A stretch of DNA of 64,000 nt from Pectobacterium colocasium (GTDB lineage Bacteria > Pseudomonadota > Gammaproteobacteria > Enterobacterales > Enterobacteriaceae), in assembly GCF_020181655.1 (NCBI RefSeq), contig NZ_CP084032.1:3286001-3350000 (forward strand). The letters run 5' to 3'. The position numbers and the translations under genes were made by a program. Of this stretch, positions 1 to 64,000 are shown one piece after another. The notes beneath the pieces are model-generated. The model was not told where the DNA came from. It was given only the letters and a program-made list of their open reading frames with translations, and ran no database searches. The first letter of the stretch is position 1. Each line of letters starts with the position of its first letter.

Positions 1-627
1 GGCCTTAATATCTACCACGATATAGTCACCGTGACGTGTAACCTTTAAATGATTTACATTGCGCCACGGCGTACGCGACTGACACTGCACGGCCCGAAAA
101 GAGGTGAAATCATTTTCCCCCAACAGGCACTGTCCAGCCCGTTCCATGCGCGTCACGTCCAGCGGGTGATAAAAATGCGTCACGCCGTGGGCGAGCACGG
201 CAGGGCGATAACGGTGATTATAGATGACATAACGGTAGCGACGTGCCGTGGCGCTGAAGCGCGCATGGAAATCCTCATCCACCGTTTTCACCCAGCGCAC
301 GGCGATATCCGGCGGTAAATTCGCATTCACGCCCATCGTCCAGGCCGCGTCTTTCCTGATGGCGTGCGTAGTAAAATGCACAACCTGCCCGGTGCCGTGA
401 ACGCCAGCATCGGTTCGGCCAGCGCAAAACACGTCTATCGGTTCATCTGCCACTTTGCTCAGCGCTTTTTCAAGGCAGGCTTGCACGCTGGCAACTTCAG
501 CCTGACGCTGCCAGCCATAATAGCGGCTACCGTCATACTCAATGCCTAACGCGATTTTCAGCGGGGCACGTTCGTTTTCCGCAACGGCGTCGGCCTGAAT
601 GGCCTCCGCCTGAGTGGTTTCCGACAT
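1..627 (-). CDS. truA: tRNA pseudouridine synthase A, N-terminal 209 residues (runs off window)
   Basis: Makes pseudouridine at positions 38-40 of the tRNA anticodon stem-loop in the cytoplasm. The reading frame is open from the ATG at 627 to the window edge, giving 209 of roughly 265-285 residues; the C-terminus lies outside. The catalytic signature [11 protein letters not shown] is present with the nucleophile at Asp73, followed by the RRYRYVIYN segment and FTSFRA. About 20 extra residues precede the conserved [12 protein letters not shown] start seen in E. coli. The ATG overlaps the usg stop by one base (TAATG), so translation is probably coupled to usg. Family and order pdxB-usg-truA are as in E. 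coli. Confidence 0.96.
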
Positions 628-1637
628 TACCCGAGATACTCCTGCACCAGACGCTCCGCAGTTTCCACCGCCATCAGCGCACCGCCAAAGCGAGCGTTAT
701 CGGCAACCGACCAGAATTGCAGCAGTTCAGGAATACCGTAATCGTTACGCAGGCAACCTACGCTCAGTTGCCCATTGCCGGACGCATCGCCAACCTGAGT
801 TGGGTAATCCTGTTCATCGCTGACCTGAATATTTCCGGCGTTGAGTAATTCGTCACGCGCTTCTTCCGCAGACAGCAGGCGCAGCGATTCAAGATGAACA
901 ACCTGCGCGTGGCCATAGAACACAGGAGACTGAATGCAGGTCACTGAAATGGGTAATCCGTCATCCTGCAAGACTTTACGCACCTGATCGACCAGACGCC
1001 GTTCTTCACGCACGCTGCCGGCGTCATCAGGCAGTAAAGGCAACAGGTTGAACGCCAGCTGTTTCGGGAAAATCCCTTCTTCTGGCGGAATACCGTTCAG
1101 CAAGCGGGCGCTTTGCCCTGCCAGATCGTCTACCGCTGCTTTACCGAGGGCAGAAACCGACAGCATATTGACAACATGCAGGCGTGAAAGCCCGGCGGCA
1201 TCGGTCAGCGGTTTAATCGCCGTCAGCAGCTGACTCGTCAGGCTGTCCGCCACTGCAACAATGTTACGGTTACGATAATCTGCCAGCGTATGCGCATTCA
1301 CACCGGGCACCACCAGCGGGACATCCGGCTCCAGCGCAAACAGACCGCTGCTATCGATCACCAGACAGCCCGCATCTCCAGCGTCTTCCGCATAGCGGGC
1401 GCTGGCATCCTGACCGGCGACAAAAAACGCCAGCTGCGCCTGTGACCAGTCAAAATCCGCTACATCGGTGACCAGACAGGACTGGCCGTTAAAACGTATG
1501 GTTTCACCCGCACTACGTTCGCTGGCCAGTGGATACAGTTCACCCACCGGGAATTCACGTTCCTGCAATAATTCCAGTAACGCCGTGCCTACTGCGCCCG
1601 TTGCGCCCAGCAGAGCAATATTCCAGCCGTTAGACAT
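627..1637 (-). CDS. usg: USG-1 protein, aspartate-semialdehyde dehydrogenase family
   Basis: A 336-residue member of the aspartate-semialdehyde dehydrogenase fold. The N-terminal Rossmann motif is [18 protein letters not shown], and the C-terminal dimerisation domain is complete. The catalytic cysteine expected of true Asd enzymes is not evident: the corresponding region reads [16 protein letters not shown]. This agrees with Usg being a non-catalytic or unassigned paralogue. ATG at 1637 was chosen because GGGAGAG lies just upstream and it gives the usual start MSNGWNI; an upstream in-frame ATG would add 11 unlikely residues. It sits between pdxB and truA on the same strand. The molecular role is unknown even in E. 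coli. Confidence 0.93.
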
Positions 1638-1798
1638 TTGGTTCTCTCCCAAATTTTGAATGAAACACAAAACATGAATGAAACCGACAAACGATAGCGA
1701 CGCCGTCCGTCAGTTCATGAATAAGTCACTTTCCGTTAATGAATGAAGAGTGGTACTTGTGCGACGCATCCGCCAACGGAGGATCTCAGCGGCCTCCG

Positions 1799-2935
1799 TT
1801 AACGCGCATCCCGCACTGACGCCGTGAACCCCAGCGCGTTCAGGCAATCTGCGCTGTCAGCATCGGCGCAGATAACATGAAGTGACGACCATTCGCGTCG
1901 TTCCTGATAATGTTTGCGCAGGCGATCAAACTCGCCTTCCTGATGCGCAACATGGCGCAACAGTGCATCGTCCCGGCGCACATCATACACCAGATGCACC
2001 AGACGTTTTAGCAGCGCCTCATCCAGCGGTACGGTCAGTGCCACTTCGGCAAACTCAGGCTCAGGCAAAAGCGATGAAAGCGCCACCTGCTGTGGGGTTC
2101 CGATAAACTCGCTCCAGGCTTCAAAAACCTGCGTAGTGCCACGCGCCTTCCCTTCCAGCGTATAACCAGCGATATGCGCCGTGCCAATATCGACTCGCGC
2201 CAGCAGATCGGTTGATAATTCTGGCTCGGGCTCCCAGACATCAAGAATGACACTGAGTTTTTTACCCTGCTGCAATGCCTCAAGCAGCGCCGCATTGTCC
2301 ACCACCGGACCGCGACAGGCGTTGATCAGAATACGTCCGTCCGCAAAGTCACTCAGCACATTGGCGTCAACCAAATGATGGGTTCGGTATGGACCATCAA
2401 GATACAGCGGCGTATGCAACGTCAGGATGTCGGCATCGCGTACCAGCGTCTCTAGCGGCAGGAAATCGCCAGCCTCACCGCGATCGGCACGCGGCGGATC
2501 GCATAGCAGCGTTTTAACGCCCCAGGCTTTCAGGCGCGCATCCAGACGTCTGCCAACGTTCCCTACGCCAACAATCCCTACGGTTTTATCACGCAGTTGG
2601 AAACCATCACGCTCGGCCAGCATCAGCAAAGAAGAAAACACGTATTCCACTACCGCAATAGCATTGCAGCCAGGTGCAGCGGAAAACGCGATACCGTTGG
2701 CGTTAAGCCAGGTATCATCAACATGGTCAGTGCCTGCCGTTGCGCTGCCGACAAATTTTACCGCCGTACCCGACAGCAGATCTGCGTTCACCTTCGTGAC
2801 CGAGCGCACCATCAGCGCATCCGCACCAGCCAGCAGATCGCGCGGTAAAGGGCGTCCCGGCACGGCTTGCACCTCACCCATACGGCTAAAAAGCTCGCGG
2901 GCATACGGCATGTTCTCATCAACCAGAATCTTCAT
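1799..2935 (-). CDS. pdxB: Erythronate-4-phosphate dehydrogenase
   Basis: Oxidises 4-phospho-erythronate in the DXP-dependent pyridoxal 5'-phosphate pathway. At 378 residues it equals the E. coli length. It belongs to the D-2-hydroxyacid dehydrogenase family: dinucleotide motif [13 protein letters not shown] near residue 120, catalytic Arg in [10 protein letters not shown], and catalytic His in [10 protein letters not shown]. The C-terminal PdxB dimerisation domain is present. ATG 2935 ([12 protein letters not shown]) follows GGAGAAG; the longer frame upstream is not conserved. It is first gene of pdxB-usg-truA, with 161 bp before usg, and is divergent from the DMT transporter at 3204. Confidence 0.97.
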
Positions 2936-3203
2936 TGTCTTCTCCGACATCGGTAGCCAGCCAAAAAAAGCGGGGAGATATTTTGCCACCGAATGATGCA
3001 GAAACCCAAGGCAATTACGACACAACGTCTTTAGGTTATCCGTTCACACCAATGAAAGCCTTACAAGAGGGGGAGCATAGACAGCCGCTCGCCATACAAG
3101 GTTGATAGTCGCCACGTGGCTCTGTTATGTTGTTTGCCAATGCCACACTTGCCCCATTTTATCTACCAGACTGGCAATAGGTACGTTTTCCGTCTGGTCT
3201 GCT

Positions 3204-4097
3204 ATGAGAAACCCAACGTTGAACGCCCTATTCCCCACTATTGCCGTCCTGATCTGGTCAATTAACGTCATCGTTAACAAACTCTCTGCGAACGTTATCG
3301 ATCCCGCCGCCATCTCGTTTTATCGCTGGCTACTGGCATTCCTCGTCATGACGCCATTCATGCTGCCAACCCTGCGTCACCATGTGGCGGCCATTCGTCA
3401 ACATGCCTGGAAGCTGCTGGTGCTGGGGTTGCTCGGCATGGTGTTGTATCAGAGCCTGGCCTACTACGCGGCACACACCATCAGCGCAGTAATGATGGGA
3501 ATCATGGGCTCATTGGTGCCGCTCCTCACCGTTGTGCTCAGCATCCCTCTGCTACGTTTGGCTCCTACGCTGGGTGTTCTACTCGGTAGCCTGCTGTCGA
3601 TGGCGGGAATTGTCTGGCTGATCGGTGCGGGGCATCCTGAACAGATTCTGGCGCAGGGCATTGGCCCTGGTGAATTCATGATGTTTTGCGCCTCATTGTC
3701 CTATGCGCTTTATGGCGTATTAACCAAACGCTGGAACATCCCGCTGCCAAATTGGGTTTCGCTCTATGTGCAAATTGCCTTTGGTGTGGTGTTGCTGGTA
3801 CCCAATTTCCTGCTGACGGACAATGTGCAACTCAACGGTCAAAATCTGCCGCTGGTGATTTTCGCTGGCATCATGGCTTCAATCATCGCGCCTTTTCTGT
3901 GGATTCAGGGGGTTATGCGTCTGGGAGCCAACAAGGCTGCCATCTTTATGAATCTGACACCGATCTTTACGGCGATGATTGCGATTGGCTTGCTGAACGA
4001 ACCCTTGCATCACTATCATCTGGTTGGCGGTGGCATTACGCTACTCGGTGTTATCCTCGCTCAGCGCTTGCGCATTCCTCTAGGACGTCCCACCTAG
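3204..4097 (+). CDS. DMT-superfamily (EamA) transporter
   Basis: Inner-membrane permease of 297 residues with about ten hydrophobic segments arranged as two EamA repeats. The first repeat begins FPTIAVLIWSINVIVNKLS and the second EFMMFCASLSYALYGVLTK. Such proteins usually export metabolites or drugs; the substrate cannot be read from sequence. ATG 3204 (MRNPTLNALF) starts just before the first membrane segment; the frame is open further upstream to 3102, but that stretch overlaps the promoter region and is not hydrophobic in the right way. It is divergent from pdxB and followed by flk on the same strand after 105 bp. Confidence 0.85.
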   Translation: MRNPTLNALFPTIAVLIWSINVIVNKLSANVIDPAAISFYRWLLAFLVMTPFMLPTLRHHVAAIRQHAWKLLVLGLLGMVLYQSLAYYAAHTISAVMMGIMGSLVPLLTVVLSIPLLRLAPTLGVLLGSLLSMAGIVWLIGAGHPEQILAQGIGPGEFMMFCASLSYALYGVLTKRWNIPLPNWVSLYVQIAFGVVLLVPNFLLTDNVQLNGQNLPLVIFAGIMASIIAPFLWIQGVMRLGANKAAIFMNLTPIFTAMIAIGLLNEPLHHYHLVGGGITLLGVILAQRLRIPLGRPT

Positions 4098-4202
4098 CGC
4101 CCACCATGATATTCGTGCCGTTTTACGCGACGCATGACTATCGGCCGTCACGGGAGATTGCTATGATTCATCTCAATCATGACGGCAGTGAGGATAACCG
4201 AT

Positions 4203-5462
4203 ATGCAACCTGTAAGTGGCCCAGGTGCCCCGCTGCCCGGCGAACGTCCGGTTACGCCGACCACCACATCTTCAACTTCAACCTCATCCGCCTCAAGCAC
4301 TGCGGGTTCAGCCAACGGCGATCGTCCGCTCACGCTGGCGCAGCGCACCACGCTGGAAAATCTGGTGCTTAAAGTTGCCGCACTGACAACATCAAAGGCA
4401 TCGGAAGTCTGGACGACGGTAAAGCAGGGATTAGGTCTGGCAGAAAATAATGAGCTGTTGTCCCGCCATTACCGGCCTGCCGAGCAAATACTCCAGACGC
4501 GTTTAACGCAGGCACAAGATAGCGGTGGACGTCAGCAGTTGCTGCAACGCCTGACAGATATGCTGTCACAGGGAAATAATCGTCAGGCAGTCAGCGATTT
4601 CATCCAGCAGCAGTTCGGTAGCACCACGCTAAGCGCACTGAATAAAACACAGCTACAGCAGGTGGTTACCCTGCTGCAAAACGGGCAAATTCCGCAGTCA
4701 ACCGCGCCAACGAGCACACCACAGGCAGCTCAGGCAGCCAACTCGCCCGAACGCCCGCTCTCCCCTGCGGAACAGCGCGGCCTGAATCAGTTAGTCACCC
4801 GGTTAGCAACCATGACGGGTGAACAGCCTGCGAGGGTGCTAAGCAATCTGATGATGATGCAGAATCTTAACGCGGGCGAAGCTATCCCGTTAAAACATCT
4901 GCCGCTGCTCACACAATTTCTGCAAGCACAGGTTGAGCTGCAACAGACGCAGACGCTGCTGCGCGCGACCTCACCGGCCCCGCACGCGGGAACAGCAGGC
5001 GCATCGCCAGAAGCGCGGACAGACACGGCAACCAACATTGCTAATGCGACCAATACGGCTACGAATTCGTCATCCGCAACAACCCTATCACCACAGCCAT
5101 TATCGGCACAGAGCACATTGCTTTCTCCGAACCTCGCCCCGTTGCAGGCGCTGCTACAGCAGCCGATGAGCTTGCAGGAACAGCACTTATTGATGGATTA
5201 CACGCAGAATCGCTTCAATATCGGGTTACAAACTCCGCTGACGCCAATGCAGGTCAGCGATCTGCTGACGTTCCTGTTTACTCAGCGCATTCAGCGTGCA
5301 CAGGAAACGGACTGGACGACAACCTCACAGTTGTTGCATCCGCTGTTTAATCCTCTGATTGCCTCACTGCCGCTCAGTTGGCAATCCTTGTTCCATAAGC
5401 CCATGTTTCTGGTGATTGTCAGCACCTGCGTGGCGGCATTTCTGCTTTGGGTGTTGATCTAA
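4203..5462 (+). CDS. flk: Flagellar biosynthesis regulator Flk
   Basis: Flk (RflH) couples flagellar gene expression to ring and hook assembly in enterics. This copy has 419 residues, longer than the 331 of E. coli, because of Thr/Ala/Ser/Pro-rich linkers near residues 20-45 and 175-190 and an Ala/Thr/Asn-rich stretch near 270-300. The start MQPVSGPGAPLPG resembles E. coli Flk, and the protein ends in a single hydrophobic anchor (MFLVIVSTCVAAFLLWVLI), so it is a C-tail inner-membrane protein. ATG 4203 is preceded by GAGG. Position between pdxB and fabB is conserved. The low-complexity linkers vary between species and are not a sign of error. Confidence 0.88.
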   Translation: MQPVSGPGAPLPGERPVTPTTTSSTSTSSASSTAGSANGDRPLTLAQRTTLENLVLKVAALTTSKASEVWTTVKQGLGLAENNELLSRHYRPAEQILQTRLTQAQDSGGRQQLLQRLTDMLSQGNNRQAVSDFIQQQFGSTTLSALNKTQLQQVVTLLQNGQIPQSTAPTSTPQAAQAANSPERPLSPAEQRGLNQLVTRLATMTGEQPARVLSNLMMMQNLNAGEAIPLKHLPLLTQFLQAQVELQQTQTLLRATSPAPHAGTAGASPEARTDTATNIANATNTATNSSSATTLSPQPLSAQSTLLSPNLAPLQALLQQPMSLQEQHLLMDYTQNRFNIGLQTPLTPMQVSDLLTFLFTQRIQRAQETDWTTTSQLLHPLFNPLIASLPLSWQSLFHKPMFLVIVSTCVAAFLLWVLI

Positions 5463-5508
5463 CGCTCCCCATTACAGCAAACATCGGGTTATCACTAGTA
5501 CCAACAAA

Positions 5509-5537
5509 AAACCCCGCGGCTCACGCCTACGGGGTTT
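5509..5537. terminator. Bidirectional terminator between flk and fabB
   Basis: AAACCCCG (5509-5516) pairs with CGGGGTTT (5530-5537). A-rich sequence lies on the left and T-rich sequence on the right, so it can end transcription of both convergent genes. Confidence 0.8.
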
Positions 5538-5561
5538 GTTTCTATTCCTGAGATAACGCGA

Positions 5562-6779
5562 TTATTTATCGAGTTTTCTCATGACCAGCGTCGCGTTCGT
5601 ACCACCGAAACCGAAGCTGTTAGACATCACCGTGGTCAGTTTACGTTCCGTCGGCGTCGTCACGATGTTCAGGCCAACCGCCTGCTCATCCAGATTTTCC
5701 ACGTTAATGCTCGGTGCAACAAAGCCGTGTTCCAGCATCAGCAACGAGTAAATCGCTTCCTGAACGCCTGCGGCACCCAGAGAGTGACCGGTCATCGCTT
5801 TGGTCGCAGAAATAGCTGGCGAGTTGTCGCCAAACACTTCACGAATCGCACCCAGCTCCTTCACATCGCCAACCGGCGTGGACGTGCCGTGAGAGTTCAG
5901 GTAATCAATCGGGGTATCCACACCGTTCATTGCCATCTTCATGCAGCGAACGGCACCTTCGCCTGATGGGGCAACCATATCCGCGCCGTCAGACGTCGCG
6001 CCATAGCCGACCACTTCCGCATAGATGTGTGCGCCACGCGCCAATGCATGTTCCAGTTCTTCGACAACAACCATACCGCCGCCGCCTGCAATCACGAAAC
6101 CATCGCGATCGGCATCATAGGTACGGGAGGCTTTTTCTGGTGTTTCATTGTATTTGGTCGACAGTGCGCCCATCGCGTCAAATTCACAGGCCAGTTCCCA
6201 GCACAGCTCTTCAGCACCGCCGGCGAATACGATGTCCTGCTTGCCCATCTGGATTTGCTCAACGGCGTTACCGATACAGTGTGCGGAGGTCGCACAGGCT
6301 GAGCTAATAGAGTAGTTCACGCCGTGAATTTTAAATGGGGTTGCCAGACACGCGGATACCGCAGAACCCATTGATTTGGTGACCACATAAGGGCCAACGG
6401 CTTTCAGGCCACGCGGGCTACGCATCGCGTCAGCACCAAACACCTGATAGCGCGCAGAGCCGCCGGAACCGGCAATCAGACCAACGCGTGGGTTATTCTG
6501 ATAAACCTCATCGGACAGCCCGGAATCCTGAATCGCCTGCTCCATAGATAAGTAGGCATAAATCGATGCATCACTCATAAAACGCACAACTTTGCGATCG
6601 ATGAGGCCAGTGGTGTCCAGTTTGACATTCCCCCAGACGTGACTACGCATACCGGAATCTTTCAGCTCTTGAGAGAAAGTAATACCCGAGCGGCCTTCCC
6701 GCAATGATGCCAGAACTTCCTGCTGGTTATTACCGATGCTTGATACGATCCCCAGGCCAGTAATCACTGCACGTTTCAT
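5562..6779 (-). CDS. fabB: 3-oxoacyl-[ACP] synthase I
   Basis: Condensing enzyme KAS I of type II fatty acid synthesis, required to elongate unsaturated acyl chains. The 405 residues match the family (406 in E. coli). The active-site Cys is in [12 protein letters not shown] (about residue 163), and the two catalytic His are in [11 protein letters not shown] and [12 protein letters not shown]; the C-terminal [11 protein letters not shown] loop is present. The start [16 protein letters not shown] is canonical. The upstream region carries adjacent FabR-like and FadR-like sites, which suggests the E. coli control by repression and activation. It is monocistronic and divergent from mnmC. Confidence 0.98.
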
Positions 6780-6828
6780 TTAATACCTCTTTTCCACTTA
6801 TAGAGTTTGGGATTTCGCTTCGCACTTT

Positions 6829-6846
6829 AGCGTACAGTTGTAAGCT
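6829..6846. promoter_or_regulatory. FabR-like operator of fabB
   Basis: AGCGTACAGTTGTAAGCT is an 18-bp near-palindrome, one base from the E. coli FabR pattern AGCGTACA-NN-TGTACGCT. It lies about 50 bp upstream of fabB. Confidence 0.75.
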
Positions 6847-6847
6847 G

Positions 6848-6864
6848 AACAAGTCCGATCAGCC
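6848..6864 (-). promoter_or_regulatory. FadR-like activator site of fabB
   Basis: Read on the minus strand the site is GGCTGATCGGACTTGTT, matching 12 of 17 positions of the FadR consensus AACTGGTCTGACCTGTT as recalled. It directly abuts the FabR-like box on the promoter-distal side, the arrangement known for E. coli fabB. Confidence 0.7.
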
Positions 6865-6950
6865 GAACTATCGAGAAATTATTGCTAAATTTGCGCCACG
6901 ATAGTCCGCTCGTTAAAATCTCGCCATCACTTGAATAATGAGCTTTTGTC

Positions 6951-8978
6951 GTGGCCAATCTTCCCATCCAACACGCGTCGTTAAGTTGGAACGCTCAGGG
7001 TACACCTGTATCGCAACAGTTTGATGACGTCTATTTTTCGAATCAGGATGGGTTGGCTGAAACCCGTTATGTGTTTTTAAAGGGCAATCAGTTTCCTGAG
7101 CGTTTTGCCACGCATCCGCGCACTGCCTGCGTGGTAGCAGAAACCGGCTTTGGTACTGGCCTGAATTTTCTCACGCTGTGGCAAGCCTTTTCCGACTTTC
7201 GCCAACAGCAGCCGCAGGCGACATTACGCCACCTGCATTTCATCAGCTTCGAGAAATTCCCTCTGCGCCGGCACGATCTGGCTGCCGCGCACGCCCAGTG
7301 GCCAGAACTGGCAGCGTTCGCAGATGAGTTGCGTGAGCAATGGCCGCTACCGCTGCCGGGCTGCCATCGCCTGATAGTGGCGCAGGGGGCTATCACGCTT
7401 GATCTGTGGTTCGGTGATGTCAACGCTTTACTACCTGAGCTGGATGATACCCAGAATCATCAGGTTGATGCCTGGTTTCTGGACGGCTTCGCGCCGTCCA
7501 AGAACCCGGATATGTGGACAGAGCATCTGTTTCAGGCCATGGCACGTCTGTGCCGTAAAGAAGGCACGTTTGCCACCTTTACCGCCGCGGGCTTTGTGCG
7601 CCGCGGTCTGCAACAGGCCGGGTTTCAGATCAGCAAAATCAAAGGATTCGGGCAGAAGCGGGAAATGCTGAGTGGCATGTTACCCGACGCCCTTCCCACT
7701 CCCTTATCAACGCCGTGGTATACGCGCCCTGCTGCCAGTCAGACTGACGATATTGCGATTATCGGCGGCGGTATCGCCAGCGTACTCACCGCACTGGCTT
7801 TACAACGACGCGGCGCGAACGTCACACTTTATTGTGAGGAAGCACAGCCTGCCACTGGCGCATCCGGCAATCGTCAGGGCGCACTTTATCCTCTGCTGAA
7901 TAATCGGCATGATGCGGTATCCCGCTTTTTTTCTCTCGCGTTTGACTTTGCACGTCGCCACTACACATCGCTGGCGCAACAAGGGCTGGCATTTGAGCAC
8001 CAATGGTGTGGCGTCAGCCAGCTTGCCTGGGATGAAAAGAGTGCGCGTAAGATCGAGCAAATTCTGCAAGGAGACTGGCCGGAAGCGCTGGTCGTGAACG
8101 CAGATGCGCAGCAACTGGAAAAACAGAGCGGCCTGAATCCCGGCGTAGACGGCATCACCTATCCCGAGGGCGGCTGGCTCTGTCCGGCGGAGCTGACAGC
8201 TTCAGCGCTGAGGCTGGCAGAGCAAAACGGCCTGGCAGTACAGATGAACACCCCCGTTTCGGCACTGGAGAAAACAGACAGCGGCTGGGCGCTTACCCTG
8301 AGCAGCGGCCAGAAGATACATCATACGGTTGTGGTACTGGCGAACGGTTATCGCATTACCGACTGGTCGCAAACCCACCATTTGCCGGCCTACGCCGTGC
8401 GTGGGCAGGTCAGTCATATTCCTACCAACCCCGTGCTGGGGCAACTCAAACAGGTGCTGTGCTACGACGGCTATCTGACGCCGGTCAGTCCACGTCATCA
8501 GACGCACTGCATCGGGGCAAGCTATGTGCGGGGAGATTCGCGCTGTGATTATCGGGAAGCAGAACAGCAAGAGAACCGCCAACGGCTGCTGAATTGCTTG
8601 CCTAACGCAGAGTGGGTCAAGACGATCGACGTCAGCGATGCGCAAGCGCGTCAGGGCGTTCGCTGTGCGCTGCGCGACCATTTGCCGCTCTTAGGGGCTG
8701 TGCCGGACTATGAACAAACGCTGGCAGAATATGAAGAACGACTGCATCCCCAGCACCGCGCCGATGTGGTACCAAACGCGCCTTACTGGCAGGATCTGTT
8801 TATTATCGGCGCATTAGGTTCACGCGGGCTCTGCTCCGCCCCGCTCGCAGCCGAAGTCCTGGCCTCACAGATCTATGGTGAACCGCTACCGCTGGATCGC
8901 GATACGCTCGCCGCACTCAACCCAAATCGTTTCTGGATAAGAAAACTGCTGAAAGGTAAGCCTGTCACTCAGGATTAA
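6951..8978 (+). CDS. mnmC: Bifunctional tRNA (mnm5s2U34) methyltransferase / FAD-dependent cmnm5s2U34 oxidoreductase
   Basis: Completes synthesis of mnm5s2U at wobble position 34 of tRNA. The 675-residue protein has two domains in the usual order. The N-terminal methyltransferase half (about 1-245) shows the SAM motif [13 protein letters not shown] and the catalytic-region motif [17 protein letters not shown]. The C-terminal FAD half (about 265-675) begins [19 protein letters not shown] and removes the carboxymethyl group. The start is GTG at 6951 ([13 protein letters not shown]); no ATG lies in frame nearby. Located between fabB and yfcL as in E. coli. Confidence 0.96.
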
Positions 8979-9010
8979 TAAGAACAGCGAAGGACTAATG
9001 GGGAAGAAGT

Positions 9011-9033
9011 GTGCTGGCTCGACTGGCCAGCAC
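9011..9033. other. Stem-loop between convergent mnmC and yfcL
   Basis: GTGCTGGC (9011-9018) pairs with GCCAGCAC (9026-9033). No clear T-run follows, so it could be a weak terminator or an mRNA-end stabiliser. Confidence 0.5.
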
Positions 9034-9064
9034 TGACAGATTAACGATTAGCCCACAGGGGAAA

Positions 9065-9349
9065 TCAGTGCGTACTATTCTGCGCCTGCTGGAACAAACG
9101 TTCCCACATTCCGTTAACCAATACCTGATCCGGCGGTGACAATTCACCGTTTTTAATGGCGTTATTAATGCTGTCGCTCACGCGCGCGTGCAGGGCTTCC
9201 AGCGTCTGTTCCCCGTGCTCTTCCGCCTCTGCCACCGACACCGTCAGATGACCACGCAGATAGCCGCCAGCAAACAGTTCGTCGTCGCTGGCATGCTCTA
9301 CCATGTCATCAATCAGTGCCAGAATGCGCGTTTCAAATTCTGCGATCAT
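9065..9349 (-). CDS. yfcL: YfcL family protein
   Basis: A 94-residue cytoplasmic protein, rich in acidic residues and predicted helical, ending in [15 protein letters not shown]. It matches the YfcL family by sequence and by position between mnmC and epmC. No enzymatic motif is visible and no function is established. It follows epmC on the same strand by 33 bp and is likely the last gene of the aroC-mepA-yfcA-epmC-yfcL group. Confidence 0.88.
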
Positions 9350-9382
9350 GTCTTATCCTCAAGTTTTTGCATTTCCCGCGCA

Positions 9383-9928
9383 TCACAGATCGGCTGGATA
9401 CGGGAAGCTCGCCGCCGTCAGCGGGGGCGTATTGTAAAACGATTGTAGCGCGTGAATAAAGCGTGCCGGACGAGCGGGAATCCCCTCTTCCAGATACTGC
9501 ATCACCTGCGCATGCACACGCCGCTGAAAATCAATGCGGTCCGGCTCGCAGTCGCCGTTCAGATTGTCGCAGCTGACGTTAAACGGAAAGCCCGCAGCGA
9601 CACAGAACAGCCAGTCGAAAGCCTGAGGTTTGATTTCCACTCCCTCAAACTGGCTTTGCGTCGCCGCATCGCGGCCATCAGGGCAATACCAGTAGCCGAA
9701 ATCAACCTGCAAGCGCCGCTGGGCACCGGCAATACACCAGTGAGAAATCTCATGCAGCGCACTGGCATAAAAACCATGCGCAAAGACAATCCGGTGATAC
9801 GGAATTTCATTATCCGCGGGCAGATAAATCGGCTCATGGTCACCTTTTATCAGGCGAGTATTGTATTCATCGCCAAAGCAATCATTAAAAATATCAATCA
9901 GTTGTTGATAATGGTGCGTCGTTGTCAT
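9383..9928 (-). CDS. epmC: Elongation factor P hydroxylase
   Basis: EpmC (YfcM) hydroxylates the lysylated lysine of elongation factor P, the last step of EF-P modification. The 181 residues equal the family length. Conserved blocks seen are RLIKGDHEPIYLPADNE, the metal-site motif FYASALHEISHWCIAG, VDFGYWYCPDGRDA and FCVAAGFPFNVSCDN. The start at 9928 (MTTTHHYQQLIDIF) aligns with E. coli; an in-frame ATG at 9946 has a somewhat better upstream AGG and would add six residues, so either is possible. It begins just after yfcA ends. Confidence 0.93.
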   Translation of the reverse strand: MTTTHHYQQLIDIFNDCFGDEYNTRLIKGDHEPIYLPADNEIPYHRIVFAHGFYASALHEISHWCIAGAQRRLQVDFGYWYCPDGRDAATQSQFEGVEIKPQAFDWLFCVAAGFPFNVSCDNLNGDCEPDRIDFQRRVHAQVMQYLEEGIPARPARFIHALQSFYNTPPLTAASFPYPADL

Positions 9929-9956
9929 GTTATCTGTTGTTATCATAAACCTGTCA

Positions 9957-10757
9957 TCATAAAAACTGCCCCAGCCAGACAGCAATCGTGTGACCGTGGC
10001 TGTCATAAATCAGTTTGCCGCTCATGGTGGCGGAAACCAGCACCAGCATAGGACGAATCAGCTTTTGCCCTTTCGTCATCACCATTCTGGCACCGAGTCG
10101 AGCCCCAATCATCTGCCCTGCCAGCATGACACCGCCGGCCACCCAGACAACCTGACCGCCCAGCATGAAAAACAGTAGCCCGCCGAAGTTGGAGGTAAAG
10201 TTCAGGATCTTGGCATTCGCTGTCGCTTTAGCCAGATTGAAGCCATACAAGGTGACAAACGCCAGCGCGTAAAATGACCCCGCACCGGGGCCAAAGAAAC
10301 CGTCATAAAAACCGACGCAGCCGCCTGCCAGAATCGCAAACGGCAGTGGCGACAGGCGACGCTGCCGATCTTCATCACCAATTTTTGGCGTTAATAAAAA
10401 GTAGAGGCCAATGCCAATGATCAGCACCGGCAGCAGTTGACGCAGAAAGTCGGCGTGAATTTGCTGGATCAGCCAGGCACCAAAGGTCGACCCCGCAAAC
10501 GTCAGCGCAATCGCCAGTTTCTGCTCGCCCAGATTCACCGCGCGACGACGGATGAAATACAGGCTGGCGGAAAAGGATCCGCCGACGGCCTGAAGTTTAT
10601 TCGTTGCCAGCGCCTGCGCCGGGGATAACCCAGCCGCCAGCAGAGCTGGTATCGTCAATAAACCGCCGCCGCCCGCAATCGAATCAATAAATCCAGCCAA
10701 CGCCCCGACAAAAAACAGCACGGCCAGCGTTTCTGGCCCAAGCACTAACCAATCCAT
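9957..10757 (-). CDS. yfcA: TSUP-family (TauE/SafE) membrane permease YfcA
   Basis: Inner-membrane protein of 266 residues with about eight hydrophobic segments in two halves. The first half contains AGFIDSIAGGGGLLTIPALL and the second GGCVGFYDGFFGPGAGSFY, the two signature loops of sulfite-exporter-like permeases. The transported substrate is not known. It lies 9 bp after mepA and just before epmC, an arrangement conserved in enterics. Confidence 0.93.
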   Translation of the reverse strand: MDWLVLGPETLAVLFFVGALAGFIDSIAGGGGLLTIPALLAAGLSPAQALATNKLQAVGGSFSASLYFIRRRAVNLGEQKLAIALTFAGSTFGAWLIQQIHADFLRQLLPVLIIGIGLYFLLTPKIGDEDRQRRLSPLPFAILAGGCVGFYDGFFGPGAGSFYALAFVTLYGFNLAKATANAKILNFTSNFGGLLFFMLGGQVVWVAGGVMLAGQMIGARLGARMVMTKGQKLIRPMLVLVSATMSGKLIYDSHGHTIAVWLGQFL

Positions 10758-10766
10758 CGTTATTTG

Positions 10767-11612
10767 TTATCTCGCGGAAAAATGTCTGTCGAGCAGTGCC
10801 TGACAAGAAGGAGGCAATGGCGGCGGCATGGTTTTTTCTGGTGCTTCACTACTCGGCTGTTTCGGTTGGAACCAGCTGGTTAATTCGGCACCGCATCCGT
10901 CACCAAGTGGCGGATCGCTCTGTTCCTGACACTCCAGGCTGTCTGCCGGGCAGCGCAAGCGCACATGCATATGCGCACGGTGTGCAAACCAGGGGCGAAC
11001 TTTACGCAACCAGTCACGATCGTGGCCAGCTTCAGCACACAGCTGTTTTTTAATCGCCGGATTGACGAAGATTCGCGTCACGTCGCTATCCAGCGCGGCG
11101 GTTTTGATCAGGGTGGTGATTTCTGGTCGCCAGACGCGCGGATTAACATTAAGCCCGCTTGCATTCACCAAATCGATAGGCTGCGGCTTCAGCAACTGCT
11201 GCTCGCTCCAGCGCTGTCTGGGCAATTGCAGCCAGATGTCCACATCCAGCCCGGATTGGTGACTGGCGTGGCCGCTGCTGAAACGTCCACCGACGGGCAT
11301 CCCCATATCCCCCACCAGCACATTACCCGAAGTCGTGCGCTTCACCTCGTTGCTCAGGCGGTGAATAAACGCCAGTAGATCGGGGTGACCGAAATAGCGG
11401 CGCTGATCGACACGCATCACCTGATAATCCAACGACTGCAACGGCAGCGGCTGGGCACCGATGATACAGCCATTGGAAAAACTCCCAATTGACTGCGGCG
11501 TGCCCGCAACCGGATGCGTAATCTCCTGCCAAGGCGTTTTCGCCCACACGGCGTTCGACCACAGCGGCGCACTCAGCGCCAGCGCGAGAACCCCGATAAA
11601 CCCTTGTTTCAT
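10767..11612 (-). CDS. mepA: Penicillin-insensitive murein endopeptidase
   Basis: Periplasmic zinc endopeptidase of the LAS group that cleaves D-Ala-mDAP cross-links in peptidoglycan. It has 281 residues (274 in E. coli). A cleavable signal peptide ends near NAVWA-KTPW. The metal ligands are visible in [17 protein letters not shown] (His and Asp) and [12 protein letters not shown] (His). Six or more cysteines in the mature part fit the disulfide-rich E. coli enzyme. The gene follows aroC by 6 bp. Confidence 0.96.
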
Positions 11613-11618
11613 TATGTT

Positions 11619-12704
11619 TTACCAGCGAGGAACCTGACTGTTCACATCCCCACACTGTGCGCGTTGGCGCAGCAGGTGATCCATTAATACAATCGCCATC
11701 ATGGCTTCGGCAATCGGCACAGCACGAATACCCACACAGGGATCGTGACGGCCGCGCGTGACCATTTCAGTCGCTTCACCCTGACGGTTGATCGTTTTCC
11801 CCGGCACCATAATGCTGGAGGTCGGCTTCAACGCCAGATGCGCGACGATATGCTGACCGCTGCTGATTCCACCCAAAATGCCGCCAGCGTGATTGCTCTG
11901 GAAACCGTCCGGCGTGATTTCATCACGGTTTTCGCTGCCGCGTTTGGTCACAACCGCAAAACCATCGCCAATTTCGACGCCTTTCACGGCATTGATGCTC
12001 ATCAACGCATGAGCCAGATCGGCATCAAGACGATCAAACACGGGCTCGCCTAATCCGGCGGGGACGGATTCCGCCACGACACTCACCTTCGCGCCAATGG
12101 AATCGCCCTCTTTTTTGAGCGCACGCATCAGTTCATCCAGAGCGTCCAGCTTGTCGACATCCGGGCAGAAGAACGGGTTTTGCTCAACCTGATCCCAATC
12201 TTTCAGCTCGCAGGTAACATCGCCAATCTGCGACAGATAGCCGCGCACCTTCACACCGTATTGCTGTTGCAGGTATTTCTTCGCAATCGCTCCTGCGGCA
12301 ACGCGCATCGCGGTTTCGCGCGCGGAAGAGCGGCCACCACCGCGATAATCGCGCAAGCCATATTTTTGCTCATAGGTGTAGTCGGCGTGACCGGGGCGAA
12401 AAACATCTTTAATAGCGCTATAGTCCTGAGAACGCTGATCGGTGTTTTCAATCAGCAGACCAATGCTGGTCCCTGTGGTTACACCTTCAAAAACGCCGGA
12501 CAGGATCTTGACCTGATCGGGCTCGCGGCGCTGCGTCGTATAGCGGGATGTTCCAGGACGGCGGCGATCCAAATCGTGTTGCAGATCCGCTTCCGTCAGC
12601 GGGATCCCCGGCGGTACGCCATCAACAATACATCCCAGAGCAATACCGTGGGATTCACCAAATGTAGTGACGCGGAAAAATTGCCCAATACTGTTGCCTG
12701 CCAT
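11619..12704 (-). CDS. aroC: Chorismate synthase
   Basis: Converts 5-enolpyruvylshikimate-3-phosphate to chorismate, using reduced FMN. At 361 residues it equals E. coli AroC. The three family signatures are present: [18 protein letters not shown], the [20 protein letters not shown] region with GRSSARETA, and [22 protein letters not shown] 12704 follows AAGGAG; the GTG one codon upstream is not needed. It heads the aroC-mepA-yfcA-epmC-yfcL group. prmB lies upstream on the same strand but is separated by a repeat-filled gap. Confidence 0.98.
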
Positions 12705-12818
12705 CACAACTCCTTCGCATGTGTTCTGTTTCTGCCTTACCGCTAGGTAAAGCGGTAAGGGTAATGAGTGTCGTTATGACCGTTTAATCACGGCTGCTGA
12801 CAGAAGTCGTTAAGCGGT

Positions 12819-12991
12819 AGTAACGGATAGATCGTAAAGACGCTGCAAGTACATCCCTGTAAGCTCGGATTGCGCAGATATGAATCTCGTCCCTGAGATT
12901 CACCCTTTCAGGGCCGTCGCAAGCGACGTTCAAAAGCGTTCCTGACGCTTTTTTCCCTGGCGCAAACGCTTTACTCTTCTATTCCGTTACT
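12819..12991. repeat. 173-bp inverted-repeat element with four internal stem-loops
   Basis: The outer arms are AGTAACGGATAGATCGTAAA (from 12819) and, on the right, a segment from 12962 ending TCTATTCCGTTACT at 12991; they pair imperfectly over about 25 bp (TAACGGA, TAGA, GTAAAG-CG, TGC). Between them sit four adjacent hairpins: GAATCTC/GAGATTC at 12882-12901, CCCT/AGGG at 12903-12913, GTCGC/GCGAC at 12916-12927, and AAAAGCGT/ACGCTTTT at 12932-12952. No target duplication was found. It looks like a non-coding MITE-type or palindromic intergenic repeat. Confidence 0.65.
12932..12957. terminator. Terminator-like hairpin inside the intergenic repeat
   Basis: AAAAGCGT (12932-12939) pairs with ACGCTTTT (12945-12952), followed by TT. 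The A/T-flanked form could act on either strand and would end transcription coming from prmB. Confidence 0.55.
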
Positions 12992-13018
12992 CCCGCCCTC
13001 ACTTCGCAAATAGGCTTA

Positions 13019-13960
13019 TCAACTATCCGAATCACGGTAAGCGCTAAAATGATCTTTGCAATCAACCAGCTGTGATCGCGTTAGCATAAACACGCCGTCA
13101 CCGCCGTTATCAAATTCCAGCCAGGTGAACGGGATTTCTGGGTATTGATCGATCAAATGCACCATGCTGTTGCCCACTTCGCAAATCAGCACGCCGTTGT
13201 CGCTAAGATAGTCTGGCGCACAGGCCAGAATGCGCCGTACCAGATCCAGACCGTCATTGCCCGCTGCCAGCCCCAGTTCCGGCTCGAAGCGGAATTCCTG
13301 CGGCAGATCGGACATATCTTCTTCATCCACATACGGTGGATTGGTCACGATCAGATCATAGCGAATCGCCGGTAAATCGCGGAACAGGTCAGACCGGATT
13401 GGCGTGACGCGGTATTCCAGGCCGTGCTGCTGAATATTCTGCTCGGTTACCGCCAGCGCATCGCCGGAGATATCCACAGCGTCAACTTCCGCTTCGGGGA
13501 ATGCCTGCGCGCAGGCAATAGCAATACACCCGCTGCCCGTACACAGATCCAGAATGTGGTTTGGCGCTGTTGGCAACTGCTCATCGAAATAGTTATTGAT
13601 CAATTCACCGATAGGAGAACGCGGCACCAGCACGCGTTCGTCAACGTAGAATTCCAGGCCACAGAACCAGGCCTTGTTGGTCAAATAAGCGACCGGAATA
13701 CGCTCATTGACGCGGCGAATCACGCGTTCCACAATGCGCTGCCGCTCACTGGTGATCAAACGGGACGTGTACATATCTTCAGGAATATCGAGCGGCAAAT
13801 ACAGGCTAGGTAATACCAGTTGTATGGCTTCATCCCAGGGATTATCCGTCCCGTGACCGTAATAGACGTTGGCTGCGTTAAACCGGCTGACAGCCCAGCG
13901 CAACATATCCTGAATGGTATGAAGTTCACTGACGGCCTCATCGACGAAAATTTTGTCCAA
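13019..13960 (-). CDS. prmB: 50S ribosomal protein L3 N5-glutamine methyltransferase
   Basis: Methylates a glutamine side chain of ribosomal protein L3. The 313-residue protein has the SAM motif [16 protein letters not shown], the catalytic [12 protein letters not shown] motif, and the C-terminal [13 protein letters not shown]. The start is TTG at 13960 (translated [17 protein letters not shown]): the optimal GGAGGA lies six bases upstream and the protein then matches E. coli PrmB from its first residue. The frame continues 22 codons upstream to 14026, but that part lacks a ribosome site and similarity. It is divergent from smrB. Confidence 0.95.
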
Positions 13961-14131
13961 GGGTGTCCTCCGCAGACAGTTCTGAACGGGAAATTGGCGC
14001 TTAGTTTGCCATGAAGCCCGCGACAAATCAGCAGATATAACCGACTGAATGCGCCTCGATACAGACTTTTATTTAGCGACGGCGGGGAGACGAGGTAAAC
14101 TGCTCGAATGTTGACGCAAGATGAATGAAAT

Positions 14132-14674
14132 ATGAGTAATAAATATTCGCTGAATGACGACGAATTACAGCTTTTTCGCACGTCAATCACTGGCACAAAA
14201 AAGTTGCGTCAGGACACCTATACCCACAAACCGCAGCGCAGGAAAATAGGCGAATTACCGGCAAAACGGGCATTGCAGGAGCAGGTTGATGCCAGTTTCT
14301 ATTTTTCGGATGAATTTCAGCCCCAGTTGGATGCAGAAGGCCCGACGCGCTACGTCCGCCCCGGCGACAGCCACTATGAATTGAAGAAACTCCGCCGGGG
14401 AGACTATTCACCGGAGCTGTTTTTGGATCTGCACGGCCTGACGCAGCTTCAGGCGAAACAGGAGTTGGGTGCTCTGCTGGCGGCCTGCCGTCGGGAGCAC
14501 GTTTACTGCGCCTGCGTGATGCACGGACACGGCAAACATATACTGAAGCAACAAACGCCGCTCTGGCTGGCGCAGCACCCTGACGTGCTGGCTTTTCATC
14601 AGGCACCGAAAGAATTTGGCGGGAACGCCGCGCTGCTGGTATTGGTGGCGCTGGAAGCGCCTTCGCTTGAATAG
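14132..14674 (+). CDS. smrB: Ribosome rescue endonuclease SmrB
   Basis: Smr-domain nuclease that cuts mRNA between collided ribosomes. It has 180 residues. The basic N-terminal region (about 1-90) contains [16 protein letters not shown], and the Smr domain (about 95-175) shows [17 protein letters not shown] and [18 protein letters not shown], carrying the DxH and HGxG motifs. The start is ATG 14132, with only weak purine-rich sequence upstream. It stands divergent from prmB and convergent with sixA. Confidence 0.96.
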
Positions 14675-14699
14675 CCCAGCCCTTCGCCAACAAACGACA

Positions 14700-14724
14700 A
14701 GGCGTGTTAACCCGTTACACGCCT
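14700..14724. terminator. Stem-loop between convergent smrB and sixA
   Basis: AGGCGTG (14700-14706) pairs with CACGCCT (14718-14724), with TAAC/GTTA extending the stem after a bulged T. The T-run is weak on both sides. Confidence 0.5.
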
Positions 14725-14761
14725 CATCCCCTATGAATTCAGGTATTCGGGGTGAATCGTG

Positions 14762-15244
14762 TTAGGGTTTTGCGGTCAGCTGTGCCGGGCTGACTTGCCA
14801 GTGCAGAACGCCGTTGCCAGATTCCGCTTCCACTGTCACACAGGCGATAGCGGACGTGGCGAACATCGGTGCTGTTTCATTGCGGCATAATTCGGCGACC
14901 AGATAACCCACCAGCGGCAGATGCGAAACAACCAACACCGCCGCAACACCTTCTCTTGCCAGCGTTTGCAGATAGTAACCAACTAGTTGGGCATCCCCGC
15001 CGGGTGTGAGCTCATTTAAGCAATCCGCTTCTTCTGGCAGCGGCAGCACGTTCTTCACTACGTCGAGCGTTTGCTGGGCGCGTAAATAAGGGCTTACTAA
15101 AACGCGCTCAATATCGATATTCTGCTCGTTCAACCAACACGCCATCTGACGAGACTCATCACGACCACCGTCGCTCAATGGCCGAACGGCATCACTCGCT
15201 GCATCAAGTACCGCATCACCATGACGCATTATCAACACTTGCAT
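14762..15244 (-). CDS. sixA: Phosphohistidine phosphatase SixA
   Basis: Removes phosphate from histidine of HPr-like and phosphotransfer proteins, such as NPr or ArcB. It has 160 residues in the histidine phosphatase fold. The phospho-acceptor motif LIMRHGDAV is at the N-terminus, with VLVSPYLRAQQTL and VVSHLPLVGYLV supplying the other catalytic Arg and His. In E. coli sixA is followed directly by the fadIJ genes; here a pilus cluster lies between them. Confidence 0.95.
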   Translation of the reverse strand: MQVLIMRHGDAVLDAASDAVRPLSDGGRDESRQMACWLNEQNIDIERVLVSPYLRAQQTLDVVKNVLPLPEEADCLNELTPGGDAQLVGYYLQTLAREGVAAVLVVSHLPLVGYLVAELCRNETAPMFATSAIACVTVEAESGNGVLHWQVSPAQLTAKP

Positions 15245-16352
15245 ATTACACCGCTATGTTAATGAAATATATGGTATATCCTCATAACCAGATGGGATGA
15301 GGATTGGCTTTCCTGCAATTTGAGCATGCCGGAAACATAAGCCATATCAGGTTTGCTGTAGGTTACCTGAGTTTTTCACTATGTAAACTCGCCTGAGGTC
15401 AGGTTTTGGTAGAAAAATTCATCCTTACCCGCATCCTCCCACAGCCCACCGACCGGAGTCAGTCGGAAATATGACCGAATAGTGTTGTGAAATTAATCAT
15501 TTTCAACGACGCATTTTTAGCCGATCTGTGACCAAAGCGTCAATAATTGTCCTGAAGCGACAGCGCCAGAAGGTACGTCACACGTCTGCATTATCACTGT
15601 AATTATATGATAAATAAAATATTTAAAGACATACAACACAGTCTCTCACATCCGAAGTAGATAACCATACTATCAGGATGGGAATTCAGATTTATTACGA
15701 TAAAATAAAAAATTAGGATATACATCCAATTAGAAAGCAAAAATCCAGCATAAAAAACTTTAAAAGCAAAAAATATCGATTACTTAAACTTTTTTGACGC
15801 ATATCAATTTTGCGATATTGTTAAACAACCACTCTACTTCTATCTTTATCTTAAATAGCGTTTTTTTTACTATTCTTTTTATATAAACAAGGTCATTACA
15901 CAGAATATAACGTCATATAATAAAAATAGATTGCTCTTCTATTTATGGACGAATGTGCAATTCAGGATAAAGCCCGAAGAACCTCTCTGTTATTTTATAT
16001 GCCCGCCATTATTCACACCATGGAAGAAAAAAATTAGCAGTACATTTCTTTATAGATTTATTTTCACCATACGGAAAGCACTGAAAATAGTAGCGATACA
16101 TATTTCAGCAGTGCGATTTTTTATGTCTGTAGGTTAGGTGATCGGGAAAGAGAACATCTCTTTTGCATTTTCCCGAAAAACCGAAACTATGTCATATAAA
16201 TACACGTACTGATTAAAACGACTCGTTATGGTTTTTTTCGTAATAGTCACTCATGACGAGCAGTTTTCACGGAAACCACGGTACTTTCGTGAAGGTAATT
16301 TCGTGAAGACACTTTCGATGAAAATAAGTGAGAGACATATAAAGGAATCGTT
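15245..16352. other. Long AT-rich intergenic region upstream of the pilus operon
   Basis: About 1.1 kb without a convincing gene. From about 15,480 to 16,130 it is much more AT-rich than its neighbours. A small inverted repeat GAGTTT/AAACTC is seen at 15369-15390. One 68-codon frame near 15,931 lacks a ribosome site. The stretch likely holds the sixA promoter on the left and the pilus promoter, with silencing by AT-binding proteins possible, on the right. Confidence 0.6.
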
Positions 16353-16901
16353 ATGAATTCTAAACGTATCACATTATCTATTCTGGCGACGTTATTCACC
16401 ACATTTGGCCTATCCCCCACCGCCAGCAGCGTGACGATTAATGGTCAGATTCCTGTATCACTTACCATTACCGCCGCCTGCACGGTCGACAACGGAGTAG
16501 GCGCAGGAACCACATGGGGAACAATAGACTTCGGCTCCCACTCCGATCTGACTACCGCGATAGATAGCCAGATAACCAGCATCGGGGGCAACGGAATTAC
16601 GGTCAGTTGCTCTGTAGGTACCCCTGCGTCATTAAAGATAGGTGCTGGTGCAAACGCCACCGCATCACTACGTAGACTGGCTCCGGGCTCGGGAACCTAT
16701 AATGTCCCCTACCGTTTATATAGCGACTCAACCCGCACCACTGAAATACCGCTGAGTAGCACCACCGGCATTACCATTGTGGCAACGGGCAACCCGCAGT
16801 TGGTTCCGATTTATGCACGTATTCAGCCGTCAGACCAAACCGTTCTGGCACCCACTGCCGGGTCTTATACCGACACCGTCACTGCAACTATCGAATGGTA
16901 A
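16353..16901 (+). CDS. Csu-type (SCPU domain) major pilin
   Basis: A 182-residue secreted pilus subunit of the spore coat U (SCPU) family that builds archaic chaperone-usher pili. A signal peptide ends near residue 26 (SPTASS-VTINGQ). The mature domain carries the hallmarks ITAACTVDNG, GTIDFGSHSDL, ITVSCSVGTPASLKIGAGAN and the C-terminal beta strand SYTDTVTATIEW used for donor-strand exchange. Two cysteines can form the conserved disulfide. AAAGGA precedes the ATG. It is first in the operon, so it is probably the most abundant subunit (CsuA/B position). No gene symbol is certain. Confidence 0.87.
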   Translation: MNSKRITLSILATLFTTFGLSPTASSVTINGQIPVSLTITAACTVDNGVGAGTTWGTIDFGSHSDLTTAIDSQITSIGGNGITVSCSVGTPASLKIGAGANATASLRRLAPGSGTYNVPYRLYSDSTRTTEIPLSSTTGITIVATGNPQLVPIYARIQPSDQTVLAPTAGSYTDTVTATIEW

Positions 16902-16986
16902 TCTTTTACAGGCTGGCATGCCCACATGCCGGCCTTTTTAGGGTCATTGATCCACAAGAAATTGATCCGCAAGAAAAGGAGCCGTT

Positions 16987-17085
16987 ATGTCACCACGCCT
17001 TATACACGTTATTGCATTTACTGCCTGCACTCTGGCGTTCACCCTTACGTTGGGTGTGCTGCGCATCGCCATTCAGGCTCGGTAA
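16987..17085 (+). CDS. Possible 32-residue hydrophobic leader or small protein in the pilus operon
   Basis: Reads MSPRLIHVIAFTACTLAFTL followed by TLGVLRIAIQAR and a TAA. An excellent AAGGAG lies five bases before the ATG, better than the site of the next pilin gene, whose ATG begins 14 bases after this stop. The peptide is one membrane-spanning hydrophobic segment between basic ends. It may be a real small membrane protein, a coupling leader for the second pilin, or the original start of that pilin after a frameshift. Its frame differs from that of the pilin. Confidence 0.4.
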   Translation: MSPRLIHVIAFTACTLAFTLTLGVLRIAIQAR

Positions 17086-17099
17086 CCGTTGGTATTGCG

Positions 17100-17636
17100 A
17101 TGCATTTTCCATCGGCATGGGTTTTGTCACTTCTGCTGTCCGGTGCCATCATTCCCACGGCGGCGATAGCGCTCACCGTGAGCAGCACATTCGATGTCAC
17201 AGCGACGATACAAAGAGGCTGTGTTTTTGGCACCAGCACGGCAAATAGCCAGCCCAACATGGGCACGCTTGACTTCGGAACGCGCAGCGCCACGGCAACC
17301 AACGTGGATATCGCCAGTACCAGCGGCGGCGGCTCGATTGTTGCCACCTGCACACCCGGCACGAGCGCCATCATTGAACTGGGTTACGGTGCCAATGGCG
17401 GCAGCAGTGCGCAGCGTTATCTGAAAAATGCAGCGGGAACGCGCCTGTTGGCCTATCAGCTTTACCGCGATGCTGCGCGCACGCAGGTGTGGGGAACGGG
17501 AAGTCTGGCGCTCAGTATTGTCTCCTTTCCCGCCACAACCCAGACCTACACCGTTTATGCCCGCTATTTTGGCGGCACGCCTTTGCCTCCCGCAGGGGTT
17601 TATACCGATAACGTGACCGTCAGCCTGACTTATTAA
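17100..17636 (+). CDS. Csu-type (SCPU domain) pilin, second subunit
   Basis: A 178-residue SCPU-family subunit. The start chosen is ATG 17100, which gives a signal peptide (MHFPSAWVLSLLLSGAIIP, cleavage near AAIA-LTVSS) although its n-region lacks Lys/Arg and its ribosome site is weak. The frame is open upstream to 16926, but that part is not signal-like. Mature motifs: ATIQRGCVFGTS, GTLDFGTRSATATN, IVATCTPGTSAIIELGYGAN, and the terminal YTDNVTVSLTY strand. Probably a minor or adaptor pilin between the main shaft subunit and the tip. Confidence 0.83.
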   Translation: MHFPSAWVLSLLLSGAIIPTAAIALTVSSTFDVTATIQRGCVFGTSTANSQPNMGTLDFGTRSATATNVDIASTSGGGSIVATCTPGTSAIIELGYGANGGSSAQRYLKNAAGTRLLAYQLYRDAARTQVWGTGSLALSIVSFPATTQTYTVYARYFGGTPLPPAGVYTDNVTVSLTY

Positions 17637-17659
17637 AAACAAAACAGGGTGAACACAGG

Positions 17660-18445
17660 ATGAAGAGGAAAATGACGTTTTTTATTCGGGCAATGGCCTT
17701 TTTATTAAGCGGTTTCAGCACATTTTGCTTTGCCGCCAGTTCTATTCTCGTGTGGCCGATTTATCAGGTCATTGAAGCTGATGAGAACAGCTCAGCACTG
17801 TGGCTGGAAAACAAAGGCAATGCGCCCGTCGGTTTGCAAATCCGCATCATGTCCTGGAAGCAAATAGACTTTCAGGATCGCTATGCTGAACAAAGTAACG
17901 TGATTGCTACACCGCCGTTCATGACGCTGGAACCGGGTAAGCGCAATATGGTACGCCTGATTCGCGTCAACTCGGCTCCCGCCAATACCGAACAGGCTTA
18001 CCGCATCATCGTTGATGAGATTTCCGCCCCCTATCAACAAAATGCCCCGCAGATGGGGCTGCAATTCCAGATGCGCTATCTGCTGCCTCTGTTTCTCGAT
18101 GGTGAAGGCATATGGACGCATAGTCGCCCAGAGAAACGACGCGCCAACGCCAAACCGACACTCCCCGTACTTAGTTGGCGAGTCAGTGCAGTTGGAGGAA
18201 AAAGCTATCTGTATGTCCGTAACCGTGGCGTGGTGCACGCCCGCCTGAGTAACGTCTATTGGTCATCTGACCAAAGCGGAAAAGGAAGCCGGATAAAGAT
18301 AACCGATGGCTTTTTAGGCTATGTGCTACCAGGGCAAGAGATGCGCTGGCCGTTGCCTGCGGGCGTATCCACACCAGGCGCGGCGATGCAGCTCTTCACC
18401 AACTTGATCGATATCACCGATCCCATACTGATTAAACGCGAATGA
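17660..18445 (+). CDS. Periplasmic pilus chaperone, Csu/archaic type
   Basis: A 261-residue PapD-like chaperone that holds pilins in the periplasm and delivers them to the usher. The signal peptide ends near residue 28 (FCFA-ASSILVWP). The N-terminal immunoglobulin domain contains SALWLENKGNAPVGLQIRIMSW and LEPGKRNMVRLIRV, the latter the G1-like donor strand region. The C-terminal domain includes GKSYLYVRNRGVVHARLSNV. The start at 17660 has AGG close upstream; an internal ATG at 17672 is also possible. It follows the second pilin by 23 bp and precedes the usher. Confidence 0.87.
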   Translation: MKRKMTFFIRAMAFLLSGFSTFCFAASSILVWPIYQVIEADENSSALWLENKGNAPVGLQIRIMSWKQIDFQDRYAEQSNVIATPPFMTLEPGKRNMVRLIRVNSAPANTEQAYRIIVDEISAPYQQNAPQMGLQFQMRYLLPLFLDGEGIWTHSRPEKRRANAKPTLPVLSWRVSAVGGKSYLYVRNRGVVHARLSNVYWSSDQSGKGSRIKITDGFLGYVLPGQEMRWPLPAGVSTPGAAMQLFTNLIDITDPILIKRE

Positions 18446-18503
18446 TGGCTCGGTTGATGACAAAGGTGTGTCGAGTGACTGTACGGCCATGGTGAGGTCT
18501 GGC

Positions 18504-20873
18504 ATGAAGCGTAAAACAAGTGCCTTCCTTCTGCTCATGTACGCGCCATCTGCGCTGTTTTATTCTGCGACGATTCTCGCGGAAGACTATGCCGATCTTC
18601 CTGCGCCCCCCAGCGCCATGCCTTCACTCAGCGAATCCGTTTATTATTTGACGATTTCCGTTAACGGACAGAGCGATAATCAGGTCGTGCCTGTCACATA
18701 TCGTGACGGGAATTATTATGTCGATGCGGCAACACTGCGTCAGAATCACATTCGTCTGTCGGAGCAAAGCGTGGGGCAGATTAATATCAGCGCCCTGCCC
18801 GATGTCACTGTCGATTACGATCAGACCATACAGCAGCTAAAGCTCACCGTGCCGATGCACTGGCTGCCCGAGCAATCCGTCGAAGGCGGGGGACAGGATA
18901 TGGCTCGTTTCCCCGCCCGCAGTAGCCCCGGCCTGCTCTTCAACTATAACCTTTATTACACCTCGCCCCGCGGCAGTTCGGATTCTCTCAGTAGTTGGAT
19001 GGAACAGCGCTTTTTCAGCCCCTACGGAACCTTATCCAATACGGGAATCTACTATTTCACCTCGGGCAACAGCACTTCGCAGCAAGAGGGCTATCAGCGC
19101 TTCGATACCTATTGGCGCTATAACGATAACGAACGCATGATCACCTATCAGGTTGGCGACCTGATTAGCAACTCCCTGACGTGGAGTAACTCGGTACGTA
19201 TGGGCGGCCTGCGTGTCGCCCGCAATTTTGGCCTTCGCCCGGATATCGTGACCTATCCGATGCTGCAATACACCGGTACCGCCGCTGTGCCCAGCACACT
19301 TGACCTGTTTATCAACGGTTATAAAGCCAACAGTACTAGCCTGAACGCAGGCCCATTCACCCTCACCAATACGCCTTACTTGAACGGCGCAGGGGAAGCG
19401 ACCGTCATCACCACGGACGCACAGGGGCGACAGATTTCCACCACCATCCCCTTTTACGTCTCCAACGCGTTGCTGAGAGAGGGGTTGAGCGATTTCGATC
19501 TGTCCGTTGGCGTTCTGCGTCAGGACTATGGCATACAGAATAATTCCTACACTGACGATCCTGCCGTCAGCGGCATCTATCGCTACGGATTGACCAATAA
19601 ACTGACGGTATCGACACATGGCGAAGCGGTAAAAGATCTCTATCTGCTCGGCGCGGGGGTAGATTTTACCGTCGGCCGCTGGGGAACGCTGAGTTCTTCC
19701 TACAGCCAGAGCGAAAAGGAAGCCACCGGGCACCAATACACCACGGGTTATTCTTACTACAGTTCCGCCTTTGGCCTGAGCGTTCAACACGCTAAACGCA
19801 GTGAGAAGTACCGCGATTTAACTGCCGTGCTCACAGAAGGTCGCCTCAGTCGGGAAAGCTATCAGGCGACACTCAACAGCCAGCTGTTTGGTGAAGGCAA
19901 TGGCTCATTCGGCGTGGGTTACTTCGACATCCGCGCGTACGATTCAACCCGTACCCGTCTGCTGAATTTCTCTTTCAGCCGTCAGGTCTGGCAGGACAGC
20001 TCCATTTACCTCGCCTTTAATAAAGCGCTGGGAGAAAACGGCTACAGCGCCCAGCTCCAGTTCGTGATGCCTTTTGGTAGAAACGGCAGCATCAATGCCG
20101 GGGTTCAGCGCGACAGCAATGGCGATTATTCACCGCGCGTAGGGGTGAACCGTACCGCGCCGACAGAAGGCGGATTTGGCTGGAACGCCGCGTATGGCGC
20201 AGGAAAAAACCCTTATCACCAAGGCTCGCTGAACTGGCGTGGCCCTTATGCCACAATGGCTGGCGGAACCTATGGCAACGAAGGCGATACCACGCAGTGG
20301 GGGGAACTCAGCGGTTCGCTGATCTACATGAACGGGGGGCTTTTCCCCAGCAACCGCATCAACGACGCCTTTATTGTGGTCGATACCGAAGGATACCCCG
20401 ATGTCCCGGTAAAATATGAAAACCAACTGGTGGGGAAAACGAATAAACGCGGCCACTTACTCGTACCGTGGGTGGTATCCAACTACCCCGCGAAACTGGA
20501 AATCGATACGTTACAGCTGCCAGCCAACGTCTCCACACCGCAGGTGGAATCACGCGTGTCGGTCAAAGAAGGCAGCGGCACCATCGTGAAATTCCCCGTT
20601 CATGCCGTGCGAGCGGCCAACATTAAGCTGCGCAATACGGATGGCAATCCGCTCACCATCGGCACCTGGATAACCAACGAAATCAGCGGTGATACCACCA
20701 TCAGCGGCTACGATGGTCTGGCCTACTTCGCCAATCTGGGAACCGCTAATCGCTTACGTTTTAAACAAGAAGACGGACGACTTTGCCGGGTGGAATTCTC
20801 ACTGCCGGAATCACAGACCATGATGGCGACCATCGGCCCACTCACCTGCCAGACGACTGACTCAAAAGGATAA
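18504..20873 (+). CDS. Outer-membrane usher of Csu-type pilus
   Basis: An outer-membrane beta-barrel of 789 residues through which the pilus is assembled. The signal peptide ends near SATILA-EDYAD. The N-terminal periplasmic domain binds chaperone-pilin complexes. The barrel region has repeated aromatic strands such as FNYNLYYTSPRGSSDS and SWMEQRFFSPYGTLSNTGIY; the plug and C-terminal domains follow, ending LCRVEFSLPES. The size agrees with CsuD-like ushers. ATG 18504 has GAGG upstream and starts a proper signal peptide; an in-frame ATG at 18468 would add 12 residues. Confidence 0.88.
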   Translation: MKRKTSAFLLLMYAPSALFYSATILAEDYADLPAPPSAMPSLSESVYYLTISVNGQSDNQVVPVTYRDGNYYVDAATLRQNHIRLSEQSVGQINISALPDVTVDYDQTIQQLKLTVPMHWLPEQSVEGGGQDMARFPARSSPGLLFNYNLYYTSPRGSSDSLSSWMEQRFFSPYGTLSNTGIYYFTSGNSTSQQEGYQRFDTYWRYNDNERMITYQVGDLISNSLTWSNSVRMGGLRVARNFGLRPDIVTYPMLQYTGTAAVPSTLDLFINGYKANSTSLNAGPFTLTNTPYLNGAGEATVITTDAQGRQISTTIPFYVSNALLREGLSDFDLSVGVLRQDYGIQNNSYTDDPAVSGIYRYGLTNKLTVSTHGEAVKDLYLLGAGVDFTVGRWGTLSSSYSQSEKEATGHQYTTGYSYYSSAFGLSVQHAKRSEKYRDLTAVLTEGRLSRESYQATLNSQLFGEGNGSFGVGYFDIRAYDSTRTRLLNFSFSRQVWQDSSIYLAFNKALGENGYSAQLQFVMPFGRNGSINAGVQRDSNGDYSPRVGVNRTAPTEGGFGWNAAYGAGKNPYHQGSLNWRGPYATMAGGTYGNEGDTTQWGELSGSLIYMNGGLFPSNRINDAFIVVDTEGYPDVPVKYENQLVGKTNKRGHLLVPWVVSNYPAKLEIDTLQLPANVSTPQVESRVSVKEGSGTIVKFPVHAVRAANIKLRNTDGNPLTIGTWITNEISGDTTISGYDGLAYFANLGTANRLRFKQEDGRLCRVEFSLPESQTMMATIGPLTCQTTDSKG

Positions 20874-20877
20874 AAAG

Positions 20878-21888
20878 ATGCTGACTCCGATACCGAAAAT
20901 CCAGCACTTCTCCCCCGCTAACCGGCGAGCGGCCCGTTGGCTACGTCTGGCTTTCCTGCTGATGGCGCTGTATTACGCGCCTGTTAGCTACGCCGCCTGC
21001 ACGACGCCACCAAGTTCCACTACACTGGGGCCTTATGCTTCTTCCGTTGTCGGTGTTAATGGAACACCCCAGATTGTGACATCGGGGAGTGGATTTCGCT
21101 GTACGGGGAGCCTGTTGAGTTTAGCCAGTACCAATACCATTCAAATCACAATACTGGATGACAGTAACCCCAGCGGTACCGCCATGCGGATGCGCAGAGG
21201 CACGAGCACAGACTACGTTCCCTATAGCCTATGTATCGATTCTGGCTGCGGTACGCTTTATGATATCGGTTCAACCTATACCTGGTCTCGAACAACATTT
21301 CTGGGAATTTTAGGCCTGTTCAATTCAGCGGATGGCTCCATACCGATCTATATCCGCACCAGTATCGGCAACAACGTGGCGGCCGGGACCTATACCGATA
21401 CGGTGACGATTAAATGGGATTATGAACTTTGTTCGCTGGGGGCACTCGGTCTTTGTGTTTACGAAAGAGGCTCAACCACTTCAACCCTCAATATCACCAT
21501 GAATATCACCAATGATTGCCAGATCACCAGTGCGCCGAATGTCAGTTTTGGTATTGCGGCGTTTCCCGCCGATTTCGCGGCGGTCAGCAACAGCCTCGGG
21601 GTGCGCTGTACGCTGCTGGGTGCCTACACCGTCAAGCTGGTCAGTACCCATCCCGACGATGCCAACTGGCGCAGGATGACGGCCACCGTCGGCGGCACGC
21701 CTTACTATTTGCAATACCAGCTCTATCGCACCGGTAATATCGCCTGGACTGAAACAAACGATTATAGCGGTACGGGTACGGGGATTACGCAGAGTATCCC
21801 GTACACCGCCCGCATTAACGCCAGTCAGGCCAGCCAGCCGGAGGGAGCCTATAAAGATACCGTCACGATTAACGTCACGATTAACTAG
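20878..21888 (+). CDS. Csu-type tip adhesin with two SCPU domains
   Basis: The last pilus gene, 336 residues. A signal sequence runs to about residue 40 ([15 protein letters not shown]). Two SCPU-like domains follow: an N-terminal half with its own cysteine pattern ([26 protein letters not shown]) and a C-terminal half ([21 protein letters not shown] to VTINVTIN). Tandem domains and last position are the pattern of CsuE-type adhesins. AAGGAT lies before the ATG, five bases after the usher. Its end overlaps the convergent fadJ stop by eight bases. Confidence 0.83.
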
Positions 21889-24064
21889 CGCTATCGTCCT
21901 CATCGATTGGCGGATAAAACGTCCGCCGACTTTCCCGCATCGCGAGCAAACGCTCACAGGGCGCGAACCGATCGCCATATTGCTGTTGCAGCACCAGCAG
22001 CGTTTTCACTACCGTTTCCACTCCCAGACGATCCATGTAGTGGAATGGCCCGCCGAGGAAAGGAGGGAAACCAATGCCAAATACCGCCCCGATATCTCCA
22101 TCGCGCGCACATTGGATCACGCCTTCATCCAGACAACGCGCGGCCTCATTTAACATCATCATTACACCACGCTGGCTGATGAGCGCGGGGTCGATATGGG
22201 CTTTCGGCGTCACATCCAGCAGCGGGTAAATCGAGCTATCCACCTCTCTCCCCGCGTGCCAGAAACGGCGCGTTTTATTGTATCGATAGAACCCTTTCCC
22301 ATTCTTTCGCCCTTTACGTCCGTCTTTCAGAATTGCATCAAACGCGGGTGGGGAGGTGAAACGTTTACCCAGTTCTTCGCTTAACACCGGCACAATTTTA
22401 GTCGCAACATCGATGCCCACCTCATCAAGCACCGCAAGCGGGCCGACGGGGAAACCAAAACGCACCAACGCATAGTCAATCGATTCAATCGGCTCCCCTT
22501 CCAGCAAGCAGTAAGCCGCTTCGTTGATATAAGGCGCCAGTATACGGTTCACATAAAAACCAGCGCTGTCACCCACGACGATCGCCGTTTTCCCCTGCTT
22601 TCTCGCCAGAGCAACCGTTGTTGCCACCGTCTCTGCGCTGGTGTGCGCGTGAGGAATCACCTCAACCAGCGGCATTTTGTCCACCGGACTAAAATAGTGC
22701 AGGCCAATAACCTGCTGCGGACGACGCGCGCCCTCCGCAATCTGGTGGATAGGCAGCGATGAAGTGTTTGACGCGAATATCGTATGCGGCGCGGCATGAT
22801 CTTCAATCTCCGCCACCATTTGCCGCTTCAGCGCCAGATCTTCAAAGACAGCCTCAATGACGATATCCGCATGTTCAAACCCACGATAGTCCGTACTGCC
22901 GGAAATCAACGTCATCAACCGCTGACGCTCCGTCGGCTTCATCCGTTTACGCTGGACGCGCTTGGTCAGCAGTTGCCAGTTGTACTTCAGCGCATGGTTG
23001 ATGCCCTGCTCATTAATATCTTTAATGCGCACTGGCAACTGCCCGCGCGTCGCCGTCACGCTGGCGATCCCTCCCCCCATCAATCCACCGCCAAGAATGC
23101 CGACGTGGTGAATCGGCTTGGCATCAGAAGCCGCACCAGCGGTTTTCTTTAAGGCGTTGGAAGCAAAGAACAGATGGCGCAGGGCGACAGATTCCGGCGT
23201 CATTACCAGCTTGCCAAACGCTCGCGCCTCCTGACGGTATCCTTCTTCACGGCCTTTTTCGATTCCCCGGCGCACCACCTGAATAATCTTTTCGGTAGCC
23301 GGATAGTTGCCGTGTGTTTTCGCACGGGTTTTGCGCTTCACCATCTTGAAAAGCAGATGGCGAATGCCTGGACTGCTCAACAGGCGTGAACGCCAGCCCA
23401 GCGGCACGGCTTTGCGTTTTCCTTTTTTGAGGATCTCTACCGCGGTCTCCAGCAGGATATCGTGCGGGACAGCTTCATCAACTAGCCCCTGTCGTAACGC
23501 CTGACTCGCGCGGAGATGACGGCCGGTTAGAATGAGATCCAGCGCGCTATCCAGACCAATTAAGCGTGGCAACCGCTGCGTACCGCCTGAACCGGGAATA
23601 AGCCCAAGCTGCACTTCCGGTAGCCCCAATACCGTCTTTTCATCCAGCGAGCAAACGCGATAATCGCAGGCTAATGCCAGTTCCAGACCACCGCCCAGAC
23701 AGGCACCGTGAATCGCAGCCACCACGGGGAACGGCAGTGCAGCAATCTGATCGAACGTTTCCTGCCCTTGCTTCGCCAAATTTTCTGCCTGTTCAGCACT
23801 GCTGCACTGATCCAACATGGTGATATCCGCACCAGCGATAAACGAGTCAGGTTTGGTGGAAATCAGAATCAGCCCCCTGAGCGTCGCATGCTGTCGCGCC
23901 TGCTCAAAGACGGAGAGAATCTGCTGCGCAAATTCGCTTTTTAGCGTGTTCACCTTCTCGCCGGGCACATCAATGCCGATCACGCCAATGTTGTCTGGCC
24001 GAATAGTGAGAGAAAAGGCCGAGGAGCTTTCCGTTACGGTAGGGAAAGGCTGTTGATCGTTCAT
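21881..24064 (-). CDS. fadJ: Fatty acid oxidation complex alpha subunit FadJ
   Basis: Multifunctional enoyl-CoA hydratase, epimerase and 3-hydroxyacyl-CoA dehydrogenase. The 727-residue chain has the crotonase domain (about 15-200) with [19 protein letters not shown] and [18 protein letters not shown], and the NAD-binding dehydrogenase domain starting [16 protein letters not shown] near residue 325, with [10 protein letters not shown] and the catalytic [14 protein letters not shown]. It overlaps fadI by four bases (ATGA), so the two subunits are translationally coupled. The 3' end overlaps that of the pilus adhesin gene on the other strand. Confidence 0.97.
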
Positions 24065-25374
24065 GGCGTCACCTCCAGTACCATTGCCACGCCCAGCCCA
24101 CCCGCCGCGCAGGCCGTGGTTAATCCCAGCCCGCCGCCGCGACGGCGCAATTCATTCAGCGTTTGGGTAATCATCCTCGCGCCGGTAGCGGCAAAGGGAT
24201 GACCATAGGCAATAGAGCCGCCCAGCACGTTGAATTTTGCGCGGTCTACTTCACCCAGCGCGGCATGTCTGCCCAACTGGGTGCGTGCGAACTCATCGCT
24301 GGCAAACAGTTTGAGGTTGGCCAGAGTCTGGGCGGCAAAAGCCTCATGCATATCAATGAGCGTCAAATCAGCCAGTGCCACGCCAGCCCTTGCCAACGCA
24401 AGCGGAGAAGCATAAGCCGGCCCCAGCAACATATCACGCTGTACGCCAATGGCGCTGAATGCATAGCTGCGCAGGTAGCCTAGCGGCGTGAGTCCCAGAC
24501 TTTTAGCCTTGGATTCACTCATCATTAAAACGGCCGCCGCGCCATCCGTCAGCGGCGTACTGTTAGCCGCCGTGACCGAACCATGTCGGCGATCGAACGC
24601 CGGGCGTAAACGGGAATACTGCTCCAGTGCGGAATCATGGCGCACATTGTTATCTTCGCTTAGCGCTTTCTCATACGGTGGGACGTAAGCCGTCATCACT
24701 TCATCGCGCAGCACCCCGGACTCCCAAGCCTGTGCCGCCAGTTTGTGCGAACGGTGCGCCAGTTCATCCTGCTCTTCACGCGTGATGCCGTAGGTTTTTG
24801 CCATCTGTTCCGCGGTATCACCCATGCGCAACCCGGTGGAATACTCCGCCACGGCAGGCGCAACCGGCAGCAGGTCTTTCGGGCGCAGACCGCTTAACAG
24901 TTTCAACTTCTGGCCCAGCGTTCTGGCTTTGTTCATATCCACCAGCGTTCTGGCCAGCGCTTTGCTGACACCAATAGGCAGCACGGAAGAGGAATCCGCG
25001 CCGCCGGCAATACCGACTTCCACCGTACCCGCCATAATACTTTCTGCCACGTTGGCGACCGCCTGAAAACTGGTGGCACAGGCGCGCGACACGCTGTAGG
25101 CATCGGTATGTACGCTCATCCCCGTACCGAGCACGATCTCTCTGGCGATATTCGGCGCCTCGGGCATTTGGACCACCTGCCCGAACACCAATAGTTCGAT
25201 CAATGCAGGATCGATACCCGTGCGAACCAGTAATTCACTGGTGACGAGCTTCCCTAATTCGAGGGCGGGTACGCCATGATAGGCCGTTGCCTGCCGGGCA
25301 AATGGGGTGCGTAATCCGCTCACGAACGCAATGCGATCGCCACGGCGGGTTATCAGAGGTAATACCTCACTCAT
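24061..25374 (-). CDS. fadI: Acetyl-CoA acyltransferase (3-ketoacyl-CoA thiolase) FadI
   Basis: Thiolase beta subunit of the FadIJ complex, active on fatty acids including under anaerobic conditions. The 437 residues match the family (436 in E. coli). The acyl-accepting Cys is in [16 protein letters not shown], the catalytic His in [17 protein letters not shown], and the second Cys in [16 protein letters not shown] FadR-like site 75-91 bp upstream indicates repression that is lifted by long-chain acyl-CoA. First gene of fadIJ. Confidence 0.98.
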
Positions 25375-25448
25375 AAACGCTCCTGTTAACCGAAAATACT
25401 CCCGTTAACCAAAAATACTTCCGTTAGCCAAAAATAAATTGCGAGCAC

Positions 25449-25465
25449 AACAGGTCAGACCTGAT
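25449..25465. promoter_or_regulatory. FadR-like operator of fadIJ
   Basis: AACAGGTCAGACCTGAT is close to the inverted FadR consensus AACAGGTCAGACCAGTT (14 of 17), about 75 bp before the fadI start. A FadR role at this promoter fits E. coli. Confidence 0.78.
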
Positions 25466-25609
25466 TTCATTGTTAACCAGATGGTTACATTACGCAAAGG
25501 CGCGCAACACAAAAGTGTGAAGAGCGTGGGGTAGCCGCGAACAAAAGTGAAGAAATAGCCACAACAGAAGGGATAGAAGCGAGGTAAGACGTCAGAGGAA
25601 ACCGTGACG

Positions 25610-25635
25610 GGCAGAAGCCACAGAAGGCTCCTGCC
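25610..25635 (-). terminator. Stem-loop after yfcZ
   Basis: GGCAGAAGCC (25610-25619) pairs with GGCTCCTGCC (25626-25635) over ten positions including one wobble. It lies just beyond the yfcZ stop; a T-run is not strong. Confidence 0.5.
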
Positions 25636-25645
25636 GGGACAAAAA

Positions 25646-25942
25646 TTAACGCAGGCCGAGCTGGAAAATCATCGTTTCAGCCTGACAGCTGAACGTAAAA
25701 TCGATGTCCAGCTTAACGCCACCGTCTACGTCTTCCAATGTGCTGACGATGTCGCAAGGTTCGGACTCTACCGCACGCGCTTTTGCCGTCAGAGCGGTCA
25801 GCGCCGCTTCCGCATCAGAACGATCGCCGAAAACTTTGCTGTAAGACGCCGTGCAATCGGTGTTATCCATAATTGTGCCGACATCGACACAGCAGCAGGC
25901 TGCGGTTTCCTCAGCACTGCATTTGTTGATTACGTTCGTCAT
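25646..25942 (-). CDS. yfcZ: YfcZ/YiiS family protein
   Basis: A 98-residue cytoplasmic protein with a cysteine cluster near the N-terminus (CSAEETAACCCVDVGTIMD) and a conserved C-terminal part (VKLDIDFTFSCQAETMIFQLGLR). It belongs to the YfcZ/YiiS family, whose function is not known. The start codon follows an AGGAAAG-type site. Position between fadI and fadL is the same as in E. coli. Confidence 0.92.
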   Translation of the reverse strand: MTNVINKCSAEETAACCCVDVGTIMDNTDCTASYSKVFGDRSDAEAALTALTAKARAVESEPCDIVSTLEDVDGGVKLDIDFTFSCQAETMIFQLGLR

Positions 25943-26331
25943 AATACTTTCCTCTTAGGACTTAAGACGCGGGAGATTTGATCCAGTTCAAATATTTTCT
26001 ATCTTCCTTATATTTTACTCCCTCATCCCAAAGCAGTACCAGCACTTCATGCCAGCCAGGAATTTTAGTGATATCAATCACATTAAGGTGTTATGCGGTA
26101 GTAAAAACCGAGTAATATCTCTTCACACAAATTAACCAAAACGTTAAGCAGATCTAAATTTTGCATCATTTTGGAAATATTCTTAATACACGAATGCAAC
26201 ATTATCGTATTCCCAACTTATACTTTGGCAACTGGTCTGATTTGTCAGGCTGAGTGCGCCCCCTACAATGCGCGTCCCTTGTTACCCCGTGTAACAACGT
26301 TAAATAACAAGCATATAAAGAGGTTTTGGTC
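25943..26331. other. yfcZ-fadL divergent intergenic region
   Basis: Contains the fadL regulatory region: a FadR box, a likely promoter (TTGTCA at 26242-26247 and TACAAT at 26263-26268, 15 bp apart) and a leader inverted repeat TTGTTAC/GTAACAA at 26279-26297. The left part is AT-rich and presumably holds the yfcZ promoter. Confidence 0.6.
26230..26246 (+). promoter_or_regulatory. FadR-like operator overlapping the fadL -35 region
   Basis: AACTGGTCTGATTTGTC matches the FadR consensus AACTGGTCTGACCTGTT at 14 of 17 positions. Its right end overlaps the proposed -35 hexamer TTGTCA, as expected for repression. Confidence 0.8.
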
Positions 26332-27642
26332 ATGAGCCAGAAAAACCTGTTCAAACAATCCACAATTGCTGTTGCGGTGGCACTGTTCTCAGCAAATGTG
26401 TCAGCAGCTGGTTTCCAGCTAAATGAATACTCCTCATCGGGTCTGGGCCGTGCATTTTCTGGTGAAGGTGCCGTAGCCGACAATGCGGCCTCCGGCAGTC
26501 GTAACCCAGCGACCATGACCATGTTTGACCGCCCGTCATTCTCCGGTGGCGTCACCTATATCAACCCGGATATTGATGTTCAGGGGAAAAACTCTCTGAC
26601 AGGGCAAAATACCAGTGCCAAAAATATCGCTCCGCACGCCTGGGTACCGAACCTGCATTTTATCATGCCGCTTAATGAACAGTGGGCAATCGGCGCTTCT
26701 GCCACCACTAACTATGGCTTAGCAACAGAGTTCAACGATACCTATGCCGCAGGTTCCATTGGCGGGCAAACCGACCTGATAACGTCAAACCTGAATCTGA
26801 GCGCCGCCTACCGTCTTAACCAGCATTTCAGCTTCGGTCTGGGTGTCAATGCTGTCTATGCTGATGCCAAGATTGTTCGCCGGGCAGGTGAATTGGCAAA
26901 TGTGCCTACCGCAGCTGGTGGGTTACAAGGGGTCGTCGCTGGTCCTTCTTCAGAAATAGCTCGTCTGGAAGGTAAAGAATGGGGATACGGCTGGAACGCC
27001 GGTATTCTGTATGAAGTGGACGAAAATAACCGCTTCGGTCTGACCTATCGTTCTAAAGTCGATATCGACTTTAACGGCGATTACAGCAACAACCTCCCAA
27101 CAGCAGTAACAGCATTGAACGGTACGGGTGGTGCTAAGATTCCTGGCAAGCTAACGCTCAATCTACCAGAGATGTGGGAGGCCTCAGCCTACCATCGCGT
27201 AGCACCGAAGTGGGCAGTGCACTACAGCCTGGCCTATACCAGTTGGAGCCAATTCCAGGAACTGAAAGCGACGGGTAGCAACGGCCAGACTCTGTTCCAT
27301 AAAGATGAAAGCTTCCGTGATGCTTACCGTATCGCACTCGGTACCACCTACTATCACGACGATAACTGGACGTTCCGCGGCGGTATCGCGTTTGATGACA
27401 GCCCGGTCCCAGCCGACAAACGTTCTATTTCCATCCCGGATCAGGATCGTTTCTGGCTGAGTGCAGGTACCACCTATGCCTTTAATAAAGACGCGTCTGT
27501 GGATGTTGGCGTATCCTACATGCACGGTAAGCAAGTTGATATCAGCGAACCTATCTCTGATAGAGCAGGTTCGCCAAGCTACACGTTCAGCTCCAAAGGT
27601 AAAGCCTGGCTGTACGGCGTGAACTTCAACTATGCGTTCTAA
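26332..27642 (+). CDS. fadL: Long-chain fatty acid outer-membrane transporter
   Basis: A 14-stranded outer-membrane barrel that binds and admits long-chain fatty acids. The 436-residue precursor has a signal peptide ending [17 protein letters not shown]; the conserved hatch start [21 protein letters not shown] and NPATMTMF follow. It ends in the aromatic-terminal strand [11 protein letters not shown] needed for barrel insertion. AAGAGG precedes the ATG. A strong terminator follows. A 16-bp tandem repeat spans the stop codon. Confidence 0.97.
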
Positions 27643-27665
27643 AAACGATGCGTTCTAAAAACGAT
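27634..27665 (+). repeat. 16-bp tandem duplication spanning the fadL stop codon
   Basis: The unit GCGTTCTAAAAACGAT occurs twice without a gap (27634-27649 and 27650-27665); a partial third copy begins GCGTGCTAAAT. The first copy holds the fadL stop. Confidence 0.85.
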
Positions 27666-27716
27666 GCGTGCTAAATAAGAACAGACGTTCTCATTCTCTT
27701 CACGAAGAACGTGATA

Positions 27717-27746
27717 AAGCAGGTAAGGCAACTTACCTGCTTTTTT
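27717..27746 (+). terminator. Rho-independent terminator of fadL
   Basis: AAGCAGGTAAG (27717-27727), loop GCAA, and CTTACCTGCTT (27732-27742), then a T-run. A perfect 11-bp stem. Confidence 0.92.
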
Positions 27747-27938
27747 ATTGCGCCACGTTATCTTCGCCACCAGAAACAAAAGATCGGCATAACAGCAACC
27801 AGCATCTACTCGCTAGAGTCCTTTCCTGAAAAACGTATTTTTGTTTCCGTCATTGCTGTGCTAAACATAACCACGTTGCATTTTTACAATTTCGCAACAA
27901 ACAGATAAAGACCTGATTCATTACTGCAAGGAGCACAC

Positions 27939-28397
27939 ATGAAACGACACTTTTCCCTAGCCTGCCTGACCGCATTGCTGATCATCATCTCACCCTCGAC
28001 GTTCGCACGTGATTATTTGAAAACGGATGAAACCCAGAAATTTGGTATTTCACCGGGCGTAGTAACCGAAGGCGGTAAGACAGTTTGGATATCAGGTCAA
28101 GACGGTTTATACAACGAGCAAGGCAAATCGATGGCCGGGGATTTTGAAGGCCAGGCGAGAGTCATCTTTCGTAGCATCGATGCCATTGCCAAGAGGGCTG
28201 GGGGAAGCATTAAGGACGTCGTTAATATTACGGTATACCTGACCGATCCGAGATTATTAGAGCCGTTACGCCCTATTCGTCGTGAGTTCTGGCCAGACGG
28301 CAATTTTCCTGCCAGCACAACCATCACGGTACATAGCCTCCCGTCCGTTGGGATGATGCTGGAAGTCTCCGCTGTCGCGGTCATTGGCGACAACTAA
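27939..28397 (+). CDS. Exported RidA/YjgF-family protein
   Basis: RidA proteins hydrolyse reactive enamine/imine intermediates in the cytoplasm. This 152-residue member instead has a signal peptide (MKRHFSLACLTALLIIISPS, cleavage near TFA-RDYLK), so it should act in the periplasm. The domain has the usual blocks WISGQDGLYNEQGKSM, VNITVYLTDPR and FPASTTITVHSLPSVGMMLEVSAVAV; the conserved Arg of the active site (normally near IRNREFW) may be the one in RREFWPDGNFP. AAGGAG lies nine bases upstream. It has no operon partner; convergent with mqo. The substrate is unknown. Confidence 0.82.
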   Translation: MKRHFSLACLTALLIIISPSTFARDYLKTDETQKFGISPGVVTEGGKTVWISGQDGLYNEQGKSMAGDFEGQARVIFRSIDAIAKRAGGSIKDVVNITVYLTDPRLLEPLRPIRREFWPDGNFPASTTITVHSLPSVGMMLEVSAVAVIGDN

Positions 28398-28500
28398 AAC
28401 AGCATAGCGCTCAGCCAGCATGGTCAGAACGTTAAAATGCTGTCGTCCGCCGAACACATGCATGCAGAGCATGCGATATACTACTGTGCCATCATATAGA

Positions 28501-28525
28501 TAAGGCCGCTTTCGCGGCCTTATTT
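28501..28525. terminator. Bidirectional terminator between the RidA-like gene and mqo
   Basis: TAAGGCCGC (28501-28509), loop TTTC, and GCGGCCTTA (28514-28522), followed by TTT. It serves both convergent genes. Confidence 0.85.
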
Positions 28526-28547
28526 CGTTCTTTGCGGCTAATACCGA

Positions 28548-30131
28548 TTACTCAGGTTTAACCTCAATATAGTCCAGGCCCAGCGTGCTGCTGGTGTAGC
28601 TGCGGATTTTATTGGTCATGTCAATATTACCGTTCAGCTTCTGGCCATAAGATGGAATGATCTCTTTCAGTTTGCCCTGCCATTCTGGCGTCGCCACTTT
28701 ATCTTTAAAGACTTTTTCCAGCAGGCTCAGCATAATCGGCGCGGCGGTAGACGCGCCCGGAGAAGCGCCCAGCAGTGCCGCAATCGAACCATCCTGAGAA
28801 CTGACGATTTCCGTACCCAGCTTCAGTACGCCGCCTTTCTCATCATCTTTCTTGATAACCTGAACGCGCTGGCCGGCAATCACCAGTTTCCAGTCTTCTT
28901 TCTTCGCGTTAGGGAAGTATTCCTGCAACGAGGCAAAACGATCGTCGTCATCCATCATGACCTGACCAACCAGATATTTCACCAGATCGAAGTTATCCAG
29001 ACCCACGTGCGTCATCGGCATCACGTTGGAGAAGGTCACAGAGCCGATCAGATCCCACAGCGAACCGTTTTTCAGGAACTTACTGGAGAAGGTAGCAAAC
29101 GGTCCGAACAGCAGTACCGGCTTACCATCAAAAATACGCGTATCCAGATGAGGAACGGACATCGGTGGCGCACCGACAGAGGCTTTACCGTACACTTTTG
29201 CCATGTGGCGTTTTACGATTTCCGGATTTTCGGTTACCAGGAACTCCCCCCCTACCGGGAAGCCACCGTACAGATCGGCCTCAGGAATACCGGATTTCTG
29301 CAGCAGCGGCAGTGCCGCCCCACCCGCACCGATAAAGACAAACTTCGCCTTAATCACGCTCTCCTTCTCGCCGTTCTTCAGATCGGCGTAAGTCACGCTC
29401 CAGGTGTTGTCCGCGTTACGCTTGATATCACGCACTTCTGAATTCAGGTGCAGCGCAAAGTTGGACTTGGTTTTCATCGCGCCAACCAGCTGGCGGGTGA
29501 TTTCACCGTAGTTCACGTCAGTACCGATAGGCATTCGGGTCGCCGCAATCTTCTGAGCCGGATCGCGACCTTCCATCACCAGCGGTGCCCATTCTTTGAT
29601 CGTGTTGGGATCGTCAGAGAATTCCATGCCACGGTACAGCGTACTGTGCTGCATCGCATCATAGCGGTGTTTCAGGAAGGCGGTGTTCTCATCGCCCCAG
29701 ACAAAAGCGATGTGCGGCACGCTATTGATGAAAGAGTGCGGGTTATTCATCACACCGTTTTTCACCTGATAGGACCAGAACTGGCGGGAGACTTCAAAGG
29801 CTTCGGTAATTTCCAGCGCTTTGCTGATATTGATTGGGCCGTCGGGATTATCCGGCGTGTAGTTGAGTTCCATGAAGGCCGAGTGACCCGTACCGGCATT
29901 ATTCCAGCCGTTAGAGCTCTCTTCCGCCACGTTGTCCATACGCTCAACCATATCGATAGACCAATCTGGTTGCAGCTCCTGTAAATACACACCCAGCGTA
30001 GAGCTCATAATGCCCCCGCCGATCAGCACCACATCCGTTGTCTTCTCTGTCGTTTTAGCCTCTTCAGCCATCGCCAGTGGTGCGTTAACCACCACGTTCA
30101 GGCAGAAGAACATAGCAAGTAGTTTTTTCAT
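28548..30131 (-). CDS. mqo: Malate:quinone oxidoreductase
   Basis: FAD enzyme that oxidises malate to oxaloacetate and passes electrons to quinone. The 527-residue chain has an N-terminal hydrophobic stretch ([20 protein letters not shown]) like that of E. coli Mqo, then the FAD motif [20 protein letters not shown]. Conserved blocks include [53 protein letters not shown] and [19 protein letters not shown] 30131 was chosen; the frame upstream to 30179 is not similar. It stands alone, between the RidA-like gene and mlaA. Confidence 0.96.
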
Positions 30132-30493
30132 GCTTATATCTCTATTTTTATAAGTGCAGGTAAATAGAATTCCAGGCATTCATTAACACACGACCGCACC
30201 ACCATCAGTTAAAGGCATCATTTTTATGACCTTTTTGTTAATCACCTTGCTAACAAAAAAATCAGCGTGCTGACACATTTCAGCCATGATGGACATCAGT
30301 AGCGGTTAACGACGTTGCATTATTGTTATCTGACGGCAGGAAATAAATTTTAGTAAGTAAATAAATGGACAACAAAGTAATAACTTTTAAGAAACAAACC
30401 ACAGAATCAGTAGGGTAAAAGTAAGTTTAGTAGTGTTTTATAAAAGCAACAGGCACCCGAAGGTGCCTGTGAAAAGCGCGATGCGATGCAAGA
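30132..30493. other. mqo-mlaA intergenic region
   Basis: AT-rich leader of mqo with no gene seen. It contains the mlaA-end hairpin at 30450-30469; promoter elements for mqo are presumably here but none is clear. Confidence 0.5.
30450..30469. terminator. Stem-loop after mlaA
   Basis: CAGGCACC (30450-30457), loop CGAA, and GGTGCCTG (30462-30469). On the minus strand it has a stable TTCG loop followed by T-containing sequence. Confidence 0.75.
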
Positions 30494-31255
30494 CTATTGC
30501 GCTGAATCGATCTCGTCGAGCGAGTCTTCAATCGCTGCCGCATTTGGATTCTTCTGCGGGGTTATTTGCCCATCGCTGGCGAGGAAATCATGCCGTTGGA
30601 AGTAAGCCTCACGCATCATCAAATAAGGATCGGAAGAGTTGCGCAGCAAACCGTCGGAATCCAACAGTTGCGCACGCGTTTCGATCCCTTCGATAGCCCA
30701 TTTGCCCGCAGACATCCAGAGCGTCAGATAGCTCAGCATCGGATACAGCGTATCCACTACGCCACCGCCGTCTTCACGGGGCGTCGCGCTACCGTAGCCG
30801 GGCACCACGACATAAGGCCCGTAACCCACGCCATAGTTACCCAATGTGCTACCAAAGCGGCGAGATTCTTCTTTCGCCAGTTTCGGATTCGCCATTGACG
30901 CGACGTCAATCAGACCGCCCATCCCGAGTAGGGTATTCAGGAAGAAACGGTTAAAGTGAATCATCGCTTTATACGGTTTGCCTTCAACGAAGTAGTTCAC
31001 CATCGTTGCAGGCTCTTCCAGGTTGCTGAAGAAATTCCCCAGCCCATTACGCGCGGGCTTCGGTACATAATCGCGCCAGGCAACAGCCGCAGGACGCACC
31101 AGATAAGGATCCAGAACGTCATAGTTAAAGCTGAACATGGTACGGTTAAAGCCTTCAAGCGGATCGGAACGACCTTCTTGATCGCGATCCCCGGAACTGG
31201 CGCAGCCGATCAGTAACACGCTGGCAAACACCACCCCACTCAGGCGGTAATTCAT
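30494..31255 (-). CDS. mlaA: Phospholipid-binding lipoprotein MlaA
   Basis: Outer-membrane lipoprotein (VacJ) of the Mla system, which removes phospholipids from the outer leaflet together with OmpC/F and the MlaFEDB complex. The 253 residues begin with a lipoprotein signal whose lipobox is VLLIGC (Cys18), followed by Ala/Ser at +2 and +3, compatible with outer-membrane sorting. Family blocks: DPLEGFNRTMFSFNYDVLDP, VNYFVEGKPYKAMIHFNRFF and YGPYVVVPGYG. Located between fadL and tRNA-Arg as in E. coli. Confidence 0.96.
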   Translation of the reverse strand: MNYRLSGVVFASVLLIGCASSGDRDQEGRSDPLEGFNRTMFSFNYDVLDPYLVRPAAVAWRDYVPKPARNGLGNFFSNLEEPATMVNYFVEGKPYKAMIHFNRFFLNTLLGMGGLIDVASMANPKLAKEESRRFGSTLGNYGVGYGPYVVVPGYGSATPREDGGGVVDTLYPMLSYLTLWMSAGKWAIEGIETRAQLLDSDGLLRNSSDPYLMMREAYFQRHDFLASDGQITPQKNPNAAAIEDSLDEIDSAQ

Positions 31256-31695
31256 ATCTGTTCTCCCTGATTTATAGTGTGCTATACCCGCGACCGAAAA
31301 TGGGTATTCCCAGTATCAGCCCCAGCCTATCAGGCTGAGCGACAAGGACGGGATATCGGCCAACAGTGTAACATTTTATGGCTCCATCGCTACGTTGGCT
31401 TACGTATTACTGCATTTTCAGAGGTTTGCCATTTTTCTTATGGGGCAGCTCACGGCATCGTTCGACACGCGCTCCAGCGTGGACGACAGCCCAGTATTTC
31501 ATTACTCCACTCACAGCATAGCACTGCCAGCCTAAACCAGTGAGCTACGCCACATCATCCCACGTAACACGCGCAAAACGACGTGAAGCGAGGAAAAAGA
31601 ACGCTCATAAATCCTCTGATTGCCGACACTTTGAGCAAACGCGCCGTTAAGTGCTTATTCTCAGAGCGAAAATGCGTATAATAGTCGGGCTTCAC
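31256..31695. other. mlaA-argW intergenic region
   Basis: No gene is supported; one 88-codon frame lacks a ribosome site and similarity. The right end holds the tRNA promoter. Confidence 0.55.
31654..31690 (+). promoter_or_regulatory. Promoter of the tRNA-Arg gene
   Basis: A perfect -10 TATAAT lies at 31677-31682, followed by a GC-rich discriminator (GTCGGGC) typical of stringently controlled tRNA genes. The -35 (near CTTATT) is poor. Confidence 0.6.
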
Positions 31696-31770
31696 GTCTC
31701 CATAGTTAAATGGATATAACGAGCCCCTCCTAAGGGCTAGTTGCAGGTTCGATTCCTGCTGGGGACACCA
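31696..31770 (+). tRNA. argW: tRNA-Arg (anticodon CCU)
   Basis: A 75-base cloverleaf with encoded CCA. The acceptor stem is GTCTCCA/TGGGGAC, the anticodon loop is CTCCTAA on the stem AGCCC/GGGCT, and the T arm contains GGTTCGATTCC. Nearly identical to E. coli argW, which also follows mlaA and is a common integration site. A P4-type integrase fragment begins 180 bp downstream. Confidence 0.97.
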
Positions 31771-31949
31771 TAATCTCGCCTACGAACGTCCATTAAAGTC
31801 TATTTTTTCCATACTATTCATCGATTTGACACAACCACCCCGTCTACTAAAATCTACTCAGTTTTACCGACATCCACGCTATTTTGTTGGTATCAATGTT
31901 GGCATGGTAAGTTCGATAATGCAGATACCATCACTGTGGGAGATTTTCT

Positions 31950-32606
31950 ATGGCACTCACTGAGGCAAAGGTCAGAAATGCAAAACCTGCGGAGAAGTCC
32001 GTCAAACTGACTGATGCAAATGGTATGCACCTTCTGGTTCAACCTAACGGCTCTAAATACTGGCGTTTGCAATACCGTTTTGCAGGTAAGCAAAAAATGT
32101 TGGCATTAGGTGTTTATCCTGCGGTTTCTTTAACGGAAGCCCGTCGCAGAAGAGATGAAGCCAGACAACAGATTGCCAATAACATCGATCCCGGTGAAAA
32201 GAGAAAAGCGGAAAAGGTTGAAGAGAAAGGTTTACTCACCTTTGAAACGGTTGCCAGAAGCTGGCATGCCAGCAATAAAACCTGGTCTGAGGGGCACCGG
32301 ACTCTGATTCTCAATAGTCTGACAACGCACGTATTCCCAATTATCGGGCAAAAAAACATCGCAACCCTTAAAACCCGCGATTTGTTGATCCCTGCTAAAA
32401 ATGCAGAAAAAACCGGACATCTGGAACTGGCTTCTCGCTTGCAACAACGCATCACAGCAATCATGCGTTATGCAGTTCATAATGATCTGATCGACGTTAA
32501 TCCGGCTTATGATCTGGCAGGAGCCATCGCTACGGCTAAAAGTGTCCACCGCCCCGCTTTGCCTCTTGAACACATTACCGAACTGCTGACACATATCGAG
32601 GCATAC
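31950..32606 (+). pseudogene. P4-type tyrosine integrase, truncated by an IS element
   Basis: The N-terminal 219 residues of a roughly 400-residue site-specific recombinase. The arm-binding DUF4102 domain is intact (MALTEAKVRNAKPAEKSVKL, GMHLLVQPNGSKYWRLQYRF, KQKMLALGVYPAVSLTEAR), as is the start of the core-binding domain. The catalytic domain with the Arg-His-x-x-Arg and Tyr residues is missing. The reading frame stops exactly at the IS left end, whose first bases TGA make the stop. Good ribosome site GGGAGA. Location just past tRNA-Arg marks an old island attached at this tRNA. Confidence 0.9.
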
Positions 32607-32671
32607 TGATCTTACCCGCCAATAGTGGACACGCGACTAAGTGAGTAAACTCTCTACCAGAGGTAGCTCAC

Positions 32672-32971
32672 ATGACAAAAGCCGTATCAACCAGTAAAAA
32701 ACCACGTAAGCAACATACGCCTGAATTTCGCAACGAAGCCCTGAAGCTTGCAGAGCGTATCGGTGTGGCTGCCGCTGCTCGTGAACTCAGTCTGTACGAA
32801 TCCCAGCTTTATAACTGGCGTAGCAAGCAGCAGAGCCAGACAACGTCCTCTGAGCGAGAAAGTGCACAGGCAGCAGAGATTGCCCGCCTCAAGCGCCAAC
32901 TGGCGGAGCGGGACGAGGAGCTGGCCATTCTCCAAAAGGCCGCGACATACTTCGCGAAGCGCCTGAAATGA
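32672..32971 (+). CDS. IS3-family transposase OrfA
   Basis: A 99-residue helix-turn-helix and leucine-zipper protein. It contains [20 protein letters not shown], the [10 protein letters not shown] helix, and a C-terminal coiled coil [20 protein letters not shown]. It is intact and overlaps the orfB start by four bases (ATGA), the usual arrangement for frameshift-made OrfAB. Because orfB is broken, it cannot give an active transposase by itself. Confidence 0.9.
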
Positions 32972-33824
32972 AGTATGTCTTTATAGAAAAACATCAGGCT
33001 GAGTTTAGCGTCAAAGCCATGTGTCGGGTGGTCAGAGTCGCCCGCAGCGGTTGGTATGTCTGGCGGTCTCGCCGTCATCAGGTCAACTCGCGTCAGCGGT
33101 TCCGACTTGTCTGCGATGCTGCCGCGTCAGCAAGGCATTCAATCATGCCAGACAGTGGTACGGAGCCCCACGACTGGCTGATGAGCTACCGGACTATAAC
33201 GTGAAAACGATTGCTGCCAGTCTGCGCCGTCAGGGGCTGCGGGCAAAAGCCGCGCGAAAGTTCAGTCCGGTCAGCTACCGGGAGCACGGCCTGCCCGTGT
33301 CTGAAAATCTGCTGAAGCAAGACTTTATCGCCAGCGGCCCGAATCAAAAATGGGCAGGCGATATCACGTACTTACGTACGAATGAAGGCTGGCTGTATCT
33401 GGCGGTGGTCATTGACCTGTGGTCGCGTGCCGTTGTCGGCTGGTCGATGTCATCGAGAATGACGGCGGCGCTGGCCTGTAATGCCCTGCACATGGCACTG
33501 TGGCGACGAAAACGGCCTCAGAACGTGATTGTTCACACAGACCGTGGCAGTCAGTATTGTTCAGCAGATTATCAGGCCATGCTGAAAAGCCATAAATCTG
33601 CGAGGCAGCATGAGCGCAAAGGGATGTTGTTACGATAATGCCTGTGCTGAAATTTTTTCCACTCACTGGAAGTGGAATGTATCCACGGAGAGTGCTTTGC
33701 CAGCCGGGAAATAATGCGAATGGCGGTGTTTAATTATATCGAGTGCGATTACAATCGCTGGCGTCGCCACAGTGCCTGTGGCGGTCTCAGCCCGGAACAG
33801 TTTGAAAACCAGAACCTCGCTTAG
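32968..33824 (+). pseudogene. IS3-family transposase OrfB with three frameshifts
   Basis: DDE (rve) integrase-like transposase broken in at least three places. The frame opens [20 protein letters not shown] and shifts near 33,120. It resumes as [20 protein letters not shown] through [15 protein letters not shown] and [17 protein letters not shown]. It shifts again near 33,595, where one extra A precedes TCTGCGAGG, and once more near 33,645, where a base is missing in a T-run before CCACTCACTGG. The end reads [20 protein letters not shown] and finishes QFENQNLA. The first two catalytic Asp are seen. Confidence 0.88.
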
Positions 33825-33856
33825 GGCTGTGTCCACATTACGTGGGTAGGATCACC

Positions 33857-33970
33857 CTCTATCTGCATTGGGGATATGCAACGGTACTCTACGCGGCGGT
33901 GGGTTTTGTGGTGATTGCTATCCTGTTCACACTACAACAGAAAACACCAACAAATGCCGAACAGCATTAG
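33857..33970 (+). pseudogene. C-terminal fragment of a membrane transporter
   Basis: Thirty-seven codons directly past the IS right end read LYLHWGYATVLYAAVGFVVI, then AILFTLQQKTPTNAEQH and a stop. This looks like the last transmembrane helix and tail of a major-facilitator-type permease. No start or upstream part exists, so it is the remnant of a gene removed by the IS-linked deletion. Identity beyond a membrane protein is uncertain. Confidence 0.5.
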
Positions 33971-34076
33971 TACATTCCCATATCTTATTCAGCAATAATG
34001 TTATTTCGTAGAGGAATTTACCCTCTAAAAAATTCAAATGATAGAGGTAGGTTTCACACTACCTCTCTCATTATGA

Positions 34077-34868
34077 TTATTTCGATGCCGTTATGCTGTC
34101 ATTTGTAAACTCTGGATAACCGGCAGGCCGACCATTATTAAGGTTATTCATGAAATTGTTGTCTTTAAGGGGAATAGAAGCTGAACCGTAGTCAAACGCA
34201 TTTAATCGGTTACGCAATTCTTGATTATTAATGCCATCTCCAGACATGGAGTACCAGCTGATAATATCCGGTGTAACAAATTTATTATACGGATTTTCCG
34301 CTTGCTCATTCGTTTTAGAGAAACGGAAGGCATGGGTTAACAAGCCATCTTTGTGATAAACAAATTTCAGATGACCATCCTGTTTATCGATACCCGATGC
34401 ATCTTTGGTCGTTAATTTACCGTGTGCACTGTAGCTACCATGTGTCACGACGCCATTTTTAGTCCAAATGGCAACATGTTCCCAATCATGACGGTGGCCT
34501 GAGTTTACGCCACTTAATATCTGGTCTTTTAAAAAATAGAGCGCATAAAAGCTGCCACAATAGCGAGCACCGCCGGAATTAACACAGGCATATCGGTGCA
34601 ATGTATTTGACGAATCGAGGAAGTTACTCCATCGGCATCCGCCCGTAATATTCCCTGTCGGTTTCAGTCCGCCGTTCTGAACACCATTACGGCTTACGCC
34701 AGCGCTGGGAAGACAACCATCCGTATCAAAATCAAATACCGGCGCAATCGCCCGCGCATCAATGCCTGATGGCAAAGCCTGATTCAATTTAGGAAACGTG
34801 TCCGCCTGTGAAGAGAAAGTCGCGAACAATATTGAGCATGCCAGAACTGTTTTCTTTCCCGAAAGCAT
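34077..34868 (-). CDS. nip: Nep1-like necrosis-inducing protein (NPP1 family)
   Basis: A secreted cytolysin-like toxin that disrupts eudicot plasma membranes by binding glycosyl inositol phosphoryl ceramides. The 263 residues start with a signal peptide ending SSQA-DTFPKLNQA. The family heptapeptide GHRHDWE is complete, within VNSGHRHDWEHVAIWTKNG, and two cysteines (ACVNSGGARYCGSFY) match the conserved pair. ATG 34868 is preceded by AAAGGAG; the frame upstream is not signal-like. In Pectobacterium, Nip export depends on the Out system, which is encoded 8 kb away here. Neighbours on both sides are island remnants. Confidence 0.92.
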   Translation of the reverse strand: MLSGKKTVLACSILFATFSSQADTFPKLNQALPSGIDARAIAPVFDFDTDGCLPSAGVSRNGVQNGGLKPTGNITGGCRWSNFLDSSNTLHRYACVNSGGARYCGSFYALYFLKDQILSGVNSGHRHDWEHVAIWTKNGVVTHGSYSAHGKLTTKDASGIDKQDGHLKFVYHKDGLLTHAFRFSKTNEQAENPYNKFVTPDIISWYSMSGDGINNQELRNRLNAFDYGSASIPLKDNNFMNNLNNGRPAGYPEFTNDSITASK

Positions 34869-35085
34869 ATTAACTCCTTTAGCAAAGGATAGTCCTTTGA
34901 AAACCAATATCATCACTTGCCATAAAATTAGCCATGATGAAAGCGTAGGAAATAACACTTTTAACAAGAAAGAAAAGGAAATAAAAATCATTTATTTCCA
35001 ACAATGAACAAAAATATATTTAGCATGCAAAATAATGCAGGGAATTTACTGATAGCATCAGCCTGGCCACAACTCGCCAGCGCGT

Positions 35086-35844
35086 TTACTCTCCAACCAC
35101 GTTATAACGCTGGGTTGCCGTATCGAAACGATATTCCAGCAGAATATCGCCTCCGCCGTGGGAATAACAATTCAGCATAATGCTGCGATTATCTCCACCA
35201 TTTTCAATATTCATATAAACCGGGGTCATGAAAAAGCCAAACTGGCATTGCTGAAAGTCAGGCTCAAGAAGCTGGTCGACATTACCATTCTTCTTGTTAA
35301 TCGCCTTAATTCCCTCAACGACCATCCCCGTATCGCTGTTTTGATACACACCAACAAAGCTGTGAGTCGCCGTTTGCCCCCAGAAAGGAATATCGACTTG
35401 CCCTTCGACTTTGGCAGGCTGCGTACTGTCATCAAAGGATGCCACACGCCGTAAGCTAACATCATAGCGTGCTTTCCCGTTCGACCACTCGCCGCTGAGC
35501 CCCTCCCCCGTTTCCGTCAATGTAAACGGGCAATGTGTTACGTCAGTGTCCGACTTAACCCCCTGAACGATATACTTATCATAATCCTGCGGGGTATGGA
35601 TTTCGCAAAGCTGAAGCGACGTCCCCGAGAGCCGCCCATACAAAGGGATCGGCGCTCTGTATTTATCGTAAAAGTAACTGCCCAGAAGGTTCTTCTCTTG
35701 GTCGATACTGTATTTCTGCAATGAGAAATGTACCGGATAAGGCCCGATTTGGCCTTCGTAGTTACTCACAACATACCAGCCGGCATGTGCGGTTGCCGTC
35801 CACAGTCCACAGGCTATTAAGGTTGATACCGCTAATTTCATCAT
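35086..35844 (-). CDS. Secreted protein of unknown function
   Basis: I do not recognise this family. The 252 residues begin with a clear signal peptide (MMKLAVSTLIACGLWTATAHA-GWYVVSNYEG). The mature protein looks beta-rich: it alternates aromatic and small residues and has four cysteines (LCEIHT, THCPFT, QQCQFG, LNCYSHG). It carries no enzyme motif I can name. AAGG lies five bases before ATG 35844; a GTG two codons earlier is the alternative. It lies just upstream of nip on the same strand with a 217-bp gap. Being exported, it may be another T2SS substrate or a periplasmic factor. Confidence 0.7.
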   Translation of the reverse strand: MMKLAVSTLIACGLWTATAHAGWYVVSNYEGQIGPYPVHFSLQKYSIDQEKNLLGSYFYDKYRAPIPLYGRLSGTSLQLCEIHTPQDYDKYIVQGVKSDTDVTHCPFTLTETGEGLSGEWSNGKARYDVSLRRVASFDDSTQPAKVEGQVDIPFWGQTATHSFVGVYQNSDTGMVVEGIKAINKKNGNVDQLLEPDFQQCQFGFFMTPVYMNIENGGDNRSIMLNCYSHGGGDILLEYRFDTATQRYNVVGE

Positions 35845-35865
35845 ATTCACCTTGTCTACCCGTCA

Positions 35866-35935
35866 TACTTCAAGCTGCTCGTGCATGGGTTTATCTGCAA
35901 CTCGCGCGGTATTGGTTATCTGTAAATCATGAAGC
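35866..35935. repeat. Remnant of a common enterobacterial intergenic repeat
   Basis: Begins TACCCGTCATACTTCAAGCT and later has TGCAACTCG. From memory these are the two ends of a long palindromic repeat frequent in Pectobacterium and Serratia. The usual middle is missing here. Confidence 0.4.
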
Positions 35936-35967
35936 AAAAGTGTTCAAAAATGGCTTAGCCTATCAGG

Positions 35968-36234
35968 CTAATCATGATGGCAGCAGGGGCAGATCGCCAC
36001 CTCAGACACCGTCATCGCTGTTGTTCCCTCGCAATCCCATTCAACACGCACGGGGAGCGATTCCGGCCCTGAATGGTGCAAATATTTATTGACCGGGCTT
36101 TCCGTCATACCGGTAATTATCTCCGTGGCGATAAGTTCATTACCAACAAAAACGCGGGCTGTCGCCTGTGACGCTTCACGGGTTTCACCAGATTGCCGAT
36201 ACAAATAGTTAACCGTCAGTTTAATACTGGGCAT
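35968..36234 (-). CDS. Hypothetical protein with CPCCHH tail
   Basis: Eighty-eight residues of unknown family. It has no signal peptide. The N-terminal part (PSIKLTVNYLYRQSGETREA) alternates like beta strands, and the C-terminus ends VAICPCCHHD, which could bind a metal. A single further Cys is at VEWDCEG. There is no strong ribosome site (AAGAAG only). It is same-stranded with, and upstream of, the secreted protein at 35844. The repeat remnant lies between them. Confidence 0.5.
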   Translation of the reverse strand: MPSIKLTVNYLYRQSGETREASQATARVFVGNELIATEIITGMTESPVNKYLHHSGPESLPVRVEWDCEGTTAMTVSEVAICPCCHHD

Positions 36235-36758
36235 AAGGCTTCTTAAGACAGGGAAAAGACGAGGAAAACAGTGTATCGCGTTCCCCCGCGCTTGTAGAGC
36301 ATATACGTTTCAAACCCGATCACTGCTTTATGCTAATGCCATGATAGTTTTCTATTTTTTTAAAATGAAGATATTTGGTCACATAACATCGCACGATTGG
36401 TAATCAAAAAGTTAAATCTTATACCTTTTGGGTATTAATGAAGCGGAAAAAACAGCCGATACCTTTTGCGATAGGGTGTTTTTTAATGCAATTGCATTTT
36501 GCATAAATAGTGTTTGGCATAAATACTGTTTTACATTAACCGTGTTCTGAATGAGCCACTTCGCTAACGTCATATTGTTGAATAACAGGAAATTATACTC
36601 CGCAGATTGATGTCTCTTCAAAGGAAGACAATCCTCTGCCTGTGTTGATAGTCTGAATGTCAACGATTGCAGTATTCGCATGTGGTTTTAACACACTGAA
36701 GTAACTCACTGGTAAAAACCATTACCAGCATTAAATAGATATAAGAAGGAGTTATACT
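36235..36758. other. AT-rich intergenic region
   Basis: About 520 bp with no supported gene; an 89-codon minus-strand frame lacks start signals and looks random. It probably holds promoters for the flanking genes. Confidence 0.5.
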
Positions 36759-37298
36759 GTGGTGATTCCAGATATTCAAATCGTGAATGCAACAACCCCG
36801 GCGACCATGCCTCCTATTGGTGCTGCTGCCAACCCAACAGTCGTTGCCGCTATCAGCGCGGGGAATAAAACTGACACATCAACAAACTCCGACTCGCAAA
36901 ATATGCAGGGCTCGAACGAGAGCACCAAAGTCACGCTGTCTTCTCAAAAGAAACGTGCGTCTCAGGAAGATGATACTCCGAAGACTGAACACACCAAAAC
37001 ACAGCAGAAAGCCGCGACTGAATACTCTCTGGCAATGACAGGTATTCCTTTGTATAACGGCAAGCTCATTTCCATTGTTAAATACCCGGACGGTAACTCT
37101 GAGATGTTTGATGCCTTTACAGGAGAACGCATCACACAAGAAGATCTGGCTCTCATGGGTGCGCTTCATAGTTCTGGTGGAGAACAGGTATTACATTTCG
37201 AGAGCAAAACATCCTATAGCAATTTATCTGCGGCCGAAGTTTATCAGCAGATTCAGGAAATGTTGCATGGTTCAGGCAGTGAGGAAACCCTGTCTTAA
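36759..37298 (+). CDS. Hypothetical protein with low-complexity N-terminus
   Basis: I do not recognise the family. It has 179 residues. Residues 1-90 are rich in Thr, Ser, Asn, Gln and Lys with no hydrophobic core, so they are likely disordered. Residues 90-150 look folded: GIPLYNGKLISIVKYPDGNS, EMFDAFTGERITQEDLALMG. The start is GTG 36759, seven bases after the strong AAGGAG; a second GTG follows at once. There is no signal peptide. The composition recalls type III secreted or phase-linked regulatory proteins, but no motif proves this. It stands alone on the plus strand. Confidence 0.65.
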   Translation: MVIPDIQIVNATTPATMPPIGAAANPTVVAAISAGNKTDTSTNSDSQNMQGSNESTKVTLSSQKKRASQEDDTPKTEHTKTQQKAATEYSLAMTGIPLYNGKLISIVKYPDGNSEMFDAFTGERITQEDLALMGALHSSGGEQVLHFESKTSYSNLSAAEVYQQIQEMLHGSGSEETLS

Positions 37299-37403
37299 TG
37301 AAGGTATGGTGCCAAGACAACTAAATTCACTGCCCTGGCATTAAAGGGAAATATAACGTCCTTTTAATAATGGAACACGGCTACTCAATAGAAAATCGGC
37401 CTA

Positions 37404-37976
37404 TTAACGACGAGCAATGAGTTTCTCTGAAAACTCGGCTAATCTTGTCAGGCCGTATTCCCATGAGCCAAACCCCGCCTCAGCATTAATATGCCCAGCT
37501 TCACCGACATCAACCAGTTCGCTATCCCACGCATGCGCCCAGTATTGGGCGCGTGTAAAACTCATCAACGGATCGTTATGGCTGGCAACGGTCAGCGCCG
37601 GAACTGGCAACGGCGTAGCCTGAATACGCTCGTCAATCTCAAAGCGCATGGGTTCGGCAGGCGCCACCAGCATCACACCGGCAATCCCTTTCTGACTTTG
37701 TTGCACAACATGACAGGAAGCCAGAGCGCCAAAGCTATGGCCGATCAGAATGACAGGTTGTGTACAGACGCTAAGCTCACGGCGGATCGCCAACACCCAA
37801 CGATCCAGATTGGCCTGATACCATTCCCGCTGGCGTATACGGTGCCAGTGAGGAAAACGCCGTTCCCAATGACTTTGCCAGTGCTCATCATCGCTGTCTC
37901 GCAGACCCGGCACCAGTACCATTGTTAGCTGCTGGCTCACGTCCGTCAGCCGCCGATCGATTTCTGTTGTCTGCAC
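37404..37976 (-). CDS. RBBP9/YdeN-family alpha/beta hydrolase
   Basis: A 190-residue serine hydrolase. The nucleophile elbow is ILIGHSFGALASC, and the likely catalytic His is in VGEAGHINAEAGFG near the C-terminus, with Asp in ASHNDPLMSF. The N-terminal block VLVPGLRDSDDEHWQSHWE is diagnostic of the RBBP9/YdeN group. No signal peptide is seen. The substrate is unknown. It lies 66 bp downstream of dbpA on the same strand. Confidence 0.88.
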   Translation of the reverse strand: MQTTEIDRRLTDVSQQLTMVLVPGLRDSDDEHWQSHWERRFPHWHRIRQREWYQANLDRWVLAIRRELSVCTQPVILIGHSFGALASCHVVQQSQKGIAGVMLVAPAEPMRFEIDERIQATPLPVPALTVASHNDPLMSFTRAQYWAHAWDSELVDVGEAGHINAEAGFGSWEYGLTRLAEFSEKLIARR

Positions 37977-38042
37977 GCCCTTAACACTCCTGTCTGTTAC
38001 CCAGCGACGTCATTTTATTCTGTCTGGTATATCAGCCACCGG

Positions 38043-39425
38043 TTACTTTAACAATCTGGCCTTACAGCTTTTTCCTTTGATTTTACCTTTCTGGAGCTGC
38101 TGCAACGCGCGTTTAGCGCTGGCTTTACGGATAGCGACATACGCATGCAGCGGAAACATATCAATCTTCCCCACTTCTGCTGCCGTTAATCCCGCATCGC
38201 CAGTTAATGCACCGAGGATATCGCCGGGACGGATTTTCGCTTTTCTGCCCCCATCAATACACAGCGTCATCATCTCAGGTTCCAGCGTAACCTCGCCGGT
38301 GCGGCCAAGGCTATCCACCGATGCCCATTTAATGCGCATACCGAGATAGTCTTCAATCAAATTAGCGCGGTTCATTTCCTGTGGCGTACACAGGCTAACG
38401 GCCAGACCCTGCATCCCCGCACGACCCGTTCTGCCAATTCGGTGAACGTGGACTTCAGGATCGAAAGCTAGCTCAAAATTCACGACCAGCTCCAGCTCTT
38501 TGATATCGAGACCGCGAGCAGCAACATCAGTTGCCACCAGCACACGACAGCTGCGGTTAGCAAAACGTACCAGAACCTGATCGCGATCGCGCTGTTCCAG
38601 ATCGCCATGCAGCGCCAATACGCTAATCCCCCGCATGTCCAGCGCGTCAAACACGCTTTGGCAGTCGCGCTTGGTGTTACAGAACACCACACAGGAGGAA
38701 GGCTGATGATGACCCAGAATAGCAATCAACAGCAGCAGGCGCTGCTCTTTCGTCGTCTCATAGAAACGTTGTTCGATGGCCGACTCTTCCACATCATCTG
38801 CAACCTCGAAACGCTGCGGCTGACGCTGAACGCGCGCGCTGATCTGTTCGATCTCTTCCGGGTACGTGGCAGAGAATAGCAGGGTTTGACGATCGGACGG
38901 CGTATAGGAAATCACATCATCAATCGCGTCAGTGAACCCCATGTCCAGCATGCGATCGGCTTCATCCAGCACCAGCACTTTCAGGCTCTCCAGAGACAGT
39001 GACTGCTTACGTAAATGATCCTGAATACGCCCTGGCGTCCCGACGACAATATGTGGTGCGTGAACCAATGAATCGAGCTGCTGGCCCATCGGCTGACCGC
39101 CGCATAACGTAAGAATCTTAATGTTTTGCGCAAAACGAGCCAGACGACGCAGCTCTTTGCTGACTTGATCGGCCAGTTCACGCGTCGGGCACAACACCAG
39201 CGCCTGCGTGGTAAAGTCGCTTACGACAATACGATCCAACAGCCCGATGCCGAATGCCGCCGTTTTGCCGCTACCGGTTTTCGCCTTGGCACGCACGTCT
39301 GCACCACTCAGAACGGCTGGCAGCGTCGCCGCCTGAACAGGCGTCATTTCGGTATAGCCCAGTTCATTAAGATTGGATAACTGCTCTGCTGGCAGCGCGA
39401 GGGAAGAAAAAGAGGTTGTACTCAC
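38043..39425 (-). CDS. dbpA: ATP-dependent RNA helicase DbpA
   Basis: DEAD-box helicase that acts on hairpin 92 of 23S rRNA during large-subunit assembly. It has 460 residues. Motifs in order: GYTEMTPVQAATLP (Q motif), AKTGSGKTAAF (I), PTRELADQV (Ia), DEADRMLDMGF (II), LFSATYPEE (III), FCNTKRDCQ (IV), ATDVAARGLDIK (V) and HRIGRTGRAG (VI). The C-terminal RNA-binding domain begins near LCIDGGRKAKIRPGDILGAL. The start is GTG 39425, which gives the E. coli-like N-terminus; the frame runs upstream to 39497 without similarity. Confidence 0.96.
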   Translation of the reverse strand: MSTTSFSSLALPAEQLSNLNELGYTEMTPVQAATLPAVLSGADVRAKAKTGSGKTAAFGIGLLDRIVVSDFTTQALVLCPTRELADQVSKELRRLARFAQNIKILTLCGGQPMGQQLDSLVHAPHIVVGTPGRIQDHLRKQSLSLESLKVLVLDEADRMLDMGFTDAIDDVISYTPSDRQTLLFSATYPEEIEQISARVQRQPQRFEVADDVEESAIEQRFYETTKEQRLLLLIAILGHHQPSSCVVFCNTKRDCQSVFDALDMRGISVLALHGDLEQRDRDQVLVRFANRSCRVLVATDVAARGLDIKELELVVNFELAFDPEVHVHRIGRTGRAGMQGLAVSLCTPQEMNRANLIEDYLGMRIKWASVDSLGRTGEVTLEPEMMTLCIDGGRKAKIRPGDILGALTGDAGLTAAEVGKIDMFPLHAYVAIRKASAKRALQQLQKGKIKGKSCKARLLK

Positions 39426-39543
39426 AGTGATTACTCTACCAAGGACGAGATAACGAAAGGTGACGCCGAGCCAAAGAGCGACGCAGATATGCCGCAATCA
39501 TAGCAGAGTTCATCATCGTTGACCGATTTACCTCTCGTCCCCG

Positions 39544-39918
39544 CTAAAACAACGAGGCGAATCCTTTGTTCACCAGAAAATTCTGCCCTTCCGGCGATAA
39601 AAGATAGTTCGCCAGCAGCCGTGGCTCACGTCGGGCTGGCTTCATAATGGCCAGCATGTATTCGGCATCAATACGATAGGGATCGGGCAAGTGAACCACA
39701 TGCAGGTCAGGTTGATTGAGAAGCAACGGTAGATAACTGGCATAGCTAATGTGCATATCGCTCTGCCCGCTCCGAATCAGGTAACTTCCCGCCGTCATGC
39801 CAGCCAGAATCGCCGTAATCTCCCCTTCCCGACAGCACAAATTCAACGGTGCAAAAAAGCCCTGTCCCTGGCGGTAGCCATACACCAGCCTTTCTGTCGA
39901 TAACCTGATAGCAGACAT
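39544..39918 (-). pseudogene. Fusion remnant: ABC ATPase N-terminus joined to a ModA-like binding-protein C-terminus
   Basis: The open frame codes for 124 residues from two unrelated genes. Residues 1-40 (MSAIRLSTERLVYGYRQGQG to EGEITAILAG) are the beginning of a FecE-type ATPase and stop where the Walker A loop should be. Residues 41-124 (YASYLPLLLNQPDLHVVHLP to PEGQNFLVNKGFASLF) look like the end of a periplasmic solute-binding protein of the ModA kind. An AGAGGA site precedes the ATG. This is a deletion scar: neither part can work. Confidence 0.75.
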
Positions 39919-39931
39919 GTTAGCGTCCTCT

Positions 39932-40305
39932 CTACTGCAACTGCGTCTTATATAACAGCACGGCAAAAAGTGGCGCGCCAAGTAGCGCCGTCAGAATGCC
40001 CAGCGGAATCTCGGCTTCACTGAGCGTGCGCGTCAGATCGTCCACCAGCACCATAAAGCCGCCCCCGCACACCAGGCTAATAACACGCGGGGTAGACGGA
40101 CGCTCCACACCACTTGCCGTTCGATATCACCAAGCAGCGGTTTTTTTCCGAACAGCAGATCGTTGCCAGACAGCGGTTCGACAAGGATCTGGACAATGCG
40201 CCACGGGGATAAGCTAAAATGCCCTATCCCCAGTGAGCACACGGCAATCAGCAGTGTGGACACCACCACCGTTAGCAGCGTGATCCGGTAGGCGCGATAA
40301 CTCAT
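39932..40305 (-). pseudogene. FecCD-type iron/siderophore permease with internal deletion
   Basis: The N-terminus is intact: MSYRAYRITLLTVVVSTLLI, then SVRLPRVLLAWCAG. It joins, in a shifted frame, the family C-terminus GFMVLVDDLTRTLSEAEIPL, then GILTALLGAPLFAVLLYK and TQLQ. Roughly two-thirds of the usual 330 residues are gone. The joint lies in a G-rich run near 40,060. The total length of 374 bases is not a multiple of three. It overlaps the binding-protein fragment by four bases (ATGA), as in an intact operon. Confidence 0.82.
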
Positions 40306-40590
40306 TGCGCTGCGGAGGCTTCCGCATGGTAGTCCATACGATAAAAGCGTTGATAATACGCATCGGCGGCTTTTTGCATATCAATATCGGCAAAACGTTC
40401 AGGGTACAGCTTTTTCGCCATCCACAGTTCGCCAATCGCCAATGCTTCTGGCATCCGGTAACCCCAGGCTTTGGCGTATTCCGGCATCAGATACACGCGA
40501 TGTTGTTTCACCGCATCAATTGCCTGCCAGGCCGGATCGTTGACGATCTGTTTCACGACCTCCGGGTAGCGATCCTTGAAGAAAATCGGC
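40302..40590 (-). pseudogene. C-terminal half of an iron-siderophore-type binding protein
   Basis: About 95 residues, from about IFFKDRYPEVVKQIVNDPAW to ALAIGELWMAKKLYPERF and a TGA. This is the last part of a periplasmic TroA/FecB-like binding protein. No N-terminal domain or signal peptide remains; the upstream frame runs into the antisense strand of the LLM oxidoreductase, so the breakpoint is near 40,576-40,590. It starts the decayed ABC transporter remnant. Confidence 0.75.
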
Positions 40591-41601
40591 TTTTTATCAT
40601 TCAGCCACTGGGCACCCTCGCAGCAGTCTGGCACGCGTTCCGCGGCTGACGCCTTACTGCAATCTATGGACCTCGCTGTTGCCGCAGAGGAACTGGGCGC
40701 TGACGGCGCTTATTTCAGGGTGCACCACTTTGCCCGTCAGTTGGGTTCCCCCTTCCCGCTGCTGTCAGCGATTGGCGCGAAAACTAAAAGCATCGAAATT
40801 GGCACTGGCGTCATCGACATGCGCTACGAAAACCCACTCTACATGGCTGAAAACGCCAGCGCCGCCGATCTGATCGCTGGCGGACGCTTGCAGCTCGGCA
40901 TCAGCCGTGGTTCGCCTGAGCAGGTGATCGATGGCTGGCGCTACTTTGGCTACCAGCCGACAGAAGGGGAATCGGAAGCGGACATGGCACGGCGTCACAC
41001 CGAGATCCTGCTGGATGTACTACGTGGTGAAGGGTTTGCAAAACCGAACCCGCAGCCAATGTTCCCGAATCCACCGGGCCTTTTGCGTCTGGAGCCTTAT
41101 TCTGATGGGCTACGTGAGCGCATCTGGTGGGGGGCTGGCTCGAATGCCACGGCAGTATGGGCAGCAAAACTGGATATGAACCTGCAAAGCTCCACGCTAA
41201 AAGACGATGAAACAGGCGAACCTTTTCATATCCAACAGGCACAGCAAATTCGCGCCTATCGGGCTGCCTGGGCTGAAGCTAGGCATACACGTACGCCACG
41301 CGTCTCCGTCAGCCGCAGTATTTTTGCACTGATGGATCATCGCGATCGCGCCTATTTTGGCGGGAGCAGTAACGATAGTGACAAAGTCGGTTTCCTGGAC
41401 GAAAAAACGCGCGCGATCTTTGGGCGCAGCTATGCCGCCGAACCAGAAGCACTCATCCGGCAGTTAAAACAGGATGAAGCCATTGCCGAAGCGGATACGC
41501 TATTGCTCACGGTGCCGAACCAACTGGGCGTGGATTACAATGCGCATGTTATTGAAGCGATCCTGACACATATCGCCCCCGCAATGGGATGGAGAAAGTA
41601 G
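40576..41601 (+). CDS. LLM-class flavin-dependent oxidoreductase
   Basis: A 341-residue luciferase-like monooxygenase family protein (TIM barrel, flavin from a reductase). Blocks seen: KKIGFLSFSHWAPS, AVAAEELGADGAYFRVHHFA, IEIGTGVIDMRYENPLYMAE and GGRLQLGISRGSPEQVIDG. It begins at TTG 40576, which replaces the expected ATG, and abuts the broken binding-protein gene on the other strand; the native promoter and ribosome site may therefore be lost. The coding part seems intact to LGVDYNAHVIEAILTHIAP. Substrate unknown. Confidence 0.85.
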   Translation: MKKIGFLSFSHWAPSQQSGTRSAADALLQSMDLAVAAEELGADGAYFRVHHFARQLGSPFPLLSAIGAKTKSIEIGTGVIDMRYENPLYMAENASAADLIAGGRLQLGISRGSPEQVIDGWRYFGYQPTEGESEADMARRHTEILLDVLRGEGFAKPNPQPMFPNPPGLLRLEPYSDGLRERIWWGAGSNATAVWAAKLDMNLQSSTLKDDETGEPFHIQQAQQIRAYRAAWAEARHTRTPRVSVSRSIFALMDHRDRAYFGGSSNDSDKVGFLDEKTRAIFGRSYAAEPEALIRQLKQDEAIAEADTLLLTVPNQLGVDYNAHVIEAILTHIAPAMGWRK

Positions 41602-41669
41602 GTCTGCTGTCTGACGCATTAAGACCTGCCCAACAGGCGTCAAAAACCGAAGATAACGGCACCAAGAAT

Positions 41670-41714
41670 CGGGGGAATTGAGGGCTATTTTCACGCCTAT
41701 TCCCCCGTTTTTTT
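41670..41714 (+). terminator. Terminator after the LLM oxidoreductase gene
   Basis: CGGGGGAAT (41670-41678) pairs with ATTCCCCCG (41699-41707), followed by seven T. The loop is about 20 bases. Confidence 0.85.
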
Positions 41715-41959
41715 CAGGCTCTGAAAGGGCTCAACGCTTTTTAATGCTATTTTGAAAATATAGTTTCTGGACCTCTTGAATTCCCCCCCTCACTCGGCGT
41801 AGATTTAGCCCCGATCCCGTCATAACTGGTGTGATTCTGGTGATGACAACGGGAAAGATTACCCTTCGGTGACATAGCCGGCTGCGTAATAATTTCCTTC
41901 CATAATAAAACGCACAATCGGGATCGTTGCTGGCGTGGTTTCTGCTGGAGAATAAATCG
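41715..41959. other. Intergenic region without a supported gene
   Basis: Only weak frames appear. A 103-codon minus-strand frame (41731-42042) has arginine-rich random composition and no start signals. Confidence 0.45.
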
Positions 41960-42034
41960 GTGAAGTATTTTTTTATGGGTATCTCATTCTGTTTAGTCGT
42001 TTGGGTGAGTACCTTTATGCTGATGGTAGAATAA
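41960..42034 (+). CDS. Possible small membrane protein (24 residues)
   Basis: GTG-started frame reading MKYFFMGISFCLVVWVSTFM then LMVE and stop. It is one hydrophobic helix with a basic start and acidic end, the look of enterobacterial small membrane proteins. GGAG lies nine bases upstream, and a good plus-strand terminator follows at 42091-42125. It could also be the tail of a lost gene, because the frame is open upstream to 41909. Confidence 0.35.
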   Translation: MKYFFMGISFCLVVWVSTFMLMVE

Positions 42035-42090
42035 CCTGTCATTTGCCCGACAAAGATTTATTCATTGAAGGGCACACACAGAGATAAAAA

Positions 42091-42125
42091 AGGCTGATGG
42101 TATTTATACCCTCAGCCTATTTTTA
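42091..42125 (+). terminator. Rho-independent terminator
   Basis: AGGCTGATGG (42091-42100) pairs with CCCTCAGCCT (42109-42118) with one mismatch. ATTTTT follows. It points to a plus-strand transcript in this otherwise gene-poor stretch. Confidence 0.75.
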
Positions 42126-42253
42126 TGGCCGTCATTCACCATTCAGTCAATGGTTCGGCATGACGCTTGCTCTTCTCTGGATCTTCCCCTGTCACCGTGA
42201 CTAAAGTGATAGTGATGGACAGCTAAATATGAATGACTGAGCCAATATCATAG

Positions 42254-42671
42254 TTAAAGTATATTTTGCAGTAATTGAGCCTTCATACTGGCTTCAAAGG
42301 GAATAATATCAGCGGTAGCAATATTCAACTTCTGGAATGGATCCTGACTAAGGCGTTCTTCTAACGATTCAACACTGTCGCATTTTGCCAGTATGACTCC
42401 ACCGTTTCGAGGGATTCTCCTTCCTGACGCGAGAAACACGCCATCTGAGTTAATGCCGATCGTTTAAGGATCGAGATACCGGGGGCTACCACGGTGCAAG
42501 GTATCCCTGCGGGAACCTCATCACCGTGTTTCCCCCTAAATCCATGTTTAAGTGAACAACATTACCATCTGAGTAACCTTTTTTAAGCCACTCAACATGA
42601 GCAGGAATTTGCGAATCAACCGCTTCCAAGGGTTTTATATACGTTAAAACCACTACATAAATGATACCCAT
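42254..42671 (-). pseudogene. YciI-family protein gene split by a small mobile repeat
   Basis: YciI-like proteins are small dimeric alpha/beta-barrel-like proteins. The first part starts at ATG 42671 (MGIIYVVVLTYIKPLEAVDS) after AAGGA and runs to KKGYSDG. The second part continues VFLASGRRIPRNGGVILAKC to FEASMKAQLLQNIL at 42254. Between them lie a 114-bp repeat (42451-42564) and one of the two copies of CCATCTGAGT. Removing the repeat and one copy leaves 294 bases, exactly 97 codons and a stop, and joins YSDG to VFLASG. The interruption is therefore recent. Confidence 0.9.
42451..42564. mobile_element. MITE-like repeat, copy 1 (inside the yciI-like gene)
   Basis: A 114-bp non-coding element from TAATGCCGATCGTTTAAGGA to GTTTAAGTGAACAACATTA. 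Direct repeats CCATCTGAGT flank it on both sides (42441-42450 and 42565-42574), a 10-bp target duplication. Imperfect ends TAATG.../...ATTA are inverted. The middle folds: GGGGG (42481-42485) with CCCCC (42532-42536), CACGGTG (42490-42496) with CACCGTG (42522-42528), and TCCC-TGC-GGGA in the centre. It has no coding capacity and needs a transposase in trans. Confidence 0.88.
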
Positions 42672-42774
42672 TTTAAAGTCCTTATAGAAAGAAAGCGTTA
42701 AAATGGTATCACCGAGGGAGGTCGTGCTAAAGAACGTAGCCACTTCCCACCATAATCGAGAAAGCCACTGCCCT

Positions 42775-43620
42775 CTACAGATTGAACCCGTTCATCATCA
42801 CGCTGAACACGCCACCTATTGCCAGCCAGGGGCCAAAGGCCAGCGGTTTAGCCGCATCTTCTTTACGCAATCCACGCCAAATAAGCGTCACGATCAGACC
42901 ACTCAGCGCCGCCACCAAAACCAGATTCGGTAATGCCTGCCAGCCCAGCCAGGCTCCCAGTGCAGCCAGCAACTTAAAATCACCGTACCCCAGCGCGTCT
43001 TTGCCAGTGGCATATTTAAATACCCAGTAAAGTAGCCACAGGGACAAATAGCCCGCCATCGCACCGACCACGGCATCACGTAATGGAACAAATGTCTCCG
43101 ACAGGTTAAACAATAGCCCTATCCACAAGAGCGACAGCGTAAGCACATCCGGCAGCAGCAGCGTTTTTATATCAATAACGGTCAGCACCACCAGAAAGGA
43201 CAGCAAGATTAGCGCCCCACACAGCGCCATACCGGGCAGCCACAGCAACCCCGCAGCCAGAAAAGCCAGCATGGTGATGGCTTCCACCAGCGGATACTGT
43301 ACAGACACCGGTTGATAACAGCAGCGGGAGCGACCGCGTAGCCACAGCCAACTGAACAACGGGATGTTATCCTTCACCGCAATCGCCTGCTGGCAGTGCG
43401 GGCAGGACGAAGGCGGCCACCACAGGTTATAGCGCGTAGCCTGCCCGGCATCCGTTACGCCGGTTTGCAGCTCGATGTCTTGCCGCCAGCGCCGTTCCAA
43501 CATAATCGGCAAGCGATAAATCACTACGTTCAGAAAGCTGCCAACAATCAATCCCAATACGCCCAGCGCACCATACCACCATGCTGGAAACACCTGTGCG
43601 AATTCCCTTAAATCGTCCAC
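42775..43620 (-). CDS. outO: T2SS prepilin peptidase OutO
   Basis: Inner-membrane aspartic peptidase and N-methylase that processes the pseudopilins OutG-K. It has 281 residues and about eight membrane spans. The two catalytic Asp are in VIDIKTLLLPDVL and ALGYGDFKLLAALGAWLGW (GxGDxK). The zinc-loop region has CPHC, then GRSRCCYQP, where many relatives have CxxC; the first Cys of the second pair is Ser and an extra Cys is adjacent. It is the last gene of the out cluster, with 107 bp after outN. Confidence 0.95.
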   Translation of the reverse strand: MDDLREFAQVFPAWWYGALGVLGLIVGSFLNVVIYRLPIMLERRWRQDIELQTGVTDAGQATRYNLWWPPSSCPHCQQAIAVKDNIPLFSWLWLRGRSRCCYQPVSVQYPLVEAITMLAFLAAGLLWLPGMALCGALILLSFLVVLTVIDIKTLLLPDVLTLSLLWIGLLFNLSETFVPLRDAVVGAMAGYLSLWLLYWVFKYATGKDALGYGDFKLLAALGAWLGWQALPNLVLVAALSGLIVTLIWRGLRKEDAAKPLAFGPWLAIGGVFSVMMNGFNL

Positions 43621-43727
43621 GTTAGTCCCTGATTGTTGATAAAGAAAAGAGATAAGTTAGCGGTTTATTTTTGCAGTCGGCTACACCGCGATGACAGCGC
43701 GCGTTTCTCTTACCGCGCTCGTCCCTG

Positions 43728-44474
43728 TTACAACAGGCGCCCCTGAAAATTCAGCGTTCTGGCACCTTGTTCATCCGCTTTGCCAGTAGTCGCCAATAAT
43801 TTCTTCATGGTCGCAGGCAAGTCGTTTCCGCTACTCAGTTGCCCCGTAAAACGGTATTCGCCTTTCGGGGTGACGCTGCCCTTACCGGATAGTTGCAGAT
43901 GTGAGGAGGCCTGCCGCAGATTCGCTTCAAGCGCTCCTTGCTGGCAGCGTAATGTGGCTTTGGGTGTCGCAAGCACAAGCCCACCCAGCGGCGTTTTCAC
44001 CCGCGCGCCCGGCCAGATTATGTTGGCATCCAGCGACTGGCAGCCAGAACGGTCAACCGTCGCTTCTTGCAGATTCAACTGCACCTTTCCTTCTGCTCCG
44101 ATTGGCACGATAAAACGCAGGTAGCGGAGTAAATAGCCCGCTGGCACAGACAGTCGCCATTGATAAAACTGCGGCTGCTGCCAGCCACGAATAATTCCGT
44201 GGCCTTCGATGCCTTCCGGGTTTTGAAACGCAATTTCCAGCGCGGGCATAAAACCCGAGAAAGTGATCTTCCAGTGCACATCGTCCAACGTTAACGTGCG
44301 CCAGCTAAACCGTTGCAGGTTCCCCTGCCATAGCGTTCCGGCGGCTTCTGCGACCACCATGCCAGCCGGCAGCGGCACCGCCGTGAGCAAGCGGGCAGGT
44401 GCATAGCACGCCAGGAACAGCCCATAGGCCAGAACCAGAGCGACACCTGCGCCGATGCAGGATTTACGCTTCAT
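43728..44474 (-). CDS. outN: T2SS protein OutN
   Basis: GspN family, 248 residues. It has one N-terminal hydrophobic segment (VALVLAYGLFLACYAPARLL) and a large periplasmic beta-rich part ending QGARTLNFQGRLL. GspN is present in many but not all T2SS and is dispensable in some species; its role is unclear. It overlaps outM by 11 bases. Confidence 0.93.
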   Translation of the reverse strand: MKRKSCIGAGVALVLAYGLFLACYAPARLLTAVPLPAGMVVAEAAGTLWQGNLQRFSWRTLTLDDVHWKITFSGFMPALEIAFQNPEGIEGHGIIRGWQQPQFYQWRLSVPAGYLLRYLRFIVPIGAEGKVQLNLQEATVDRSGCQSLDANIIWPGARVKTPLGGLVLATPKATLRCQQGALEANLRQASSHLQLSGKGSVTPKGEYRFTGQLSSGNDLPATMKKLLATTGKADEQGARTLNFQGRLL

Positions 44475-44958
44475 CCGCCCGTTCCAGCATCAGCCTGGTG
44501 ACATCGACCATTCCCGGACTTTGCTCGACGGCGTTCACATCCAGCGACAGCACTTTCACGCCGTTCTTCTGTTCCAGTTCGCCAAGCCAGCGTAGCAGGC
44601 TAGTAAAGTCGCTCTGAGCCAGCGTCACCGACGCCTGATTGCCCTGCGGTTGCAGACGAACGACAGTCAGCCCGTAACGTTTGGTACTTTGCGAAATCAA
44701 AATCGGCAGACTGACATCGCGCTGACTATTTTCCCCCTGTGACTGATTGCCCTGCGGAATCGATGAGGCCTGTTTCTGCATCCAGTTGACGGTTTGTTGC
44801 TCGCGGGAAATCGTACGTTCCCACTGTTCTTCCCGCATTTGCCACGGCTGAAAAATAGCGTAATACACCAGACAGAGCAGGAGCACTGCCGCACACACGA
44901 CCATCAGTTGACGCTCGCGCTGGCTCATCGCCTGCCAGCGTTGCCGTAATTCATTCAT
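44464..44958 (-). CDS. outM: T2SS inner-membrane protein OutM
   Basis: A 164-residue bitopic protein of the assembly platform that partners with OutL. A short basic cytoplasmic end (NELRQRWQAMSQRERQLM) precedes one membrane span VVCAAVLLLCLVYYAIFQPW. A periplasmic ferredoxin-like domain follows, ending DVTRLMLERADEA. It overlaps outL and outN, so the three are translationally coupled. Confidence 0.95.
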   Translation of the reverse strand: MNELRQRWQAMSQRERQLMVVCAAVLLLCLVYYAIFQPWQMREEQWERTISREQQTVNWMQKQASSIPQGNQSQGENSQRDVSLPILISQSTKRYGLTVVRLQPQGNQASVTLAQSDFTSLLRWLGELEQKNGVKVLSLDVNAVEQSPGMVDVTRLMLERADEA

Positions 44959-46228
44959 TGCTGGCTCCTTAACGTTAAGCGGCCTTCAACCCGATCGTTT
45001 TCCTGCCGCATCTCCCCCGCCTGTACCTGATAATAGGCGGTTGCCTGCTGCTGGAACTGCTCTAATTCCTGATACGACGTAGCCTGCAACGCCAGCCGGA
45101 ATTCGCCAGCGGAACCGTCATAAGACAGCGACTGAATTTTGATGGCGCTATTCTGCGTAATCAGTTGCTGTAAGGGATTCAATTGCTCCAGTAACCCTTT
45201 CCCTGCCCCCCCGGCAGCCGTACGTTGCAGGTGCTGCTGCATCTGCGCACGTGGATTAACGACATTCGTCTCGGCAGGGAAAATCTGCCGATAGACGCGA
45301 ATGCTTTCCTGTCGCCAATGTTCGGCCTGCTGGTAAAGCTGATAGTGCGCCCAGCCCGCATCCGCCAAGACCAATAGAAGGTAGCAGGCAAAAGCAATCC
45401 CGACGCCGCGCCACGGCAACAACGTGTTTTGCCAGGCTTTCTCCGGCGCATAGTCGCCTTGGCGCAGATCGACCGAAGCCGGTAGCTGCGCCGTTGCCGC
45501 CAGCGTGAAGAGATCCGTTGCAGGTTGTGTTTTCCACTCGCCCTCCTCCTGCCAGTCGTACTGCGACAGCTCACCGCCGACCGATGCGGCACTGTAGCTG
45601 TATATCGCTGGCAGCGGCATGGATGCTTTCAGCAGGTCACCACACCAGGAGGACTCCGCCGCCATGGCATGCCCCGTCGGCTGGCGAAATAGCCACATGT
45701 CATCATGCTGTAACGCGCTCCAACCATCCTGATGCTTCGGCAATACGCGGGCATCGGGCAATAAGGTATCGACGTTGAGCCCCAGCGCATCACTCTGCGC
45801 TAGCCAACGCTGCATCCGGTTTTTTTCCACCACGGCGACCGTGCCATCATCGCCATGAATTTCCAGCACGGCAAAATGCAGCTTTTCAATTTCCGTCGCC
45901 AGTTGGTCTTCCAACATAAACGGCACGACCTGCGTCAGCTGACGGCGAGCCTGCCGGGGCAGCGTCAGGGCATAAAACGTCACGTCCGTTGCTGGAACCA
46001 GAACGCGAGTAAAGGCCACGGACGGATACGCCGCCAGCGCCTGACGAACCTGTTCTACGTTACCCCGTCCCTGACTCAGTAAACTTTCCCCATTGGATGA
46101 ACGCACCTGCCATTCAATGTCTCCCAATTCCTCTACCGGAAGGCGTACAATGAGACACGGATGTCGAACAACCGGGCCTCGATTTAATGGGGCTTTCGCG
46201 GCTTTTTTCTTCCATTTTCCAGCTATTT

Positions 46229-46232
<4 letters not shown>
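44955..46232 (-). CDS. outL: T2SS assembly platform protein OutL
   Basis: A 425-residue inner-membrane protein that recruits the ATPase OutE through its large cytoplasmic domain (about 1-255, actin-like) and binds OutM through the periplasmic domain. One membrane span lies near residues 275-295 (GVGIAFACYLLLVLADAGWA). The N-terminus is basic (MKIAGKWKKKAAKAPLNRG). It overlaps outK and outM by four bases each. Confidence 0.95.
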
Positions 46233-48223
<1,991 letters not shown>

Positions 48224-48227
<4 letters not shown>

Positions 48228-48790
48228 CGTTTCTTACCCTGACTCATCGACGTTAAAAATCGTCCGGTTCCATCCACCTGGAGCCAATTCGAGAGCGCTT
48301 TGTCTTTAGACTTAACCAGCAAACGGAAAGGCGTGATTTCGCCGCCGGGTAAAATCAGGATATCGGGGTCGTCGCCGCTCTGCGTTTTCTCGACTTTCTT
48401 CCCATCAGCCTGCACTAGCTCAAGCCGGAATGCATCAGGCAGCGTTGCCGTTGCACTCACCCGATGAGGTTGCCACGGCTGCCACTTGTAGCCCTGCCAG
48501 CGATCACCGCTCGGGATCGGCATCCCTTCCGATGCCTCGGGTCGCTGGAGTTGATAAAACTGCCAGCGATCGGGATAGATACGAACGCCCAACATGTATT
48601 CGTTAACCTGACTGCTTTCCGCGGCAAACTCTAGCTGCGCCTGAAAACGAGCCAACTGCCACGCGCTGTCATTCTGGCGTTCGGGAGGAAACGCCATGAC
48701 CACCATGCTAGCCGCGATGCCCGCCAGTAGCACGACCAACATCATTTCCAGCAGAGTGAACCCCTGCTGCTTTCTCGTTGCCCGCTTCAT
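48224..48790 (-). CDS. outH: T2SS minor pseudopilin OutH
   Basis: A 188-residue pseudopilin linking the tip to the OutG shaft. Leader MKRATRKQQG then FTLLEMMLVVLLAGIAASMV, Glu5 present. Its start lies 220 bp from outG; this gap, larger than any other in the cluster, contains the second MITE-like repeat. Downstream genes overlap tightly. Confidence 0.95.
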
Positions 48791-48879
48791 TGCGCTTTGC
48801 CGTCCTTTTCACGCCGCCATCGATAGCAACTACCAACAATCCATCTGCAACAGTTACCAGTAAAGATGGGCATCTCGCC

Positions 48880-48992
48880 TAATGCCGATCGTTTAAGCAT
48901 TGAGATACACGGGGCGACCACAGGGGTGAGACCTCCCTGCGGGAACATCCCCCTGTGTTTCCCCTAACAACGGGCTTAAGTCATCAATATTA
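48880..48992. mobile_element. MITE-like repeat, copy 2 (between outG and outH)
   Basis: A 113-bp relative of the element at 42451: same ends TAATGCCGATCGTTTAAGCA and CTTAAGTCATCAATATTA, same centre TCCCTGCGGGA. The flanks GGCATCTCGCC (48869-48879) and GGCATACCGCC (48993-49003) are an 11-bp duplication with two changes, so this insertion is older. The stem CACAGGGG (48919-48926) pairs with CCCCTGTG (48950-48957), and GGGG (48911-48914) with CCCC (48961-48964). Confidence 0.88.
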
Positions 48993-49010
48993 GGCATACC
49001 GCCCATGTCC

Positions 49011-49466
49011 TTATTTCTTATCCAGGTTCCAGTTGCCGATATCATCTTCCGTTCCCGGCATGCCATCTGGCCCCAGAGAGAAAATATCCAGCTTGCCGTG
49101 CTGACCGGGGTTCAACAACTGATACTCCGTGCCCCACGGATCCTGCGGCAGGCGACGAATATAGCCATCGGCTGGGTAGTTACGCGGTTCCGGTTGCACC
49201 GTCGGCTTCGTCACCAGCGCCTTCAGCCCCTGCTCGGTGGACGGATAACGGTTGTTATCCAGCTTGTACATGTCGAGTGCGCTTTCCAGAGATACAATAT
49301 CGCTAACGGCTTTTTGCCTGTCCGCTTTTTCCTTATTCCCCATCAGATTGGGCACGACCAGACTCGCCAGTACGCCAAGAATGACGATCACCACCATAAT
49401 TTCCAACAGGGTAAAACCACGTTGACCATGGCTATGCTTACCACCACTACGCTGAGACTGTTGCAT
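49011..49466 (-). CDS. outG: T2SS major pseudopilin OutG
   Basis: A 151-residue main subunit of the pseudopilus. Leader MQQSQRSGGKHSHGQRG, then FTLLEIMVVIVILGVLASLV with Glu5. The GspG blocks KEKADRQKAVSDIVSLESAL, YPSTEQGLKALVTKP and the calcium-loop region LGPDGMPGTEDDIGNW are complete. It has a 16-17 residue leader, longer than in many relatives. It follows outF by 32 bp. Confidence 0.97.
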   Translation of the reverse strand: MQQSQRSGGKHSHGQRGFTLLEIMVVIVILGVLASLVVPNLMGNKEKADRQKAVSDIVSLESALDMYKLDNNRYPSTEQGLKALVTKPTVQPEPRNYPADGYIRRLPQDPWGTEYQLLNPGQHGKLDIFSLGPDGMPGTEDDIGNWNLDKK

Positions 49467-49498
49467 CCTTACTTTTCCTCGTTCAATTGTTGGTTCTC

Positions 49499-50725
49499 TT
49501 ACGAACTCATTAACGTATTCAGTTGCAGAATCGGTTGTAAAATCGCCAATACGATGAACAACACCACCGCCGCCATGCTGACCACCAGCAGAGGTTCAAA
49601 TAACCCCAGCGCCAGTGTCATCTGCGAACTGAATTCCCGATCCTGATTATCCGCGGCTCGTTCCAGCATGCTGTCCAACTCGCCGCTGCGTTCACCGCTG
49701 GCGATCATATGGCGCATCATGGGGGGAAATAGCGCGGTCTGTTCCAGCGCCTTGTGCAAGCTGACGCCCTCACGTACCGCATCCGTCGCCAGCGCGAGCC
49801 GATGGCGGGCATAGTCATTGCTCATCACATCGCCGCTAATACGCATCGCCTGTAACAGCGGCACCGCACTGGCGTTGAGAATACTGAGCGTCCGCGCGTA
49901 ACGCGCCGTATTCAAGCCACGAGCGATACGACCAAGCAGCGGTAGATACAGCAGGCGTCGGTGAAAACGGATACGCCGCTTTTCTTGCCGCAGCATCACG
50001 CGAAGCGCCATAAACGCGGCCAGCAGCGCCAACACCACCCACGGCCCGAACGTGCGCACCGCATCGCTCATCCCCATCAATACGCGGGTAGAAAGCGGCA
50101 GCGCCTGCTTCATATGAATAAACTGTTCAACAACTTTCGGCACCACGACGGACAGCAAAATACTGACTACGGCAATCGCAACGACGGTTAACACACACGG
50201 ATAGATCATCGCCTGCTGGATGCGGCTGCGCATCTGCTGGCGCTGCTCGGTGTAGTCCGCCAGCCTATTCAGCACTTCATCAAGGTGGCCGGAGGTCTCG
50301 CCTGCGGCGACCATCGCGCAATACAACCGCTCAAAGCTGCCGGGAAAACACTTCATCGCATCGGCAAGCGAATGGCCTTCCATCACTTTGCTGCGCACCG
50401 CCGCCATCAACTGGCTCAGCTGTGGCTTTTCGCTCTGTTTCGCCACGGCATCCAGCGCTTCTTCCAGCGGCAACGACGCCGCCACCAGCGTAGCCAGTTG
50501 GCGAGTTAATAACGCTAAATCTGAGGTACTGATCCGAATTTTACGGCGGAGAGAGAATCCTGTAGATCCCGGTTTCTGCTGGTCGCCGCGACCTTCATCA
50601 ACCGACAGCGGCATCAGCCCGCGCTCCCGCAATAGCTGACGCGCCTGTCTGGCGGAGTCGGCCTCTTGCGTGCCGCGGCATTTTTTCCCCTGCGCATCCA
50701 GCGCCTGATAGTGGTACTGTGCCAT
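49499..50725 (-). CDS. outF: T2SS inner-membrane platform protein OutF
   Basis: A 408-residue polytopic protein at the centre of the assembly platform. Two repeated cytoplasmic domains start near [20 protein letters not shown] and [20 protein letters not shown], each followed by membrane segments; three spans are visible, with the last at [20 protein letters not shown]. It interacts with OutE and OutL. One base separates it from outE. Confidence 0.97.
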
Positions 50726-50726
50726 A

Positions 50727-52223
50727 TCATTCCTCTTTGGTTACGCGGATCACTTCTTCCCAGGTCGTGAGCCCCGCCAGTACCTTTTCCAATCCGTCTT
50801 GACGGATAGTGGTTCGACTCTCCCCCAGAATCTGCGCAATCGCCATTTCACCGTCACTGCGGTGGATCGCCGCACGAACATCGTCATTGATCAACACCAG
50901 TTCATGAATGCCGATACGTCCCCGATAGCCGGTATAGCTACACTGCGGGCAACCTACAGGGTTATGCAGCAGCGTACCCGGCGCGATCCCCATCTGTGCA
51001 GCCTGAACCGGATCGACCGGATGCGGCTGGCTACAGTCAGAACACAGCGTTCTAACCAGACGCTGGGCGAGCACGCCCAGTAGAGAGGTTGAGAGCAGGA
51101 AAGGTTCGACGCCCATATCCTGCAAGCGAGACAGCGCGCCCAGCGCGCTATTGGTATGCAGAGTGGATAACACGAGGTGACCCGTCAGCGATGCCTGCAC
51201 AGCAATCTGTGCCGTTTCACCATCACGAATTTCCCCTACCAGCACCACGTCCGGATCCTGACGCAGAATGGCACGCAGCCCACGGGCAAACGTCATATCC
51301 ACCTTGGTATTAACCTGCGTTTGCCCAATACCTTCCAGCTCATACTCGATGGGATCTTCCACCGTCATGATGTTACGTTCCGAGGCATTCAGGCGACTGA
51401 GCGCGGCATAAAGCGTGGTACTTTTCCCCGATCCTGTCGGACCGGTGACCAGAATAATACCGTGTGGACGATGGATCAGGCTGTCCAACCGCTGCCGATT
51501 ACGCTCCGACATGCCCAGCAATTCAAGATCGAGCTTAACGCTGTTTTTATCCAGCAAGCGCAGCACGACGCGTTCACCGTAGTTCGACGGTAACGTGGAG
51601 ACACGAACGTCAATCGCCCGTCCCCCCACTCGTAGCGCCATGCGTCCATCCTGCGGGATACGCTTTTCCGCAATATCCAGCTTCGCCATGACCTTGATAC
51701 GCGATACCAGCAGCGACGCCAGCTTACGCTGTGGACGCAGGATTTCACGCAGTACGCCATCGACACGGAAACGGATCAGCAAATAGCGCTCATACGTCTC
51801 GATATGAATATCCGACGCTTTATCCTTAATCGCTTCGGTTAGCATCGCATTGATCAGGCGGATAATCGGCGCATCGTCATCGGCGTCAAGCAGGTCGTCG
51901 CTGTCTGGCAGCTCTTCCACCAGCGTATAGAAATCCATCTCATTGCCGATGTCTTCCATCAAACGGCGCGCTTCTTCCGAATCGCGCTGATAGCTAATGA
52001 CTAATTGCCGTTCAAACTCGTCTTCCGTAACACGTTCAATTTTAAGCGAACAGCCCGCAATCCGACGTGCTTCCAGCAAGGCGGCCGCTGGCGTTTGCGC
52101 GACGCAAATCGTCTGTAGACTCGCATCATTTTCCCGCTGCAACAGCAAAATTTGCTGCGATCGTGCATAGGCAAAAGGCAGTACGGGGCGTAATTCTATA
52201 ATCTGGGAGGCAACGTCACTCAT
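50727..52223 (-). CDS. outE: T2SS ATPase OutE
   Basis: Hexameric cytoplasmic ATPase that powers pseudopilus assembly; 498 residues. An N-terminal OutL-binding domain (about 1-130) precedes the ATPase core: Walker [13 protein letters not shown], Asp box [16 protein letters not shown] region [16 protein letters not shown], Walker [17 protein letters not shown] and the His box [16 protein letters not shown]. The zinc-binding tetracysteine LCSDC...GCPQC is present. It overlaps the outD stop by four bases. Confidence 0.97.
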
Positions 52224-54274
52224 TTCCCGCCCGCCGGATAAAACGCCACAATGGAAGACTGAACCTGACGGAACGTATAGGCGTTCCCACCTTCCGGCAA
52301 GCGCAGTAAATCGTTATCCAGCAGATTAGCCTTCCCGCCATTCGCCTCTCGCTGCTTCTCTTCTTCAGCATTGAACGAATGATACTTACTGGCAGAGGCG
52401 CTCTGATATTGGCTGCGATCGCGAATAATGGAAGGACGGATAAACAACATCAGGTTACGCTTTTTCGTCTCCTGACTGTTGGAACGGAATAGGTATCCCA
52501 GAACGGGAATATCCCCTAACAATGGCACTTTACTTGCTGACTCATTGGTACTTTTATCCAGCAAGCCACCCACCACGACGGTTTCGCCACTGCTGACCAG
52601 CACCGCGTTATTCACAGTACGCGTATTGAATGTGGCGCCGAGGTTGGTGCTGCTGCTGGAAGCCGCATCTGCCACGCTGGATACTTCCTGTTCGATCTCC
52701 AGCAGAACGGAGTCACCTTCGTTAATTTGGGGCTTCACTTTCAATTTGATACCGACCGTTTTACGCTCCACCGTTTGGAAAACATTGTCACCGGATGTCG
52801 TCTGCGACCCCGCCAATACCGGCACTTCCTGACCGACGTTAAACGTCGCTTCCATGTTGTCCAGCGTGACGATACTCGGCGTCGCCAGAATGTCGTTCTT
52901 GCTGTTGCTGGACAGCGCAGTCATCAGCATGCTCCAGTTCCCCTGATAGAAACCTGCGGCAATGCCGTTGAAGCTGCTCAATGCACTCGATGTTGCGGTA
53001 TTCAGCGTCCCGTCACGCCGATACTGATCCGCTCCCGCAATCATTGTCGTGATCGGTAACCCGGTATTCGTAAACTGCGTCGTTCCTGCATTTTTATTGG
53101 CCCACTGAACACCCAGATTCATTCCGTCGGCATCCTGAACTTCCGCGATGATCGCTTCGACCAATACCTGTGGACGACGGATATCCAACTGTGCGATCAC
53201 CTGCTCCAGATCCCTCATGATGTCAGGTGCAGCATTTACGATCAGGGAATTGGTTTGCTCATGTGCCTTAATCGAAATGTCTTTGCGCAGTGCAGGCAGC
53301 GCATTTTGCTGGTCGGTTTGGATGCTGTCACCGACGCCGGTAAGCACTTCGACCAGATCGGCAGCTTTGGCGTATTTGAGATAGATGACTTTGGTATTGC
53401 CCTGTACCGCCTGCTGGCGATCGAGCTGTTTGATCATATCAATCACGCGCTGGCGTGAATTCGGTTCTCCACGCACCAGCACCGAGTTGGTGCGTTCATC
53501 CGCCACCACATTCGCGGTCAACATCCCTGGCAAGGCGGATTTCTCATCCATCTTGTTCAGTTCATTCACCATCTTCACCACTTCCGTTGAGGACGCGTAA
53601 GACAGCGGTATGCTGGTCACATTCCGATCGCCCGTCTTATCAACCCGTTCGACAATCGTCATCAACCGCTTGATCACCCCCGCGCGTCCCGTCATCAACA
53701 GCACGTTCGACGGTTCGTAATGCACCACGCTCCCGGCACCGGCGTTGTCGTTCAACTGGCGCAACAGCGGTGCCAGATCGCGGGCGGCGACGTTGTTCAC
53801 TGGCACAACACGCGTCACCACTTCATCACCAATGCCGGGCTGATCGTCAGTCGCCAGCGGCATAGACGTCGATTTCGCATCCTTCGAGCGAATGATTTTC
53901 AGGACGTTGTTATCCATCGGAATAACGGTAAATCCGTAGACATCCAGCACGCTCAGGAAGAACTGGTAATACTGTTCTTCATTCATCATGTCATAGCTGC
54001 GTACGGTGATCGTTCCGCTGACCGAGGGATCGATAATGACCGTCTTATTCAGATTCTTACTGACGGTATTGATAAACTCCTGAATATCCGTGCCCTTAAA
54101 ACTGGCGGAGAATTCGGCGCTCCACGCGAGTGATGACGCCATCAGAAGCACACTTCCGCCAAGCAATAACATGCTTTTACGGCGTACCTGACCAAGCCAT
54201 TGGTTTTTATGTTTTGAAAAAACCTGATGCTTAAAAAATCCCTGTCCCTTGCTAAACAAATTAGTGGTCTCCAT
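52220..54274 (-). CDS. outD: T2SS outer-membrane secretin OutD
   Basis: The secretin pore, 684 residues from ATG 54274. The signal peptide core is [20 protein letters not shown], but about 34 charged residues ([20 protein letters not shown] and beyond) come before it, making an extended signal. The alternative ATG 54172 starts right at the hydrophobic core. N0-N3 domains follow ([40 protein letters not shown]), then the secretin barrel with [16 protein letters not shown]. The C-terminal S domain that binds the pilotin OutS follows to AFYPAGGK. The start lies inside the 3' end of outC. Confidence 0.95.
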
Positions 54275-55124
54275 CCAATGCCAGATATATATCCTGCTGT
54301 TGACCATCACGCTCGACGGTCAAATTAAATTTGCTCATCCCTGCCAGTTGCGCCATCGCCTGCTGTGCCTGATCCGCATCGCGTAAGTCCATGCCGTTTA
54401 ATGACACAGCGAGATCGTTATCCTGCAAGCCAGCGCGGTAGAAAAGATCGGGATTTTTGCCGGGGTTTAACTGATATCCTTTCAGTACTTCTTCTTCCGT
54501 GACGGGAGAAATAGTGAGGTAATCCTGTGCCGAGACGGGATTTTTTTGTATCTCTTCTTTCACTTGGCTAAATGCGCCAGCAGACGGCGACGTGTCAGCC
54601 GCCTTTTCTTCCTGATACAAATGCAGCGCCTCATAGCGCCCCTGATACTGGAGCACGACACGATCGGCAGAGATAGTCACAATTTTGGCTTCATAGCCCG
54701 GAATGGCATCGCCGACGTTGCGACTGTATTGCAGACCATCTTTAGAGATGATGGCAATCGAACGCTGAGCTTCCCCACTAGCCAGAACCCCTGTCAAGCT
54801 GATATTTAACGATGTCAGCGGAATATCACCGGATAATGCAGCGTCATTAACCGCAGAAGCATCCGCATCGGGGGCATGGCCAAACAACGTAAAATCGCCT
54901 GGCGTCGCAGGCTTTTCTTTCGCCTGGGCAGGCGTTACCGACACGCCAACAAGGCGTGAATCTTCAGGGAGGAGAAAGCGCCAGGTCAAGACGGCCAATT
55001 GCTGACAAATCAGCAGCAAAATCAGCCCCAACACAATACGTCGGATGAGAGGGGCTGGCAGTGACCGGAGAGTGGCGACCAACGAATTAAAAGACGGTTC
55101 TTTGAAAACTTGCAATCGTGCCAT
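54261..55124 (-). CDS. outC: T2SS inner-membrane protein OutC
   Basis: A 287-residue protein that links the inner-membrane platform to the secretin and helps select substrates. A basic cytoplasmic start and one span (IVLGLILLLICQQLAVLTWR) are followed by the homology region (TSLNISLTGVLASGEAQRS, about 115-190) and a C-terminal PDZ domain (GYQLNPGKNPDLFYRAGLQD to NLTVERDGQQQDIYL). First gene of the out operon; 50 bp after pehX with a stable hairpin between. Confidence 0.96.
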   Translation of the reverse strand: MARLQVFKEPSFNSLVATLRSLPAPLIRRIVLGLILLLICQQLAVLTWRFLLPEDSRLVGVSVTPAQAKEKPATPGDFTLFGHAPDADASAVNDAALSGDIPLTSLNISLTGVLASGEAQRSIAIISKDGLQYSRNVGDAIPGYEAKIVTISADRVVLQYQGRYEALHLYQEEKAADTSPSAGAFSQVKEEIQKNPVSAQDYLTISPVTEEEVLKGYQLNPGKNPDLFYRAGLQDNDLAVSLNGMDLRDADQAQQAMAQLAGMSKFNLTVERDGQQQDIYLALDGDH

Positions 55125-55144
55125 AGATAATCATCCATAATACT

Positions 55145-55166
55145 CCCCACGCCCATTGGCGTGGGG
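55145..55166 (-). terminator. Hairpin between pehX and outC
   Basis: CCCCACGCC (55145-55153) pairs with GGCGTGGGG (55158-55166) around CATT. It is strong but lacks a T-run on the coding strand, so it may stop, slow or process transcripts rather than fully end them. Confidence 0.55.
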
Positions 55167-55174
55167 AAAATGCC

Positions 55175-57154
55175 TTATTCCGTTGCGGCTTCTCGGGTGA
55201 GCGTTTCATCACCGCTGGTCGCCAGCGCGGCATCATTATTTACACGGTCTTCGAGCCGGATATTTTCAATATGACCGAAATTCCAGGCTCCCGGTACATT
55301 CTCAAAAATGACATTTTTAAATTCACTGTTCTTCAGGAACGTAATGTCCGTGGCTTTTACATTTTTGAATTTTACATTCTCAAAATGCAAGCCTTGGTGA
55401 TAAGCATCGCGTCCAAAGGAGAACTTATACGCATCAGCCATCTCAGCGATGGTCATGCCATCAACCAGAATACTGTTTTTCTTGGCTGAACCATCCACCG
55501 TGACGTTGGAAACGGTCACATCACGGAACTGTGCGGGTTCGGCCGCAGGCTGGGTATCGTTCACGTCCGCTTTATATTTAATCGTGAACACGAACGGCTC
55601 GTTGACAATATCACGCATCGCGTTATTACGGAATACCACGTCACGCGAGCCGCCACCATAATAAGGTCGGCTCTTCATGCGCAGGCCAACATCCGTCTTA
55701 TTCATGACATTATCTTCAGCAACAATTTTTTCAATCCAGGCACCAGTATGGCTACCCGTGACCACCGCACCGTGCCCGCGACGGAAGTAGTTATTGAAGA
55801 TCCAGGCACCGCTCTGCGCTTTTTGCCCCAGCGTCGCCACCTCGGCACCGTATCCTGCCGCAAAGTTTACGCTGTCATCACCCGTATCGAAAAAGTTATT
55901 GAATACCATGACATTTTGGCTGTTTCCGAATTCAATACCGTCCGCATTATTCGCATCATACGTCGTGTGCACCAGCGCATTCATCGCCACATTTTCGGAT
56001 TCCAGCACCATCACACCGTGGTAAGCCGGGTTCAGAATCGTCAGCCCTTCCAGATACATGTTGCTCACGCCGCGCAGCGTCATCAGACTGGAGCGTCGGT
56101 TTTTGTACGCTTCATCCAGTGACATGCCTTCATTAACGGCTTTTGCCGTTTGGTCTTTTGCCAGAATACCGTCACTGCCAACATTGGTCGCTTTGCTCGC
56201 ACGGTAGAGCGGTAATTCATTCTTTAATTCATCAATTTCAGTAATGTTTGTATCGCCAGATTTGATGCCACGCACCCAACCGTTGCCATCAATCGTGCCC
56301 TGCCCGACGATACGGATATTTTTAAACGTACCTGCATGGCTATTGCCCCGATCGTCGGCTTCCAGCACGTTAATCAGTGACGGTGGGCGCTTAGGTAATT
56401 GAGGTGACGTGTAAGGGTAGAGATAATAGCCGCGAGCGAGCGGATAGTCGTCGCCATTTGCCGAGCCCAGCAACGTAGCCCCTTTCGCGACTTCAAACGT
56501 CATGTCGCTATGCAGGAACAGCGCGCCAGTTTTAAACGTTCCCCCTTCAACCACGACTTTACACCCTTTCGGATACGCGGCTGGCGTACAGTCATCAATT
56601 GCCTTCTGAATCGCCAGCGTGTCGTTGGCTACGCCATCCCCTTTCGCACCGTAGTTGGTCACATTCAGTGACGCTGGCGTCGCCGTCGTTTTCTGCACGA
56701 CGGTTTCACTATCTACGGATTCTTTGCCGTCGTCATAAAGCGCACGCACCGTGAAGCGATATTCTGTTTCCGGCGACAGATTCGTCACCTTAAAATTATG
56801 GAAGCTGACGCGGACATGCCAGTTATCAGTATCAATCGCGTTGTAGAAATTATCGATATAAGGCTTGGCGGGCGAATGGGTGTTTTGGTTATCAATCGTG
56901 CCGCCCAGCAAGGTTCCATTCATATAGACACGGTAATCCTTAATACCCGCAGCAGGTTTGGTCGGTTTTTCCCAGGCAAGTACCACGCTGTTGTCATCAT
57001 AGGCCAACGTCGGCACTTTAAGATTTTGTGGCGCAGCAGAACGATCAACACTCACATTCGGCGTTGAGTCGCTATCGCTGCATCCGGCAATCAGGCCGCT
57101 CAGAACAAGTGTCGCGCAGAGCGTCAGGCGAGTACGGCGTAAAAAGTCAGTCAT
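55175..57154 (-). CDS. pehX: Exo-poly-alpha-D-galacturonosidase, lipoprotein
   Basis: Releases digalacturonate from the non-reducing end of pectate. It has 659 residues. The signal ends in the lipobox LIAGC-SDSDSTPN (Cys25), with Ser at +2. A fibronectin type III domain follows (about 40-150; LKVPTLAYDDNSVVLAWEKP). The GH28 beta-helix begins NVTNYGAKGDGVANDTLAIQ; catalytic motifs NADGIEFGNSQN, TGDDSVNFAAG, RRGHGAVVTGSHTGAW and LRMKSRPYYGG are all present. It lies between the PL1 lyase and outC on the same strand. The lipid anchor suggests surface or periplasmic attachment. Confidence 0.92.
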   Translation of the reverse strand: MTDFLRRTRLTLCATLVLSGLIAGCSDSDSTPNVSVDRSAAPQNLKVPTLAYDDNSVVLAWEKPTKPAAGIKDYRVYMNGTLLGGTIDNQNTHSPAKPYIDNFYNAIDTDNWHVRVSFHNFKVTNLSPETEYRFTVRALYDDGKESVDSETVVQKTTATPASLNVTNYGAKGDGVANDTLAIQKAIDDCTPAAYPKGCKVVVEGGTFKTGALFLHSDMTFEVAKGATLLGSANGDDYPLARGYYLYPYTSPQLPKRPPSLINVLEADDRGNSHAGTFKNIRIVGQGTIDGNGWVRGIKSGDTNITEIDELKNELPLYRASKATNVGSDGILAKDQTAKAVNEGMSLDEAYKNRRSSLMTLRGVSNMYLEGLTILNPAYHGVMVLESENVAMNALVHTTYDANNADGIEFGNSQNVMVFNNFFDTGDDSVNFAAGYGAEVATLGQKAQSGAWIFNNYFRRGHGAVVTGSHTGAWIEKIVAEDNVMNKTDVGLRMKSRPYYGGGSRDVVFRNNAMRDIVNEPFVFTIKYKADVNDTQPAAEPAQFRDVTVSNVTVDGSAKKNSILVDGMTIAEMADAYKFSFGRDAYHQGLHFENVKFKNVKATDITFLKNSEFKNVIFENVPGAWNFGHIENIRLEDRVNNDAALATSGDETLTREAATE

Positions 57155-57288
57155 AGCATTTCCTGTATTTTTATGTCATCCGACCTATGTTTCCCTACGG
57201 CAGAGCCACTACCGCGGGGGAGACACACATCGGGCTGAGGGTTTACAGATAAAAAATTAAATAAAAAATAATGAATGAGGTCGGGTGA

Positions 57289-58857
57289 CTACGGCAGGGC
57301 AATCTCCAGTTTTCCCGCACCGGCATTTTCCAGCACATATTTCTCAACGGTGGCGACAGATTTCCCTGCGCTATACGCATAAGGTGGGCTCCATTCCAGT
57401 TCATTGGTACAGGTTTCCAGCGCCCATGCGGGTATGGCCTTCCCGGAACTTGTGGCGGCGGCTTTCTCGGCGTCTTGCAAGGCGCTGCATTTGTCTACTG
57501 CGATTTGATTCACATTGCTTGCCGGATTGCCATTAAACCAGGAGCCGTTGTCTTTAAATTTGCTTCCCTTGTAGGCACCAATAATCAGCTTTTCATCCGC
57601 ACCGCCGCCCTGGAAATTAAACACGTTACTTTCGGAAAGAATGGATGAATCGAACCCCATCCCAATCGCATACAGAATAGGGTAATTCGTATCCGTTGCC
57701 CCACGATGGTAGTTGTTGAGCAAATGCACCTGACCAAAGCGCACTCGCGGCGAACGCTGCACGCTGTTGTCCCATAAATTCCCTTCAAAGGTAATCCGAT
57801 ACTCTCCTTTATCACCATCACCTGAGCCAATTAATACCGTTTTGTCATGCTGAGCGAAAATGTTGTAGGAAATCGTCAGATAATCGGCTCCATCTTCGAT
57901 ATCCAGCAAACCATCGTGGCGCTGGATATGCTTGCCAAATAGCACCGGCTCCTGATAATCAGGATGTTCACCATCCGTAAAGGTGCAGTGATCAACCCAG
58001 ACATTTTTGCTGGCATTAATCGATACCGCATCATAGCGGGCATTCCAGTTTCCTTTATCGCCGTCACTGCCGTCCCAAGCCGGGGCAAAGTCGCGCGGAG
58101 CCTGGAACGTAATATTACGGATAATGATGTTGCTGTTATCGGTTTTGCCAAACGTGTGGCTTAAGGTATTGAGGGATAAATAACCTTCCACCAGTTTCGC
58201 TTCGCTACCCACGCCTAAAATCGTGGTATTCGGTGGGACCTGAAATTGAATTTGCGCCTTCTGGTTGTTGGCATACTGCGAGCGTTGGCCATTTTGCTTC
58301 TTAAGCAGGCTAAGCTCAGCGCTAGCCGCCGCCGCATCGCTGCCACCCGCATCCGCCGTCGCTTTCAACTGCGCCATATAATCCTGATCGAACGCTTTGA
58401 CATATAAATCAAAATCAAACGTTGTTTTATTCGGCTTGGTTTTATAATACTCAGCATCCGCATAGCGTCCATTACCTAAATCATCGCCGCGAATAGTGCC
58501 TTGCCAGTAGATAATTTTGGGTTCTAATTTTGCCTTCAACTCCGCATCGGCATCGCCTGCAATATAATGGGGGCTGCGGATATTATTTAACGCATCTTTT
58601 AATTCCTGGCGGCTGGTTACGACATAAATACTATTTTCATGTGCGCCTTCGCCTCCCGTTGTTGCATAAAATTTACCATCCGTATTCTGATATTGTGCAG
58701 CCCAGCCAAACGGTGCCGTTTTCACCTGTAAATCTGGCGGTGCCGCTTCTGCCACTGGCTGCTGACTATTATCACACCCGGAAAGCACGAGCGCGGAAAA
58801 GGCAATAGCTACCGCACAGGTGCGTAAACGACCAGTCCCAATAACCATTCTAAACAT
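57289..58857 (-). CDS. Pectate lyase, polysaccharide lyase family 1, lipoprotein
   Basis: Cleaves polygalacturonate by beta-elimination using calcium. It has 522 residues. The lipobox is LVLSGC-DNSQQ (Cys28) with Asp at +2, which in enterics avoids Lol transport. The parallel beta-helix carries PL1 motifs: GTIRGDDLGNGRYADAEYY, IIIRNITFQAPRDFAPAWDG, NVWVDHCTFTDGEHPDYQEP, DGLLDIEDGADYLTISYNIF and the catalytic RSPRVRFGQVHLLNNY. No gene symbol is certain. It is first of the set pel-pehX-out, all same strand, and divergent from outB; a KdgR-like box lies 270 bp upstream. Confidence 0.9.
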   Translation of the reverse strand: MFRMVIGTGRLRTCAVAIAFSALVLSGCDNSQQPVAEAAPPDLQVKTAPFGWAAQYQNTDGKFYATTGGEGAHENSIYVVTSRQELKDALNNIRSPHYIAGDADAELKAKLEPKIIYWQGTIRGDDLGNGRYADAEYYKTKPNKTTFDFDLYVKAFDQDYMAQLKATADAGGSDAAAASAELSLLKKQNGQRSQYANNQKAQIQFQVPPNTTILGVGSEAKLVEGYLSLNTLSHTFGKTDNSNIIIRNITFQAPRDFAPAWDGSDGDKGNWNARYDAVSINASKNVWVDHCTFTDGEHPDYQEPVLFGKHIQRHDGLLDIEDGADYLTISYNIFAQHDKTVLIGSGDGDKGEYRITFEGNLWDNSVQRSPRVRFGQVHLLNNYHRGATDTNYPILYAIGMGFDSSILSESNVFNFQGGGADEKLIIGAYKGSKFKDNGSWFNGNPASNVNQIAVDKCSALQDAEKAAATSSGKAIPAWALETCTNELEWSPPYAYSAGKSVATVEKYVLENAGAGKLEIALP

Positions 58858-59374
58858 GTTATCCCTCAGTATTTTTTAATTATCAAAATAGAAAAAAAAC
58901 CGCAAGAAACCCTGCGATATTAATCGCATACTTTAAAATTGCTTTTATTCTTCATTTAGCGGTAGTTTTATACATCCCGTATTGATAAAAAAGCAGCACA
59001 ATACCTGTAGTAAAAACCACACAATAAAACTGCCGATTTTACACGCGGGATGATTAATTAAAGACTTATGACGCCTCCACATTTATTGACTAGCAAACAC
59101 AAAAAGAAACGTTATACCTACAAGGGTAAAACATGGTTTCATTAAAGCAAATTCGCACGTTTTTTTTGCGACCCGCATCAAGATTCCATCTGTGATTATT
59201 ATGATTGCAATAGTTTTTAATCAAAATGGAGGAACTGTCACATAACCGAGAGATTCAGTTTTCTGGCTCTTTCTATTTTTTGCAAAATAAGGCATACGGC
59301 CCCCTCCTACTCACCCTACTTTCGTTTATGATGTGAGGCTACACAACCTAAGGTTGATAATTAAGGATTAGCAC
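58858..59374. promoter_or_regulatory. Divergent regulatory region between the pectate lyase gene and outB
   Basis: About 520 bp of AT-rich DNA without a gene. It contains the KdgR-like box at 59127-59143 and probably two divergent promoters. A CRP half-site TGTGA lies near 59,191 but no good second half was seen. Confidence 0.6.
59127..59143. promoter_or_regulatory. KdgR-like operator
   Basis: TAAAACATGGTTTCATT resembles the soft-rot KdgR box (core GAAACATGGTTTC) recalled from pectin-degradation genes. It could control outB, the pectate lyase or both. Confidence 0.6.
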
Positions 59375-59944
59375 GTGGACAACGCACCGGACGCACCGAC
59401 ACACTCACAGCCAGCACTGCTTGCCAAATACTCAATGCCTGGGTATTTGATGATTATTTATGCTCTGCTTTTTATCGCGCTTGGCTGGTTCAGCCATCAG
59501 CGCTGGGGGAATCCTACATCTCCTACGACCGCGTTGGCGGCTCAAGCCGCGACCTTACCTGCGGCAGCAGAACAAACGCCAGCAACACCCGCGGCAACAC
59601 CTCATCAAGAAGAAGCCTATGTAGATACTCCTGCACCGCCAGAGAAAAGGACCACACTGCCGTTGCCAGCCATCAGCAATGGTGAGATTCCCCCGCTGAC
59701 CTACAGTGCTCACGTTTACACATCGGATGAAGCCAAGCGCAGTATCAAACTCAACGGGCTGCAATTCCATGAGGGCGATTCGCCAATAGAAGGATTGGTC
59801 ATAGAACAAATCCAGCAGGATATGACCATTTTCAGCGTTGAGGGCGAGGTGTTTATTCTGGAAGCGTTGGAGGATTGGCCGGGCGGAAAATTCAACGAGA
59901 ATGAACGTTCCGCCGACAATGAAAGTGGAAGCGCCGCGCCTTAA
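59375..59944 (+). CDS. outB: T2SS protein OutB (GspB)
   Basis: A 189-residue inner-membrane protein that helps assemble the secretin and contacts OutD. One span (MPGYLMIIYALLFIALGWFS) near residues 21-40 is followed by a Pro/Ala/Thr-rich linker (about 45-100) and the conserved GspB domain PLTYSAHVYTSDEAKRSIKL, EGLVIEQIQQDMTIFSVEG, ILEALEDWPGG. The start codon is GTG 59375. It is convergent with outS, the two stops overlapping by four bases, and divergent from the pectate lyase gene. Confidence 0.93.
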   Translation: MDNAPDAPTHSQPALLAKYSMPGYLMIIYALLFIALGWFSHQRWGNPTSPTTALAAQAATLPAAAEQTPATPAATPHQEEAYVDTPAPPEKRTTLPLPAISNGEIPPLTYSAHVYTSDEAKRSIKLNGLQFHEGDSPIEGLVIEQIQQDMTIFSVEGEVFILEALEDWPGGKFNENERSADNESGSAAP

Positions 59945-60354
59945 CCGTGACTGCGAATGGCATCAATAAACGGCGTCAAGGTACGGTTAAATTCAGAACA
60001 CTGCGTCTCTTTGGGCGTACTGTCTTTTAATAACCCTTGATACAGGCTTTCACTGCGCTGCGGTAAAGCCTGATAGCTCGCGACATTCCAGCCTCGTTGT
60101 TTCGCCACAGTCAACGCGACATTGGTAATCGTCGCATCATCGGGAAGATCGCTGCGGTTACACTTCGATTTGAGATAGCGGGTAGCCGCTACCAGCGATG
60201 ACAGCTGATTCAGTTGATCGTTAGGAGACACCGTGACCGCAGAAGACTGACCTGCCACCGTTCCTTTGTGGACAGACGTTCCTGTTTGTTGGCACCCGGC
60301 CAGCACGACGCAAAGTAGCGTTAACGCAGAAAATTTAGACAGAGATAACGACAT
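59941..60354 (-). CDS. outS: T2SS pilotin lipoprotein OutS
   Basis: Outer-membrane lipoprotein of 137 residues that escorts the secretin OutD by binding its S domain. The lipobox is VVLAGC-QQTG (Cys21). The mature helical domain contains NQLSSLVAATRYLKSKCNRS and two further cysteines (LKSKCNRS, KETQCSEF) able to form the pilotin disulfide. ATG 60354 follows GGATGAG; a frame start at 60390 would add residues before the signal. Confidence 0.9.
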   Translation of the reverse strand: MSLSLSKFSALTLLCVVLAGCQQTGTSVHKGTVAGQSSAVTVSPNDQLNQLSSLVAATRYLKSKCNRSDLPDDATITNVALTVAKQRGWNVASYQALPQRSESLYQGLLKDSTPKETQCSEFNRTLTPFIDAIRSHG

Positions 60355-60426
60355 GACAAACTCATCCTGATTGAGATTAACGGTAGGCATTCTAGCAAAT
60401 GATAGGCCGCTGTCACGGCATGTTTA

Positions 60427-60456
60427 TGCGGCTCCCAGCACAGAACGGGAACCGCA
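60427..60456 (-). terminator. Terminator-like hairpin after alaC
   Basis: The plus-strand arms TGCGGCTCCC (60427-60436) and GGGAACCGCA (60447-60456) form a ten-pair stem. It follows the alaC stop; no clear T-run. Confidence 0.55.
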
Positions 60457-60474
60457 GTTATCGGGAAGTCGCTA

Positions 60475-61716
60475 TCAGGCAGCGGAACCTTTGCCTGATA
60501 CCGGTTTGGTGGTCGGTAAAATACCATCGGCGCGGAACATGGTCTTAATACCGCGCACCGCCTGCCGAATACGATCCTGATTTTCAATCAAGGCAAACCG
60601 AACATGGGTATCGCCATAATCGCCAAAACCGATACCAGGGGAGACGCAAACCTTCGCTTCCGACAACAGGCGCTTGGCAAATTCCAGCGACCCCAGGTGC
60701 GCATACGCGTCAGGAATTTTCGCCCAGACATACATGGATGCTTTCGGTTCATCAACCATCCAGCCCGCTTCATGCAGACCGCGAACCAACACGTTACGGC
60801 GCTGGCGATACTGCTCGGCAATATCCAGCACGCATTGCTGATCGCCTTCCAACGCAGCGATAGCGGCAACCTGCAACGGCGTAAACGTGCCGTAATCGTG
60901 GTAGCTCTTAATCCGCGCCAGTGCGCTGACCAGTTCTGGGTTGCCGACCATAAAGCCAATACGCCAGCCCGCCATATTGTAGCTTTTTGACAGCGTGAAG
61001 AACTCGACTGCAATGTCCTTGGCACCGGGAACCTGCATGATCGACGGTGCCTTCCAGCCGTCATACACGATATCGGCATAGGCCAAATCATGGATCACCA
61101 GCACGCCGTACTGTTTCGCCAACTCCACCACGCGTTCAAAGAAATCCAGTTCGACACACTGCGCCGTCGGGTTAGACGGGAAACCGAGAATCATCATTTT
61201 CGGTTTCGGGATACTCTCGCGGATAGCGCGTTCTAATTCATTGAAGAAATCGACGCCTTCTACCAGCGGCACAGAGCGAACCTGCGCCCCGGCAATGACC
61301 GCACCATAGATATGAATCGGGTAACTGGGATTTGGCACCAGTACCGTATCACCATGATCCAACGTTGCCAGCATCAGGTGCGCCAATCCCTCTTTCGAAC
61401 CAATCGTGACGATCGCTTCACTTTCAGGATCGATATCAACCTCGTAGCGATCGGCGTACCAACGGGAGATCGCACGGCGTAAGCGTGGGATACCTCGGGA
61501 GGTCGAATATCCGTGAGTATCTTCACGTTGTGCAACCGTACAGAGTTTTTCCACGATATGGGGAGGTGTCGGGCCGTCAGGATTACCCATACTAAAATCA
61601 ATAATGTCTTCGCCACGACGACGGGCAGCCATTTTTAATTCAGCGGTAATATTAAATACATACGGGGGAAGACGATCGATGCGCGTAAAACGGCGCGGGG
61701 AAGTAGAATCAGCCAT
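60475..61716 (-). CDS. alaC: Alanine transaminase AlaC
   Basis: PLP-dependent class I/II aminotransferase that makes alanine from pyruvate and glutamate. It has 413 residues (412 in E. coli). The PLP lysine is in [15 protein letters not shown]; other family blocks are [57 protein letters not shown] and [15 protein letters not shown]. The start [18 protein letters not shown] matches the family. Monocistronic between outS and the epimerase gene. Confidence 0.96.
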
Positions 61717-62100
61717 AACATCCTCAAAGTAACGTGAGCGCCCGGACCATCCGAGCGACGCTGTGCTGGTAAAAGCACTCTACTCAACATCCTTCACATC
61801 GCAGAAAAGTCGTTTTCGTTGAACACGGCGTTCACTGAACACAACCGTTATTAACGACAAGAGCCCATGCGACCTAAAGTATGATGAACCTATCCAAGCT
61901 ATCTCAGATAATTCGCGCTGTCGATACCGTGCCGATAAATTTTTCCAGCGTCAAAAGAAGCCATATCGATTTCTTACGAAAATCGCGAAAAATGAAGAAT
62001 ATGTAGCAGAATAAGCATTACACTTTACGACCCGCTCAGGCCTTCCAGACAAGGCATGTAAGGCGCGAAGGTTCAAAATAGAGGCACCGAGAATAAGCTT
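61717..62100. other. alaC-epimerase divergent intergenic region
   Basis: No gene or named site is seen; it should hold the promoters of both divergent genes. Confidence 0.45.
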
Positions 62101-63081
62101 ATGATCGAGATGCGATATTTCACCGAGAGTTGGCCCATAGAGGGCGCATTTACCATCTCACGCGGCAGCAAGCGTCAGGCGGATGTCGTTGTGGTGGCTC
62201 TCCAGTCCGGTGACATGGCAGGCTACGGAGAATGTGTCCCTTATTCACGCTACGGCGAGTCCCTCGACAGCGTAATGGAGCAAATTAGCGCATTGCACGG
62301 CGACATCCGTAACGGTTTAGATCGACAGATGCTACAAACCATCCTGCCCGCAGGCGCGGCGCGCAATGCGCTGGATTGCGCATTCTGGGATCTGGAGTGT
62401 AAACAGCATCAGCAGCGCATCTGGCAACGTTTGAATCTCCCGTCGCCTATAGCGTTGGAGACAGCCTATACCCTATCTCTGGATACGCCAGAGCATATGC
62501 GGCACGCCGCGATACATCATGCCAATCGCCCTCTTCTCAAATTAAAACTGGCGGATGCAAACGATCTGGCCAGAGTGGCGGCCGTTCGCGAAGGCGCGCC
62601 ATTGGCCCGCCTGATTGTCGATGCGAATGAGGGATGGGACACCGAGCGCTACCTGACGCTGGTTCCTGAACTCGCCGCACTTGGCGTAACGATGATCGAA
62701 CAACCTTTCCCGGCGGGCAAAGATGATGTGCTGGCAGACCTGCCTCGCCCGATTCCCGTCTGTGCCGATGAATCCTGTCATGACAGTCAGTCGCTGGCTG
62801 CCCTAACCGGGCGCTATGACATGATCAACATCAAGCTGGATAAAACCGGCGGGCTAACGGAAGCCTTGCGCCTGCGTCACGACGCGCAGGAACAAGGCTT
62901 AAAAATTATGGTTGGCTGCATGGTGAGTACATCGCTCTCAATGGCACCCGCCTTTGTCGTGGCGCAGGGTGCCGCCGTAGTCGATTTGGACGGTCCGCTG
63001 CTTTTGCAACGCGATCGCGCTAACGGACTGCACTATAACGGTAGCGAAATATTACCGCCCGACGCATTATTGTGGGGATAA
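62101..63081 (+). CDS. Dipeptide (L-Ala-D/L-Glu) epimerase
   Basis: Enolase-superfamily enzyme of 326 residues, similar to E. coli YcjG, acting in murein peptide recycling. The Lys acid/base is in RPLLKLKLADAND (KxK). The metal ligands are in LIVDANEGWD, MIEQPFPAG and CADESCHD, and the second base is in NIKLDKTGGLTEAL. The start is ATG 62101 without a strong ribosome site. A D-amino acid aminotransferase follows 39 bp later on the same strand and is probably cotranscribed. Confidence 0.9.
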   Translation: MIEMRYFTESWPIEGAFTISRGSKRQADVVVVALQSGDMAGYGECVPYSRYGESLDSVMEQISALHGDIRNGLDRQMLQTILPAGAARNALDCAFWDLECKQHQQRIWQRLNLPSPIALETAYTLSLDTPEHMRHAAIHHANRPLLKLKLADANDLARVAAVREGAPLARLIVDANEGWDTERYLTLVPELAALGVTMIEQPFPAGKDDVLADLPRPIPVCADESCHDSQSLAALTGRYDMINIKLDKTGGLTEALRLRHDAQEQGLKIMVGCMVSTSLSMAPAFVVAQGAAVVDLDGPLLLQRDRANGLHYNGSEILPPDALLWG

Positions 63082-63123
63082 CGCGCGTTAACCTGCATTG
63101 AGCAACTATTAAGGAGTGTTGTG

Positions 63124-63984
63124 ATGCAACGTCTTGTTTATGTTGATGGACAGTATCTGGAAGAAAATGAAGCAAAAATCTCTGTATTTGACCGTGGTTT
63201 CCTGTTTGCCGATGCCGTCTATGAAGTGACAGCGGTCATTGATGGCAAACTGGTTGATTTCCCCGATCATATCACTCGCTTGCAACGCTCCTGCCGCGAA
63301 CTCTCACTCACGTTGCCTGTGACTGCTGAGGCACTCAAAGACATTCACGATGAGTTGATCCGTAAAAATGACCTGCAAGAAGGCGCGATCTATTTACAGC
63401 TTAGTCGCGGTAATGCTGGCGATCGTGATTTCTATTTCCCTTCTGCTGACGTCAAATCCACGCTGGTGTTATTCACTCAGGCACGTTCGCTGGTCGGTAA
63501 TCCTAAAGCTACAACCGGCCTGCATGTTGTCACTACCGAGGATATTCGCTGGCATCGCCGGGATATCAAAACCGTCAGCCTGCTCGCCGCCAGCCTGGCA
63601 AAAGAGTACGCCCATGCCAATCAGGCCGATGACGCCTTCTTTGTCGAGGAGGGGTTCATTACCGAAGGCAGTTCCTGCAACTGTTATATCGTCCTGCATG
63701 ACAACACAGTTGTGACGCGCCCACTCAGCAACGATATTTTGCACGGTATTACCCGTCAGTCGCTGCTCAAGCTGGCAGAAAAGGATGGCATTACGCTGGA
63801 AGAACGGTGCTTTACACCGGAAGAGGCTTATCACGCCAAAGAGATTTTTGTCAGCTCGGCCACCATGCTAGTCCTCCCCGTCGTGATGCTGGATGGAAAA
63901 ACGATCGGTGATGGCAAGCCCGGAAAAATCACTCAGCGGTTGCGTGAAATCTATCTTGATATGATTAAACAACAGGGAAAATAG
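63124..63984 (+). CDS. dat: D-amino acid aminotransferase
   Basis: Class IV PLP aminotransferase that interconverts D-alanine and D-glutamate or other D-amino acids. It has 286 residues from ATG 63124, with AAGGAG upstream (a GTG one codon before is an alternative). The PLP lysine is in DIKTVSLLAASLAK. Other family blocks are ISVFDRGFLFADAVYEV, IYLQLSRGNAGDRDF, EGFITEGSSCNCYIV and NDILHGITRQSLL. It is downstream of the dipeptide epimerase, which suggests shared D-amino acid or murein peptide metabolism. Confidence 0.9.
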   Translation: MQRLVYVDGQYLEENEAKISVFDRGFLFADAVYEVTAVIDGKLVDFPDHITRLQRSCRELSLTLPVTAEALKDIHDELIRKNDLQEGAIYLQLSRGNAGDRDFYFPSADVKSTLVLFTQARSLVGNPKATTGLHVVTTEDIRWHRRDIKTVSLLAASLAKEYAHANQADDAFFVEEGFITEGSSCNCYIVLHDNTVVTRPLSNDILHGITRQSLLKLAEKDGITLEERCFTPEEAYHAKEIFVSSATMLVLPVVMLDGKTIGDGKPGKITQRLREIYLDMIKQQGK

Positions 63985-64000
63985 CCGCGCGTCACATCCT

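Follow-up and report, generated by a model that had tools for sequence, protein, structure and literature searches.

The window analysed here is a 64,000-nucleotide stretch of the Pectobacterium colocasium genome. At one locus, a YciI-family gene encoded on the minus strand, with its start codon at 42671 and its stop codon at 42254-42256, is split by a 114-bp element situated between two perfect 10-bp copies of one sequence, and the coordinates given for this arrangement in the first-pass annotation were confirmed. A second copy of the element lies further along in the window. The features, by window position, are as follows.

42254..42440, minus strand: 3' part of the split yciI-type gene (VFLASG...)
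42441..42450, no strand assigned: target-site duplication, left copy, CCATCTGAGT
42451..42564, plus strand: MITE of 114 bp without a transposase gene, recognised from its sequence, its matches in the same genome and the flanking duplications
42451..42468, plus strand: left terminal inverted repeat TAATGCCGATCGTTTAAG, equal to the left end of the partner insertion sequence (IS)
42470..42539, plus strand: internal hairpin core (match to model R1)
42547..42564, minus strand: right terminal inverted repeat, agreeing with the right end of the partner IS at 14 of 18 bases
42565..42574, no strand assigned: target-site duplication, right copy, CCATCTGAGT
42575..42671, minus strand: 5' part of the split yciI-type gene (...YSDG, with the duplicated bases)
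48880..48992, plus strand: second, more diverged MITE copy, with core CACAGGGG/CCCCCTGTG and an eroded 11-bp duplication (9/11)

The element begins with TAATG and ends with ATTA. Its 5' end reads TAATGCCGATCGTTTAAG and the reverse complement of its 3' end starts TAATGTTGTTCACTTAAA, so the termini form imperfect inverted repeats. Joining the flanks by script without the element and one repeat left 294 bases, equivalent to 97 codons plus stop, and the view that this was a clean insertion was favoured by two relatives in which the gene is uninterrupted. One is encoded on a Serratia plasmid (NZ_CP053380.1); the protein has the same length as the rejoined gene product, is annotated as YciI family and matches Pfam YCII, and a protein search matched both halves of the window's gene to it, with 78% and 82% identity. 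The other is in a genome of the genus (G024), where the gene product is 75% identical to the Serratia protein, so that the split gene is not common to all close relatives. The Serratia gene aligned with a score of 288 to the empty site versus 177 to the interrupted sequence, and the G024 gene with a score of 153 versus 92. Both genes are therefore empty orthologous sites of the MITE insertion, and empty sites were also present at terminators in the genus, as described below. Searches of plasmids, phages and E. coli genomes for a near relative of the element returned none except the Serratia yciI flank.

The same genome contained at least 41 matches to the 114-bp element, a lower bound since 40 of 68 candidates were scored. 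Of the 41 loci fetched, 20 (L001-L017, L023, L026 and L040) were flanked by duplications of 10 bp or longer (10-14 bp) carrying no more than one mismatch; the 41 include one place twice (L041 shows the same copy as L021). The duplication length had been guessed as 10-11 bp; the measured range was wider. Copies L003-L006 were mutually identical yet lay at different sites with different duplications, as did L007, L009, L010 and L011. These identical copies at different sites, the clean duplications and the many copies bear out the earlier proposal of a MITE-type mobile element, and the absence of a transposase gene, the length of 114 bp, the imperfect 18-bp inverted ends and duplications of the IS length class (10-14 bp for the MITE, 10-13 bp for the IS) all accord with a MITE. 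Some copies lacked the ends and duplications. Matches were found in 25 of 25 genus genomes, our own included, and among named genomes the exact core pattern occurred in 17 stretches, all 17 from Pectobacterium, in line with the genus named in the earlier proposal. A covariance model of the core gave 60 rows in our genome, two of which overlap on opposite strands. In three species (L091, L154 and L158, in G017, G003 and G014, respectively), the MITE had the same flanks and the duplication AGAGATACCCGT; this is an old insertion retained through speciation. The second window copy sits at a GGGC/GCCC palindrome and belongs to a second subfamily, whose members include L033, L034, L036, L184, L187 and L189. 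A longer variant (L019, L029, L031, L097, L101 and L174) has a further palindromic segment, either GCATTTTAAATGCCACTTGTGGCAGCCCGTCAGGGC or a near match, lying between the core and the right end.

A full IS sharing the MITE ends had been suggested as something to look for, and one was found. The genome contained 26 matches to DDE_Tnp_1, and MITE-like ends occurred around eight of them: a 1413-bp IS is present in seven full copies, and the eighth is a 773-bp deletion derivative. Between the reference copy and each of the six other full copies, 4 to 7 positions differ. All eight were flanked by duplications of 10-13 bp, one of them with one mismatch, in keeping with the duplications of about one helix turn that are typical of the IS4 family. 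The 440-aa transposase contains the Pfam domains Nterm_IS4 (PF13006) and DDE_Tnp_1 (PF01609), scored 286.9 bits against the NCBIfam IS4-family model NF033592 (cut-off 115), and by eye carries the Y(2)R(3)E(6)K signature, as described in the available part of the IS4 review (PMC2266710), in the form YAHRWEIELGYREAK. The IS resembles E. coli IS4 and its subgroup in its ends (TAATGCCGATC...; the left end of E. coli IS4 is TAATGCCGATCAGTTAAG), domains, signature and duplication length, and its transposase is 52% identical to E. coli InsG. It is nevertheless a separate IS. As judged by eye, the IS4 of E. coli K-12 is not in an obvious terminator, whereas seven of the eight copies here lie in terminator-like stem-loops.

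The first 18 bases of the left end are common to the IS and the MITE, with one full IS copy differing at one base, and for the yciI copy the identity extends to 21 bases. At the right end, the yciI copy agrees with the IS at 14 of 18 bases and the consensus of our MITE copies at 16 of 18. A comparison of the MITE interior with the IS reported no exact match over 10 bases. Since only the ends match, the MITE has the recognition ends of the IS but a different interior, and an origin by internal deletion of the IS was rejected. The shared ends and the duplication length suggest that the MITE is moved in trans by the IS transposase; the 2 to 4 differences among the 18 bases of the right ends, and the dissimilar interior, speak against this. 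Among the 15 candidates scored per genome, no match to the partner IS was found in 12 of 25 genus genomes, whereas the MITE was present in all 25, so that either other ISs moved many of the copies or many of them are old. The IS itself has two further inverted repeats. Its right end (L042:2425-2463 and other copies) forms the hairpin AATGCCGGTCAC-CTTAA-GTGACCGGCATT adjoining AAAAAA, which on the opposite strand reads as a hairpin followed by T6 and is possibly an inward-facing terminator that would block transcription from outside. Directly before the transposase start codon, at L042:1097-1133, is the inverted repeat AAAAAAGGTTCATG...CATGGACCTTTTTTT, possibly a terminator or a block of the start site.

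Mobile elements can use transcription terminators, as group IIC introns do and Tn7 does near glmS. Insertion sites were scored by folding windows spanning the midpoint of the duplication. A site passed as terminator-like when, on either strand, it had a stem-loop of -10 kcal/mol or better whose last G-C pair was followed within eight bases by four or more T. The null was drawn from 244 kb of our genome and consisted of 6000 positions lying in no ORF of at least 100 aa, of which 4.9% passed (intergenic), and 6000 random positions, of which 5.1% passed (all positions). By contrast, 7 of 8 IS-type sites passed, the deletion derivative included (binomial p 5e-9 versus the intergenic null), as did 10 of 18 of our MITE sites (L001-L018, out of the 41 loci; p 3e-9). 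Among relatives, 14 of 31 MITE sites passed (p 6e-11, the sites being partly non-independent); the 31 were obtained from 77 loci, reduced to 62 rows, by removing duplication strings that were unclear, repeated or present in our own genome. L068 and L141 appear to be one site, as do L086 and L152; L145 and L147 correspond to our sites L009 and L018, and L148 lies in a terminator that holds an IS in our genome (L046); with orthologous sites counted once, 10 of 26 passed. Three related ISs of the genus gave 13 of 15 resolved sites, and 11 of 13 when shared sites were counted once (L191 and L205 are the same site, and L207 lies in the L009 terminator); two further copies lacked a resolved duplication. 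The folding rule was adopted after the result of a first rule was known. That rule, stricter and cruder, required a rigid symmetric stem and missed stems extending into the A and T tracts; it passed 5 of 8 IS-type and 7 of 18 MITE sites against a background of 1.0%. Below threshold under the folding rule were 8 of 18 of our MITE sites, 17 of 31 sites in relatives and 1 of 8 IS-type sites.

The IS sites resemble textbook terminators, for example AAGG[GGCTTCGGCC]CCTTTTTT, in which the inner brackets enclose the duplicated bases. The duplicated bases span the loop and inner stem of the predicted terminators, and at many sites an A-tract is also present on the side opposite the T-run. The yciI site itself scored 0 for want of a qualifying stem-loop, despite a T6 run at a distance of four bases; this copy would be an off-target exception. 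We infer that the transposase recognises terminators, rather than palindromes generally, and that differential survival does not account for the pattern.

The alternative closest to this reading is that the transposase recognises G+C-rich palindromes, or bends flanked by A and T, in general, terminators being simply the commonest such sites. There is precedent in ISRm22, an IS4-family member which the part of its report available describes at the symmetry axis of palindromes (PMC1525189); the targets there are REP repeats, whereas those described here are unrelated stem-loops beside many different genes. In addition, L094 and the second window copy are at palindromes with a weak T-run. On the other hand, the passing sites have at least four T in eight bases by rule, many with an opposite A-tract, and although the null was held to the same rule, stem and T-run were scored jointly. 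We consider this alternative possible, at something short of even odds.

Comparison of orthologous places across the genus bears on a second alternative, namely that insertion is random and that terminators only look preferred because selection removes insertions in genes and promoters. The place of the MITE copy L013 was located in 25 of 25 genus genomes, with an uninterrupted stem-loop in 21, three of which have a variant loop. The terminator is occupied by the MITE in our genome (G000) and by an IS4-type IS in G004, starting one base further, and in two of the 25 genomes the stem is followed by other DNA. In L265 (G001) and L276 (G012), the DNA GAGGTTGCTGACA...GTCCGTAGAGCGGGAGCAACGG follows a variant of the L013-type stem-loop. 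A stem-loop held by the MITE, by an IS and by other DNA is possibly a terminator hot spot. Two further orthologous terminators, which are likewise hot spots, hold either the MITE or an IS4-type IS depending on the species (L009/L145/L207, with L145 in G021 and L207 in G004; L046/L148, with L148 in G021). The L011 terminator was recognised intact in 4 of 25 genus genomes, using a strict pattern and with the region differing in other genomes. In favour of selection, a crude ORF call places 10 of our 18 MITE copies between convergent ORFs. The pass rate of the intergenic null, however, is only 4.9%, compared with 7 of 8 and 10 of 18, the duplicated bases are centred on the loop, and different elements have taken the same terminators, in one case with starts one base apart. 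Random landing followed by selection is thus improbable.

Several short repeats and known systems were compared with the MITE. ERIC, NEMIS/YPAL and RU-3 are, like the element, short, intergenic, structured, MITE-like and enterobacterial, and the available part of one report describes TA duplications for enterobacterial repeats, RU-3 as confined to E. coli, Salmonella and Shigella, and ERIC (RU-1) as especially abundant in the intergenic regions of Erwinia carotovora (PMC2759123). The 10-14 bp duplications of the element differ from the TA duplications of ERIC-type MITEs, and we rejected its identity as RU-3, YPAL or ERIC on the host range of RU-3 and the TA duplications as reported there; the distinction is drawn from published descriptions. 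That an ERIC-type or REP-type element is moved by another enzyme, as the similar size, the conserved hairpin and the abundance of ERIC in Erwinia carotovora might suggest, is very unlikely given these duplications and ends that are those of an IS4-family IS. A fixed, immobile ancestral repeat with coincidental flanking repeats is scarcely credible: copies at the same site in different species (L091, L154 and L158) and copies without ends or duplications would suit it, but identical copies at different sites with clean duplications do not, and the empty sites contradict it.

MITEAba12, mostly 113 bp, is similar in size, in having the ends of a resident IS and duplications of that IS class, and in disrupting a gene, according to the part of its description available, which also reports 9-bp AT-rich duplications without a sequence trend (PMC6382973); the MITE described here differs in its IS4-family partner and in its favoured targets, terminator-like stem-loops. 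The accessible part of the IS4 review mentions some subgroup members with spectacular apparent insertion specificity in target arms, and its main text, to the same extent, contains no word beginning with "terminator" (PMC2266710). The element was likewise absent from the portions available of PMC10969869, PMC11092175, PMC2267715, PMC2229807 and PMC2759123. A literature search for this element or for terminator-targeting ISs found none, although a name may exist in subscription papers, ISfinder or TnPedia. MITEs, the IS4 subgroup and insertion at REP palindromes by the IS4-family ISRm22 are therefore already known, whereas targeting of terminator loops was not found described.

The internal hairpin was examined in 57 distinct copies, in which a 15-pair structure left 97.0% of cells paired. 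Changes on both sides of a pair occurred at 8 of 15 pairs and in 25 cells, whereas shuffles averaged 2.1 such pairs and 4.3 cells and slid structures never exceeded 5 of either; the structure was derived from the same alignment, which is somewhat in its favour, and the copies are related, so the cells are not independent events. One of five covariation measures, further pair types, was attained by a slid control (18 versus 17 observed). The yciI copy folded with a z of -3.5 as RNA and -2.8 as DNA with the repeats included. The hairpin thus seems to be under structural constraint. The core model matched in 17 of 148 genera of the family, our own included. The best core copy of G138 lacks IS4-like ends, and by eye the ends in G150 and G118 look related. 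Since the core occurs in genera without IS4-like ends, the hairpin seems older than these particular ends; either it was captured by the MITE, or the solitary cores are eroded MITEs. Tandem cores spaced about 85-300 bp apart and without obvious IS4-like ends were observed in L253 (G146), L249 (G166), L260 (G038) and L254 (G072). An Rfam scan of the window gave only a tRNA at gathering score, and nothing in Rfam matched L001, L253 or L260 up to E 0.5. When plasmids and E. coli genomes were searched with cores taken from two other genera, the sole match covered 36 flank bases in a Salmonella record (H2). Our best guess is that the hairpin, as RNA, would fold the transcript end and affect its stability or termination. 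Folding of occupied sites suggested that pairing of the outer terminator arms could persist with the MITE between them. A role for the MITE fold in holding the split arms together is poorly supported: when the element at each of 10 sites was compared, on both strands, with 40 base-shuffled versions, none of these reached the element in 11 of 20 cases, but the margins were tiny, the gain was at most 1.0 expected pair and shuffled elements did nearly as well.

Taken together, the 114-bp MITE was likely inserted by the transposase of the 1413-bp IS4-family IS acting in trans, an enzyme that would prefer terminator-like stem-loops, with the yciI copy off-target, a reading to which we assign a probability of about 85%. 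An IS4-type transposase would act on the MITE ends by cut-and-paste and would prefer sites composed of an A-tract, a G+C-rich palindrome and a T-tract. Insertions would then be mostly intergenic and largely harmless, and such mild effects on genes would allow a high MITE copy number. A broader reading, which we hold with no more conviction than doubt, is that a Pectobacterium clade of the IS4 subgroup lands in terminators, cutting the stem-loop in two at its centre, and that the MITE exploits this safe harbour throughout the genus; the MITE may be a chimera of IS4-type ends with an older and more widespread hairpin repeat found across the Enterobacteriaceae, rewiring transcript 3' ends genome-wide.

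The conserved hairpin marks a structured repeat in many enterobacterial genera without a match in the Rfam scans made. With the partner transposase and natural empty sites at hand, terminator targeting is directly testable. If it is true, DNA transposons would have in terminators a defined class of target, with an effect as a safe harbour like that of attTn7, except that attTn7 is a single site and terminators would be used across the genome. This would explain how dozens of MITE copies coexist with few disrupted genes, and IS and MITE activity would alter transcript 3' ends as well as read-through from one gene to its neighbour, the two often being convergent.
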